From Isoetes taiwanensis (Eukaryota > Streptophyta > Lycopodiopsida > Isoetales > Isoetaceae): 64,000 nucleotides of DNA. Within the stretch, counting starts at the first letter, position 1, and every line of letters starts with the position of its first letter. Shown one piece after another: positions 1 through 64,000 of the stretch. Location: assembly GCA_021234155.1 (NCBI GenBank), contig JAJEKV010000018.1:21499252-21563251 (forward strand), in the 5' to 3' direction. Made by a program: the position numbers and the translations under genes. The notes below the pieces were generated by a model that saw only the letters and a list, made by a program, of their open reading frames with translations, ran no database searches and was not told the DNA's origin.

Positions 1-101
1 TTCTTATGTGTCCTGGCTCTGGGCTTGTTTCTTTTTTGGGGTTTCGGATAAGGAGGGATCGGGTTGCGTGGTGGGGAGCGGAGGTGGAGTCTTGTCCAAG
101 G

Positions 102-947
102 GGATTTGTGCCTGAGGTAAGCCAGTTGTGTTCTTCCCTTCAATCCGAGGTGTGTTGCTGGAGCTGTGGCCATGGAGCGTGGTGCAACTGTAGATCATTT
201 GCATTGTCAAGCTGTCTTTAGAGACCGGTTCAAGAGTCCTAGGACCATGAATGATGCCATAAAAAGAGATTTCAATTGGGTTTCTAAGCCTCCTGGTGTG
301 ATATTGGTATGCAAAGCCCTTAAAAATACTCGTCTTCATTGTTTTGAGGGTATGATTGGGTACTGTATGAAGGATGTGGGAAAAGTTCATTATGTCTGCC
401 ATCTTCATAATGTGAGTCAGGCTGCCATCGAGAAAGGTAAGGATTTGTATTTGAGATGGGGAGCTGGTGATACGAAAAATTTAGTTGTGCTTGATAACAA
501 AAACCTGTTGAATCGAGCTGCCCATTTTGTGAATTACCACGGGAACCGTAGATTGACTGCTAGTTTGTTGTATGCGCTGGCCAGGATGATTCGTTCTGGA
601 AAATTTACCTTGTCTAGTTCTTGGATTATCCCTTCTAACACTGCCCATATCAATGAGCACCGTGTCTGGGCTGCATGGAGAGTCCTGCTCAATCCTAGTC
701 ATTGCATGCCATCGTATATGAGAACCATCTTGTTTGGCCTGCCAACAGGTTTTATACTTGTGGAAAGGAATGGGCCTGGCGGAGGCGGTATTGAGATGAT
801 GCTATTCCTGCTGATGAGCAAGATAATAACTTCGAGAATATTCATGACGCTTCTTATAGTGGAGACAGTGCTGATGTTGTGATACTTGAGCCTGGTGTAG
901 ATTACATCCCTGTGCACAAAGGTGATCGTACCATGACTGTTGGCTGA
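102..947 (+). pseudogene. HUH/Rep-type endonuclease gene, frameshifted (Replitron-like?)
   Basis: Encodes a protein resembling single-tyrosine HUH endonucleases, which nick DNA and stay attached through a tyrosine. The sequence shows an ERGATVDHLHCQ segment (about 175-210), in which HLH followed by Q fits the metal-binding HUH motif, and IGYCMKD (about 355-376), which fits the Tyr-x-x-Lys active-site motif. A basic central region follows. The longest frame is 166-882, but its last ~30 residues look wrong. A shift at about 795 opens an acidic tail (DDAIPADEQD...) ending in a TGA at 945-947. A second shift near 150 joins an upstream GFVPEVSQ segment to the HUH frame. No helicase domain follows, so it is not a Helitron RepHel. 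Family knowledge suggests the recently described Replitron transposons; that assignment is inference. Two frameshifts suggest a decayed copy, unless short introns are involved. Confidence 0.5.
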
Positions 948-1020
948 TGAACTTGGTTGGCTCTTGATTGTACAGTTGGGTTTGTTTTCATAGTTTTGTT
1001 TGTTTATAGTTGCATGAGTT

Positions 1021-1431
1021 ATGGAGACCGATGGGGAAGCAGTTGTTGGCGTGGAGCAACCTGTTGTGTCTTTGCCTGAGTCTTTTATTTCATCTGCTGT
1101 AGAGGCATCCCATCCGGACCCTGTTGTGTTTTCGGCTGAATCTGAGGCGGCATTTTCTGCTCAGGAGTTCGTGCATAATGTTATCCAGATTGGAACTGAG
1201 GCGCATAGGATTGCGGCATCTTTGCGCTTGCTTAGGCGGCAGCTTAGAGGGTTCTACGTGTCCATTGACAATGCCATATCTGTTGTGGAGTGGGAGCATT
1301 TGGGGGTGCCCGTTTCTGAATTGCACATCTTGCATTCTCATATGAGCCTTGTGAGGGCATTGCTTGTGCAAGAAATACGGCAACTAGATGCAGTCATAAG
1401 GCATGCACAAAGTGGCTCAGCTATGAACTGA
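1021..1431 (+). CDS. Small hypothetical protein, 136 aa, downstream of HUH gene
   Basis: Unrecognised open frame beginning with ATG at 1021 and ending at TGA, 73 bases after the end of the HUH-type frame and on the same strand. The first ~45 residues are acidic and Pro/Val/Ser-rich. The remaining part (from about SAQEFVHNVIQ) looks helical, with regular Leu/Ile/Val spacing and a basic LRLLRRQLRG patch. No membrane segment or signal peptide is apparent. Its position suggests an accessory ORF of the same element, but no function can be read from it. It could also be a chance frame, although its length and composition are better than the surrounding shadows. Confidence 0.35.
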   Translation: METDGEAVVGVEQPVVSLPESFISSAVEASHPDPVVFSAESEAAFSAQEFVHNVIQIGTEAHRIAASLRLLRRQLRGFYVSIDNAISVVEWEHLGVPVSELHILHSHMSLVRALLVQEIRQLDAVIRHAQSGSAMN

Positions 1432-1700
1432 TTTCTTTACATGTTCTTCTTTGGTTGGCTTGTGATTTTGTATGTCGAGTTGATGAACCTTGATCTGGAT
1501 TTGTATTGTGAGGATTTGCTTGATGTATAATAGGTAATGGTTTGCTGGTTCTGAAATTGGTTAAGGTGGCCCGATTGTGTGCTGGCTTATAAATAATGTG
1601 TTGAATAACTGTGAGCGGGCTGCAATTGGTTGACAGAATTGTGTATCAAAATAATGTGCTGGTACTAACTTGTGTGCTTTGTTAGTGGGCTTCGGCCCCT

Positions 1701-1742
1701 AAGCATACTAGGCATCCCTCTTGTGGGATTCCTAGTATGCTT
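1701..1742. other. Strong hairpin downstream of HUH gene
   Basis: Perfect 12-bp inverted repeat AAGCATACTAGG / CCTAGTATGCTT. After one mismatch the pairing continues with ATCCC/GGGAT, leaving a 6-base TCTTGT loop. It lies 270 bases after the second ORF. HUH elements often end in or near hairpins, so it may be a terminus or replication structure. That is inference. Confidence 0.6.
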
Positions 1743-1763
1743 GGATGGGCGTCAGAACTTATA

Positions 1764-1782
1764 CTGGGGTTCGACTCCCCAG
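1764..1782 (+). promoter_or_regulatory. tRNA-like T-arm with Pol III B-box
   Basis: CTGGGG TTCGACT CCCCAG forms a T-arm with a 7-base loop. GGTTCGACTCC (1768-1778) matches the B-box consensus exactly. No convincing A box, D arm or anticodon arm is visible upstream, so this is not a complete tRNA gene. It may be a tRNA or SINE remnant. Confidence 0.35.
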
Positions 1783-2179
1783 GCTCATTGTTTGTTTGGC
1801 CAGACTTTGAAATTTGCAAGATTGTATTTATTCACATTATCAATGGTTTGCTTGGCTGATAGGGGTAAGTCAAATATAGGGGATTTGACCCTTTCTTGAC
1901 CTGAATTTGATGGCGTGGCATATGCTATGGCATATGCTTGCCTCCGATGGTCCCAAATGATAATACACCCCAAGTAACCAAGGTAACATTATTTTCATCG
2001 ACGTTCGACGGTACTTGGATGCCATAAGTGTGATCTCACCACCCTTACTTTTTAAGTCCCCTGGTGTTTGGCGGTGACGTGCCATGTCACCGAACAAAAC
2101 AAATTTTTTCTTTCCCGCCCAAACCCGATGGTTTAGGTTTGCGCAGCAGAGCAGGTTTCGTCCAGAACCAAGACACAGC

Positions 2180-5100
2180 ATGAGACTTCTTAGGCGCAAA
2201 CAGAAGCGTCAGGAGCCTTGTCCAAAGGTTTGCTCTTCTATATTGGATGTTTTGCATAACTGTTGTCTCTGGTCGTGTGGAAGAGAAAAAATAATTTAGG
2301 CAAACTTGGCAGCTAGGCGTCTTAGATTATCTAAAACATTGTGACATTTTACAACGTTAGTTTAGCTAAGTGCATTTACATTCTGCTTTCACAGTGTTAA
2401 ATTTACATGAAACGAGTTTTCCTCGTTTTTAACGTTTCTCGTCTTTTATTATGGACCAAAAGATTAAGTGTTCAATCCTGTACATGCTGCATATGTACAT
2501 TCTCCTTAGGAAAGCTGATTCATGTTGTTGTTTTTCTTGGCTAACATACGATATATTGCAGCTGGAGCTGGAGAGAGTTATTGGGTTGACAACTACTAGT
2601 GCATGTGGATTTGCTTGTAATCCTCATACGGGGGATATAGCATATATAGCAGGGTGTGTCGTGGTCATTTACCACGTGAAAAAGAGTCTCCAGGCACGTT
2701 TCTTTGCTTCATCTGGAGCACCTAAGGCTCTTTCTTGTCTGGCATTTTCTTATCAAGGAGGGAAGTTTCTGGCTGCTGGAGAGGTATAAACTTTCACATC
2801 CATCGGGGTTTCTTCTTTCTTCGCTAAATACACCTTATGCAGTCTGGACATCAACCTGCGGTTCTTGTTTGGGACGCTACAACTGGAACGCTTGTTGTGG
2901 AGCTGAAGTTGCATAAATTTGGAATTTGTTGCATTGAGTTTTCTCCAACTGGTATTGATTTTGCACCTGTTGTTTCCTTTACTTAGCTTTTAATTGAATT
3001 AAACACCATGTATCCTCTTTGTTTGCTTTTCCAGGAAAGCATCTGGTTTCGGCTGGTCTTCCTCATGATGGTTATATTTGCTTGTGGGAATGGAGAACAG
3101 GAGTTCTTCTGGCAAAAGTCAAGGCTTCAACTTCAGAATCTTCCATCTCGGACATTCGTTTTGCTTCTGATGGAAGTTTTTTTCTATCAGCTGGGATCAA
3201 GCATCTTAAGCAATGGACTATCGGACCTGCAGCTCGAGCTCGTTCAGGTGGAGCAGTGTCATTAGAACCAAAAACTGTGAATTTAGGTAGCCAGAAGGAT
3301 GCATCATTCATTTCCATTTCACGTGGAGTCTTTTACAAAGAACAAATTGCTTCTGGGCAGCCGGCGGAACTTCAACCTATGTATGTACTTACAACTAAAG
3401 GTGAGATTTCTCAACATTGTACTGCATGCTTTGGATTGGAAGTGATTAGCTTCATCTTGTCTATGGTTGAATTTTAAACTATATCCTGAAGTCTAACTTT
3501 GAAAAATGCCTTTTAAGCTGCTTTGATTATTCACAAGATTCTCCTCTAACAATTTGAAGAACATTATATGGATGTCTTGCAGGCATACTTTGTCTTCTAC
3601 ATCTAGGGGTTGCAGTTGAGAAATGGGTTGATTTGAAGGCAAGAACAACTTTTCTCTTCCTAGAAGTTTTCATGCTCTCCTTGCAGGCCCAAATTATAGT
3701 GCATAGGAACTTCTTTCTTTATCAGTAAAGCAGGCCACCCTGTGTTAGAAACTGAGACTGAAATGGCTGGGTATCACACTCAAGACCTCCTTGCAACTGG
3801 CTGTGTCTGATCCCATTCTCTAAATTTCCACAAATTCTCCTTAATAGGCACACGCTGCCCATGCCTTTTCCATTGTGCCAAAAACTTCTGCTCACAGGCA
3901 GTTCGTGGTAGAGGCATTGCTTTGAGCGTTTTTAAAATGCTAAAACGTGCAGTATGCCATCTCTTACTTTGCGTAGAAGAATATGAGTCATCATAATTCA
4001 ATGCGTTGATTTTTATTTTAGTTTTTGGTTCAGAGGTAGTCCTGAGGTCCTCAGGCTGATGCAGAAACAATCAGTTGGTTCCAAATATAGATTCTTGTAC
4101 TTATTTGCTTTCATGGGCTTTAGGGTCTGCAGTAGATGTAAAAAGGAATCTTTTTCTTGTCGCGCAAAACATATGGCTGTGATTTAAAAGCCATTGAAAT
4201 CGTCCCAGCTTGTTATATAATAGAAGAGAGACGTTTCACTGCCTCTTAAAGAGCCAAAAATTGATGAATTGTCTATTTTCGGAAATGTGTTGTTTTGTCT
4301 GCTCGTAAATTGAGGTAAAGATGGTGTGATCCTCAACGTAAGAAAGAATGGATTCGGAAGGTCCAGGGAAAGGACTTCTTTTTTTCCATTCAAAAAGAGC
4401 GCTAGCAGGTTGAGAGCGGGGACAAGAAAGGATAGTGATAAGAAGTTGAACTTTATGGATTAATTTAACAAAAAAGTTGATATGAGACCCTACAGAGAAG
4501 CACAAAATTTTTCTCAGAACAAATCAAGAGCAGGGAAAAAGCCTGACCTGTAAGGTTGACCTGGAAGAAGACCTGTAATAAGCTGGTATTTCCTGTTTAT
4601 TTAGAAAAAGAATACTACCAAATGCGTTTTCAAGGTGCTTGGCCAAAGCTCCTCCTATTTGACATGGTGACAAAACCTGCAGTTATATATGGGTCATAGA
4701 TTTGGGGAGTTGATCTATGGGGGCTTGGGTGAACTCAAGTAGGAGGCTTCAAATATCTCCCCTGTTTAGAATGATTAGAAGCAAACTTTCAGTGCGTTAC
4801 ATCTTGTTTGATTCGATGTTAATTTTCTACGGCTTGAAGTGGCCTTGTAAGCAATGCTTTACATATACAGGATATGCCGTGGTTGGCATATGTTTCTTAA
4901 GGTTGGCTCAGTGGATAATATTCTACTACTTTAATACAATCTAACAGCGCCTAACATGAAGTTTAACCAGCAGCATATCAATCAGCTCATCCTATTTGAT
5001 CTTAGAGCAGCTTTATATCTTAATTATATGGTCAAGGATGCCATGGGGCTGTCCATAAAAGAAAGGTTTTATTTGGATAGTTTTAAATTTTACTTTATTA

Positions 5101-8100
5101 TAAGACCTGGCTACTTAAATTGACATCCCAAACAATGTGAGATATCAATGGGAGATTGGGACTGGCGTGATTGGAAGATGGTTTTTGTATAATTTAAAAT
5201 ATTTCAGCTGATGTCTTTCTTATTAGACCTGCTACTTTAGAAATTGACTTCCTAAACAATTCGAGGCCTTAAATTTAGGGTGCCTTTACACTTGTTGGAA
5301 GAACAAGCATATTAACCATGAGTATACAAAATGCCCATCTTTGGTCTGGACTTGGTTGAGTCTGATCAGTGTTCTATTTTATCTGCCCTGCTATTACAGC
5401 ATAAAATGGTTCTGTTCTTACAAAAAGGATGCAGCATCTTTAAAGAGAGCATGAGGTCAACAGGTCCAAGGCAGGCAAGCAGGGATTTATCGTTAAGGAA
5501 AGCCAGGACAGGCAGGTAGGACCTACAAAAGGAAAGGAAGTGGCCTGATCCTGAAGGGAAATAGTGTCGGCAGTTTCCAAAAGAAAAAAGTGTTCAGTAA
5601 GACAAAAACACAAGCAGTCATCTCAAAAGAGGAAGCCTGATAAAAAGGGAATGCTGATCATTTTGGCATATTCTTATAGATTAAATTCTATTCGTTTTCT
5701 GTTTTGTGTCTTATTGTTATATTTAATGTCGAGGATGATGATGTCTGCATAGCAGGTTCAAAATGCTGTATTTATCAGACACCATGAATCTTTAGTAGAA
5801 ATAAGTTTTTTCATGATTTGGTAGTTAGACTCTAGAACAGGGTAGTAGAACACAGATCCTTTTTCGAGATGAGTCCTATTGGGACATGTAGAGTAGTTAA
5901 GAGAAGGATCCAATAAATAGGGTGTGTACATAATTCATGAGGTCTTCTGTGGGTTACTCTGCTTCCCATTCAAAACTGTATCTCAAAACTATATTTCTGG
6001 AATGGGAAACATGCTGAATTTTAAGGACTTCCAAGCTCTCTCAGTGAACTCCCTTATATTAGTAATTCTTTTTCTTCGATTACATCTCCCTTCTACCCCT
6101 CCTTGAAGACATTAATGAAACCCATCTTTATCTCTGTCTTTCTTTGTCTATGCAGTTAATGATGACAACAAAAGTCATGTGCATTTAAAATGGAGAGGTT
6201 GTTAAAGACAGAGGAGAGGGGCTGAATGGAGGTTATGATGATTTAGTGGATGGTTTTGAAGGTGGATAGCGTCTTTGGCCAGAGACATCTTAGACATGAT
6301 ACTATTTATCCCAACATAGCAACTGCATGATATTTATCATACCTGTTCAGAGCATCATGTAGATAAAATATTAGATAGCAGGCAGGGGATGTGGCTAAGA
6401 TGGTGGGATAAAAGCTGGGGAAGTGAAAGGCTCATCAAGGAAGTCTTCATCAATTTGACCATTCTGCATAAGCAGCATGTCCATGTCACTTGTAGTGAAT
6501 AAAATGATCTCAGTACCACATGCATCAGCTGACCCTTGTCCATTATACTGCAGGTGCGGCAGGGCTATGGTTTGGATGTCTCGGGAACACATGTTGCATG
6601 TGCCTGCAGTGACGGGATTGTGCGTATTTTTCAGCTGGGAAGTCTTTCATATACTGCTACTTTGCCCCAGCCTGCTCCATATGGGTATCATGGATTAACC
6701 GATGCAAATATGTGCACTGCCTTGGCAGTAGGACGTGTCCAAGGGGTTAATTTCCCCGATGCAGTTGCATGTTGTTTCTTATATCGGGAAGATAAATTAG
6801 GTATGTCAATAGTCTGCTGTTTCTCATGCTCTACTTGTTAGACTCTTATATGCTTAATAATGATATGCAGCTGTTGTTTATGGAGATCATAGTCTCTATA
6901 TTTGGGATCTGCGTAGTTTCTCAAAGGTAGCAGCAAGAGGTTATGTCATTATATATGTAAACAGTACTTGTTTGTGGCGTCAGGGTCTGTTTTCCTAATA
7001 TCTTTCCTTTACTTAGATTGGAAGATTTTGCGTGGTGCTGTCCCATAGTGGCTGTATCTGGGATGTAGTGACATTTCCAAGCTGCAATCAGCCATCTTAT
7101 GCAAGTACCGCAGACTTTCAAGATGAACGTTTTGCAACATGCTCCATAGATGGAAGCATAAGACTTTGGAAGCTTGGTCTTGGACAGCAGCAAAAAGACC
7201 GTCTGGTATCAGAGTTATCAACACCTGTCAATGTTTATTCCAAGGACATCCTTGGGGTACTCTACATGGGTGAGTTCTAAATACGTCGTACGTAATATTG
7301 TATTGTTACGTGGCATGTTTATGCGTTGGTAATTTATATTCTCAATCTATTTTGATCGTTGTGCTAGTTAAATCAGCAAAACTATCAAACTTGCAAGAAT
7401 GATAAATGTATTGTTACTTAGCAGATGCAGACGCTGCAAAGAAAACAAAGATGTCTGCAGTTGATTCTTTGGAAGACACTACATCTGGTTTTCGTTGTAT
7501 ATGCATTAGCAGAAATGGGCGATATTTAGCAGCTGGTGACCGCTCTGGAAACCTTCGGATCTATGATCTTACTACTTTGCAGCTTGTTAACTTCCAGGTA
7601 GTCCCGTTGAGACAACATGCCATCTACATCTACATCTGCATATTAAAATTCTATGTACCAATTTCTTAGAAAGATGGAAAGCCCATTATTGGAGATTTTA
7701 TGTTTTAAACATTGTCAGAATATCTAGTAGGTGAATCTAGCTTAAAGTCTAGGAAGTTTAATAAATTTCTTGTAAGTGCTGATAATGCTTATCATTTAAC
7801 AGATGATTCGATTGCAATGTCATTGGAGGGTGGCAGGAAGCACATGATGCAGAGGTTTTGAGCTTGAGCTATGGGGAGCCTTCAGATGATACAAATGGAC
7901 ACATGGGATTGCATATGCCTCTTCTAGCTTCAGGTGGGAGAGATCGTCTAATACATGTTTATGATGTAAACAAGTAAGTATTGTTATGTTCCCTTGTAAT
8001 TTGTTGCTGTCTAGAAAAGGACTACTCATTTATGTTACCTGTGCGTAGGGATTGTAATGTAATAGAAACATTGGACGACCATTCAGGCTCAGTAACTTGT

Positions 8101-11100
8101 GTGAAGTTTGCTGCTGACAGTTCAAAGCTTCTTAGCTGCAGTGCGGACAAGTATGCAGTGTGTATTGTATTCCCAATCTTTATAGCCATTTAGAGGATAA
8201 ACCTTTTTCTGCATTGCTTGCAGATCAGTTGTTTTTCGATCAGTATCTGTGGAAGTTTCTGGCTGCAAGAGTACGAGATATCATCAAGAAGTTGCAACTC
8301 GAGGCACAATTTATGACATGGACATAGATCCCAGTGGCCAATATGTAGTGACTGTGGGCCAGGTAAGGTTGCCTTTTTACATTCATGCTAATGCTTTTAC
8401 AAACTATTATTATATGATTTGCTGGTGCGCATTGTTTCCCAGGATAAAAAGTTGAATATTATGGGCCTATCAAATGGTAAATTGGTGCGGTGCATAAAAC
8501 CTGATGCTGATATTGGTGAACCTATTAAGGTATGTCACACCGTGGGTTTGGTGAAGCTGGTTTCGTTTATATTATGTTCATCACCTATTCTGATTAAATA
8601 ATAAATAGGTGAGAATTGATCCAAGTGGCACATTTATGGTGTGCTCACATTCTGATAAGTATCTGAGGATTTATGATTTTGGTACTGGAGAGTTATTGAC
8701 GCAAGCATGTGGACATGGAGAAGTTATTACTGGTGTGACTTGGCTGCCTGACTGCAGACGCTTAATATCAGTGAGTAATGTTAACTTGGTTGCTGTATTT
8801 GTCTTATGGCCAGCATAATATATCTATTGAATTTTGTTAGCATAATATATCTATTGAATTTTGTTCAGGTAAGTGGTGATAGTTGCATTTTCATATGGAG
8901 GCTCCCACCATCCATGTCACGGATAATGAGGAGGAAATTGGTACAAAGAACTGAGATGGTTCCACCCAGATCATTTAAGTCAGCATTAAAACGCTCTCAT
9001 ATCAATCGGTTATCTAGTAGGGCAACAAAACTTTCAACGAGGTTCAAAGCTTCTGGTATGGAAGTGCCTAAGCCCTCAAATCACCAGGAAAAAATGCATG
9101 ATCAAGCATGTATTATAGACGATGTAACGAAGCATAAACTGAAAGAAGATGCTACTGCATTTAAGTTCAGTGTCTCAAGGCTTCCTTCTTGGGCCCAAGC
9201 TAAAGTTTCAGATGAAGCAAGTGAGAACACAAGGATGAGCATAATGGGGAATGGAGATCAAGGATGCTTTCATTTGTTAGAGTCCCGATGGGTTGAGGTA
9301 AAGAATGCTCTTCTTTTGGACATTAGTTTGTTGAAATCGTCAAGTAAATTTCTTAGACTTGCTTATTGCGTAGCGCCTAGGACATGAAGGGTATAGGCTT
9401 GCTACTGAATCAAGTGATGAAAAGACACCTCCTCCAACTATTCATCCAAGTGGTTTTGGTGCAAGGAGACGATTTTCTGTGGAATGCACTAATGGTGGCC
9501 GAGAGAGCACTCCAGAGAGTTCTCTAAATTCTCAGACAAATGAGAGCCCTATGTCAAGCCCCCCTCGGGAGATTCCAAGGTAATTAAAGCTAAGAGATTT
9601 CTATTTCGCTATAATTGATTGTAAGTGTCACCTGTATCATATTATGCTTGTAAATTGACTGATGATTGAGCGTAATGGCAACTGTGATTAGCCAAGGGCA
9701 CTTGCCATGGGAATTTTACAATGGATCTATGCGTGTACTCCGTGAACCTCACAAATGTTTAGAGGGCTAGAAGGAAAAGGAGCCATGCATAAATGCCCTT
9801 TGAAACTATATGATTCTCATCTCTTGAAGCATTTTTACAAAAAGTGTGCTGTTGGAAACAGGAACATTGTGGATTATCTGCATAGCATGAATGACAATTT
9901 GGTACTATGCATTTTGATCGCTATAGAGTATTGATCTCTTTTTGCTCAGGAAAGAGACTCAATGGAATACTGTCCATACAGTGTTCTTTGATGAAATGGG
10001 CTACTTCAACGAAGAACCCCCCAAGGATTCGCTGCTGTTTTCAACAAGTGAAGCTGCAATTGCAAAACTTGGCACTGCTTGTCCAGAGATCTATGCCCAA
10101 GAGAAGGTACCAACCACAAAATATCAGCACAGTGAACTGAAAGAAGATCATGATGCTGTTCTTTATCTTTCTGAGGACGATAAAGATATTGCGCAGCTTG
10201 CACCTGAGGAACTGTCTGATAAGAGCAGCGGAACATTGTTTTATGACACATCCCTCATGCCATCTTCTACCTGCACGCCGAAGAAGGAACCAAGTTTTGC
10301 AGGTTCCCCTAAATTTGGGAATCTGGATCTAGTTTGGTCACATGACAATGTTGATTGCAACATAGGATTAAGAATAAAGGATGGATCAGCCGGGTCATCT
10401 ACGGCCCCTGCAAATCTTGAGTCAACGGAGGATGACTCAGATGCTTGCGATGACAATTTCAGCTCTAAAATGGATCTTTTTAGTACACATTTTGACAAGT
10501 TATCAACAATGAAGGTATTTCGTATGGACCTTCTTTTCCTTGCTTTTGTTTGTTTTTGTTTTCGGTTCCTGTGTTTTTGTCTTTATGTTTATTTGGATGG
10601 CATCTGAAATACACACGTATCTGCAGATAGATACTGTATCTGCATCCACGAGGAGTAGTTTATCTGCTAGATATTTTGCACGGACAAACTTTCACCTACC
10701 TGTCACATCACTATTTCAGAAGGCCACAGACGATGTGGATGGAGGTTTTAAGGATGTTGAACTGAATAAGTCAGGGTGTCAGTTGGCTGCAGAAAGAGAG
10801 CGGTTAAAACTGCAAGAAAGACAGGTTAGTTTCTAATTGGTCTTTTGAGCACAGTATAACCTGCTCTTTGTTCCAGGGAATCAATAATAAGTTTGTTCAA
10901 GCTTCCGTTTTTGTCCAGTAAAGATCACAATCAAGGCTAGATGTGGTGTAGTTTCTGATGGAGTTTACTTGTTTCTGCACTTGAATGACAAATCTCTTGT
11001 GTAGGAAAAAATGGCAGAAGAAGTTCAAAGAATGCGCGAGCGGCTTGTCAATCTTGGAATTGCTGTCTGTGAAGGAGGGAAACTGGAAAAGGAACACGAT

Positions 11101-12109
11101 GATGATATTGTTTTTACGTCTACGAAATCACCTGAAAAGACATTGTCTGGTCCTACCCCATTTAATGATGGGGAAAGTCCCAGCAAAACATTAGAATTTG
11201 GGCCAGCTGAAGCTGTTCCAGTTGTTGCTGACAACCATACAGAGGTGCTGGACGTCAACTGCAGTTCTGATGCTGATATAGAACCTGCACTTCCATCCAA
11301 TAAAGCCGAGGTTGCTGATGCAGTTAATTTGGCACTATGCAATCTGCACGTAGATTGTGAGAATTCTTCGATGCCCTCAAAAGAACAGCATTTTTTAGAC
11401 ACGACTTTAGATCCAGAGTTGGCTTTTGAAGCTCAAGGTATTGCTGGTATGTTTTGTGGGTATTTTTGCTTTTTACTCTTAGTGGCCAGCATTTATATTC
11501 TGTTTCTTTGTCTCCAGAGGTTTCTGATGCATCAAAATTTCACGAGAACTCAAAAACATTAAATCTACCTCATTCTGAAGAGGAATACATTGCATCCTTA
11601 GAAAATCTCCAAAAAGCTGCCCAAGTGGCATTCGATATGTTTAATGAGCTTCGTGCATACGAAATTGTGAATGGCACAAAGCTCCTCAAGTCTTACACAG
11701 AAATGCTCCCTGCTACATTAAGTACTGTGCAGAGTCTTTCGGATCAGGCTCTCAGTCTTTTTGGACATCATATCACGCCACAGGAGGATACTGACGATCT
11801 TCCTTATGAATCTCCAGATATGGCATCGCCTAAAGGTGGTGAGTGTTATTTTTTCCTGTTTGCTTATTGTATTTGTTTATGTGGGCAATATGGAAGTGGT
11901 CTACTATGGCTTGTTTTGACACCATATGTGTGATGGCAGGGTTGCAATCGAAGAGCTTTCAGGACAAGTTAGAAACTTCTTCTCTGACTCACTCAGAGTT
12001 TAGCGCATCTGCAGACATAGAGAACTTACTAGAACGCTATTCTGTCAGATTATCTGAGACTCTAGCAAGTCAAATACTTGCTTTAGTGCAGAAGGGTGCG
12101 TCTAGTTGA
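2180..12109 (+). CDS. WD40-repeat protein, MABP1/WDR62-like (21 exons, 1496 aa)
   Basis: Large WD40 protein resembling plant homologues of MABP1/WDR62. The animal relatives are JNK-pathway and spindle scaffolds; the plant role is little known. Exons by eye: 2180-2227, 2562-2783, 2843-2951, 3035-3400, 3583-3638, 6554-6800, 6871-6926, 7017-7269, 7422-7597, 7837-7973, 8049-8150, 8224-8362, 8443-8529, 8609-8770, 8869-9297, 9374-9579, 9950-10514, 10627-10824, 11005-11446, 11518-11838, 11940-12109. Phases match at every junction and the total is 4491 nt. Exons 2-15 carry the WD40 repeats (AVLVWD, YICLWEW, LYIWDLR, SIRLWKL, LIHVYDV, CIFIWRL). The C-terminal half is Ser-rich and low in predicted fold, ending in a helical LLERYSVRLSETLASQIL segment. 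Intron 5 (3639-6553, 2.9 kb) has a GC donor, AAG|GCAAGA. The start could instead be the in-frame ATG at 2084. Exon 9 could start at 7425, and exons 19 and 20 have alternative donors at 11437 and 11835. Confidence 0.88.
8812..8865 (+). repeat. 27-bp tandem duplication at a 3' splice site
   Basis: Two exact copies of a 27-base unit (starts AGCATAATATATCTATTG) lie end to end just before the CAG acceptor of exon 15. The duplication leaves an extra TTAG at 8837-8840, 28 bases upstream of the used AG. Confidence 0.9.
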
Positions 12110-13135
12110 TACAAACATCATTCGTTGTTTTTTTTATTTTTGTTCCTATCCTATTTCATGGAAAGGAAATGCTGGGAGATAAAGGGAAGTTTCCCATGTC
12201 ATATCACTTCTGTACATCAAAAAAAAGTGCCGCATTAATGGCGGATTCACATTCAGTACCGAAATAGCAGCGCGGAGGTTTGGCTGCCCCGTTGTGATTT
12301 CACAGCTGAAAGAGCCCGGAAGGGTGAAACTAGCTTTAACTTTACCCTTACGCTGGTTCACATGCACAGATTGCCGCAGGACGGCCGAGTCCTTGCTGAA
12401 CTTGGGCTGAGCCAAAAAAATTCAGCACCGTTATGAGAGTTCAGCTGTCGCCGGATGCTACCCGCGTGGCTGATTCAGCTGGACGTATTTGGAGCAGCAC
12501 CGAATCAGCAGCTTACATCTACTGACCCAAAAGGTTATCATGTGAACGGCCCTTTAATGTTGTGATACCTTGCCTCGTGTTTCTGTATGGCGGCATGGAA
12601 TTTGGGGAGCGGATTCCAGGGAGTCCCGCGACTAGCGGGAGCTGGGAGCGGGTCCTGGAATCAGCGACCCAGTTCCAGGCCGCCACAACATGGTAATTGG
12701 GTCGCAGCTTCAAATTTACCTTCTAATTACCTGCGTTCTGAAGGCGGAATGAGCGAGCCAGTTTCTATGTTGTATAATGTTCGTTTAGGGGACGTTCTTG
12801 AGATGGAAACATAGGGGACGTTCTTGAGATCGAAACAGGGCGATCAGGAATGTTCTCTAAATGGACATTCTTGTAACGTGGAAAAAACATAGGAGGCATT
12901 CTTCCACATCCACTAGTAGCGCCATGCCACATGGCACTGTTTTAAAAAACATTATCAAAAATTTTGTTGAGCGATAGAGCGTCTAGAGTGGGCTGTTGCT
13001 GCAGTTTCTACCTGCATTCTTAGGATCTACCCATGATTTACCCGCCATTCTGACCTGTTTACCCAGCATTTCAAGAACTTACCTTGCATTCCGAAGGTTT
13101 TTACGTTCAGTACAGTCACGTTGACTGCGTCTTAA
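12110..13135. other. Intergenic, 3' flank of WD40 gene; short tandem repeat
   Basis: No supportable gene. A 26-base unit containing GGGGACGTTCTTGAGAT occurs twice in tandem at about 12786-12837, and weaker versions of the GACATTCTTG phrase follow. Confidence 0.5.
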
Positions 13136-13350
13136 AAGGATTTTTGGTTGAAATTTTGCATTGGTCATATCTAAGGCGATTGAGCAACAAAATGGTTCAT
13201 ACCACTTCTATATTGCTTGGAATGAAGTCTATTAAAGGTTTTTGACGAGGATTTTTGGTTGAAATTTTGCACTAGTCATATCTTGGGTGATTAGCAATAA
13301 AATGGTTCATACCACTTCTATATTGGTCGGAATGAAGGCTATTAAAGGTT
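13136..13350 (+). repeat. Diverged ~110-bp tandem duplication
   Basis: The phrase GGATTTTTGGTTGAAATTTT followed by similar sequence through AATGAAGnCTATTAAAGGTT occurs twice in tandem, starting near 13138 and 13250. About 10 positions differ. Confidence 0.8.
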
Positions 13351-13365
13351 CTATTAAAGGTATAT

Positions 13366-13487
13366 AATAGCTTCCCTTTTGTTGAAAATTGCTGTGGGAG
13401 ATGCGTCGATGTGCGTCAACGTAGAGCATAGAGCCACATCTAACACAACAGAATTGCAACAAAAGGGAAGTTATTGTTACGTGAAAC
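13366..13487. repeat. Imperfect inverted repeat (~120 bp foldback)
   Basis: CTTCCCTTTTGTTG near 13371 is inverted as CAACAAAAGGGAAG near 13456. Similarity extends over roughly 35 bases per arm. It could be a small MITE or foldback element. Confidence 0.6.
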
Positions 13488-14139
13488 TTTGCTTAGGGTA
13501 ATTTTTGGCGGGTCAATTCTTCGGCTGTGGGGCTCCAACTTCGATGAAGGTCTTTTATTCTGGAGATGCCGCTCTGCTCTAGTGTAGATTCTTGAATATG
13601 GGTCAAGGTTCTTGTATGGTTGGCTGAGGTTGCAAGCTTTTGGCAGTTGTCATTTATGTGTTTGTTAAGCTTCTTGGTCTTTAATAATAGTGCTAGCTCA
13701 ATTCTGCAGGTATGGCGCCCCAACTCCAGCAATGACACCATGTTTTAGCGATGGCGCTCTACTCCCGTGTAGGTTCTTGAATAGAATTGGATAGTCGGCC
13801 GAGGTTGCAAGTCCTAAGTGACAAATTGTTATCACTTATTAAGTTTCGTAAATTCACATGTTTATGGGTTTTGTTTTTAGGATTGTATGTGAGCCATTGA
13901 TCTCCATCATATCTCGGGCATCATGCCAAATCAAGGGCCAATATTTTTTTCACAAAAAAATCCTTGATAAGGGCCGCAATTGGTTCCCACTATTCCGATT
14001 TGAGAAGATCAAGGCAAACTTAGAATGAACTAGAACTAAGGCATCTGAAATTTGGCCTGGGATCCCTGCAAATGGGTTGTTGTAGCCACAGAAGCGATGA
14101 AATTGCCTTCTCTCAGTCGATTGATACAGATTTGGGCAT

Positions 14140-14402
14140 GGTGCATATTCACACGGGGGGTGACTCCGGGCAACGAGAGCTGTTGGATAGGCATATTCAC
14201 CCCTTATTCCTTAATCTACACCGTACGTAAAGTTCCTTGTTTGTGGGGTATGCAAGTACAAAATTTGCTATACTGTATAACAAGATTCGCAAAATACTAT
14301 AAGATTTCAAGCGGAATACTATATGTTGTTGATTTCGTACGTGCAAAATACAATTATGAGGGCTCTCGCTGCCCTACGTCACTCCCCGTGTGAATATGCA
14401 CC
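14140..14402. mobile_element. MITE with ~40-bp terminal inverted repeats
   Basis: The left arm begins GGTGCATATTCACACGGGG and the right arm ends CCCCGTGTGAATATGCACC. Arms stay similar for about 40 bases (GTGACTCCGGGCAACGAGAGC against the inverted GTGACGTAGGGCAGCGAGAGC), with a few mismatches. Length is 263 bp with no coding capacity. No clear target duplication is visible, so the superfamily is undecided. Confidence 0.75.
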
Positions 14403-14578
14403 CAAACCAAAGGGGGTTTAAGGGGGATTTTAATTTAAATGTGTTAGACCTAATGGTCGTGTTAATTAATGTCAATGGTAGTTATGTGTTGGTTGTTAAT
14501 GTCAATGGTTGTTATGTGTTGGGGGATTTACTTTTTATATGTTGGATGTTAATAGTTTGTGTTGCAAAATTTTTTTTT

Positions 14579-14593
14579 GGCCCCTTCGGGGCC
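14579..14593. other. GC-rich hairpin
   Basis: GGCCCC TTC GGGGCC is a perfect 6-bp stem with a 3-base loop. It is followed by long C homopolymers (about 14605-14623). Confidence 0.6.
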
Positions 14594-15236
14594 TTAAGGA
14601 CGTCCCCCCCCTCCCCCCCCCTCCGCGTGTGACAAAAATTTTAGAATTCAAACCAGAAAAAAACTAGAATTCATTTGAGGCTTTCATCACCTGTAGCTTT
14701 TGAATTTCATCACAATAAAACAAATAGAACATTAAGTAAAGTATAAGTTACCATAAAGATAGAGCAGATTGATCCCATTATTCTGAAAGTCATAAAGTTT
14801 GCAACGCCCATACACAAACATTTCTCAACTGGAATTTAACAGCAGTCTTTGGCCTCCATGGATTCTTGTGGTGAAAAACCAAAGTGGAAAACTTTTCTAC
14901 TTGTTAGCACAAGGATCTAGAAGCCTTGGAATTTGCTTCATAACTGCCTCAAAATCTAAAAATGCATGGTAATTTTTTACAAGCTTCATTCGGAATGAGC
15001 CATAAAACAATATCCAATAGCGCAAATCAGCTGGTAGGATGTGAAACCCTACCAAAACCCGGCCGAAAAATTGTTGTTTTAGCATAGATAACTTAACCAA
15101 ACATATCCATATCATACACTATCAAAAAGATCTCGGAGAGAGCTTTCCAACGGAATAAAAATCATCTCAAACAGAGCTCTGAATCAAAAGTTATTATAAG
15201 AAATGTGTTGCTTGCGGAAATTTACTACATGCCCTT

Positions 15237-15500
15237 CAAGCCCTTCATGTGCCCATTATGCACCACACACACAAAAAAAGGGCTTTCGTTGTGAGCCATT
15301 GGTTGTTGACCATTATGCACCACATGCAAAAAATGGGCTTTGTTGGAGCCATTGGTTTTCAAGCCCTTCATGTGTCCACTATGCACCACACACACAATAA
15401 GAGGGCTTTTGTTGTGAGCCATTGGTTGTTGACCATTATGCACCACACGCACAAAAAAAAGGCTTTTGTTGCGAGCCATTGGTTGTTGACCATTGAAAAA
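15237..15500 (+). repeat. Minisatellite of ~57-61-bp units (four copies)
   Basis: The unit runs from CATTATGCACCACACACAC through GGGCTTTTGTTGTGAGCC to ATTGGTTGTTGAC. Copies start near 15255, 15312, 15377 and 15434. A higher-order period of ~122 is visible because CAAGCCCTTCATGTG recurs at 15237 and 15359. The open frames here are by-products of the repeat. Confidence 0.85.
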
Positions 15501-15504
15501 AAAG

Positions 15505-15645
15505 AGGCTAAAATCAATGGCTCAGAAATGGTGCACTCTAGATGTACGCATTAGTACATCCATTTGAATACATCACGAAATCATAGAAAAACCTTACTGA
15601 AAAGCGTACAAAAACACAAAGAAAAACCCCGGTTATTATGCTACA
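15505..15645 (+). repeat. Dispersed repeat family, copy A
   Basis: Contains GGTGCACTCTAGATGTACGC, a GAAATCATAG AAAAACC stretch and a GGTTATTATGCTACATATT end. Similar sequence occurs at about 24933-25080 (same strand) and inverted at about 53080-53275. Confidence 0.75.
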
Positions 15646-15649
15646 TATT

Positions 15650-17430
15650 GAAGCAAAAAAAAATTCTATTTGGTTAAGTGACCTCATGAACAGCCGCTCA
15701 CATCACTTGCATGAACACCAAAAAAGAAGGACTGGGCTGAAAAAGATTGATTGTAAGTCTTGATTTGAGCCATCTATAACTGTAAGGATTGGAGGACTTG
15801 TGATAACAACGATCATAATGAGAGGGTGCCATTGCTAGGGCGAGGTGGATTGAAAAAAAGTAATGGAGGCACCGCACTTGGAGTGACAAAGGGGAGAAAA
15901 ACCAACAGCAAGGGAGGGGAGCGGGAGCGTATGGGAATAGTCAAGAGTTGACCATGGGGGGGGAGGGAGTGGGAGTAACCCAGGGAGGGGGTTGAGAAAA
16001 AAGCTAATGACATAAAGGGAAAACTAGAAGGATTCGAGGAAGAAGATGGGCCCAAAAGGCCTGCGATTGCCCAATGGAGAGGCCGTGATTCAAAGGTAGT
16101 GGACAAGTGGAAGGAGTTGTCGAGAAGAATGAGCATGACCCGGGGCCGGGTGCCCGAATGGCAATACATTCCCTATGGTGTGCAACCCGTGGTCGCCTGA
16201 AGTGCTCATGGGAGTGCCGGTACCTTCGCGCACGCTAGATAGATTAGCATTAGTCATCCCGAAATAAAACCCCTTAGAACTAATCCCAAGAAACTAGAAA
16301 ATTTTTATCAAATAACCAAGACTCCTAATTCAAATACCACAAACTTTACAAAACAATGGCCACAAGGCCCAAATCACCAACGCCCATCAAAATATAGCAG
16401 AAAAACAATGGCTACAAGGCAACATCACAACTGGTGTCTCTAATGCAGTACCGTGGTGCCATAACATCCGCCCTCGATTCGGAAAAGAGAGTGCATGAGG
16501 GACTCACAAAAAATAAAAAACGAGACCCAATCTCAAGACGCGACCATGACCAATATGATGGGACCAAATGCCAAGTAATTAACATGGAAAAAATCCCTAC
16601 ATAACAGCACACCATAGGCAAAAAGCACAAACATGAAATGGGCAAAACAAGAAATAACCCAAACCACACGTACAAGCTACGACTCATGTCAAAACCAACC
16701 CAAACAACCAGAAGGACCCACAAGAAGATGCTAAGCTCACGCCCAACCGCAAACTGAACAAGACACATGCCAACAACTGACCACGAATAAACATCAAATA
16801 AAACGGGGGGAAGGGGCAAGCAAGATGACGATAAAAATAATGCAGGAACAAGACTGACCAACGACCGCACACAAACACAAATCAACCAATCCCTTTAAGA
16901 TCCTACACTCCACATAAGCCTCCTAGCCCCACACTTAAGACAATGCCCACTGCAATTTAATCCCATAATCTTACGAGATTGATTAGCGTTGGAGAGGAAT
17001 ATCACATCTCAACAACCAAATTTGAAGAGGCGTAGGAAATTGCAAGATAGAATCGGTCGATCCAAAGCAAGATGCCATGGAGTTCCTCTGGGAAATGATC
17101 ATGTGAAGATCCTAGTTACCAGTTGCCATTTCAACAACGAAGCATTACCCAGAAGGCATCCTGATGGACACAGTCGGAGAAAGCATCGGAACCTTTGTTG
17201 CATGGCCAGTAATTTTCTTAAAAAAGATCAGAAGAAGTAGATTTAGTACATATACTAAAATGCTCAAGCTGATTCTGTCATATGTATAAAATTAATACGC
17301 TTGCAGACCAGACCATTCATTCAAAATTTCAAAACTATAAGGCCCCCACCGGGCCATTGTGAATTTACAAAACACTAGACACTCTTTTTCTTTTTCTTTT
17401 TTAATTAGATCTGTGTGTTATTCCTCAGTA
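15650..17430. other. Non-coding or unrecognised stretch
   Basis: No gene is supported. A long minus-strand frame at 16412-16885 is low-complexity (Val/Leu/Cys/Phe from AC-rich DNA) and resembles no family. An A-rich tract starts near 17917. Confidence 0.4.
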
Positions 17431-17433
17431 GTG

Positions 17434-17664
17434 TCAAATGCTGGCACAGTAGTACCAACAAATGCTAGCACATGTTGTAACAAGAGAAGCTGACACAGAA
17501 GAATCTGGCAAATTAGATGGTGCAGCTATTGGGCTATTATCCAAAATGGCTTCGAGCTCTACAATTCTCATTCTCAGCTGAGCATTCTCTATTTCAAGCC
17601 CCTCCAGAGCACGACATAACTCCTCATTGAATAAGCCTATGCTTGTAGCCATCCCCGAACACAT
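17434..17664 (-). CDS. Small coiled-coil ORF, uncertain
   Basis: A 76-aa minus frame containing a heptad-like segment (LEGLEIENAQLRMRIVELEA, leucines and isoleucines seven apart). The next minus frame upstream, 17677-17886, begins with an acidic, Pro-rich segment and may be an adjoining exon. No family is recognised and no splice junction could be established. It may be a remnant of a transposon ORF, such as a Myb-like accessory protein. Confidence 0.25.
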   Translation of the reverse strand: MCSGMATSIGLFNEELCRALEGLEIENAQLRMRIVELEAILDNSPIAAPSNLPDSSVSASLVTTCASICWYYCASI

Positions 17665-18009
17665 CTTACCAAACGGTCATATTATGGCGGTAAATATCAA
17701 GAACTTCACGAAACTATAAGATTGGTATAGGCCCTGGCACGAAAATGTCCTTTTCCGGCACGTATGAACTTCGATTGAATACGCCACAATATGTTCAAAC
17801 TGCTCAACATCAGCGTCATTAGAGTTGACGCTAGGCGTGGGAGGTGGGGGCGCGTCCTCCACCACCTCGATCATGAGTCCTGGCATTACTGACGGAAGAG
17901 ATAATTAATGATCTACAAAAAAAAAAAAAAAAAAAAGAAGACAACAAAAGCAGATTTGAACTGGAAGGAAACTAGAGATTAAGAGATTAATAGTAGTAAC
18001 TGTACATTA

Positions 18010-18336
18010 GTGAATTCGCGCCAGGCGTGAATTCCCTTAATTTATAATTTAAACTCTTTGAATGCATTTTATGCCCAGTTGCTAATCCGCGATTGGCGCG
18101 TAGGAGACTAATATTAAGAAGATTTGTTATTGTACCCAATTCAAGCGTGAATTGGGCTAATTTAAAGTTTCAACTCTTTGAATGCATTAATAGAATTAGC
18201 AGAAGTCTTTGTTGTAAGAGATTAATATTAAGATAAGAAAGCTAGTTATTGTATGCAATTCACGCCAGACATGAATTGGACTAATTTGCAATTTAAACAT
18301 TTTGCACACAAACTTAATTCGCGTCTAGCGTGATTT
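18010..18336. repeat. Periodic imperfect palindromes AATTCRCGCC/GGCGTGAATT
   Basis: Four related palindromic motifs occur near 18011-18033, 18138-18160, 18257-18281 and 18314-18335. The best one has arms GAATTCGCGCC and GGCGTGAATTC. The first three are spaced by ~120-127 bases and share flanks (CTAATTT, AACTCTTTGAATGCATT). Confidence 0.65.
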
Positions 18337-18400
18337 CAAAACTAAGGTTGAGCTCTCTCAAAACTAAGATTGAAAGAGTGAGAATTCAAAACAGTTTTTG

Positions 18401-18570
18401 AAGAAATTAAAGTACAGCATTAAAGTGAGAGTAGAAACAAATTATAGAAATTAAGTCGTTATATTATCAGAAAAATATATCAGTTAAAGCAAGTTGAAGA
18501 AATTAAAGTACAGCATTTAAATAAATTACAGAAATTACGTCTTTATATTATCAGAAAAATATATTACATA
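18401..18570 (+). repeat. Direct repeat ~75-95 bp
   Basis: GAAATTAAAGTACAGCATT ... TTATATTATCAGAAAAATAT occurs twice in tandem, with the second copy starting near 18497. The second copy has an internal deletion. Confidence 0.8.
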
Positions 18571-18736
18571 ATAAGGCCCTTTTATTAGAGTTGCACAGCT
18601 CTTTCATTCAAGATAAAAAAAGTTCAAGGCAGTTTAAGGAAATGCCTAGCTCCATTCAAAATCTTAAGGTGAGGCCTTTTTTGGAGATGCCCAGCTCGCT
18701 TTCATGAATAAAAAACTAAATAACAGAAAAAAAAAC

Positions 18737-19177
18737 TTAGCCTGCGTCCTCCTCGTCCTCCTCTTCTTCTGTCATCTCCTCAAGGATGGCTTCTACAACA
18801 TTTTCATCATCAAAGGAGGAGAGGGCATTCATGATTATCTGCTTCTTCTCTTCTTCTAATTCTTCTCACCACTCCTCATCCGCTTCCTCCATTTCTTCTA
18901 CTTTTTCGATCTCCTTCTCGAGCTCTTCATCAGAATCTGCTGGTGTGTGATGGGACTCAGGGCTGCTGGTGCTGCTGCTAAGATTTGGATTTCCTGGGCA
19001 AATCTTGCCCTCAAGAAATAGCTCCTTGCATTCCTCTGGAGTGTGGTACGGAAGGCAGCCACAGCGGCATCTGCGAGAGAGAGGAAGGGATTTCGAGATC
19101 AATTTTTTGATCTTCTTCTTCGCCTCTCTTAGGCGAGTCCGACGGGATGGAGCGGGATGGGCAGCATGGCTCACCAT
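18737..19177 (-). CDS. Cys-rich/acidic hypothetical protein with internal TGA
   Basis: Unrecognised minus-strand frame starting at MVSHAAH (19175-19177; an upstream in-frame ATG at 19288 would add 37 residues). It has a basic block with RTRLREAKKKIKK, then a Cys cluster CRCGCLPYHTPEECKELFL with a further Cys in KICPG, then Ser-rich and Glu-rich tracts. TGA at 18866-18868 ends the frame, yet the same frame continues without further stops for 42 codons (acidic EELEEEKKQ ... EEEEDEEDAG) to TAA at 18737-18739. The acidic character runs unbroken across the TGA, which suggests a nonsense mutation in an older, longer gene or readthrough. The Cys cluster could bind zinc; function is unknown. Confidence 0.35.
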
Positions 19178-19368
19178 AGTCAGAAAGATGTAAGGAAGGA
19201 AGGAAGGATGGGTGCTGGAAGGAAGAAAGGATGGGCGCTTGAAGGAATGAAAGGTTGCATGCAAGGTTTCGTATAGCTTAGTAAGCACGGTTGTAATTAT
19301 GATTCTATCACATCATATACGAATAATACCCTCTACGAATTAGCTATCATTAATTCTATTGGATTAAT

Positions 19369-19570
19369 TACACCCTATGTTATCATTAATTCTCTAGAAT
19401 TACCCACATGTAAGCGATATTTACAACCTATTTTTGCCTATACTTAATACTCTAGAATTACAACCTATACTTAATTCTTTAGTACTACTTACATACACCC
19501 TATGTTATCATAAATTTTCTATAATTACCCACACCTCAGCGATACTTACAACCTATTTTTGCCTACACTT
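19369..19570 (+). repeat. Direct repeat, period ~126
   Basis: CACCCTATGTTATCATnAATT ... ACAACCTATTTTTGCCTA occurs at about 19369-19440 and again at 19495-19566. Confidence 0.75.
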
Positions 19571-19832
19571 TTGCCCATTTAATGGTTTTTTTTTTTTTTT
19601 TTTTTTATTTTTGAAGTCCCCTTTAATCTATTCTCATAATTACTTTGTCCTTTTTTTGAGCTAATGCTAAGAACATTTAAATTTATATAGTTGAAGCGTG
19701 TGGATCCTAAAAAGGGTAAAAATGTAATGCCTTTCGCCCCCAACATGTATCAACATTGTTACCACGGTTCTTATCACATGTTCTTATCACATTGTTACCC
19801 CATTGTTAACATTGTTCTTGTAGGTCAATGGT

Positions 19833-22665
19833 GTGGACCACCCAAAGGGTGTTGAGGCTGAGACTACTAAGCAAACTATCGTCTACAGTAGGTTGGATTG
19901 GAAGAATAAGAAGGTGAAAGTGAAGCACCAATGCAATAAGGAGCTAGTAGGTGAAGGAACTATCATACTAGCTGATCCTATCCAAGCTGGCAATGATGAA
20001 AGGTTAAGAGAGGATAAAGTGGGTGTGGCCATAACAAGTTTAGAAGAAAAATGGAAGGAAAAAGGGTCAAATCACCAGGATTGCACTGCTTGTGTTAAAC
20101 AATTGGAGGTTCCATGCATCATGCCATGGCCTATAGCCTGCATTGAGCAGGGATACGTTCTGTACGTATAGAATTATTTTTTTGGACGTATAAAGTCCAA
20201 AAGTATGTATTTTTAGGTTAAACACATATTTTTCGTATTTTTTCCTCGCTGGCCGGAAAAAAGAATTTTCGCGTAAGCGAAACAGAGGTTTTGCTTACGC
20301 GAAAGTTTAAATTTTTTTCCCTTTTTTTTTTTTTTCCGTGTAAGCGAAATAGTCGGTTTAAACCGCAAACAAAACAATTCACGCAAGTGAAACGACTATT
20401 TAAACTTACTTAAAATTTAAAAAAAAAATAATAAAATTAGGCCAAATTTAGTTAGATTTTGTTTGTTGATTCTTTATTCTAGGTCTAGGTAGAGTCGATA
20501 GTCAGGCCCTTGCCTGTTGCCCCCCTCCATCGAGGGGCATGACGATGGCGAGCATCTTGTTCTATGGACGAAGTCAGACTTATTTTCGTAGGTAGATGAA
20601 GTTATGCAAAAGACAAAGATGAAATAAATAAACAAACACGGAAAAAAAGGGAGCGTACGCAAAATAGCTGTTTCGCGTACGCGAAAGCAGCGAAATAGCT
20701 ATTTTGCTTACGCGAAAAAAAAGGGGAATTTTCGTTACGGGAAAACAGTTTCGCATAAGCGAAACAGAGGTTTCACTTACACGAAAAATTCGGAAAAAAA
20801 AAAAATTTATTTTAGTTTCGCTTACGCGAAAAGTTTCCGACGCCGGAATTTTTTTTGCCGTATTTTTTACGTATTATACTTCAAATTTGTGCCGTATTAT
20901 TCGAATAATATGTATTGAGTATAAAACGTATATATTATTGAACCTATCCCTGGCATTGAGTTTATAAAAGATTTCCTTTTACCAGAACCAGAGGTTGTGG
21001 ATGACATTGATTTTCTTAATGCACCTCCAATAGCTGCCAGGACCACATTTTAAAAAAAGAGGGCACACTCAATGGTGAAACATTATCCTAGCAAGAGGTC
21101 CAAGTCAAGTAGTGATTGTTCACGTGAAGCTATGGCTAAGGTAAGGGGAATGGAATGTTGTTGGGCTAATTGTGTTCAGAAGTTTGAAATTGATGAATTG
21201 GTGGAAGCAAGAGCCACCTTCCAAGAGTATACTTGTGATGAGAGGAGGACTTACATGCACTCCATTCATGAGCTTGGACTTCAAGATAAAAAATATCCAA
21301 AGAAAAAAAGATACCCACTGCTAGGAGCATGGATATGTGAAGTTGCATGGATAAATATTAATGGCATTCCAATTTCATCTTGGCAAAATTGACAAGCAAG
21401 TCATGCAAAGGGGAGCAAAATTGCATGGAAATAATGGCATGTTGAGGTCAACTTCTAGGATCCTGGCTACTAGGGAGGTTTTTGATAAATATGTTGAATT
21501 CAATGCTGAGAATATGCCACATAAAAGTAGGAAAGACCAACAGGGAAAAATAGTTGTCGAGAAGAGATTGCCATCCCATTATACACAGAAGAGTATATTG
21601 GAGGAAGTGAATGCTTTGCTTCGAGAACTAATGGTACCTGCAATATCTCAACCCAACTTCGTGACTATGGAGCAAGCACTTCAAGCATGTCACTATAGAA
21701 ACTTCGAACAACTTTGCAAAGTGCAACTTGTGTGCTAAGTTGAAAGAGATTCTGGACAAGAGCAAATGAAAGATCACATGACAGACCAACTATCATGTAG
21801 ATCCACTTATTGGATGTGGAGAACGTTATCTAAGCCAATAATGTAATGGAAGATGAGACCTTCAGATGATAAATGGAGGCCAGATGAGGGAGTACCTATA
21901 TGGCACGAAGATGAAAATGGTAAACCTAAGATTCCCAGGGGTCAATCAAAAGCTCTTAAGCCTTTTGCAGAGGTGGATTCATTGCAAAGCACATTGGACG
22001 GCATTTCTGAATACATCAAGTATTGGAAAAATAACCCTGATGATACCAACCTTGCATTGATAGATTATTGGATACAGGTACATGGATTATTGGGACAAGT
22101 AGACACATCCTCTGATGAACTGAAAGATGGATGTCTACCTAAGTCTAGGTGGAGAGACTTGATAACACCTGAGGAAGTTGATGATGTGGTTAGTAGTATT
22201 CGCAAGTCGATGGCTCCTCCAGCTGTTGAAAAACATTATGTTGGTCCTAGGAAAGGAAGGCCTAAATATCTCGGGCTGGAGGATTATGATCCCAAAGATG
22301 ACTTGCTTTGCAATCAATTTGCACTTATAGTACCAGAGCGCAAAGAGATATCCCCTGTGTGGATGGGTTACACCATCTCAGATGTTTGCAAAGAAGCAGG
22401 TGACCGCAATGTGAACAAAGTTAGTGTGGAGTGGTGGTGTCTAGTGCACCAGTTAAATGCAGTGGCAGAGGAAGAAAGATATAGAGGCTGTTGGACAAAG
22501 AAATGGAAGAAAAACCCTACTGAAGGGGATGATTGGGTTGAGTTAGATACGATTTTGTTTTCATGGACCCCAAAGGTCATCCCAGACAAGACTGCTAGGG
22601 TTACAATACCTGTGGAAGTGAGGAAGAAAGCTACGATATCTCTAGAGGTCACTTCTGAGAAGTAA
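19833..22665 (+). pseudogene. Decayed DDE-type transposase-like gene, split by an insertion
   Basis: Successive broken frames look like one transposon gene. 19833-20152 ends in WPIACIEQ, and the sequence resumes beyond the 20153-20931 insertion (EPIPGIEFIKDFLLPEPE) up to a TAA near 21050. 21072-21392 has GMECCWANCVQKF and LLGAWICEVAW. 21361-21690 has KLHGNNGML and ENMPHKSRKD. A shifted frame near 21695-21765 has FAKCNLCAKLKEIL. 21853-22665 is a 270-aa open C-terminal part (VEWWCLVHQLNA, RGCWTKKWKKN). The order CC..C, C.. AW..I.GI, HGN, MPH and FAKCxxC is familiar from a family of transposase-like proteins in mosses, ferns and animals. I cannot name the superfamily. Several stops and frameshifts mean it is inactive. 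Confidence 0.5.
20153..20931. mobile_element. 779-bp non-autonomous element packed with palindromic iterons
   Basis: The left end ATACGTTCTGTAC and the inverted right end ATACGTTTTATAC match at 11 of 13 bases. Further inside, the arms share CCGGAA and TTTTCGCGTAAGCGAAAC. The interior has about ten copies of a palindrome close to TTTCGCGTAAGCGAAA (20267, 20289, 20334, 20378, 20671, 20702, 20729, 20749, 20771, 20814), in both orientations. There is no coding potential. It separates two parts of the host transposon frame. No clear target duplication was found. Confidence 0.65.
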
Positions 22666-24929
22666 TTGGCATTATGTCATTCGACAACATACATATGTAA
22701 AATATTTTCAAATTTTAATGCAATCATGTTATGCTGTTATAAAAAAAAAAGTCACATTCTCGATGCAAATTTACTAACCCGGGAAAAAGTTGCAGTGCCA
22801 AAATGGTCCAAAATCCTGACATAAATCCAATTTAAATGAATGATGGTTCATAGAAATTATTGGATATACATACTACGTATGGTACTCCTGTATAGCCAAT
22901 AATGTTGTTGCAGCGAACATCAATAATTTTATGGGTATAAGTGTGGCTGCATTCGATGGCATAAGGCATTCATTTGCTATGTCTCCACCTCTTGCTAGAG
23001 TTCTTGCGAGGCCGCAATTGCCTCCTCCTGCTGAACATCTCGACTCCATTACTTGCTCTATGAGCTTCAAAGATCTATATGAATGCAAGCAAAGAGGTAT
23101 CATCCTTGATCCCTGGCTGGATGGTATAACAGAGGGTCGAGAGAGAGAGATTCCCCCAGTGGGTACAGTGTTGTTATCCATCTTGTTTGTGTTCCAGAGC
23201 GCGACGCTTATGAGCTTGATAATATCACCAATGCCTTTAATCTATGAATCATGTATGCTATAAGAGTATTATGCATGATGAGTAAATAAATGTAGGTATA
23301 AGTGTATTATGCAGTTATTAAAGATGTAAGCATTTATATGTGATCTAAGTTATAGTAATGTACAAGATCTAATGTATTAAGATGAATAAGATATATGTAG
23401 TAAAGTACAAGATCTCAAGTATTAAGATGAATGTGCTCTTTCCACATGTCTACAATATATTTCAGAATTTGGACAGTTTTCGGCCTCTTGCCATTGACAT
23501 CCCTAATGGCAACAACCAGCTTGCTTTCCCTACCTGTTTCACTCATATTGCTTTCTCTTCCCATTTCACATCATATTACTACATATTTGGAATCAAAGTC
23601 CATGAGCTGCATATTTCAATCAAGATTTCTTTACTGATATTGTACCTGGATACATGCCCGCCGGCAACGTAGCCCATGTAGTATGACATATAGTTTGTGT
23701 TGTGAGATATTTACCTGCAATATCTATTAACAAAAACGATCATCATGCATCAATATAGCTTAAGATCTGCTTCTTACCGGATCTTACTGAATTGAACCTA
23801 TTGCCTAGAACAAAAAATTGATTTTCAAACTGCAGTGCAGCTTCTCAATTAATCCATTATTCACCCTACAAGCTAGAAACCACAAACAATATACTAGTTC
23901 TACATTCCCTGCTTTAAAGCTTTAGAGCAAGGAAGTTGAAGTGATCTTTATAGAAACTATAACTTACCAGCTGAAGATGCCAATGTAAAAGAGTCTGAAT
24001 GAGGAAAATGCTACAAATGCTTCAAACAGTCAGTGGCCTTTGCCAGCACCAGAAATTCGTGTTTGTTGTAGTAGGAAAAGTCCAGTAAGATGTTACTATT
24101 TTACATAGAACAAAAGAAATCACCACTGCCTTCCACATCTGAATCTGCTTCGCATTCTAGCTCTATTTCCTCTAAATGTAGACCATATATTGATGCGACT
24201 ACATCTGCTCACATCCATAGCTAAATGTATTGCGAAGACCAATCTTTTGGTGGCCAAATTTGAAAACTGATTTTGCTGACTATGGCTTCCATCCTTGGCA
24301 TTAGGGTTTGGGCTATACTCCATCTGACAGAACTAGTTCGAGTGTAGCATGTGTGTCAGAAGAATCGTACATGGCTTCTTTAGAACAACAGTGTTGCCCT
24401 GTGCCACCAACAAGGAGCTCATCTATTAAAAATGGCATTATTGCTTTCACTGTTGCATTTCTATAAGGAAGAACTCATGTTCTACTTCATATTATTGAAC
24501 TGAGCCGGAGCGGCTGGATTACCTGAATTGCTTCTAGAAGTCGATTCTATTCAGTCGGCCTTGTTGAAACGGTTCAGATGGAGCGGGAAGGAATTTGTAG
24601 GGGCTGCCTTCTGTGAAAAAAAATATGTGAAAACTGGCTTGTCGAGCTCTGGAGCCAGTCCAAAATAAGGTACAACTGGAGCTTAAAAAAACCAACAAAG
24701 ATTCATGAAACCTTGTTTAGCTGCAGATAATTCTTCCTGGCCCGAGATGTGTGGTTGCAACTGGAGCTCCGAAAAAAAAAAAATCTATAAGGGCGTTGCC
24801 CTAAGAATACCTTGGCCGATAACTTTTTGTTTTAGGGTTCCATAGTCGGGGCCATAACCACAGGTTGCAAAACCATAACCACAACAACCATCCAAAACTT
24901 TAAGAGACCACAAGCACATGATTACAATT
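22666..24929. other. Unrecognised stretch between repeats
   Basis: An A-run lies at 22740-22750. A 110-aa plus frame (22931-23263) has plausible composition at its start (GIRHSFAMSPPLARVLARPQ) but no recognised family. A short direct repeat (GTACAAGATCT ... GTATTAAGATGAA) lies near 23360 and 23405. Nothing else is supportable. Confidence 0.35.
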
Positions 24930-24932
24930 TTG

Positions 24933-25080
24933 ATTCAAAATCAACGGCTCAGAAAGAGCGCACTCTAGAAATACTGTTTAGTACACCTGCACGAATACAA
25001 CAATGAAATCATAGGAAAACCATGTGAAAAAACGTTTAAAAATATAAAAGTAACCCCCTGTTATTATGCTAGATATTTAT
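24933..25080 (+). repeat. Dispersed repeat family, copy B
   Basis: Diverged relative of the 15505-15645 sequence. It shares AATCAACGGCTCAGAAA, CGCACTCTAGA, GAAATCATAGGAAAACC and GTTATTATGCTAGATATT. Confidence 0.65.
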
Positions 25081-26870
25081 AGCACGGACCGAATATTTCT
25101 CAAAAGATAAGTCTTTGGTAGCAACAAATCTGCAAAAGAAACAATTGCTATAAAAATCAATAAAGACAAAAAGCTTTATTGCATGGCAATGAAACAACTA
25201 CAAATATGCAGTTTTATCTGCTTATGTCTTCGTATTTATTTAATAATTGCAAATCAATGAACATAATATGACATCCAAATTACTACATTTGCTTTACATG
25301 TAAAACATACAAGTTACCCTACACACAATTTTAAGATGTTCATCTATATGAGTATAAAAGCTGCCTACATGCAACGTTCATGTATCTAGCGAAATATTTT
25401 GAAATTACATGGGTGGAGATTGGGTCAACATGTGACAAATTCAAGATTGTACTAATATCAGCATCGTATTTGCTATTATATAAATGGTGTATCTTTGCAT
25501 GCTATATGTTGAAGAATAGAATAAAAAATGCCCTTCACAATGTCGCTATTCTACTTGCATGTTGTTAATCTAAACTCTACCCTTTCCTGCTTTTCACTTT
25601 CCTTCTCTCCCCAAAAAAAAAAAAAAAAAAGCCTGCTTACTGCTAGTTAGTATTATCTTTCATTTTATTAATTCTCCTTTGCTAAAATCCATTGAATCTT
25701 TCTTAACTCAGTTCCAATTTAACAGTGCACTTTCACTAACAGTAAGCACTTTCAACAATTTCACTTGATAACATGAACACTTATGCAATATATAACTACC
25801 ATTAAGCAATTAGACACTAACTAACGGTACATTGTCATTGCATAACAGTAAGCACTTAGCAACCATAACACTTAAGTCAATTATTACCAATGCATACAAT
25901 AGCACACACATATAATAACAAAATGGTATAGTAGGATCCATTATAGATGGAAACAAAATAGAATTTCATCAAACTTTTTACAAAAACTCTCCCATCACTT
26001 GGACATTCTCCATGTCCTTTAAGTGGCACAACCATGGATTCGTCGTATTCTCTGTCCCCCCTTCTAGAAGATTCTCAAAAAACCGCCTAATATTCTAGAT
26101 TTACTTCATAACTACATCTATTCCCCATATCCATCAAAGTACATATGGTAATTTTAAGGGTTGCCTTTTTGGCTATTGTAATGCGATTCAAACTTCTAAG
26201 GATGTATTGAGAGGATTTGCTTTTGACAACTTTGGCTTACACAATTGACGTTTTTTTTTATAGGGATCACTTTTGCAATGGTTGAATTGTGGTATTGTAC
26301 TTGAAAAAAAATGAATTGTGGTATTGTACTTGAAAAAAAACAAACCACTTGAACGTTGAATAAATAAACTAAAATTCACCTAGATCTTCATGAAACACAT
26401 TCATATCCATGAGAAACATGCCATCATAAGTAATCTCGTAAGTTTATGATTTGCCTAACCTTCTGTATTATGATTACACAAATTTAGCCTTAAAGGCAAC
26501 CTTGCATATGGTGAGCAGCATCAAAATAGACTTTCTTGCTGTAAGACAATGCCCTGATATCAACCATGGGTTTTTGCTTTTTTCAATTAACATTAAAACA
26601 TTAGCAAAGGTTGGATATTTTATTCTAAGGGTTTGGTATAGGTTGGCTTCCCATAGAGGATACTTCATATAACCCTTGTTAAGCTTGAGCCGCTTCCCCG
26701 AGCCAGTTTTAAGCCGTATATATTAGTGCTAGAATATAGTTGGCAAACATATTTTGGTGATATTATTTTTATGCCTTCATAAGTTTCCCTTTTTAATAAT
26801 GGGTCTTATTAAAGGTATTTTGACACATGTTTAAAAGATTCTCCGCAAAGTTAGCGATTTAAAAGAAAAG
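25081..26870. other. AT-rich stretch with no gene
   Basis: Contains an 18-A run at 25613-25630 and a tandem duplication of TGAATTGTGGTATTGTACTT at about 26264-26340. No coding region is supported. Confidence 0.4.
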
Positions 26871-27833
26871 AAAATGTACTTGCAATCGCCACGCTATGAG
26901 CTTGATTGCACTTCGCCCCATAGCTCTTGAAGAGACTAAAGCGTAAAACCGAGGCCATGACTATTTGCCCGACCGTACACTTCGTAGGAAATCCCCCATC
27001 TGGTCCTTCGACCACACGGGCCCTCCTACTACCCCCAAGACTCCGTGGTATCCCTTTGTGCGGGGAAGGGGACACGAAGGTGTCTTGCGTGTCGTTCCCC
27101 TATGGGCTCCTATAACAGCGGAAGCATAAACAATGTCAGAACTAGCAACAACAATACATTGAACTACCTCGACGTGTAGCACATTCGTACATCCAAAGAT
27201 ACAATAGAGATAAACATAAGCCATAAAACATGAGCGCTCCTACCCAAGGCTTGGACTCATGTAGAGATAGACCGGACGGCCGCCACAAGATAGAGCGCAT
27301 CAAGCATAACAATGGCGGGCTGGTTAGAGACAATGGCTAGGGTTGACCACTCCATTCGCCCCTCCTGTACATACTTTGCAAATGGGCTAGATCGGGCTCT
27401 GGTGCGACTCTAGCCTTCTGGATACGCAATCTCATGGTATCACCCATCGAGACTGCTCCGGGTTGCATCTCCTTGGTCCAACGAGGCAGGAAGGATTCCA
27501 TTTCCCCTTCCCGAGATCTAGAGGTTCCATGGGCGGCTAGAGAATCATGGCAACACACGATTCTTACCCCACCCCCAAAACAAGAGCCAGGCGGTCACCG
27601 CAGCAGCTCTTGAGAGGCAGTGGCACCATTGCCCCAGAGGTGTGGGACCCATACCCGCCCATTCAAGTGACCGGGCTATAGGCCTAGCCCGCCATGGGGT
27701 CCCCAAGAGCCGCTCAGCAACAGGGACCCTTCCTCCGCTTCGCCTCTACCCCCGTTATGTGGTGCTAAATCGCATCATAGCCCCCGTAGCCTGGTGGGTT
27801 CCTATGCACAGGCTGCATAACAATAGGAACTAA

Positions 27834-28455
27834 AGGGTCTGACTAGGAGCATCACTAAGTAATGGCTACTAGGTCTCTACCCCCCTTCCCAATACAAGAG
27901 GAGCAAACACGATCAACCAATATCACATATCCACATAACATGATAATAATGAGAATAATATCTAAACCTAATCATATACATCTAATTTATAGTTAGGGTT
28001 CATTGATTAGGGTTCACTAGACTGAGGGTTATAGGAAGGCTTTACTAGAGACACGAAATGCTAACTCATCTGGAGTCCTAACTTCCAGATGGTCTACAAA
28101 GAACTCTAACCCAAATACCTGCTCCCGAGGAACTCCCTCCTACTCCACGTGTCTCCATGGTCTTCAAGGTGGTCGAAGTAGCTCCCACTCCCACTGACAT
28201 GCACACGCCTCGGAGGTCATATGCTATGCTATGCCGTAGCAGCAGGTTCTCGAAGAGAGTTTCGAAAGCCAAAAGTGTTCCCAGACTGTTGGAGCCAGAA
28301 AAATGGCTTAGGGTTAGGGTTTGGCCATTTATAGGTCAAGGTTGATGTCACCTGCCACGTGGCTCCAATAAGGTGCTTCTATGTGGCGGGTGCCCAATAG
28401 GTTAAGGTCACGTGGAAATGGTCTTAACCTAAGGTTGGCTAAGTTATATGAATAA
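27834..28455 (+). repeat. Long dispersed repeat (LTR-like), copy 1
   Basis: Shares many blocks in the same order with 46505-47045, including GACTAGGAGCATCACTAAGT, TTCCCAATACAAGAGGAGCA, ATAGTTAGGGTTC, CTAACTTCCAGATG, CAAATACCTGCTCCCGA, CACGTGGCTCCAAT and GGTTGCCCAATAGG-like sequence. It ends near GGCTAAGTTATATGAA. The region 26870-27830 just before it is GC-richer and may belong to the same element. Confidence 0.8.
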
Positions 28456-29750
28456 CTTAGTCATGCCCCTTATTGCCATTAATCTATGGTATACAAGGCT
28501 ATGGAGATAGACTTGTATAATGATGGACCTGGAAATATATATATTTATGGCATATATTTCCCTGGAATGTCACACATCCTACTTCATTTCATTCCAGTGA
28601 CCCTTATAGACCCGTTTTCTCCCTTTCTTTATACCATATTTTATTTCTTGCTTCTTTTCTTCCTCTTCCCATGCTGAGTAGTTTTGAGATTTGTTCCTCT
28701 TCTATCGGTCGACATATATGCTATCATAGGATCCATCCTAGGAATGCTATGGTTCTATCGCGATAGCAATAACACCGACATTCCTTGGATGGGGACATCC
28801 CTTTCACTCTGCTATTTATTCTGCCTCTCTTCATTTTTCAGTCCTTGGCATTCTTCTGGGATAGATTTCTCCTTCTTCTCTATCCTACCAATTTCCTCAC
28901 CCTCCCTCCTCTGATGGATTGTGTGCTTTTGACCATGTCTAATTTTGCATTTCTTTTCTATGTTCTTTTAAAAGTGCATTCTTCATTTATTCTCGATGTG
29001 GCGTTGTAGATTCCGAGGCATACTTATTATTTCATTTTTTTATCGGCATGGCATTATAGCCTCTAGAGCATGATTCTCTTTCATTTGCTCTCTACATTGG
29101 CTTAACGTAAGCAATCGGGCGACTCTAATTGGATCTTTCCCCGCAATGGTCATTCGGTGGATGGCTCCCGATTGGTCGACTGTTGTTTCTTTCTCAGCAT
29201 GGCCCTGGAGCCTCCGAGTCTTATACTATACATATTTTTTATATGCGTGTTCTTGCTTGAGGCATCTAACTCTCTAACATGTTGCTGCCTTGACTCTACA
29301 AGTTATTTTTTAAGACCTTATGGTTATCAAGGGGGGGGGAGGGGGTCGTGATTCAACTATTTTCTTGGCGCAACGTTTTCAAGTATCTCTATTCAGGTTC
29401 AGGCGCCGTCGGCATTCTTCCAGAGTGTTGGCGGCCATTTCTCATTAGGGGTTTCCTCGAAAACCCAAAATGGTATGGTTTTTAATCCCGATGAGAAACA
29501 ATCGCCAGTTTTTCTCACCTTTACATAGACTAAGCAACGGAGAAACTATCTTTTATCTTGTATCCTTTAGTTTCATCGTGCTCTCGATGATTGTCTAGTT
29601 TCAGAGCATGTAATTTTCAAGTTTATTCAAAATTTTCTACCTCTTGTAGAGGAATCGATCTGTACTCAATGATTTTGCAAAGCTCAATGAGAACACCCCT
29701 TCAATGATCGACCGACATATATATTATCATAGAACCCATTCTAAGAATAA
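28456..29750. other. T-rich stretch with no supported gene
   Basis: Contains a G-run at 29330-29345. A short diverged direct repeat (CGACATATATGCTATCATAG) lies near 28708 and again near 29710. No coding region is recognised. Confidence 0.35.
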
Positions 29751-29754
29751 TACT

Positions 29755-30043
29755 CATGTTTACATGCCATCTGCTCTACTGGCCCCTCATTGTAAGATGG
29801 AGAAGATTGTTTGTATTGTGAGGAACTTCATTTGGGGTGGAAATGCGGAAGAAGCTGGTCAAGGTTGCTTGGGAAAAGTGCATTAAAACTAAGGCAGCTG
29901 GGAGCCTTGAAATGCTAGATTTTTACCTCCAAAGTAAGGTGATGATATCAAAGTTTATTTCGAGAATTCTTGTTGGTAAGGATGATCCTTCTGGTTTGAG
30001 GTTCTTGATGCAGCCAATTCAACATTGTCTTCCATTTTCTTAG
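29755..30043 (+). pseudogene. LINE (L1-type) ORF2 fragment
   Basis: Two overlapping frames together give the pattern found between the reverse transcriptase and the zinc-ribbon end of plant L1 ORF2. FIWGGN is followed, after a frameshift near 29845, by KKLVKVAWEKCIKTKAAG and a YLQSKVMISKFISR segment. Frames are broken, so it is a relic. Its strand matches the LINE relics at 32.1-33.0 kb, so all may derive from one or two old insertions. Confidence 0.6.
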
Positions 30044-30840
30044 GCTATTATTAAGCCATCCTTTCTTGGACTTTGCTTTATCATCTACATCCATATCCTA
30101 ATGCTTTCCCCTTGCTTGGTGCTTGGGATACTGAGGTCCCTTTTTCATATCAATCCCGAGGTGCGTCTTGAGTTATCTGCTCAATGCTGGTGGATTTCTT
30201 TGCAGGACTCCAAAGAATGTGCCTCTAGGCATTATTAATCATCTAAAGGCATAGCGACGATGGATATGAATACATGCAATAAGTTGGATATTTAATGGCT
30301 ATAGTTTAAGGGAACATATAAGGAAGGGTATATTCTTCCATTAGAAAATAGGAACTGTAGAACTTAATGATCCTCTAATGGTTTTACAATGGTCAATTCC
30401 TTGGCCTATGAACCCAAGCATTAATGTAATGATCATAGGGACATATGATACTGGTAAGGATAGGTTAAATGGTTTTTTGTGGGAAAAATAAAGTCAAATA
30501 CATATTATACAGTGACTGGCCGCTCGAATGGAGCTCGGTCCACGGCTATCGATGGTGACAGAAACCCAGTTACATGAAATGGTAAGACCCTAAAGACTAG
30601 CACCAGGTATAAGCTCACTGGCTGAAAGCATGTTAATCTGGCAATAGGTGGAATATATCCTACAAATCCTTAACTATACAAGAGGATTTGGCTGTAGTCT
30701 GAGGCAGACAGGGCTGTAAATTCATGCCTCACAAGTTTAAATGTAAGAACACATTTCCATGAAGTACATAGAGGCCTTTAAAATTATTAACAATAATGGT
30801 CTTTATTGTATAAGAAATGGAAGAGGATTCTAGAGGGAAT

Positions 30841-31672
30841 TTGATTCAGACAGTTATCCTTGTAGCTCAGATAGTGAATCTCTACTTGAGGAGGAGTGGC
30901 TTAACGCAGAGTTTCTCGCTTGTTTGAAAACTATTGAAGTAAATGAATTAGGTATGGATCACAAGGGCAATTCTGGACAGAAATGCCCATGGATGCAGAA
31001 TCAGACTTATGGTAATAGAAGGCATGAGAACGTCAAATATGCTGGCAATCAGGGTTGCCCTTAAGGCCATAATCGCATAGGCGTGATTTAGAAGATGAGG
31101 CGAATCATAAGCTTTCCATATTAATTTTGTAGGCGATTACTTTTTGCAACTTGAACTGGTTCATAGAAACTCTGGCGAATCTTGCCAGCGTTATTGTGGT
31201 AATTGAAATAAATAAATTAGATGTCAATTCACATACAACTTAAAAGGATTAAAGAAACCTATTATGTCTAGCAAAAAATGAGTAGTTGTTGATTTTTTTA
31301 ATATTCTACTACGGTCCACTAGAGCTAGCAAACAATCACTTGATGTACAATGGTGATAGATCCATAGAACTGGAGACGAAGCTCTAGATCTGAGCTAGAA
31401 AATGCATGGCTAATTTAAGAAAGATGGGAGGATGAAATGTTAAAACTTTGGCGAAAGAATATAATTCATTTTCAATAGTAACCTATTCAGCTTCAGTATC
31501 TCATTTTCAAAAATATTCATAATATAGCCATTTGGCTATAAATAGCCCCTTAACGGCAACCCTGCTGGCAATAAATAGACATCAAGTGATTCTCCAGATT
31601 GTGTTCCTGATACATAAGAAGATGATCTTGATTATGACATCAAAGATTACCAGATTTGGAATAAGTACTTTA
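30841..31672 (+). pseudogene. Coding-like relic interrupted by a hAT MITE
   Basis: An open frame of about 70 codons before the MITE (acidic and Ser-rich, with SDSESLLEEEWLNAEFL and later QKCPWMQNQTYGN) reaches the target-site sequence. If the 515-bp element and one 8-bp duplicate are ignored, the same frame carries on with Asp-rich sequence (EDDLDYDIKDYQIWNKYF), interrupted by two stops. The protein family is not recognised. Confidence 0.3.
31050..31564. mobile_element. hAT-type MITE, 515 bp, with perfect 8-bp TSD
   Basis: Ends are CAGGGTTGCCCTTAAGG and, inverted, CAGGGTTGCCGTTAAGG (16 of 17 match). CAGGG starts and 8-bp duplications are hAT hallmarks. The flanks show CTGGCAAT at 31042-31049 and again at 31565-31572, exact. 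There is no transposase frame, so it would rely on an autonomous relative. The clean duplication suggests a fairly recent insertion. Confidence 0.92.
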
Positions 31673-32079
31673 AATGGTTCTGAATGGTAGATATTTGGCT
31701 GTGTATGCTCTTATATATACCTTAGAAACTGTGATGTGCCTCAGGGCACACACAAATTATTAAGGCTTGCATAAGGATACTGATTCTTAAATATTGTCTT
31801 TTCTAAATGACTGGTCATCTCCTATCGAAAGAAGCATTTGTATGCAGTGGAATTGAGCAAATTACTGTGATGGTTGCATTCTTAGCCTATGATTCTCGTG
31901 CGCAAGTTGAAGTAGCTCTATGGGATTGCCACCAAGGTATCAAGCCATAGCTTTGTTTCTTCCGCTTATAAATTGCTTCACGATAATGAAATCTTGCTTC
32001 CATCTAATAGATGGCATCTTTAAATTCTCGGCCATATTTGAAAAGTGTCTGGATATGGGTGTAGGATAAGTTGCTTCAT

Positions 32080-32625
32080 CTAGAGGTGATAGTTATGTGG
32101 TGGCAAGTAATCTATAGATGTCTCAGAGTGAACATGTTGGTCCATAAAATTGATCATCGAATTCAGAGTATTGATCATTGCTTCTTCTTGTGTGAATGGG
32201 TTTGGTTGGCATAGTCATGGTTGTTAACTCTGTTTGACACTATTCTATCTAGCCAACATATTTTGCCCACTATTTATCCTGATGCATAGCCCAAACTATG
32301 AAAACGTGCTTTTCATCTTGCTTATGCTTGGATTTTGTGGCCGACCTGGAAGAGAAGGAAGCTGTATATTCATGAATACTGTAGATGAGAGTCTTCTTTA
32401 GTGGGCGCAGAAGAAAATTCTTATGGCTTATCATTGTTCTTCTCTTGATCAAGAGAAGAAAGCATTGATTTGGGTAACATACCTTCAGATTCATTCCTAT
32501 GCATAGACATGTGGTTGTGCTCAGCTGGATCAGTTTGTTCGCTGAGGTTATAGTCCTATCTTTGCATTTTATTTTGTTATACCTTTTTAATTGACGAATA
32601 AAGTTTGTCGTCCTTTAGAAAAAAA
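32080..32625 (+). pseudogene. LINE ORF2 C-terminal relic with 3' end
   Basis: A frame with MWWQVIYRCLRVNML, IQSIDHCFFLCEWVW and, after stops, AFHLAYAWILWPTWKRR follows the zf-RVT and Trp-rich end of plant L1 ORF2. It is followed by an AATAAAG and an A-rich tail near 32600-32625, as expected for a LINE 3' end. Confidence 0.55.
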
Positions 32626-32711
32626 TGATGCTTTGTTTTTCAATTGTTAAAAATTTCTTCACCCAAATGAGCTTCTACAATAACGCATGGTCTTTACAAT
32701 TTGAAAAGCAT

Positions 32712-32960
32712 GAATTGAAGGGGATATGGAAACATGTCTAGAAGAATCTGCTTCCTCCAAAATGCAAATTCTTACTTGGCAAATCGTTCATAGAACATCA
32801 AGGACTAACGACGTATACAACAAATTTGATTCGCATGTTAGGTATGTATGTCCTATATGTGCTTATGCATTTAGTGGATGTTGTAATTTGGTTCTTTTAT
32901 TATCTCATATTTGATCCAATCTATAGATGAAATAGGCCATTTATAAGACACTTGAACAAC
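32712..32960 (+). pseudogene. Second LINE zf-RVT fragment
   Basis: IWKHV, KNLLPPKCKFL and, in a shifted frame, TWQIVHRTSRTNDVYNKF then YVCPICAY match the start of the reverse-transcriptase-associated zinc domain. A stop and a frameshift show it is dead. Confidence 0.5.
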
Positions 32961-33903
32961 TTATCTTTGGATTTAATCCTTGAAAGATGGAACATTTCTC
33001 TAAGAAGCAAGCCAGCTTATTTTAACCCTAAGAGATATAACAACATCTCCTCCATGTGAGCATCATGGCCTTCTGGTATCGTATAGAAGGATTGTCTTGG
33101 CACAAAATTGGCACCCTGCTATTTCGGCGTTTTCACCTTGTTACTATAAAATGAAATACTTGTTGAAATCTTGTCATCTTTTGTCGTCGAACAACCGATG
33201 GAAAAACAAGAACGCATCATGGTTCGAAAATAGAGGGGTTTGGCCCCGAAAAATTCAGCCATCCTTAAAAATTTCTGACGAGTCAAAAAAAAATTCCTGC
33301 ATTTTCTGGCTATTTTTTGCAAAAATTCCTCGAAATAAGCTTAAAAAAGAGGTGAACTTAGCTTTTTTCCAGTAACATCAAATGGAGGGTGGTATTTTTC
33401 CCAATTGGGTGGGCCATTAAATTCGAGCCCTGGGAGACATTTTTGTCTGCCAGAAGTAAATTTCGGGGCGCGCACCCAGGCTTGCGGCTGCTGCCACTTG
33501 CTAGAGCTTTCGTCCAGAAGTTTCCTATCGGCAGGATTTACCTCTTCCAAATGTCAGAGGCAGTCTAGACAGACAAAGGTTGACACCTCTAAAAATTATT
33601 GTGAGGGAGGGACATCATAAATGGACCAAATCAATGTTACAATGACTGGCCAGACATTGAGAGTAGGTGTCGAAAAGGTGTGAACCAAATTCATGAATTG
33701 TAAAGGACCTTTGAAGAGACGATTTGGTGACCAAACCATATGGCTACACATTGAATATACGCTTTCCATTCCGAAGTCCAGTGCTAAATATTTGGGTACA
33801 GAAAGACATCTTTTGGTAGGGGTTTATTGCTCGCAATTAAGCATTTGGTGGATCGCCATGCCTATTTCTGCATCGACGGACATCTGCTTGGTCGCAGCAG
33901 GCC
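32961..33903. other. Upstream region of the lipase gene
   Basis: No gene is recognised. It holds the likely promoter and 5' UTR of the lipase. Longer open frames (33097-33375, 33693-34058) resemble no family; the second overlaps the lipase signal-peptide exon in another frame. Confidence 0.35.
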
Positions 33904-35752
33904 ATGGATCCAGCCGGTTTTTCGTTTCGTCCTCTTCTTCTTCTCCTTCTTCATGTATTTTTTTTGCTTGCACATTCATTGCCATTCTACCATCCTATTC
34001 AAAGATCCGATGGCCTTTGTGCCATATTTGCTTTTCCAAACGGTTACTTGTGCAATGAATATGTGGTGAGATGTCTGCTTCTTGTCAAATCTTAATCCAT
34101 TTCTTTGCTTCATCTCAATTAAAGTTTCTGTCTTTTTCTTGGCTTAAGGTACACACAAAAGACGGATTTCTTCTCGGTCTCCAAAAGCTTTCAAGCCCAA
34201 AATGGAGAGGCCAATCAAAGGGACCTGCATTTTTAAATCACGGCATTTTGATTGTAACTGAATTTTTTAATGCAGTGCTTATTTGTTGGAAGAAGCAGGG
34301 ACAAGTGTTTTGGAGTTCTTATATAGTCTTTTTAAAATTAATGCAGGGGGGGGATTTTTGGCTGCTTAATAATCCTGCAGAGTCGCTTGGGTTCATCATG
34401 GCAGATGCAGGCTATGATGTATGGATAGCCAACATTAGATCCAGTCGTTTCAGCCATGGCCACATCAAATATGACAGAAATGATAAGGTTCTGGATAACC
34501 TCCCGACATAATTCTAGCGAACATTCTTTACATATGCTCAAAATAAAAAAATGTCATGCAGGGATTTTGGGACTGGAGTTTGGACGAACTGGCTCTTATA
34601 GATCTTCCTGCAATGTTACAAGCAACTTATGTTATGTCAGGACGAAGGAAGATAAAGTATGTGGGATACTCACAGGTTGATAACTCTATCTCAATATTGG
34701 TATTTGATGTTTTTATGATGTGAAGCTTCTTTTCTAAACAGAAGCTGCTGATGCATTTAGGGCAGCCAAATTGCATTTGCAGGGTTCTCCAAGAATGGGG
34801 TGGCCCAAATGGTTGATAAGGCTGTAATGTTGGCGCCAGTTGCATATATTTCTCACGTCAACACCGTCCTGTCCATTGGAGCCCGTGTCTACATTGAACT
34901 GGCAAGTACTATATATCTTTTTTGGAAAAAAGTATTAAAAACTTGTGAAGCATCTTCTGTGGGGTCACATAATTTTTGTTGTTATGTGTGTCCGCAGCTG
35001 GTTCAAAAGTTGGGCGTTTATGAATTCAGCCTTAAGCTGTAAGTTCCAAATTATCCTACGAAGAAGTTTCTGTGCTTCAAGTCACTTTGGAGCTTATACT
35101 CTATTGGTTGCAGTAATGGACGCCCCTTCACTGACTATATTTGTAAATTGCTACATGATCCTGGTATGTGTGTCGAAGATTGGTTACAACTTCTTACAGG
35201 TCCGTGGCTTCTGCTGATACCAATGTTTGAAACTTCTTATATCTTGTGTGCTAAAACCTTTGTGAATCAGGACCCAATTGCTGCCTTAATATGACAAGGA
35301 TGCAATATTACGAGAAATTTGAGCCCCAGTCTTCATCAACCAAAAACTTTGCGCATTTCTCACAACGTGAGACTCTGCTACTAAACTCCTTTGATATGCA
35401 TTGAAATGCTTAACTGGAAAGTCTGATCCTTTATTGTTTTGTGGCTTCCTTAGAATTTAGGGACTCAAGCTTCAGTATGTTTGATTATGGCATATGGGGC
35501 AATATGAAGAGATATGGATGGATTTATCCGCCTGCTTATGACCTTAACAAGTTTCCAAGCATACCAGTTCTGTTTTTTTGCGGGCCAAAAGACGCCCTTG
35601 CAGATCCAGAGGATGTGCAGCGCCTCGTATCTGAGCTGCCCATCAAACCCCACCTATTTAACATTGAAGCTTATGCTCACCTGGATTTCATCATGTCACC
35701 TGATGCACACCTCCTTGTTTATTCCAAACTCCTGGCCTTCTTGGACTCTTGA
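33904..35752 (+). CDS. Secreted AB-hydrolase lipase, TGL/lysosomal acid lipase type (9 exons, 394 aa)
   Basis: Alpha/beta-hydrolase lipase of the gastric/lysosomal acid lipase family, acting on glycerol or sterol esters in the secretory route or apoplast. Exons: 33904-34065, 34149-34253, 34347-34487, 34562-34675, 34761-34901, 34998-35038, 35114-35199, 35271-35366, 35454-35752. Phases agree and the sum is 1185 nt. The start has a signal peptide (basic N-terminus, then LLLLLLHVFFLLA). VHTKDGFLLGLQ opens the AB-hydrolase-lipase region. NHGIL is the oxyanion region, GYSQG the nucleophile elbow (Ser), NCCLN a conserved cysteine pair, PKDALADPEDV carries the acid Asp and AYAHLDF the catalytic His, so the triad is complete. 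Intron 5 appears to have a GC donor, CTG|GCAAGT. The length is normal for the family. The next genes are unrelated. Possible roles include lipid mobilisation or cuticle/defence lipid turnover, which cannot be told from sequence. Confidence 0.88.
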
Positions 35753-35898
35753 TATATCTAATATCTACCTTGTACCAATTAATAGTAATGGAAATTAATA
35801 TTGTTGCTTGCCCTTTGCCGTTTGAGTTTTTATTCCACCACAACCAATGTTGTGCGCTCAAATTATATACGCCCGAATTGGGTTAGGGTCCCAAGAAT

Positions 35899-35995
35899 GG
35901 AAACCTCCCAAATTTTCTCTTATGGAAACCTCCCCAGCTTTCAGCCAAAGCCTGGGGAGGTTTCCAATCTTGCTAACCCTGGGGAGGTTTCCATA
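35899..35995. repeat. GGAAACCTCCCC motif cluster, part 1
   Basis: Two copies of GGAAACCTCCC(C) (35900, 35925) face two inverted copies GGGGAGGTTTCC (35954, 35980) within 100 bases, so the segment can fold back. The same motif is far more numerous at 38573-39010. Confidence 0.85.
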
Positions 35996-36904
35996 AAATT
36001 CCAAAAATATATTGATTTTTCTTTTACACGGCAGCAATTATTGTCTATGGCATCGCTCAGAATATCTTTGGCGCTCATTTTTGCTCGTGGATATGGCGGT
36101 CGGTGGGGCGGCCATCAGCCAGAAGCTATTGGATCTTCAAGCAAGCTGGGATGCAGCATCGTTAGATTATGGTAAAACATTGGAATATCTCTGGAAATCG
36201 ATTTAGGGCTTCTTGAAAATCGATTTAGGGCATGGGATGACTTAGGGCCAAGTCGCCACTACCTGATGCTTCGATCTACCAGAGGGTTCGCTCCAAGCAT
36301 GTCGATTTCCACCCGGTGCATCAGCCCGACCGATTCAATGGCAAATACACCGATTCAATGGCTTAGAAACTTGCCGGAAGGGCTTTCGTTAAGATCAAAA
36401 GCTCTGGATTCGCCATTGGCAGCCTTGCAATCATCATTTTTGCTTGGTTTAAAAAAGGTGTTGGTTTAAGCATTTGGAAAGAAATGCTTGCCCTTTCAAT
36501 GTTTCATCCACGAGCATGAGTCAGGGGCCGAAGAACTGCATTACAAAGAGGTTCTTAATCTACGATTTATTATTTATCTGCTTGAATATTTTTATTTCTT
36601 CATGTGAAGTTCAGATAACATTCTTGGCTAGGTCCAGTTCATTTTCATTCATGCATAAGCTGATAGCACGGAAGTAGTTTCTGGAAGATTTATTCTTCCT
36701 TTGATTTTTCTTAAGTTTTCAGAGTTTTTGTTACTGCTTATTGTGTTCACCATTCAAGAGCCTGTCCTGAGTTTATCAATGTTAGCAATGAGGTTTGGAG
36801 ATTCTTAGTGTTTGGATACGCTTTAAAATAATTTTTTGGGAGCTATAATGTAATACTTTGTGGAGCGGATAATGTGCAAACAGAAACTGATGTTTTCTTT
36901 GCAG

Positions 36905-37053
36905 GTAACTTATTATTTTTTCCATTGGAAAAAGGGAACACCATTTGAAGAAGACCAAGGGCAATACAAAGAGCTGACTTGGTGGGAGCAACTTGATCAT
37001 GGTCGTCAGTTTACACGAAATAAGAAGTTTTTGACTATAGTGCCAATCGTGCT
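36905..37053 (+). pseudogene. Isolated ORMDL (ORM1-like) exon
   Basis: An exon with a proper acceptor (TTTGCAG) and donor (GTAAGT) encodes about 50 residues typical of ORMDL proteins, ER membrane regulators of serine palmitoyltransferase and sphingolipid synthesis. It reads [22 protein letters not shown] and FLTIVPIVL, all matching conserved stretches. I found no first exon (the NRNTEW-type start) upstream and no final exon downstream by eye. A weak candidate for a decayed end (LSVAVIV, near 37945-37970) is unconvincing. It is either a gene with very long introns or a captured or left-over fragment. The frame itself shows no damage. Confidence 0.75.
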
Positions 37054-38280
37054 GTAAGTTGGAAATTATACCTTTCGTACAGAGTTAGGATTCTGGGAAT
37101 CAATGCTGATTAGAACCTGTGAAGTATGTCTTTCTTGGCTGTAACTATGTATATACTATGTGTTTACACAATTGAAAAGTTAACTCTCATATTAAGGTAT
37201 CTCATGCCATGGCAGTTTTGTAAATTGAATTAGCTTTTTTTAAGATTTGTATATATCAGCATTTTCCTTTTACATTCATGTTATAACTGAGCTTCATTGA
37301 CCCATAAATGAGAGACGAGAAAAATTATACATATGGTATATCAATGTTCAAAATTTGGCGAGAAGATGAGTTACCGCACTTTTCTCTAGTTGCATACGGA
37401 CCATTGACCAGCAGATATATGCGATTGGGATCCACTTAAACCTTGTTATTTCAAACGCATTGGTTGATATGTATACCAACTGTAGAGATGCTCGTAAAGT
37501 GTTATCAACTTGCCAAACCAAGTTGGCCCCCAAAGGTGTGACCAAAATACTGCTTTGTAATTAAGGAGTTCTCCGGGAAAGGTTTCCCTTATTTTAGGTC
37601 TTAATCGAATCGCTCAATTCACGTGGTTCAAGTTCAAAAACTTGCTTGCGACATATTTCCTCACCTCTATAATGAGATGTGCGTAGCAAGCATTCCCCCG
37701 CCCATGCCATCAAATCCGCTTCAAAGGGCTTGCCATTTTTCAAGACTTATGCTTCATGTACCATCCGAGGTTGTAAGGAACTACATTGTTCTAAATGTTG
37801 TCCATTCAACCAATGAAAACAAAACGGATGCATCCTTCATTCATCAGATCAACATGACTACACATAGAAAGGAGGAGAGAAACATTTTAAGACTTATATA
37901 TCCCTGAACTGTAGTTGCTTGAACACCAATTGGCTCATCACCATGCTGAGCGTAGCTGTTATTGTTATGATGCAGAAAATTGTCTCCCTTGGGACATTTA
38001 ATCACAATTTTCTTCGTCCACCAGGTATAGGAGCCCATGTTTGGACATGCATATCATTATATATGCAAGAAATTTATCGCGGCCGCCGCCGCGAACATTT
38101 CTCGTTACCAAACATATTAATTCTGGACATGTGATATTTAAAGATCTAAAGCAATAAAGATCTAAAGCAATGCCTACGCTTGAAGATTTTGAAGCGCCAT
38201 ATGTGGCAGGACATCCAAAAGCACACAAGCATTCATTTATAAAATTACCTCGATGAAATTAGCTCAAGAGATATAGTAAA
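37054..38280. other. No supported gene downstream of the ORMDL exon
   Basis: AT-rich sequence. A small GC-rich palindrome-like GCGGCCGCCGCCGCG lies near 38079-38093. No coding region is recognised. Confidence 0.4.
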
Positions 38281-38560
38281 CATGTGGTTACGACATGTGG
38301 CTATGACATGTGGTTACGACATGTGGCTACGACATGGTGGGAATCACGACGAACGCATGAATTCGTGGTTGAAGGAAGAACTCGTAGGGACGATTTACTT
38401 GAAGAAAAAGCTTGGATCAAAGAGACGATTTGCTTCAAGAAATGGCTCACTTGATGAAAGAAGAACTCAAATAGACGATTTGCTTCAAGAAATAGCTCAC
38501 TTGATGAAAGAAGAACTCAAATACACGATTTGCTTCAAGAAATAGCTCACTTTGAAATTT
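38281..38560 (+). repeat. Two adjacent tandem arrays (~15 bp and ~50 bp units)
   Basis: 38281-38336 is about four copies of a 15-base CATGTGGTTACGA-type unit. 38420-38550 has three copies of ACGATTTGCTTCAAGAAAT followed by GGCTCACTTGATGAAAG-type sequence, period about 51-53. Confidence 0.85.
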
Positions 38561-38572
38561 TATAGACATTTT

Positions 38573-39010
38573 GTGGAAACCTCCCCTAGTTTCTTTGGAA
38601 AGTTGGGGAGGTTTCCATAAAATATTAAAAAAAATAAAAAATATTCATTAATGTTGGCAACCACCGATGGACTGCAACGCACGAGGACCGAGATGCACGG
38701 GGGCTTTTTTTTCTTTTTTTTTGGAAACCTCCCCACCTTTCCCTGGAAACCTCCCCCTTTTTTAATTGGAAACCTCCCTCAGTCATCCAAGAAAGTCGGG
38801 GAGGTTTCCACTGAAGGTGGGGAAGGATGGAAACCTCCCCTGTTTTCTAATATGGAGAAAGTTGGGGAGGTTTCCAGGGAAAGTTGGGGAGGTTTCCTGA
38901 AAGGTGGGGAGGTTTCCAGGGAAAGTTGGGGGAGGTTTCCAGGAAAGTTAGGGAGGTTTCAGGGGAAAATTGGGGAGGTTTCCAGGGAAAGTTGGGGAGG
39001 TTTCCATTGG
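38573..39010. repeat. GGAAACCTCCCC motif cluster, part 2 (~14 copies)
   Basis: About five copies in one orientation (GGAAACCTCCCC, 38575-38840) and about nine in the other (GGGGAGGTTTCC, 38610-39005). The last seven are spaced ~20-24 bases with AGGGAAAGTT spacers. The array ends about 75 bases before the Harbinger element. Confidence 0.9.
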
Positions 39011-39159
39011 AGCCCAACCCAAATCGGGCGTAGAAAAAACCATCGAATGTTGTGGGTATGATTCTGAGTCTCGGCAATCTTTAAGGCCCTTTTTCCACGG
39101 CACTACTGTCTTAAATTTGTGAAGATATGATTGGGCCACATAATCATATAAGACAATCG

Positions 39160-41705
39160 TAGTTTTTCCACACAAATTTTAGGACATGTCGCATGTGCCT
39201 CTGCATACAACTTTGAGTTCCATTTTTTTCTGGGAAACCCCTGAAAAATAAGACAAAGAAATCTTATCCAATCCTAGGGCTTCTTCAATAAAAATTGTGG
39301 GGTTCCAAAAGAGGTCGAATGGTCTCTTCCTCCTCGTCGGATTTGTTGGCTGGTCCGATTTGCCGCCTTTAAAGCTTCTACCCCGCCATATCAAGGAAAT
39401 GCATTCCCCAATTCCTCCAAATCAGATCATCCGGTAGAGCTTACGTCCACAACATGGAAAGGGGGTCGCCAAAATTGTCCGAATGTCATTCAGTGCTGAC
39501 ATCCGCACCTCCCTACAACTCGAATGGAAAGGGGGAGAACAATTCGACAACATCAAATTTTACAAAGGCTACAACAGTAAACATCTCTCTGCGTTCCCTC
39601 TTCTTCTCAAGCGTTCTGTTTCACGCTAAACCGCCATATATTTATTGTTCTTGCTCTAGTTATGGATTCGACATGCAAGATTGAAGACCTAATCAAGCAT
39701 CTTTGCCCGCTAGTAAGATTTTTATGAAAGGTATTACCATATTATGCAACCGCTCCGCTTAAATCCTTTTCTTTTCGTTTCTTTGGCAACTGAATCTTCA
39801 TGCATTTCGTTCTCAGGTTGGCAGGGAAAAAGGCTTCCTCTTTTGAGAACCGTGGTTTACTTTTAGTGCAGCCAATAGGTCATCAAAATCCGTGTAATAT
39901 CATCCGCAAAAGATCAAAAGAAGAAAAAGATCAAATCGTGCCTTTGCATTACAACCGCTAAGAAACAACCAAGAAAAGAAACTACCGAACAACTCCTTAC
40001 GCTCTAGGAAGACAAAATGAACAACGCCTTGGCTCTACGAAGACAAAACGATGGAGCAGGGACCTCCTTCTGCGCCATAGCCGGAGCCCGCCTCATGAAA
40101 AAGGGGGAGGACCAAAAAGGTAAATTTTGGCTTCCCCTTCCATGTTGTGCCGGCAAGATGGCCACGGTCCCACATTCCCGGTGTGGCAGTGATCCGCTCC
40201 AGCTCACCCGGTCAGCGGGGCCCCACCGTCCACACCGAATGTGGTCCCGGGCCATGCCATGCCATACAAAATTGCAGAGATGAAAAGTTTGGCATGAATA
40301 GTCTATTTCTACTGTATGTAGAGCACAATCGCGAAGAAACCACGTAGCCATAAATGTTAAATATAATGCACGATTCATAAGATTGAAGCCTTCATGCTCA
40401 ATGGTGGCCCCAAAGAGAGGGGGCGATGCAAGCAAGAGTGGCCTTCAACTGCTTTTGGTACATAAATAGAATCGGGATCCGGAAACCCGCCCCAGCTAAT
40501 ATAGTGCTAATAAAAAGTTTCGTGGATTCAAACCTTAGAGATGTGCAAATATGATCTTTTCTCGATTTAACCTTAGTGATGAGGACGTTTCATCAGAAAC
40601 TATTCTCACGTCAAGATCCTAAAAATATACACTAAAAAGTTCTCATCAGAATTATTCTCATATGTAGGATCGCCAAAATAATACGGTAATGTTGAGAATT
40701 TAACCAATTCAATTCAACAGATTTAGAAAAGATACAAGATAGTGTGCTCTATTTGAAGGCTGTTAATCATACAAGCAACAATAGACATCCGTAAGATTAT
40801 ACATCGTAAAACCCAAGCAAAGGCCCCTGATTCTAATTTTGGTATAATGACAAGGCTCAACCATGACAGATAGAAGCCTTGGGGTTTGAAACACAGATAT
40901 TGGCATACTTTTTCAAAGCATCCTTGGATCCGGGTTTGGGTTCACCTGGAGTAACTTTTGGAATTGCATGAGCTGCATTGACTCTGGCCACCATAGCCAT
41001 AACTCTAGGCCTAAAGGTTATTATGACAAATCCTCCTCTCGCATATCCTTAGGCATAGCCCACAAGCTTTGAAAAATATGTCCGTTGTTGGACTCAGAAC
41101 TTTTTATTTCTTACCAACGTCAATCCATTCTTAACATATGCACCACGATAATGAGCCCAGAACAGGAACCACTTGGGATTACATTGCAAAGATCTGTAAT
41201 ATGTGCTCATATTTTCATAACTTGCACACCATTTATATATAGCATTGTCAGCATAGTTGTTTATAGTTTGGCCTTGAGAGCTTGCAAGAACATAGTACAA
41301 AGGAATAAATTGCAACTTGAGTAAAATTGTGCCTCTCTGTGACAAAACATGCAAGAAAACCACGCAGAGATTAGTAGTGGAAAAGCAAAATTATGAGACA
41401 TGTCTTATATTATAAGACATCTCTTATAATGAAGCCATGGAAAACTAATTTTTATAAGACATGTCACAAGAATGACATGGCACCTCAAATGCTATCTTAT
41501 GTAGGGTTCACATGGATATGTGCGTTCGACTCTAGGCTGAGGAGTCATGTTCAGCGCTAACTATTTTATTCAGCCACGTATTCACATGCAGCCAGGTGTT
41601 TTTATCATCAAAATTCGCACCGCCATTAAGCTAGCTTAAAAAACGTTCGATATTTCCTGAATTCTTTATCTCCTCCAGCTTGTTCTTCAAATTACTGAGT
41701 TCTCC
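39160..41705. other. Left internal part of the Harbinger element, no recognised gene
   Basis: Frames at 40004-40435 (-) and 40017-40283 (+) are GC-rich but match no known family. AGGACATGTCGCATG near 39181 and AAGACATGTCACAAG near 41457 are related direct motifs (ACATGTC), possibly subterminal. Confidence 0.4.
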
Positions 41706-42895
41706 ATGGCTCAAGATCATCCTCCTGTGCTCAACTATGGTGAACGGGATGATGGGGAGGATGATTTCGAGCAACTACTTCAATGTATCATACAGATTAT
41801 CTGTTGTTGGCTGGGTGTTCTCTTCTCTATGATTTGCCAAACAACCCGAGAGTATTGGGTTTATCCAAGGCAAGAGGCTTCCGGGCATGATGTTAGCTCT
41901 TCCTTGTGGCTGGAATCAGGATTGGCAGGTAATTTTAATTTCAGACATAGAATGTCTGCCCATAATTTTGAGATTTTACTGAAGCTCGTGGCCCCTCATA
42001 TACCTGAGCCAAATCCAGAAAATCGTGTGAGAGAACCTGTGAACAAGGCATAAGCCCTTGCTTGTGTAGTATTCAGGCTTGCACACAATAACAAATGCTT
42101 TATTTGTGCACAGTTATTTGGCCTTGGAGTCTCAACTGTGCGCAAGTAGACGAGGATGATAGTGGAAATTCTTGCCACTGAGCTTAGAAATGAGTTCATT
42201 AGAGCTCCAGATGGTCACAGACTGCAACAAATAATACAGGACTTTGAATCCATATCAGGTCTTCCACAAGTGGCTGGGGTGATAGATGGATCTCGCATCC
42301 CTTTGCGCTACAAACCAGCAGCCCGTTTCACACTAGTTGATTATTGGTACAGGCATCATTTTCATTCAATTCTTCTTCAAGCTGTGTGTGATGCTTCCAA
42401 AATATTTTGGGACATTTGTTGTGATGCACCAGGAGGATCACACGATACACGCCATTTTTATACTTCACCTTTATATAACAAGCTCATCACCAGGCAGATT
42501 CTTGCGCTTCCTATATTAGGAGGATTCGTGGATTGAGAGTCAAACCTTTTTTATTGGGTGACTCAGGATATCCAGCATCATCTTCAATGCTGGTTGTAAT
42601 AAGAAGAAAGCTCAATGACACTCCTGAACAAATCCTTTTTCTCAAGAAAATGTCACAAGTCAGGGTTCTAATTGAAAATGCTTTCGCACTCCTCAAGGGT
42701 AGATGGAAGATTTTGGAAGACATGCCAATTCGATTGCCATTTGCACCATGTGTGGTGGTTGCTTGTTGTGTGTTGCACAATTTCTTGCAGCTTCATGGAG
42801 AAGAGGAGAATGTAGAAGGTCAAGTGCACATTTATGGTGGAGGAGCAATAATGCAAGGTCAAAGCCGTAGACGCCATGAAGGTAATCTCCTCTGA
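41706..42895 (+). pseudogene. Harbinger (HARBI1-like) transposase, broken
   Basis: DDE transposase of the PIF/Harbinger family. The frame from ATG 41706 runs through FRHRMSAHNFEILLKL, is stopped by TAA at 42051, continues in frame, is stopped again by TAG near 42147, then continues to about 42525. There a shift leads into the last frame, which ends at 42895. The catalytic triad remains visible: Asp in GVIDGSRIPL, Asp in LLGDSGYPA, Glu in IENAFALLKGRWK. The HDTRHF segment and the VVACCVLHNFL end are also typical. Two stops and one frameshift make it a pseudogene. Confidence 0.85.
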
Positions 42896-43362
42896 AGAAC
42901 ATTGTTCAAGTATATGCAAGATCAAGGCCTATTGAGGCCATAAATTCCCAACAAATCAATCCATGTTTGTTTTATTTTCATATTTTCCATGTGTGTTACA
43001 AAAACTATTAGTTAGTCTTGAATAAAGATGATTTGTTGTTTTGAACTATATTTTAAAAGCCTTTTGTTATTGCTGATTTGAGTGTGAAGCAAAGTGCCAA
43101 GCATTAAAATTTATTCTGTTATGTGTGATATAAAGAAGGAAAGTGGATGGTTCGATATGTGTGAAGCCAAGTCTCAAAACCTTTAAGAGTTAAAGACTCT
43201 CATTCTTCTTTAAAAAAGTAACATGTAGTCTTGTGTGAAACTTAGCTTTTGTACAAAAAGGTAATAAGTTATTTCATGTGGAGCTTAGCTTTCTTTGCAG
43301 AATTACAGATATGTACTTTGCACAAAGATATGTGCAAATCTATTGTACTTGTAAAAGCTCAT

Positions 43363-43608
43363 GACAAAGAACACCATGACAAGTAATTTCTGTAATTTCT
43401 GTTACAGAACAACAATATTACATATTTACAGTGGCATGTACTAAGACAAAGAACACCATGACAGTAATTTCCGTAATTTCTGTTACAAAACAGCAATATT
43501 ACATATTTACAGTGGCATGTACTATTGACAAAGAACACCATGACAGTAATTTCTGTAATTTCTGTTACAGAACAGCAATATTACATAATTACAGTGGCAT
43601 GTATAATG
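43363..43608 (+). repeat. 82-bp tandem repeat, three copies
   Basis: The unit GACAAAGAACACCATGACAG ... AACAGCAATATTACATATTT ... CAGTGGCATGTA starts at 43363, 43445 and 43527, between the two Harbinger genes. Confidence 0.9.
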
Positions 43609-43708
43609 TTTGTAGAACAAATGCATAATTGAAGGAGTCTTTTCAAAAATAATAAACAAATGAAGCATAGATCAAACATAAGTTAGAGAGCACATATGAG
43701 CTAACTAC

Positions 43709-44833
43709 TCATATTGCTATGGGAGCTAGATCCAGAGGGAAGAAATGGGTCTTCTTCTGTAGAGAAGTGGCTCCCATTGAATGTATTTCAGATGGAGCTG
43801 ATATGTTGCAAACTGGATTGGATGGTAGTCGGGCTTGCAAGTCCATTTGAAATCTCACTTGCATCTCCGCAAGTTGCAATTTCAATGTCTCCTTCCTCTC
43901 GGCAATTTGCAACTGTAATTGTTCTGCACGCTCAATTGCATCCTTTTTTGCCTGCAACTCCATTATCTTGAGGTCTTTTTGAATGACAATTATGTCCTTC
44001 AGAGCTCTTGCTAGAATTGAAGCAGCTCCACGAACACCATCTTCCAATCGCCTTGACTTTGTTTTCTTGCCATTCAAACTAAAGAACTTCCCTTCTTGTT
44101 GGAAACAACGGGCAACTTCTCTTTCAATTCCCTTATTGGAGTACCTTGGCCACTATCGTTACCATCTTCTTCATCATCTTCAATGACAGTAACTTGATTT
44201 TCTTGGGATCCAATTTGCTGCAATATGTCTACTCCTTTTTGCTTCTTAGCACTTTGATCTTGAATTGTAGCAGCACTCTCCAAATCAGGTTCACTACGTT
44301 TCCTATTTCCATTCATATTAGATGTGGATGTGTCCACTGATCTAAATCCTTCATTTGTGGATCCCCCGAGAAGTTTGACACATTTTGCAGAGGAGCCCAA
44401 AACTTGATCAAGCTGATCGAAATATTGCCAAGTGCTAGGAGTACCTCCTGTTTGTTTTCTTTATCCTTTTCTTGCTTGTACCTTCTCAGATTATAAATTC
44501 CATCCTATTTTTTACTTGCTTTCCCGTATATGATCTTTATAAATACTGCTAATCCTCTCTGCAATAAGATCATAAATGCTTGGAACCAAGGTTTCATTTA
44601 AATATCACATTCGACTTCACATCCAGAAACTCATCAAAACAAATTGTCTGTTGGTATTCGGTGGCCATAATCGCTTCTTCTTCTCTCAGTGCGTAACTAG
44701 GAAGTATATCAGAGGCATTTGGGGCTGTTTGAGGAAAAGACTCTTGAGAGGGTGTTGGGATTTGGGTGGAGGGACCTACATCATAATCCTCCTCGTACTC
44801 AGAAAAATCAGAGGGAACAGAATTCAAATCCAT
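43709..44833 (-). pseudogene. Harbinger Myb/SANT-like accessory protein, broken
   Basis: Second Harbinger protein, the DNA-binding partner that helps the transposase. Minus frames 44833-44594 (acidic N-terminus) and a shifted piece near 44400-44590 with RYKQEKDKENKQE then GGTPSTWQYFDQLDQVLG have the order seen in plant Myb/SANT-like Harbinger proteins. 44400-44074 and 44077-43709 form the linker and a coiled-coil end rich in Glu/Leu/Gln (LQLQIAERKETLKLQLAEMQ). At least two frame changes show decay. It is transcribed toward the transposase gene. Confidence 0.65.
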
Positions 44834-45152
44834 ACCTCAAGAGTTCTCCTCGGTACTCCTCGGTAAAAGCTTCGAGGCTGTGTTTCATTGAAAGAAAAAA
44901 AAGCCATTGTCTTTTGTTTTGGCATGTGAATGGATCATGGCTGAGTAAGCGTCGGACTCAGTGGGGTATCAGATTGAATGATTTTGGGGCATCATCCTCG
45001 CAAAGGTGCATCTTTATGATCTTGACTCCGTCTTTGAGGACTTTTTTTCTTTATTATTACTGGTCCGGCCGGAAAAAAGCCCCGTCATGTAAATGACCCA
45101 TTATAGTTATAAGGCAACCATATTTTAAGCCAACCGTGGAAAAAGGGCCTAA

Positions 45153-46504
45153 GATTGGCTTATTTCAATGCTAAGTAACTTTACATGACATTATTCCTCA
45201 CATAGTTTCTTCTTCGACATGGAAAACTAGCATATGAACTTCATTAGCTCTTCCTTCTAAATTAATGACATTGTTGGACTTGATTGTCCATGCTAGGGAT
45301 GTCTAGGACAATTGTATTGCCATATGCCACCTCTCTACAATTTCAATCATACTTGCTACTTCTCATGCTTGCTATTCATTTGTTTTTTCTTTCTTTTTGT
45401 TACATTATATAGATCCATACAATCATTAGGTTTTTTATTTCTCATGCTTGCTATTCATTTGTTTTTTTTTCCCTTTTTTTTTACATTATATAGATCCATA
45501 CAATCATTAGGTCTGCTTGGTTGATCGTTCTTCTGCATGTGGCATTAATTTTCAACAAACAACATAGATGTTGGTTCGTCAAAATGGTTGTAATTGCACC
45601 ACGTGCCTACTCCATGTACAAGGAATGGAGGCTGTCTCATGATTCCATTGCCAGTCAAGGACACAACAACCAATGAAAACTTGATTTCTATGGCGAAAAT
45701 GACTTGATTTTCATGGATTTGCACCGGCTTCGCGATGATAAAAGCCAGCTCAATTCAATTCTGTTGTAGGGGAATAAAAGTTGCTCCGCATTCTGCCACA
45801 ACAAAAGACTTGCTCCTAGCTACTACTATCCGCAAGCCCCCCTTACCCTGGCAAAATGGACTCGCAACTTTTGTTCCTCACAAACTTGTTTATCATCATC
45901 TTTTTCCTCCACAACTAGAGATATTGTAAGGAATCATTACACTTGAATACATTACATGCATTACAAAGACATAGTCAAAAGATAAATCTATGGCATTGGC
46001 TCTTGAAGAAATCCTGAATTTTTTTTCTAATGATAATACACATCTATAAGACTAGGAATGACCATTATGTTTTATGAACTTCACCTACTTATACTAAACT
46101 ATAGGATTCTCCAACACCATGTTCAACATGTTATTCTTGGATGTCTTTATCTCAAGTTCTATAAAGAAAGTGCCCCATTTAGGTAAGAAGAAGCAGGCAA
46201 ATTATCTCTAATATATAATTGTAACATGGAGGATAAGGGGGCAGCTTAGGGGCACGTGGTATTGTTATAGAAAGTTATTTTTTTGTTTAGAGTTGGACAG
46301 GTGTAAGCTTCTAAAATACCAAGCAAGGATTAAACATTTGAGAATTTGACAGCTGGGGCTAGCAGTATCTTCGGAGGCTTTGGAAAGATCGAGGTTTCAG
46401 AAGGGCCTGTGGCTGTTGTTCAAGGAGCTTCTAGAATGTGCAGCATAGTATAAAAGAGTGAGAGATGAAGAGTTGGAACTCAGTTTGGCGAGACTAGGAG
46501 CTTT
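45153..46504. other. Intergenic; contains a ~79-bp tandem duplication
   Basis: At 45358-45512 the phrase TTCTCATGCTTGCTATTCAT ... ACATTATATAGATCCATACA ... ATCATTAGG occurs twice in tandem. No gene is recognised in the rest. Confidence 0.7.
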
Positions 46505-47045
46505 ACTAAGTAAGGGTCTAACTAGGAGCATTACTAAGTAAGGCTACTAGGTCTCTACCCGCCTTCCCAATACAAGAGGAGCAAACATGATCAACCAACA
46601 TCACATAACATCATATCATGATAATCCTCAGAATAACATCTAACCTAATCATACATATCTAACTTATAGTTAGGGTTCCTTGATTAGGGTTCAAGATGTT
46701 GAATAAGGGTTCTAGGATGGCTCTACTCTAGATACAACATACTGACTCATCTAGAGTGCTAACTTCCAGATGAACTACTATGGACACTACTCCAAATACC
46801 TGCTCCCGAAGCGTTCCCTCCCATTCCTTAAACGACGCTCGAAACGGGGTTTCGAGTGCGAAGAAGGTTCCCAGGGTGTTTTGGGCCAGGAAAAGAGGTC
46901 TAGGGTTAGGGTTTAGGTTAATATAGGTTAGGGTCCATATGGGATGACACGTGGCTCCAATGGGATATGGCCATGTGGCGGTTGCCCAATAGGATAAGGC
47001 CATGTGGAACATGGGTCTTATCCTAAGGTTATCTAAGTTATATAC
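46505..47045 (+). repeat. Long dispersed repeat (LTR-like), copy 2
   Basis: Collinear with 27834-28455 at roughly 75-80% by eye, same strand. It ends at the same CTAAGTTATATA phrase. Confidence 0.8.
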
Positions 47046-47203
47046 AAGTCGTATTTAATTAAAGTGGGTCTCATTCCATTCTCACTTTTTTTCGAAACCC
47101 TGTTATTTTACACAAAAAGGACCTGAGAAAATTACTCCGACTCAAAAACTGTCCAGAATTTGAATATTTGTCTGTTAGTGTGGGTCCAATCTTTCTGCCT
47201 GTT

Positions 47204-48010
47204 TTCTCGGATCGCGAGTCGAGAACAAGAAGAATACAACTGAAACAAAGGAATTTCATTACAGATTGAAACCAAAGTTGTAGTTGAAAAAGAATTTCTA
47301 TTAATAAATTGAATAGCTACAATGTATTTTACATCGGACGCAGAGACCAACGCGGTCTTGCTATCACTACAGTTACATCATCGTGGTAGATGGTCCACCT
47401 TAGGGGATGAACGTGCGGGGCTTCTTCACGAGGGGGCAACCTGAAGAATGTGGAATGCCTCACGAGGAGGTGCCTCGGGAACCACCCATTGATCTGTCCA
47501 CCGATTTCTCCACTCTTCTCCTGCACCTTTTCATCAATGGCCGGGTCGAATATGCTCCTTCCCCAACCTCCGTAGATGTCATGCAATGCTTGCAAGATGC
47601 TTTGAGCTTTTTGGACTTGCGAAATGTTCTTCCTCTCTCTTTCATTCCTTGAGGTCACATAGCGTCTGCAATCACGATTAAGCTTATTCCAAAGCCTGGG
47701 TAAGAGTGTAGCATGAGCGGGATCTGTGCCGCCTGGATCTGTGCCTGAGCGGGATCTGTGCGTGAGCGGGATCTGTGCCTGAACCACCTGGAGCAAGGAG
47801 ACTCCATGATTAACAATTACGGTGCCATTAGTCAAAACGAAGAAAAGAATGGAGAATTCAAAACAGAATGGAGAACATTCATTCCATATAGTTGTATCCA
47901 ATCACGTGACAAGCAGTGCCTTTCTCGACTCGCGAGTCGAGAAAGGCCCTGGGAAGTCAATGTACAACCGTGTTCATTATGCCTTTCTCGACTCGCGATT
48001 CGAGAAAGGC
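47204..48010. repeat. Long palindrome family, downstream group
   Basis: Three copies. 47204-47225 is imperfect. 47918-47947 is a perfect 30-base palindrome whose half is GCCTTTCTCGACTCG. 47981-48010 is the same with one mismatch. The last two sit in a 63-base direct duplication that includes TCAATGTACAA and TTCATTA. Confidence 0.9.
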
Positions 48011-48151
48011 AGGGAAAACTCAATGTACAAGTATATTCATTACAAAATATAGTACATTTCTTCACGTTTCTTTACAAAATTCACACAACTTTGCCATCTG
48101 AAAGCAGAGGTCACTTTTCTTGATCACCATAATATTTGTCGTCCATAGCCC

Positions 48152-48735
48152 TCATGATCGCGCTGCTCCCTGGATCGACCTGCTTGAGGAATCGGCCACA
48201 AGAATGGCAAACAAGGATTCCGCCAATACAGGAACGAGATTAAAAGACAACCACCTATCCGTTTCATACTCTTCTGGTCGATAACTCTTGGCAATGATTG
48301 TATTGTCCGAGTTATGATAGCACTTGTAGGCCAAGTCATCTATGATCAGCGTGTTGTGTTTGTTAAAGTCCAGGTATGCTTCATAAACCTTATCCGGCCT
48401 TTTCACCATAATAGGCTTCCCCTTTGTGATGGCTGGATCGAGGTCTGACACATGCTCGACCCTTTCGTTTCTCCAAACAAGTTTGAACTTCAAAACTGGA
48501 AGGCCGAGAACACCAAGGATATTGACAACATTTTTCTTGGCCATACAAGACCATATGGCCACTTTGAATCCCCGTTCCAGGTACCATTCAATAATTTCCT
48601 TTCCTTTAGGCCGAGGATACACGATTTTAGACCCTACTTTTGTCGGCTTCTGCGAGGTGTTAAGCTCAGACCATCGTGGTATACTGCAGCCAATACTCCA
48701 TTGACATAAAAAATTATAAGCTTGGTGGGCGCCTC
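48152..48735 (-). pseudogene. FCP1/NIF-type HAD phosphatase domain, motif I altered
   Basis: The minus frame 48622-48152 reads like an FCP1-homology (NLI-interacting factor) domain: YPRPKGKEIIEWYLE, FKVAIWSCMAKKNV, GKPIMVKRPDKVYEAY and NTLIIDDLAYKCYHN (the second Asp pair). Upstream, in another frame at about 48660-48735, KLIIFYVNGVLA aligns with motif I, where plant members have an Asp at the position now Tyr (codon at 48706-48708). The motif I segment and the rest are in different frames, separated by about 40 bases, so there is an indel or unseen intron. Loss of the nucleophilic Asp would abolish phosphatase activity. It lies in the same orientation downstream of the decayed ParB-like locus and may belong to it. 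Confidence 0.55.
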
Positions 48736-48867
48736 TGGATCCCAGTTTGAGTTTGACTCTGATCAGATTTTCTCTTGATCGGGATCCATATGCGAGAAAC
48801 CCTCCAAGAGCAAAGTGAACTCACCTCAATCTCAGATTCTCCAGAATTTGTTCCGCAGCATTCTCGT

Positions 48868-50433
48868 CTAAACCTTGGACATCTCCGTCATCTTTATCTC
48901 CCTGGCTGTCAGCTTTGTCTCCTCATCATCGTCCTTACTGCTTCCAGCTGTCTTCCTCTCTTTGAAATGCTCATGAAGCAGGTCCAGGTATAACCGAATG
49001 GTTTCAACCATGTCCTTATTCCCAACCACGGATATTGGTTTCATTCCATACAGCATAGCCCCTTGAGAGAACAGGCCATTCATGTACCACTTGCATACAA
49101 TTTGATCTTCCTCGACCAAGCTGGTTATGAAGTACTTGATAACTCTTGATCGGATAGGAATTCTATGTATTGGGCTTGTCGCACCATCAGTGCTGACTTT
49201 GTCAATCAATGGCACATCCTCCATAAATCTGCCGCCCTTCTAGGGTTCCATAAGCTCTTGAGAAATCATGAACTTATCAAGATAGTGGTGCTCGCTAGAC
49301 CACCACTTGTCCAGGTCTGCATTCGATGTTGAAACCATAACCAAAACTATATTGGCAAAACTTGGTGCCTTCGGCAGGCCAAGTCTACACTCATGTTCCA
49401 GTTCGTATATAGAATACAAGATTCTGTTGGTGAAGTTAATATCAGCTGCCCATTGTGACACAGCAGTTGTCTGATTGCCCAGCATGCAAAAGATAAGAAA
49501 ACTGAAAGTATCCAGCTCGGTCATGTCCAGACACATCTTGTATCACTGCTCAATGTCAGTTTTTTCATAAAATAGGGTGGAGTCTTCGATCATATTCATG
49601 GCAAATAGTGCCACGGGCCCAGCCGCCAGTTCCAGACCACCAAACCCCTTGTGTCCCAAGGTTACCAAGAATAGAGGGGAGCTATCATCGGTCTTAAATG
49701 GGACCACCCCGAATCCAAGCTTCTGCTTCAGAAGTGCCATAGCACGTTCAGGAAAGGGGAGGGTTTTGACGTTACGCTTTAGCTTCGTGTTGATATAGGG
49801 TTGACATAGTCGGTTCAACTCCTTCATGTCTTCCTCATCAAGCGCAACCTTCTCCTTATAATAATCAAAATCATGGCATGCATTGGATGCAACATTGCAA
49901 AACTCTGTGATGCCTTCTTCCAACGCACGCCGTCTCTTTAGGATTGTGGCGTAATCCTTTAAATGCGTCCTGCATTTTTGAACTTCTAGTCTTCCTTAGC
50001 AGGATTGTTCCATCCAAGATTCTGCCCTGTAGGTCAAGCATTTCTTTGTTCGTCAGGCCCTGTATCCTTTTCATGAATTGCTTGTCGAACAACTTTGGGT
50101 CCGGCCTAAGTTGGCAATTCTCCATTGTTGTCCTTAAGCTTGCCTCTTGTCCAAAGAGCCCATATCTCAGTCCATTTCTCCCAGACCGCCTCAGTGCAGA
50201 GAATGAGGTCATATTGGTCAGATAGAGATTCCCTGCCCTTTCTTGGTGTTCTCTTCTTCTTCTCATCTTCATCATCTCCCTCATCATCTTCCTGGCCTTC
50301 CAGAAGAACATATCTGCAGAGCTTCTCGAAGGTCTTCCACTTATCCGAGGGAGCCCTGTTTCCTTTAGGTCACTGAGGACAACCCAATGCTTTCCACTGT
50401 TGCCGAGTGTGTATGATCTGGTCAGGATACGGG
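48868..50433 (-). pseudogene. Decayed 3' part of the ParB/DGQHR-like gene
   Basis: A candidate acceptor at 50434-50435 (TTGCAG in minus sense) continues the upstream gene in phase as PYPDQIIHTRQQWKALG. Damage follows: a TGA where an Arg codon (CGA) would fit, a frameshift near 50110 (GELPT to RPDPKLFDKQF), and another near 49965 (to KDYATILKRRRALEEG). One frame then runs from about 49965 to 48868 with only two stops (TGA 49543-49545, TAG 49240-49242). It contains LNRLCQPYINTKLKRNVK, FERAM-type and GHKGFGGLELAAGPVALFAM segments, and ends in HFKERKTAGSSKDDDEE. No family is recognised for this part. The long near-open frame indicates a protein under selection until fairly recently. Confidence 0.45.
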
Positions 50434-50518
50434 CTGCAATCAATAAATGGAACTATGTCAGAGCATGGAAGTACATCCTAAACCCAGAAGGAAACAAGAA
50501 ATAGGAGGATGCAGGGGC

Positions 50519-50914
50519 TTTCTCGTCGAGAATACCCACAGGAGAGGAGAAAATAGAGAAGTAGAGTGAAGGCCAGAGTGAAAGCATCGCGCATTCCCAA
50601 ATCTTTGCTTTCATGCCTCTTTGAACGATGGAACTTAGGATATAAACTAAGCTACATTGCCCAAAGAGGCGGGGAAAGAAAGATTGGGAAGGCTCGATGC
50701 TTTCACTCTTCAACCATTCATCTCTAATGTTTTCTCTAGGACGAAGGGGCTTTCTCGACTCGCGAGTCGAGAAAGTCAGAAGGAACACAGAAAAGCAGAG
50801 GATTCGGGGTTTTTCTCGACTGGCGAGTCGAGAAAGCCCCTTCGTCCTCTTCTTCCCTTTTTGACTATGGCTTTCTCGACTCGTGAGTCGAGAAAGCCCC
50901 CACATCGAGTCGAG
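50519..50914. repeat. Long palindrome family, intronic group
   Basis: Within the presumed intron 50434-50944: a short form at 50519-50533 (TTTCTCGTCGAGAA, centre missing), full copies at 50750-50775, 50813-50837 (one mismatch) and 50868-50897 (one mismatch), and a half copy near 50904-50914. The core half is CTTTCTCGACTCG. Confidence 0.9.
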
Positions 50915-50944
50915 AATCGCCCCGAAGCAGAGATAGTAATTTAC

Positions 50945-52195
50945 CTTATGTAGCTGGCACTTGCTGCTATTGTATTCTGACAGTGGCTAATGCTGACGAG
51001 CTCCATTGGTGGCGTGTCCGCTGAGAGAACTCTGCACTCTCGTTTGGAATATCGGTCCTTGATCCTTTGTGGCACTTCCTTTTCCGTCTGCAATACTTGT
51101 GCTGCCCTCACTGAATGCTGGCCATCCATAACCCAAAATCTCACATCTTTTCCCTTCAGGTCTTCCTCAGTGGTCCACCTGAACAACTCACCAATAGCTT
51201 TGCTGAATGGTATGACATACGCAGGCATTGGATCTGCAACGAGATGACGCACCATGAGGTTCAGGACCTCTAGCATATGTGCTAGATTAAATTCCCTGTG
51301 ATTGAACAGGATCGCATCGCCAGTGCAAACCTTCAACCGTCTTAGCAACTTGTGTCCAATTCCCAATGGATAATACTGAGCCAGCCGCTCCATCTTTTGG
51401 GCCCCTCTCTGTGATTTTCTTATCTGGTCATCTGGATCCAAGAATTGGGAATCGACCATTTCATCATCTTCATCAGCATCTGAATCCTCTCGTGTACTTT
51501 CTGCTTCCTGACTTGCAGTCCCTTCTAGAGATTTCTCTTTCTGAACTACATCCTTAGTAACTGTAGAGTGCTTTAAAGTCTTCAACACGTTGGACATGAA
51601 GTTCCCGGTGTTGAACAACTTCTCCCTCACCCTGAAAATCTCCTTTCCGGCCTCCTTGATCCCTTCCAAATCCTTCCAGCCAAGGTTCTGACAATTTAAA
51701 GGCGCCGGCCTTTTGTCGGCCCCCTTGGCCTTGCTCATTGAAGTTGAAGAATAATTGGAGACAAATAACTTCTTGGTGTGATAGAATTTACCCTTCAGGC
51801 AATCTTCCACATTCAATGTAAGATGTTTAGAATCTGGCGCAGAAACGGAGAGGACTACACCGACCTTCTTGTACTTGTCGCCAGAACTCTTTTTATCCCT
51901 TTGCCAAAGGAACAGATCTTTCTCCTTCCCACAGGTTGTGACTTCGACATACCACCAGCAATCTGCAGGTGTTTCAAGTAGCTCTGTCTCCAACCCTTCG
52001 ATAACGAAGAATGGAGTTCTACCAGTGATCACTAGCGTCTCTGCCCTAAATGCTGCAAGTTTAAAAGATGAATCAGAAAAGGTGGATGAATCGAATAAAA
52101 ATTGAGAGCTCACCTGGAGTCCCTGTCTTTCTTTTCTTCGTTCCGCTAGAACCCGCATCCCCTTCGGCGGCTCGCTTCTTCGATAGAGTCGTCAT
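50945..52195 (-). CDS. ParB/DGQHR-like protein, 5' part (2 exons)
   Basis: Exon 1 52195-52114 starts MTTLSKKRAAEG with a Lys/Arg-rich, nuclear-signal-like KKRKT. Its donor, G|GTGAGC, pairs in phase with an acceptor (CTTGCAG) starting exon 2 at 52052, which stays open to a donor AG|GTAAAT at 50945-50944. The joined reading is about 396 codons with no stop. Exon 2 has a possible small folded region (CWWYVEV, FLWQRDKK), an acidic linker (EDSDADEDDEMVDS) and a C-terminal part with DVRFWVMDGQHSVRAAQVLQ. This resembles the Asp-Gly-x-His-x-x-x-Ala core of ParB/Srx and DGQHR (DndB-type) folds. Such folds bind nucleotide or DNA in other families; here that is inference. Downstream exons are decayed. 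Confidence 0.5.
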
Positions 52196-52411
52196 CTCAG
52201 TATGCCCTCGCATCCTCGTGCTGCTCGAATTCTTAATTCGGTTGCTTGCCCCTAGTCTTACTTATGCCTGTACAAGGTATTCAATTAAACAAAAACAAAG
52301 AAGAAGAAAACAAAAACAGAAAACAAAACAAAAGCAAAACATAAAATAGTGAAAAGATGTAAAAAATAGTGAAACAGTGAAAAAAGCTGAGAACATAAAG
52401 AAAGAAGGTAC

Positions 52412-52910
52412 CTGGCAGATTTGCTGGATAAAGAGGCAGCTTCCATGTTTGATTCCTTGCTTACACAGGTGCTTGCAAAGCGAGAATAGGGATTTGTCGG
52501 GCTGGAAATTGTAACAGGGGATAGTAAGTCCTCTAAATACTACAAAGGAATAATGTAAGTAAGAATACAGTAAAGGATATCGAAATAACAACACAAGACT
52601 ATAAGAAATAGAGCTAAAAACTTACAGAAAGGAACCTCACTTTCTTCTTAGGCAATAGCGGCCGCTCGAGCACTCTAACTGCGCGAAAACCTCGACGCTG
52701 GATGCGTCGCGATCCGTCGACCAGGCTGCTGTCATAAGATCAAGTCGGAATTGATCAGACTGGTCGATCGCCAGGCGGGAACTCGAGAGTGCGAAGAGAA
52801 AACGGGACGAGAAGAAAACAGGGGAGGATGAATCAGTCGGGGAGGAAGAGGAAGAGAGTGCAGTTATTTCTGGCTGCACCCTTGAACCTCGTAAAATTGC
52901 CATTATGATT
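52412..52910 (-). other. Possible 5' exons/UTR of the ParB-like gene
   Basis: A stretch 52539-52412 is bounded by AG and GT and open (GLTIPCYNFQPDKSLFSL). Another open stretch, 52903-52637, begins MAILRGSRVQPEI and is Ser-rich. Neither joins the main frame without stops, so they may be UTR exons. CACGTG at 52918-52923 and GCCACGTG near 52991 are G-box-like. Confidence 0.25.
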
Positions 52911-53079
52911 GTCTCTCACGTGTGGGCCATGCCATCCCTGACGTGGCTGTGCGGATTGCTGACGTGGCCACGTCAGCAGTCGCTGACGAAGCGCCACGTG
53001 GCCAGGACAAAATATTGAATGTTAAAATGGTTTATATAATGGTTATCATGGTTAATGATCTAAAATGGTTATGTTAATA

Positions 53080-53275
53080 TGTAGCATAATAACATGGGTT
53101 TTTTTTTGTGTGTTTTTGTACGCTTTTCACAAAGGTTTTCCTAAGATTTTATGGCGTATTCGAATGGATGTACTAATGCGTACATCTAGAGTGCACCATT
53201 TTTTAGTCGTTGATTTAGTTTTTTTTTTCAATGGTCCAACATCCAAGGGCTCACAACAAAAGCCCTCTTTTTATT
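53080..53275 (-). repeat. Dispersed repeat family, copy C (inverted)
   Basis: The inverse of copy A (TGCGTACATCTAGAGTGCAC, AAGGTTTTCCTAAGATTT, AACATGGG in place of the AACCCCGG). It also covers part of the neighbouring minisatellite unit (GGGCTCACAACAAAAGCCCT). Confidence 0.75.
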
Positions 53276-53658
53276 TTAGGGGCTGAACATGCAAGCCTCG
53301 ATAGCATTTCAGGGCAAGCATCCAAAAAACCATTTTATGGTTTTATTCCTTCTTCGATTCTATTTTCTTTTGCAGGGATCGGCAGGTGAAGGCAAAGGAT
53401 GAACTCCTTAGTCGGACGAGAGGTTGGGTCTGGTGGGTGTATGAAATCAAAGCCAGTTTCAACAGCTTGCAGCAACAAGACCGATTTAGAGTTTGCTTTT
53501 GTTTGTGCAGGTAGTAGCAGAAAGACATTCCAGGATGTTTGTTTTAGATGCTGGCGCTTTTGGTAAAGGTTGGGCCTGTAGATAAGGGCAGTTGAGGACA
53601 TGCATATCTCAACTTTTGCTACAACTGGCTGTGCTTCCTTCGACTCATCACCTGCAAA

Positions 53659-54500
53659 AGAACACCCTTTGGGACTCAAATTTCTCTAGGATATCCATCT
53701 GCACCTGTCGGAGCTCAAAGTGATTTCGCTTCGTTAAGTTACGTTCCTCCAGCACCCCAGGCTTCAGTTGGGTTTGCATCCTTTATGGCACCAAATAGCA
53801 TGGACCAGTGGAACGGTACTCTGGGTGCTGACTCCAAACGAGTTGCAGATAATAATTTTGCAGCCCTAGGTGTTCAACAACCCAATCAACAAACTGCAGC
53901 AGATAAGGTTCAAATATTCTCTTACATGATGTGTATGCGATTACTGTGATGCAGTGAATCTAAGTCTTTCCTGCATTATGTTGCAGTGGAACATTCCTTC
54001 TTATCAACAATGGAATCCGCCCAGTATTCCTCAAACACAAACATTACAACCAACTTTACCAGAGTTGCAGAAGAGTATCCCAACATCTATCCCAGATGGT
54101 TCTAGGAAAGAACTCCCGGAGGTGTGTTCAGAGCTGAGGCCTGCAATTTGAGACATTGTGTATCTGTATAAGAATATAAATTACTTATTTAAACTAAGAT
54201 TCACATGCCTGTGATGTGTAGGATTTGTTTGTAATTCCTCTGCAGTCTTTTGGTTACATGGATGTGGCTTCTCCAAACTATGGAATATCATATGTGATCC
54301 CGCAGCAGCCAACAATGCCAACAATGGTTTGTATACCACATCCAATCTATAGAAGCTCGCTTGTTTTATTATTATTCTTTTAAACGATCAACGGTACAAT
54401 TTTTCTTTTTCAGGTTATGAACCCCCCATATAATCAGGCGTCAAAATCAAGAAATCCATTTGACCTTCCAGGGGATAGCAACCCCACCCAAAGCTTTGAT
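53659..54500 (+). pseudogene. Four exons resembling the C-terminal region of an AGD14-like Arf-GAP
   Basis: In-phase exons: about 53659-53907, 53987-54121, 54246-54326, 54414-54500, all phase 0 with good GT-AG sites. The protein is Pro/Gln/Ser-rich and disordered: SLSYVPPAPQASVGFASF, SYQQWNPPSIPQTQ, SYVIPQQPTMPTM and RNPFDLPGD. The NPFDLP-type ending and composition fit the tail of plant AGD14/ZIGA-type proteins, which regulate Arf GTPases in vesicle traffic. The N-terminal zinc-finger GAP domain is not found upstream in this window and no closing exon follows. It is a truncated or captured gene fragment, or a gene with huge introns. A segment just before it (STFATTGCASFDSSPAKEHP) may be the preceding exon in another frame. 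Confidence 0.45.
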
Positions 54501-56700
54501 GTAAGTCTGGAACCCATATTATATACGCGGATGCTTAGGAGCAGCACATGATAGAATCTATATATGTAATACAGAGTATAATGTGCATAAACACTATCAT
54601 GGTTGATGATGATTACATTTTCGAAATACAAAATATGTTGTCTCGCATCCTTTCCAATATATGGGGAATAAGGAAGATAACTTTCTAATGGGAGCTTTAT
54701 TTATTTACGAGAAGCGTGTCAATATAAAAGCACACAAGAATTTCTACGATGCAATTTCAAAAAAGAGTTTTTTTCGTGAAAGATGGAAGAAGATTTCGAC
54801 AATGTATGCAAATCTTTATATTATGCTCAAGAGTATTGGACGCCTAGAGTAAATGCTGGATCAGCTCCTGGATCCAAAACGAAGACCAATTTCTTGTATA
54901 ATGATTATAATGATAGTAAAAAAAGTGTATATTAGGCATTGTGATAAGCCTCGAGCTTCTCATGTTAAAAGGCACACAACTACGAACAGCCAAGTTAGAA
55001 TGTCTAATGCTGCGACAATGTATTTATTGGCCTTAAATTCAGGATATCAAGGTACACGCATCAATGCAAGCTTAGCAAGACAATATTTGGGATTCGGATT
55101 GGGAAAAAAACATGGTTAATAGTTTGGATGCTATCTAACCATCTCATCAAACTTAGCATCCCAACATGCATTGTTTTCATGTACACCCAAATGCAGCAGC
55201 CAACTCCTAACAGCTTGGTAACACTAACAATTGGTAACCGTACACCCAAATGCAGTAGCCAGCTTCTAACAGCTTGGTAATACTAACAATTGGTCACCCA
55301 ATACAATATCTAACACTATTCAAGCTTATGCTTTCATTTATTGTAACAATTGTAACCAACAAATTTCAATATGTGAATGTCATTTAATGTAATTTCAATC
55401 ATACATGTTACTAAAGGCATCCTTAAACAAGGATTGCACAGATCAGATTTAGATCATCACTTTAATACAATTACAAGAGGAGATGCCTATGACATTATTC
55501 ACCATATCAAACTAACATGCACTATTTGCATGTATGCCCAAATGCAGCAATCAGCTCCTAATAGCCACCCAATATCAAATCAACACAGAGCGACCTTCTA
55601 GGTTGACCAGTACGGCAACTTGGCAAATTAACTAGCAACACATCTATCAAGAATACTCTGCAGCACTAACCGTTGAATCCTATTCCATCCTAGCACATCT
55701 AGCAAGCACCACTTAAATATGACTTCAAGAAATGACTAGAAGGAACCTTTGCAACCATTAAGATAAATTACCTATCTAACCTTGTAACATACAGTCAAAG
55801 CAGCAATTGCAAGGCAACAAGGCCGAGAAAGAACCACTATCTAAGCATATCTAATCAACAACCACTCTCATTGTTGGTAACACTAACATTTGGTAACACA
55901 GTAGAATACAACAAATAGCTAACACAAAAGCTATTGCAGCAAATTAAGCAACCCCTTAGCTAGGACTTAAGCGCAAAATATACTATGGAACAATCAATAA
56001 AGTGCAGCCACAGATACAAGCCTTCAACAGCATGTTGACACCCTTAAACAGCTAATTTGCAATGTCCATAAACCTAACATAGTCCCTATATCCTGATGCA
56101 CTATGTTGGCTACACTTTAACACAATTTATTATAATTCAGAACAATCCTTTACCCTCGAATTCTAATATGAGTTCTAAAATTAACAAATTCTAACCCATG
56201 CAGGCTGCCTATGCTATCTGAATGTTACACCTAACTAACTAGCTGACATTTATGAGCTAACAACCTAACAAACATGTAGACCTGTGATGCCGATATATAT
56301 CTCAGCATTTCAGGCAGAATTCAAGCAACACTAATCAAGCAACATTAACACTAAAACTTAAAGACAGTTTAATAAGATACTGCAGGATGTCTAACCTGGT
56401 TGTTGGTTGGAATATTCTAGGTTGACAAGACTAGGATCTGCCTCTCCCACACAGTCATCATCTAGTTTACATGTACCACAAAGGTAGCGTCTAATGCTAG
56501 TAAGAAGAAAGCTAGTAAGAAGTAACTCACCAGAAGGAGGAATGACGCCGTCTTGTGCATCGTCTGCTGCAGCTACAAGATGGGTTATAGTGCAGAATTG
56601 CCATATCTGATCTGTTAAGTTAAGGGGTCTCTACATGTTAAAATACTTCCTATCTGGCCTAGTTATGGAGCCATTTTGGAATAAGGTTTGTACCAATTTT
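54501..56700. other. Gene-less stretch with a ~62-bp tandem repeat
   Basis: At 55184-55306 a unit with CACCCAAATGCAGCAGCCA and TAACAGCTTGGTAACACTAA occurs twice in tandem, with a third partial relative near 55530. Frames at 54661-55119 are not recognised. Confidence 0.6.
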
Positions 56701-56768
56701 ATTATATAAATAAAAATCTAGCCTTCAAATAGAAAAAAAAAAAAGATGGTACAGTCCACCATGTGCAA

Positions 56769-57999
56769 CTAATTTCTCACTAAGAGTGGATCTGCTTCAG
56801 CATGTTCTTCCCTCACCTCTTCTCTCTCGGATGGCAGTGGACCTGCATTTTGAATTGCAGCATGCTTCTCTTTCTCCCATTGGTCTGCATTAGGGTCAGG
56901 ATTGATGGCAGAATTGTTGAATGGCCATACACCTGTCTTTTCAAATCTAGCCCTTATGTTAGATGCTGTTACACCCCATTTGACTGCATTGGAGGCCAAA
57001 GTAGCAAGATCTTCTTTACTCATCTCCTTGTTTCTGCCCTGTGCCATATGCTTGGCTCTTAATATCTTGAAATCGTGCTTGAATGGTCCAAAGCAAGCCA
57101 CGTCCAATGGCTGAAATTTATGTGAAGTGTGTGGAGGCATAGTCGCATGTGGAGGCCAAAATCTTTGGACTTTCTAATTGATTCAATTGTTACATCGCTT
57201 CCATGGGCATCGAAGATCATCAAATGTGGCCTGTCAGGGGATATACCTCCTGGAACATTTTTCTTGAAGTGATCTAGCCAGGCTTCAAAGAGGGCATCAG
57301 TTATCCAGACCTTTTTTTGAAAACTCATGATGGCCCCAGGTTTACATCCTGCGATGAGATTAGTATCCCTCATCCTAAGCCCCTTGAAAACATACAAATT
57401 AGGAATAACAAGTCCTTGGGCATTAACATATACCAAAATCGAAATCCATTCTGTGTTGGTTGGGATATTCACGTGAGGGTGCTTGTCTCCTCTTCTACCA
57501 AAAAATCTCATTCCAAATCTTGCACCAGCCATGATCCCTGTCTCGTCAGCGTTCCACACTCTTGATGCATCAACTTGAAGTCTATCTAATGCATCCTTCA
57601 AATGTGTATAAAAATTAGTAACATTAATAGTAGTCATGGCTCTTACCCTATTCAATTCAATAGGTTGAGCAGTTTTTTTAGCGAGGATTGGATGCCTCTT
57701 TTTAAAAGCCTCTACCATTTCTGCCCGGGTATGCCATCTTTGAAGATTGTCTTCTTGTATGCTGTCAATTCAGCCACCTTCTCCTTTAGAACATCTAATG
57801 TAACAGGCCTGCCTTCATCATACATTTGTAATACCCATTTGAGCAAAAAAGCTTCCTCAGATTGTGTCAAACTTTTGGGGACGCTCCCAAATATTTGGGA
57901 TGAAATCCCATCAAGATGGTTCCTGAATGAATAGAATAGAATAGAATAGAATAGGATAGAAATTAATGTCCCTTGTGCCCTCAGGCCCCTGGACTTATG
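56769..57999 (-). pseudogene. pogo/Tigger-type transposase, frameshifted
   Basis: Tc1/mariner-superfamily transposase with a CENP-B-like N-terminal part. LTQSEEAFLLKWVLQMYDEG and GIPGQKW in one frame lead, after a shift near 57715, into AFKKRHPILAKK. Then come VWNADETGIM (first Asp) and PHLMIFDAHGSDVT (second Asp). After another shift near 57140 come MPPHTSHKFQPLDVACFGPF (third Asp) and TGVWPFNNSAINP. Two shifts make it inactive. The N-terminal end is replaced by a (GAATA)n microsatellite at about 57926-57957. TA target sites and inverted ends were not found by eye. Confidence 0.85.
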
Positions 58000-58254
58000 T
58001 AGCATGGGCGAGCTCCCTGAAAGGGTGCTACTAGCACATCACGCTGATTTATTGTAGCCTTTTTTAAAGACTTCCTTTTTTTCTATTAGTGCCAGCACCC
58101 CGCTTTACATCGGCATCGTGGCCATGCGGTGGTGCGTTGTTATCAATCAGCTTTTAACTGAACAATTTGTGTGGGGTGTATGAATCGCCTCTTGTGCGGT
58201 TCATATTACAATCCCTCTTTCCTTATGTACTTCTCTGTGTCTGATCGTCATTCT

Positions 58255-59612
58255 CTAGATTGCGTCTGCCAGGTCCCGCATTGTCTCTGTCCTTGTCATT
58301 AGAATGTGTACTGGTTGTCCCCATCTTATATTTCTGTAATTATCTCTGATATCTCCGTATATCGGGCATTCATTAATCATGTGGTTCTCATCTTCCACTT
58401 TGCCAGTGTCACAGACTCTGCATATCCGACACTCCTGTTCTATTCCCCTCCACCTGTCTTTTTCAATTCTTAGATCATGACTCCCCATCCTAATTCTTGC
58501 GAGGATGTCTCTTCTGGATTTTCCCAGTAGGTTATCTTGGTACATCTGGTGTCCTATCTGATGTTCTGGATTGAAGACTGTCATGAGCCAGAGTGTCTTG
58601 GGTCCTGTGTGTTTTTGCAGCCATGCTCTGGCGGCCCTATCTGCCCATTCTTCCTTCCATTTCCCTTCATTTATCAGGTCACTCAGACTCATCCCCATTT
58701 CTCTGGTCCATCTCGCTACATCCTTGAACCACCCACTGCTTGCAAGAATGTGTGATTTTGCTGACTCGATGATTGTGATGCTTGACAGCTTCCCTTGGTA
58801 ATCTCCTGCATTGTCCTTTATTAGGTATTTGATAGTTCTCTCCCATGCCCTCACCTCCATTGGTTTCTGCCCAGTTTCGAGTACCATGATTGTTAGTGGT
58901 GTATTTGCCCGTACCTTAAACTCATGTTTATGCCATTGTCTAAGGATTCTTTCATGCTTGTCCCACTTTTTATCTGTTAGACCTGGCCCCCAAACTTCGG
59001 CCCCATACAGTTGTGTCGTGGCTACTATGGCACTAAATAAGTAGCATTTGATGTCCCAATCAATTATTCTACTTCTATTGCAGAAATTTTTCATGTTGAA
59101 ATAGCTCCCAATGGCTGATTAGAACCTCGTGTCTGCACCCTTAGCCCAATTTCCCGTGGCGTGTGCATCATACCCCAGATACCTGTATTCCATTGATTCC
59201 TCTATTTCTGTTTCCATGTATCTGAAAGGTCTGTGCTTATTCTTATGCCCGAAGATGACTATCTTGATTTTTGTCAGATTTACTGTTAGCCCTGTTTCCT
59301 TGCAGAAGGTTTCTAGTATCCTTAGTAATCTGTGCATCCCCTTATTCCTTGTGGCCATCATACTCAAATCATCTGCATACAACATAATAGGTACTTTGGT
59401 GTCTCCTAATGTAGGGGCATGTTCATCCCCCTGCTGTTCTACTATGTAGCCCTGCAACGCATCTATGTATATCCCGAAAAGGGTCGGAGATAGGGGACAC
59501 CCCTGTTTGACGCCTGTATCACAGTTTATTGCATGTCCTCCCTGTTCCATCTTCGCATATACACTATGGTATATGTTTGGGGTCTGGGTTCGGGAACTCC
59601 TGGAAGACAGCC
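58255..59612 (-). pseudogene. Non-LTR retrotransposon (LINE) reverse transcriptase, 5'-truncated by an LTR insertion
   Basis: A single minus frame from about 59612 to 58255 with only one stop (TAA 59119-59121). It has the reverse transcriptase core VKQGCPLSPTLFGIYIDAL and the catalytic box LYADDLSMMA, then a thumb-like region (YRYLGYDAHATGNW, TTQLYGAEVWGPGL). Near the end is a Cys/His cluster, CRICRVC ... ENHMINECPIYGD, of the zf-RVT kind. Its reading continues right up to the LTR boundary at 59615, so the 5' part is displaced beyond the inserted gypsy element. The near-intact frame implies a young copy. Confidence 0.85.
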
Positions 59613-59614
59613 CT

Positions 59615-60153
59615 CTGTGAGGACCCGTGGATCTAACAGGAGAGTCCGGGGGACTATGTCACGCGGGATTTGCAAGAAGAGAAGAAGAAGAAGAAAACAG
59701 AACAAATGAGAGGAAAACGATAAGCTTCCTTGATATCAATGATGAACATACATGAGCTCTCGCAATAGAGAGAAAAACTGAAAGGAGACAAGACTCAAAA
59801 CTCATCTAAAAACTCATGTGCTAGCTCTACTCATATATATAGTACAATGGCCTTTGGCCCAATATAGACACTCGATCGATTCTCGTGCCGACTCGAAGGA
59901 GGCCCGATTTGCAGGAATGTTGGCGTGCCTCTTGGAGTGCCTAGAATCACGCCCGCCGACGCGGGCGTGACGGGCCGTCACTTGTCCGAAGCGGGCGCCT
60001 CTTGTTGACGGGACGCAGCTTTGATCAAGGGGTCTCGGCCGCTTGGTCTTCTGCCGAGCCTTTGATGGCTGACCCGCGGTCGATCGAGGATCCTTGAGCT
60101 TGACCTGGTCTGTCAGATGATGAATAGTCCCGTACCAGGAGGCACAGACTAAC
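59615..60153 (-). mobile_element. 3' LTR of a Ty3/gypsy element (539 bp)
   Basis: Read on the minus strand it starts TGTTAGTCTGTGCC at 60153 and ends GGTCCTCACA at 59615, giving TGT...ACA ends. A TATA-like TATATATATGAG lies at about 59829-59841. It is preceded by a polypurine tract and inserted in the LINE frame. The partner 5' LTR is outside the window. Confidence 0.65.
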
Positions 60154-60163
60154 ACTCCCCCAC
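60154..60163 (-). other. Polypurine tract
   Basis: GGTGGGGGAG on the minus strand lies directly next to the LTR start, where plus-strand DNA synthesis of LTR retroelements is primed. Confidence 0.6.
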
Positions 60164-60494
60164 CAAACGACACTCGTGAGTGAAGAAAAGGAGGAAGGGT
60201 TTCGAGGGCGGAAGCCATCTGTTCGAAAGTGATCCTCACGGAGTGAGGACGGCACCATTATGGTATCAAGTAATGAGATCCCCGGCGTGTTTGAAGAGCA
60301 GAGGAGTGTTTTTGGCCAAGGGCAGGATCTGCATCAATAAGAAAGCGAGAGCGCACATTTCATGTCTTCAAGGGCAAATGGGGGCGCTCAAGAAATGTAC
60401 TGACATTCCATGAGGAGACAGGTCTGGAGGCCAAAGGCACTGACACTGGCATTCGGATTGCAGTGAAAAATGGGACGCTGCCGATTTAAGGAGC

Positions 60495-61297
60495 TTAGCA
60501 AAATGCATTTGAGAGCAGCACAAAAACCTGCTTGAAGATGGATGAAGGATCAGGTGAGGTGGTGGCATTCTGCAAGAAGGTGTCAAGACCATGAAGCGCA
60601 TCCGCCGGCCGTTGCCAACCACGCTCATTAGCAATGTAGATCCAATTCGTGGTGGTATCCAGAGTGGCACCTTCTTCCCAATGTGAGCGGCGAACAAAAC
60701 GTGGATCCCACCGAGATCCGGCCGAGATCTGAGGTGGGTCCATCCGCATGACCATCCATGACCTTGGTCCAAAAAGGGAGGCGCAATCAGAAGTCAGAAC
60801 CTCGGGCGGGAGGTACGCCCAGTGGAAGCATAGGGAGAAGGAACCATGCCCGTATGGGTTGCTGAGCGTCTCCCCTGAATTGACTAACAAGATCCGATCA
60901 AGAGCTTGACACCAGCGATCCCAAAGAGAAGCAGAGTTGAGAGTTGATGTGAGGGCTATCCCATCCCGCGGGGGACCGCCTTTGCTATCCAACAGAGCTC
61001 GAATTGATTGTAACCCATGAGGTGTCCGATATATAAATTTGTGCATAGGGAAGATCCTGATGTCCTAGATACTTCCTTATTCACAGGCCTTCCGCCGAGA
61101 GATAAATGATTGGCAAGCTCGTGCATGTACTCGATGAAGAGTTTGGGTCCGAGCGGATCCGCAAGATATGGATTGTTATCCCGGCACCCATTGCACAGTG
61201 GGGTCACCCCGAAGAGCCGGGCGTGGGAATGGACGGCCGGGTGCCGGGATGGCTGAACATCCCGACCAAGACCAACGGGATGGAGGTGGTTCTGCAC
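60495..61297 (-). pseudogene. Extra ORF between gypsy pol and the 3' LTR
   Basis: Two overlapping minus frames (61297-60956 and 61046-60495) can be read as one coherent protein with a frame change near 61040: DPLGPKLFIEYMHELANH, GIALTSTLNSASLWDRWCQA and TTTNWIYIANERGW. No family is recognised and no signal peptide or membrane segment is obvious. Position after integrase is where some Ty3/gypsy elements carry an additional ORF. It could also be captured host sequence. Confidence 0.35.
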
Positions 61298-61549
61298 CTT
61301 CGCTGGGATCCCGAGCAGTAACCTCTACCACCTCCTCACATCACCTCCGCTCCAAACCCGAGTAGAGGGTTTTTCGCCTTAGGACTTAGTAGATAGGGCT
61401 CGAGTCCGCTTTTTGTATATAGGGCGCGCTCCCATAGCGAAATAGCTGGGCAGCCCACATTTTGTAAAAAATCTCCACTATAATATAATATGCCGCTTTC
61501 TAGTCACTTTCTTGGTGTATGCTTCTTGAACTCAGATCCGCTTTGTTGA

Positions 61550-64000
61550 TTTTCGCTTCAGGTGATGAAATATTTTGAGACGAAAACCATTAACCAAGGT
61601 AGGTAATGGAGTGCCATCTAACTCGCCAGCTTGAAAAACGCCGGTCTAAACCACGAAACAATTTGATAAGGGCCAAGCCAACGAAACTTGAGTTTACCCG
61701 AAAAATTTTTGTACCGGAATCATAAAGAAGAACCAAATCGCCTTCTTTAAATGTTTTTGTCTTCGACGCTTGTCATGTAAAGATTTTTGCAATCGTTGTC
61801 CATGAAGAACACGAATATAAGCATCCCTTCGGGTTCATCCAACCGTTTCTAATTGATAGACCCTTTCTTTGAGTGCAAATGGTGGATTATGAGCAGTGCC
61901 GCTTGAAAACGGAGTGTTGGAAGGATGTATTCAAAACGGCATGAGAGCTTCCTGACCATAAACCAATTTAAAAGGAGGTGACCGGTAGCAATCTTGAAAC
62001 AAGTATTGTAGGCCCAAAGAACAAGAGGGAAGTTTTGTCCGCCAACTGCGGGGAAGCGCCACAAATTTTCTTGAGAATGGTGACCGAGTTTTGTTGGTGC
62101 TTTCGCCAAACCATTACCTTGAGGATAGTAAGGTGTGCTCTTGTGATGATGTATCGAGATAATCCGCCTCCTTGATAGTATGGTTGATGAAATGGACACC
62201 ACTTGGCCACCCACCAGCCCGCGGGGCAGCCGAATCAAGCGATAATTTGTTGATAGAGGACCCTAGTCGCGTTTTTGCCGCAGTTGTTGTCTCGAAGTGC
62301 ACAAGCTTCCGCCCATTTGGTGGCGAGTCGGTGAGAACCGTGAATGTAACGCACGGGTGTGCCGCCAGAGGATCTATAGGTCCCACAAAGTCCATTCCCC
62401 ATTTGCCGGGGAAGTGGCGTGGCGACCGGCGCCAAGGGAAGAGCGCCACGGCCGTGGGCGCCCCACCGGCGGGCAAGCCACACACGCGTCTTGGCGTAGG
62501 CGAGAGCATCTTTGAAGAGCGTGGGCCAATAATACCCAAAATTTAGAAGGATTTTATGCGTCGCGGTGGTGTCACCATGAAAATGACCACCACCTAGCCC
62601 TTTGATGAGCTTCTAACAATATCCGAACTTCATGAGGTAGAACACGCCGAAGGATGGTGTCCTTACCCTTTTGTAGAGATGTCCCGCAACCATGGTGTAG
62701 TCACGGACCTCCTGAGAAATTGATGGCGACGGATTGTCGCCAAGGTGAGAGAGCCGCCTCGCCTTCCGGTGGAAGAGCACCCGTGAGGAGGTACCGCTTG
62801 AAAATCATGGAACCAATGTGGTGTTGCCGCTACTAAAAAGAGCCGAGCATCGTGAAAGGCGCCCGAGACTCCGGGCTTGAGGGATCATCCGTGGATGCGA
62901 AAGATAATCCGATCTACATGAGATTTGCCGGCCTTTATGAACGATTTCAAAAGGAGCAAATTCTTGAGAAGAAGGACCCAACGAGCAATGCGCCCGTGGG
63001 CGGGACTTGTTGATCAAATAGAGGAGTGCTTGGTGGTCCACAAAGAACTTGATTTGACTGCCCAAAAGGTAATGACGGAAGCGCTGGACACGTAAAATGA
63101 GACCCAAAGCTTCACGCCCGCGTAAATAATAGTTGGCGCCAAAGAAATTGAGTTTTCTACCGGGCGTAGCGATTTGGTTTGTCGGGCAGCGCATCATATT
63201 CTTGAGAAAGAACAGCCCAATAGCAAATGCCGAGACATCTACATGAACGCGGAAAGGGCTTGTCCCATTGAGGAGGAACAAGAACCGGTGCCCGAGTAAG
63301 CAAAAGCTTCACCGTTGGAAAGCAAAGATCCCGCCTGGGAATTCCAAGCCCGTGGATTCGCCACCCGTGAGTTTATGAATGGATCCGCAATGGCCGCTAG
63401 TCCGTATGAAGGTGGAGTAATAATTGACCTTACCCAGAAAGATCGTGGTCTCCTTGATATTGGTCGGTGCTTGAGCCTTGAGCACAATAACCCATTTTGG
63501 CAGATCGTGGTGATACCCGCTTTGGTCGACAACATGGCCTAACAGAACACCGTAGGGTGACGCAAAAGGTGCATTTCTCGTGATTGAGACTAATGCCTGA
63601 CTCATCACATTTCGAAGACGAGTTCCAATTTATCCAAATGGTCAGCCATGGAATCAGAGGGCGCAGAAGTCATCTTGAAAAATTTGCAAGAAGGGATTTT
63701 CCTTCATGAAATCATGAAAAACCGAGAGCATGATGTGTTGAAACGCTGATGGAGAGTTTGATAATCCAAAAGGAACCACTTTGTAGGCAAAAGTACCTCT
63801 ACCGGGTGGTGAAAGTAGTCTTGAGTTGATCGATTCTTTGATTGAGATCCGATTGTAGCCGAAAAACCATCCATGAAGGAGTGCATCTCATGTCCAGCCC
63901 ACCTCTTCCGTAACCCGGTCCGTGGAAGGGAAGTGGAAAATGATCACGCCCGTGGCCCCATTGAGTTTCCGATAGTCCACACAGACGCGGATCTTACCAT
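61550..64000 (-). pseudogene. Ty3/gypsy pol (RT, RNase H, integrase), partial and decayed
   Basis: Minus-strand pol entering from beyond the window end. The reverse transcriptase start is at about 63940-64000 (IRVCVDYRKLN), with FMDGFS near 63870 and GHVVDQSG then FLGKVNYYSTFIR at 63309-63608. RNase H at 62805-63281 has VHVDVSAFAIG and FFVDHQALLYLINK. The integrase core at 62114-62539 has PGKWGMDFVGPIDP. The integrase C-terminal part at 61600-61860 has KEGDLVLLYDSGTK, and the end DGTPLPTLVNGFRLKIFH. RT, RNase H, integrase order defines Ty3/gypsy. Many frame changes show it is inactive. Confidence 0.85.

Follow-up and report, generated by a model that had tools for sequence, protein, structure and literature searches.

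The window analysed here, a stretch of 64,000 nucleotides from the genome of the lycophyte Isoetes taiwanensis, carries near its start (positions 102 to 947) what appears to be the gene of a HUH-type nuclease. The question raised by this locus is which kind of element brings such a gene into a land plant without a helicase. The preliminary description of the sequence had named two candidates, a Replitron-like transposon and an unnamed HUH lineage. Replitrons are a recent addition to the known transposon groups; the founding paper is reportedly that of Craig in 2023, and we know of no biochemical test of Replitron movement. The results presented below make it very probable that the window holds a dead copy of an autonomous two-gene Replitron of Isoetes taiwanensis, belonging to a family designated A, whose members would move by HUH nicking. 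The finding itself is mostly ordinary, as the copy is dead, its group is known, and Replitrons have already been reported from this host group. The features of the copy are as follows.

1..1973, forward strand: Replitron copy of family A, limits set by comparison with relatives; its start lies 213 bases upstream of the window and its 3' end at about 1973
121..882, forward strand: remainder of ORF1 (HUH nuclease), N-terminal part missing, ATG at 172; PF21859 at 62.5 bits and alignment with relatives
140..141, forward strand: point of a deletion; relatives have about 250 more bases here, including the ORF1 start and HUH motif I
196..204, forward strand: HUH motif His-Leu-His, invariant in eight aligned ORF1s
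361..372, forward strand: Tyr-Cys-Met-Lys with the presumed catalytic tyrosine; Tyr and Lys invariant in eight ORF1s
785..947, forward strand: C-terminal part of ORF1 after a frame shift near 785-795 (open frame 795-947), from alignment with relatives
1021..1431, forward strand: ORF2, 136 aa, predicted helical; from relatives' identity, dN/dS and a structure model
1687..1698, forward strand: small hairpin GGGC-TTCG-GCCC, start of the 3' module; from folding and the covariation alignment
1699..1744, forward strand: long hairpin of 19 pairs, six of them changed on both sides; fold z of the stretch -5.1
1764..1782, forward strand: hairpin resembling a tRNA T-arm, loop TTCGACT, with the B-box-like word GGTTCGACTCC; from folding and the covariation alignment
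1918..1937, forward strand: subterminal palindrome GCATATGC-TATG-GCATATGC, from sequence reading; fold z of 1860-1973 only -1.8
1954..1973, forward strand: 3' end, a decayed form of the terminal unit ATAATACACCCCAAATG, from comparison with relatives

The nuclease and its relatives in the genome

Within the frame 121-882, the His-Leu-His motif is directly followed by Cys-Gln, and an alignment of the window ORF1 with those of seven relatives from the same genome leaves ERG...DHLHxQ and GYCxKDxGKxH unchanged across all eight sequences. Because of this invariance, the HUH and YxxK motifs are not a product of chance, and the earlier reading of HLH followed by Q and a Tyr-x-x-Lys box is borne out. 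Compared with the Pfam profile Replitron_HUH (PF21859; curated cut-off 28.5 bits), the window ORF1 reaches 62.5 bits (E 6.8e-17), and the ORF1s of six relatives reach 75-79 bits, all six exceeding the cut-off. The match of the window ORF1 begins at profile position 27, and therefore the first part of its HUH domain is absent. The Replitron C-terminal domain, PF21860 (Replitron_C), scores 13.3 bits in the window ORF1 and 13.3-16.7 bits in four of the six relatives, below the cut-off of 27, with no match in L023 and L028. A Pfam scan of the window's two ORFs, six ORF1s and three ORF2s of relatives yielded no helicase family above cut-off, in agreement with the original description of a HUH nuclease gene without a helicase; the ORF1 of L028 gave a sub-threshold AAA_11 match (13.2 bits, cut-off 27) within a charged, coiled-coil-like stretch.

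Other collections were also searched. PDB sequences contained no relative of the window protein, the best profile match having an E-value of 6.4 and no Rep of the PDB appearing, and NCBIfam models gave no match for the three proteins tested. PHROGs returned families of unknown function only, led by phrog_9020 (E 3.7e-4, with L002), which matches a C-terminal part outside the HUH domain. Within a large protein set, nothing was found at E up to 1 with the window protein (486 candidates) or at E up to 0.001 with the eight-row ORF1 alignment (7837 candidates), and no published Replitron protein was found there. A single-sequence structure model of 166-792 had a mean pLDDT of 42.3, too low to judge the fold. 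The profile comparison that had been suggested earlier, made here with Pfam, PHROGs and NCBIfam, favours Replitrons.

The assembly of Isoetes taiwanensis (1,658,258,908 bases in 1110 contigs) contains many such genes. A search with PF21859 scored 150 of 2165 first-look candidates, and all of these exceeded the cut-off; no match was found in 14 named control genomes. The suggestion that better copies may exist elsewhere in the genome thus proved right, since at least 150 candidates pass PF21859 and relatives with open frames are present. Thirty loci were fetched, compared all against all and grouped by us: 14 belong to family A, that of the window, seven to B, five to C and two to D, which leaves two singletons. 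A DNA search with window 1-1900 added a sample of 40 scored copies from 1063 candidates, the window being among the 40. In five family-A copies with an open ORF1, this frame encodes 340-345 aa and is followed, after about 75 bases, by an ORF2 of 135-136 aa. Two side observations concern single places: two Replitron_HUH matches in the same orientation lie 1.1 kb apart, less than one full element, at G000:C1053:4546416-4546793 and 4547526-4547882 (forward strand), and window 14319-14498 (reverse strand) holds a fragment that matches the downstream part of a family-B locus (L022:3193-3378; 87% identity across 186 bases).

The second gene, the element ends and the 3' module

The ORF2 of the window is 60-90% identical to that of four aligned relatives from families A and C. 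It matched no Pfam family, and its single-sequence model consists of two long helices (mean pLDDT 66.3). Both genes are under purifying selection. For ORF1, ten comparisons within A give a dN/dS of 0.15-0.28 and a single one within B gives 0.15; between A and C, one pair has 0.09 at a dS of 2.6, and dS is saturated in the other four. For ORF2, dN/dS is 0.13-0.28 in seven of ten pairs within A, 0.28 in one C pair, 0.14-0.34 in six B pairs, and 0.09-0.17 in the six of ten A-C pairs whose dS is finite and near saturation (2.4-4.2). Values below 0.3 are thus found for ORF1 and in about 20 of 23 finite-dS pairs of ORF2, the exceptions being one B pair (0.34) and three close A pairs (0.52, 0.76 and 0.93), and all of these estimates are biased somewhat downward by the choice of copies with open frames. 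The high values of the three close pairs are put down to decay following insertion. Given the low dN/dS, ORF2 looks like a genuine protein gene of the element. The ORF2s of A/C and of B have a similar place and length, and the comparison of their profiles gives a probability of 0.2%, so that a common origin is not claimed.

The limits of the element were determined by comparison of copies. Family-A copies begin with ATAATGTGGCCGAAAT and end at or near ...GACACCCCAAATG, after which many carry an extra unit ATAATACACCCCAAATG, whole or partial. The 5' end is precise and the 3' end somewhat variable among copies. Truncation at one end also occurs; in a set of eight, the 3' end was unrecognisable in four and the 5' end absent in one. 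The 5' end of the window copy lies at L031:1788 (G000:C996:21499039), 213 bases upstream of window base 1, which gives a length of 2186 bases with the deletion included. The 5' sequence ATAATGTGG and the 3' sequence ...CACCCCAAATG are not inverted repeats, and two-unit copies have a further ATAAT at a distance of 12-17 bases from the 3' terminus, not exactly at it. A 22-mer of the 5' end (up to two mismatches) occurs at 237 places in the genome and a 28-mer of the 3' end (up to one mismatch) at 71, the reversed controls giving 0 in both cases. An inner copy of the 5' motif is present in seven of eleven family-A loci checked, about 350-400 bases before the 3' end where both were seen; an old tandem arrangement is the sole explanation offered for it. 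As a separate observation, the 3' end of the family-A copy L037 (G000:C1030) is replaced by its last ~65 bases in inverted form, a tail-to-tail arrangement.

The same ends enclose much shorter elements. Eight of 21 exact 3' ends were opened widely, and for seven of them a 5' end of matching orientation lies 0.2-1.3 kb upstream, the eighth (L105) having no recognised 5' end. These elements match L037 and L041, the two family-A copies compared, in their end regions, and six non-autonomous elements align with the window as far as 1973. From hand-typed coordinates of 15 5' ends and 19 3' ends, 15 pairings of 217-2645 bp were obtained; three are exactly 217 bp, and L103 is a fourth element of this length. 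Shared ends at short spacing form the pattern expected of non-autonomous partners.

Directly upstream of the window copy there is a head-to-tail junction, in which ...GACACCCCAAATG is joined to ATAATGTGGCCG. The abutting element is short and Replitron-like, extending from its 5' end at L031:733 to its 3' end at 1787 (1267 to 213 bases before the window). It carries a T-arm-like word on another stem and is similar to the non-autonomous locus L106, with 83% identity across 246 bases at its 5' end. The junction fits the joined ends of a rolling-circle or circle model, and insertion beside an older element would look the same.

A structured module precedes the 3' end. Folded as single-stranded DNA and compared with shuffles, window 1680-1800 has a z of -5.1 on the forward and -6.3 on the reverse strand. 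The covariation alignment comprised 13 copies, eleven of family A including the window and two of family C; L034, in which the hairpin is deleted, and copies missing the stretch were left out. Across these copies 96.0% of cells pair, and 7 of 29 pairs are changed on both sides, compared with a shuffled mean of 2.7 and one of 500 shuffles reaching as high. The covariation score is 0.146, with slid controls at most 0.077. Since the variable pairs include 10 cells of the G-U type and 12 of the A-C type, no folding strand is favoured. The T-arm look-alike has a 6-bp stem and a loop of TTCGACT, TTCAACT or TTCAATT, and this loop holds the consensus B-box word of tRNA genes. A T-arm-like word lies within five of seven non-autonomous elements, in L106 with a different stem. 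ARAGORN called no tRNA, and no Rfam family reached its gathering score in the window, the weak matches in 1500-2000 remaining below cut-off; the best of them (E 0.046) is an 18-base fragment of tmRNA that coincides with the T-arm.

A covariance model of the module detects it in A and C loci. With E allowed up to 5 it finds none in seven B, four D and four singleton loci, the B loci ending soon after ORF2, nor does it find the module in those A/C loci where the copy, or the sequence fetched, ends too early (L003, L024, L026, L042, L044, L008 and L015).

Replitrons are described with target-site duplications of 2-8 bp (PMC10741241). A first look found a copy's own flank repeat in 3 of 32 copies (C996, C1056 and C1007) versus 3 of 992 cross-copy pairs; the 3' end of C996 is truncated and its surroundings are locally repetitive. 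Both ends were recognised in 26 copies, and of these only C1044 (12) and L101 (7; 10 bases with one mismatch) have an ungapped repeat that touches the 5' end and scores at least 7, a level attained by 0.15% of 650 cross-copy pairs, whose maximum is 7. Repeats in the other 24 copies are no longer than in these controls, and a duplication of 2-4 bp is indistinguishable from chance. With gaps allowed, 27 copies were compared with 702 cross-copy pairs (maximum score 14.2). C1056 (79/69 bases, score 53.3) and C1007 (71/81, score 45.8) lie far above the control, and C1044 (17/17, score 14.5) is marginal, barely exceeding it. Each has its reservation: C1056, included in the gapped test only, has a truncated 5' end and a junction set by hand; in C1007 a gap of 3 bases separates the left repeat from the 5' end, and the right repeat begins within the last bases of the element; and the right flank of C1044 has two units, the second of which matches better than the one touching the element. 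A repeat at L107 (17.6, above the control of 14.2) was not counted, as it lies 91 bases away from the element. One family-D copy has a possible 4-bp duplication.

Both tests omitted L105, for want of a recognised 5' end, and copies in which one end was truncated or could not be recognised (C996, C1031, C1036, C1054, C131, C46 and C908+, the last being L085/L086, as well as L032-L034, L036-L039, L042, L044 and L046-L050). Being duplicates of a single insertion, L031 and C1033 do not count as independent. Most copies in the 26-copy ungapped and 27-copy gapped tests thus have no recognisable target-site duplication; for this reason, the 70-80 bp duplications are an observation and not a rule.

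These features bear on whether the element belongs to an unnamed HUH lineage of land plants outside the Replitrons. Such a lineage would account for a Replitron_C match that stays below cut-off and for the second ORF, the tRNA-like 3' module and the occasional long flank duplications, none of which is among the Replitron features given in the available portion of PMC10741241. It is nevertheless improbable, as the Replitron_HUH scores of the window and its relatives are more than twice the cut-off, and the lack of terminal inverted repeats and of a helicase, the size and the host group are all as reported for Replitrons in that portion (PMC10741241). Of the two candidates first named, the Replitron-like one is retained and the unnamed lineage is not.

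Lesions and the duplicated locus

The window copy is decayed, as had been noticed, although the damage differs from the two frameshifts originally proposed: it comes down to a single deletion, of about 250 bases, at 140/141, together with a single shift of frame near 785-795. Among 39 other scored copies, 31 match both sides of 140/141, and in all 31 the two matches are 212-286 bases apart (hand count); the remaining eight have no 5'-side match among the matches listed. The missing piece carries the ORF1 start and motif I (SVTL...). With motif I lost and the C-terminal frame changed, the copy is dead.

The locus is present twice in the assembly, window 1-3900 corresponding to G000:C1033:6357100-6362700 with insertion and flanks at 92-99% identity. 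Three flank stretches of the C1033 locus, which has the same insertion, are 96.1, 92.5 and 98.9% identical to those of the window (908, 307 and 1986 bases). The C1033 copy retains the deleted piece, with 248 bases between its two matches, so the deletion in the window is younger than the duplication. The doubling may reflect either a segmental duplication of recent date or haplotypes left unmerged.

A host gene domesticated from a Replitron could also leave one long open frame, as in the window copy, and a paralogous locus with flanks 92-99% identical, as at C1033. This origin is very improbable, given that motif I is lost and the frame changed, that at C1033 the entire stretch is duplicated, insertion included, as opposed to a gene being kept separately, and that both transposon ends are present. 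The Rep gene of an integrated CRESS-type single-stranded DNA virus, suggested by the Rep-like order of HUH and Tyr-x-x-Lys box, is scarcely credible in view of the specific Replitron family match, the repeated transposon ends, the lack of superfamily-3 helicase and capsid families in the scanned ORFs, and profile matches that include no Rep of the PDB.

Several other features were noted in the surroundings. Downstream of the Replitron copy, window 2400-3500 (forward strand) contains a MABP1/WDR62-like WD40 gene, in which one intron, read by eye, has only about 57 bases, which is short for a 1.66 Gb genome. Pieces of other transposable elements lie on the reverse strand, namely a DDE_1 transposase piece (57062-57769), a reverse transcriptase (RVT_1) remnant (59122-59658) and an RT RNase H piece (62808-63308). 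A tandem repeat at 43361-43608 has three copies of an 82-base unit, and 47917-48042 holds two copies of a 63-base unit with a long palindrome around CTCGCGAG.

Proposed movement and comparison with known systems

The preferred reading, an autonomous two-gene Replitron, suggests a way of moving whose steps of nicking, phosphotyrosine formation, strand displacement and strand transfer we infer from general knowledge of HUH enzymes. The HUH tyrosine would nick one strand at the element end, at or beside ...CACCCCAAATG^ATAATGTGG... (between CAAATG and ATAAT), forming a covalent phosphotyrosine intermediate. Host enzymes would then displace or copy the strand, starting at the precise 5' end and proceeding towards the 3' end, where the hairpin and T-arm module and the subterminal palindrome might serve as landmarks presenting that end, which is a guess. 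The freed strand would be joined to a new site through a second nick. The elements of 0.2-1.3 kb that have both shared ends would have been moved in trans, and ORF2 could be a helper that binds DNA or the nuclease, again a guess. Several points count against this reading: PF21860 matches only below cut-off, most of the copies compared have no recognisable target-site duplication and the rest fall outside 2-8 bp, the 3' end varies, and the fold model of the window protein is poor.

A more far-reaching proposal is tentative and, on balance, unlikely. It holds that A/C Replitrons are two-gene elements with a dedicated accessory ORF2 and a tRNA-like 3' structure that acts in transposition, either through the folding of a single-stranded end or through mimicry that draws a tRNA-gene factor or tRNA enzyme, and that their insertion is sometimes accompanied by flank duplications of 70-80 bp. 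If this is true, duplications of 70-80 bp as opposed to 2-8 bp would imply a different step of strand transfer or repair.

The genome offers useful material, since it has clear element ends, non-autonomous partners and at least 150 copies that exceed the Pfam cut-off. Through the end junction, the covariation of the 3' module and the conservation of the second protein, a model that was vague gives rise to specific tests.

Among known systems, the Rep of CRESS-DNA viruses and the TnpA of IS200/IS605 combine a HUH motif with a single catalytic tyrosine, as does the present protein. The viral Rep has its HUH domain joined to a superfamily-3 helicase, whereas here no superfamily-3 helicase, capsid family, NCBIfam match (three proteins) or match to a PDB Rep was found. 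Helitrons have a HUH domain joined to a helicase; they resemble the present element as eukaryotic transposons with a HUH nuclease and a hairpin towards the 3' end. They differ from it in that here no helicase was found, the tyrosine box is single and the hairpin lies about 230 bases from the 3' end, compared with 10-12 nt in Helitrons (PMC10741241).

Replitrons, according to the available portion of PMC10741241, measure 0.9-4 kb, occur in green algae, liverworts, mosses, lycophytes and ferns, and have short direct terminal repeats of 5-11 bp and no terminal inverted repeats. Measured against the features given there, the present element differs in its Replitron_C score below cut-off, its selected second ORF, its covarying 3' module and its target sites, most copies having no recognisable short duplication and 2 of 27 having one of 70-80 bp. 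It agrees with them in the HUH domain, the lack of a detected helicase and of terminal inverted repeats, the lycophyte host, and the size, since its end-to-end pairs of about 2.0-2.6 kb (up to 2645 bp) fall within the reported 0.9-4 kb (PMC10741241).
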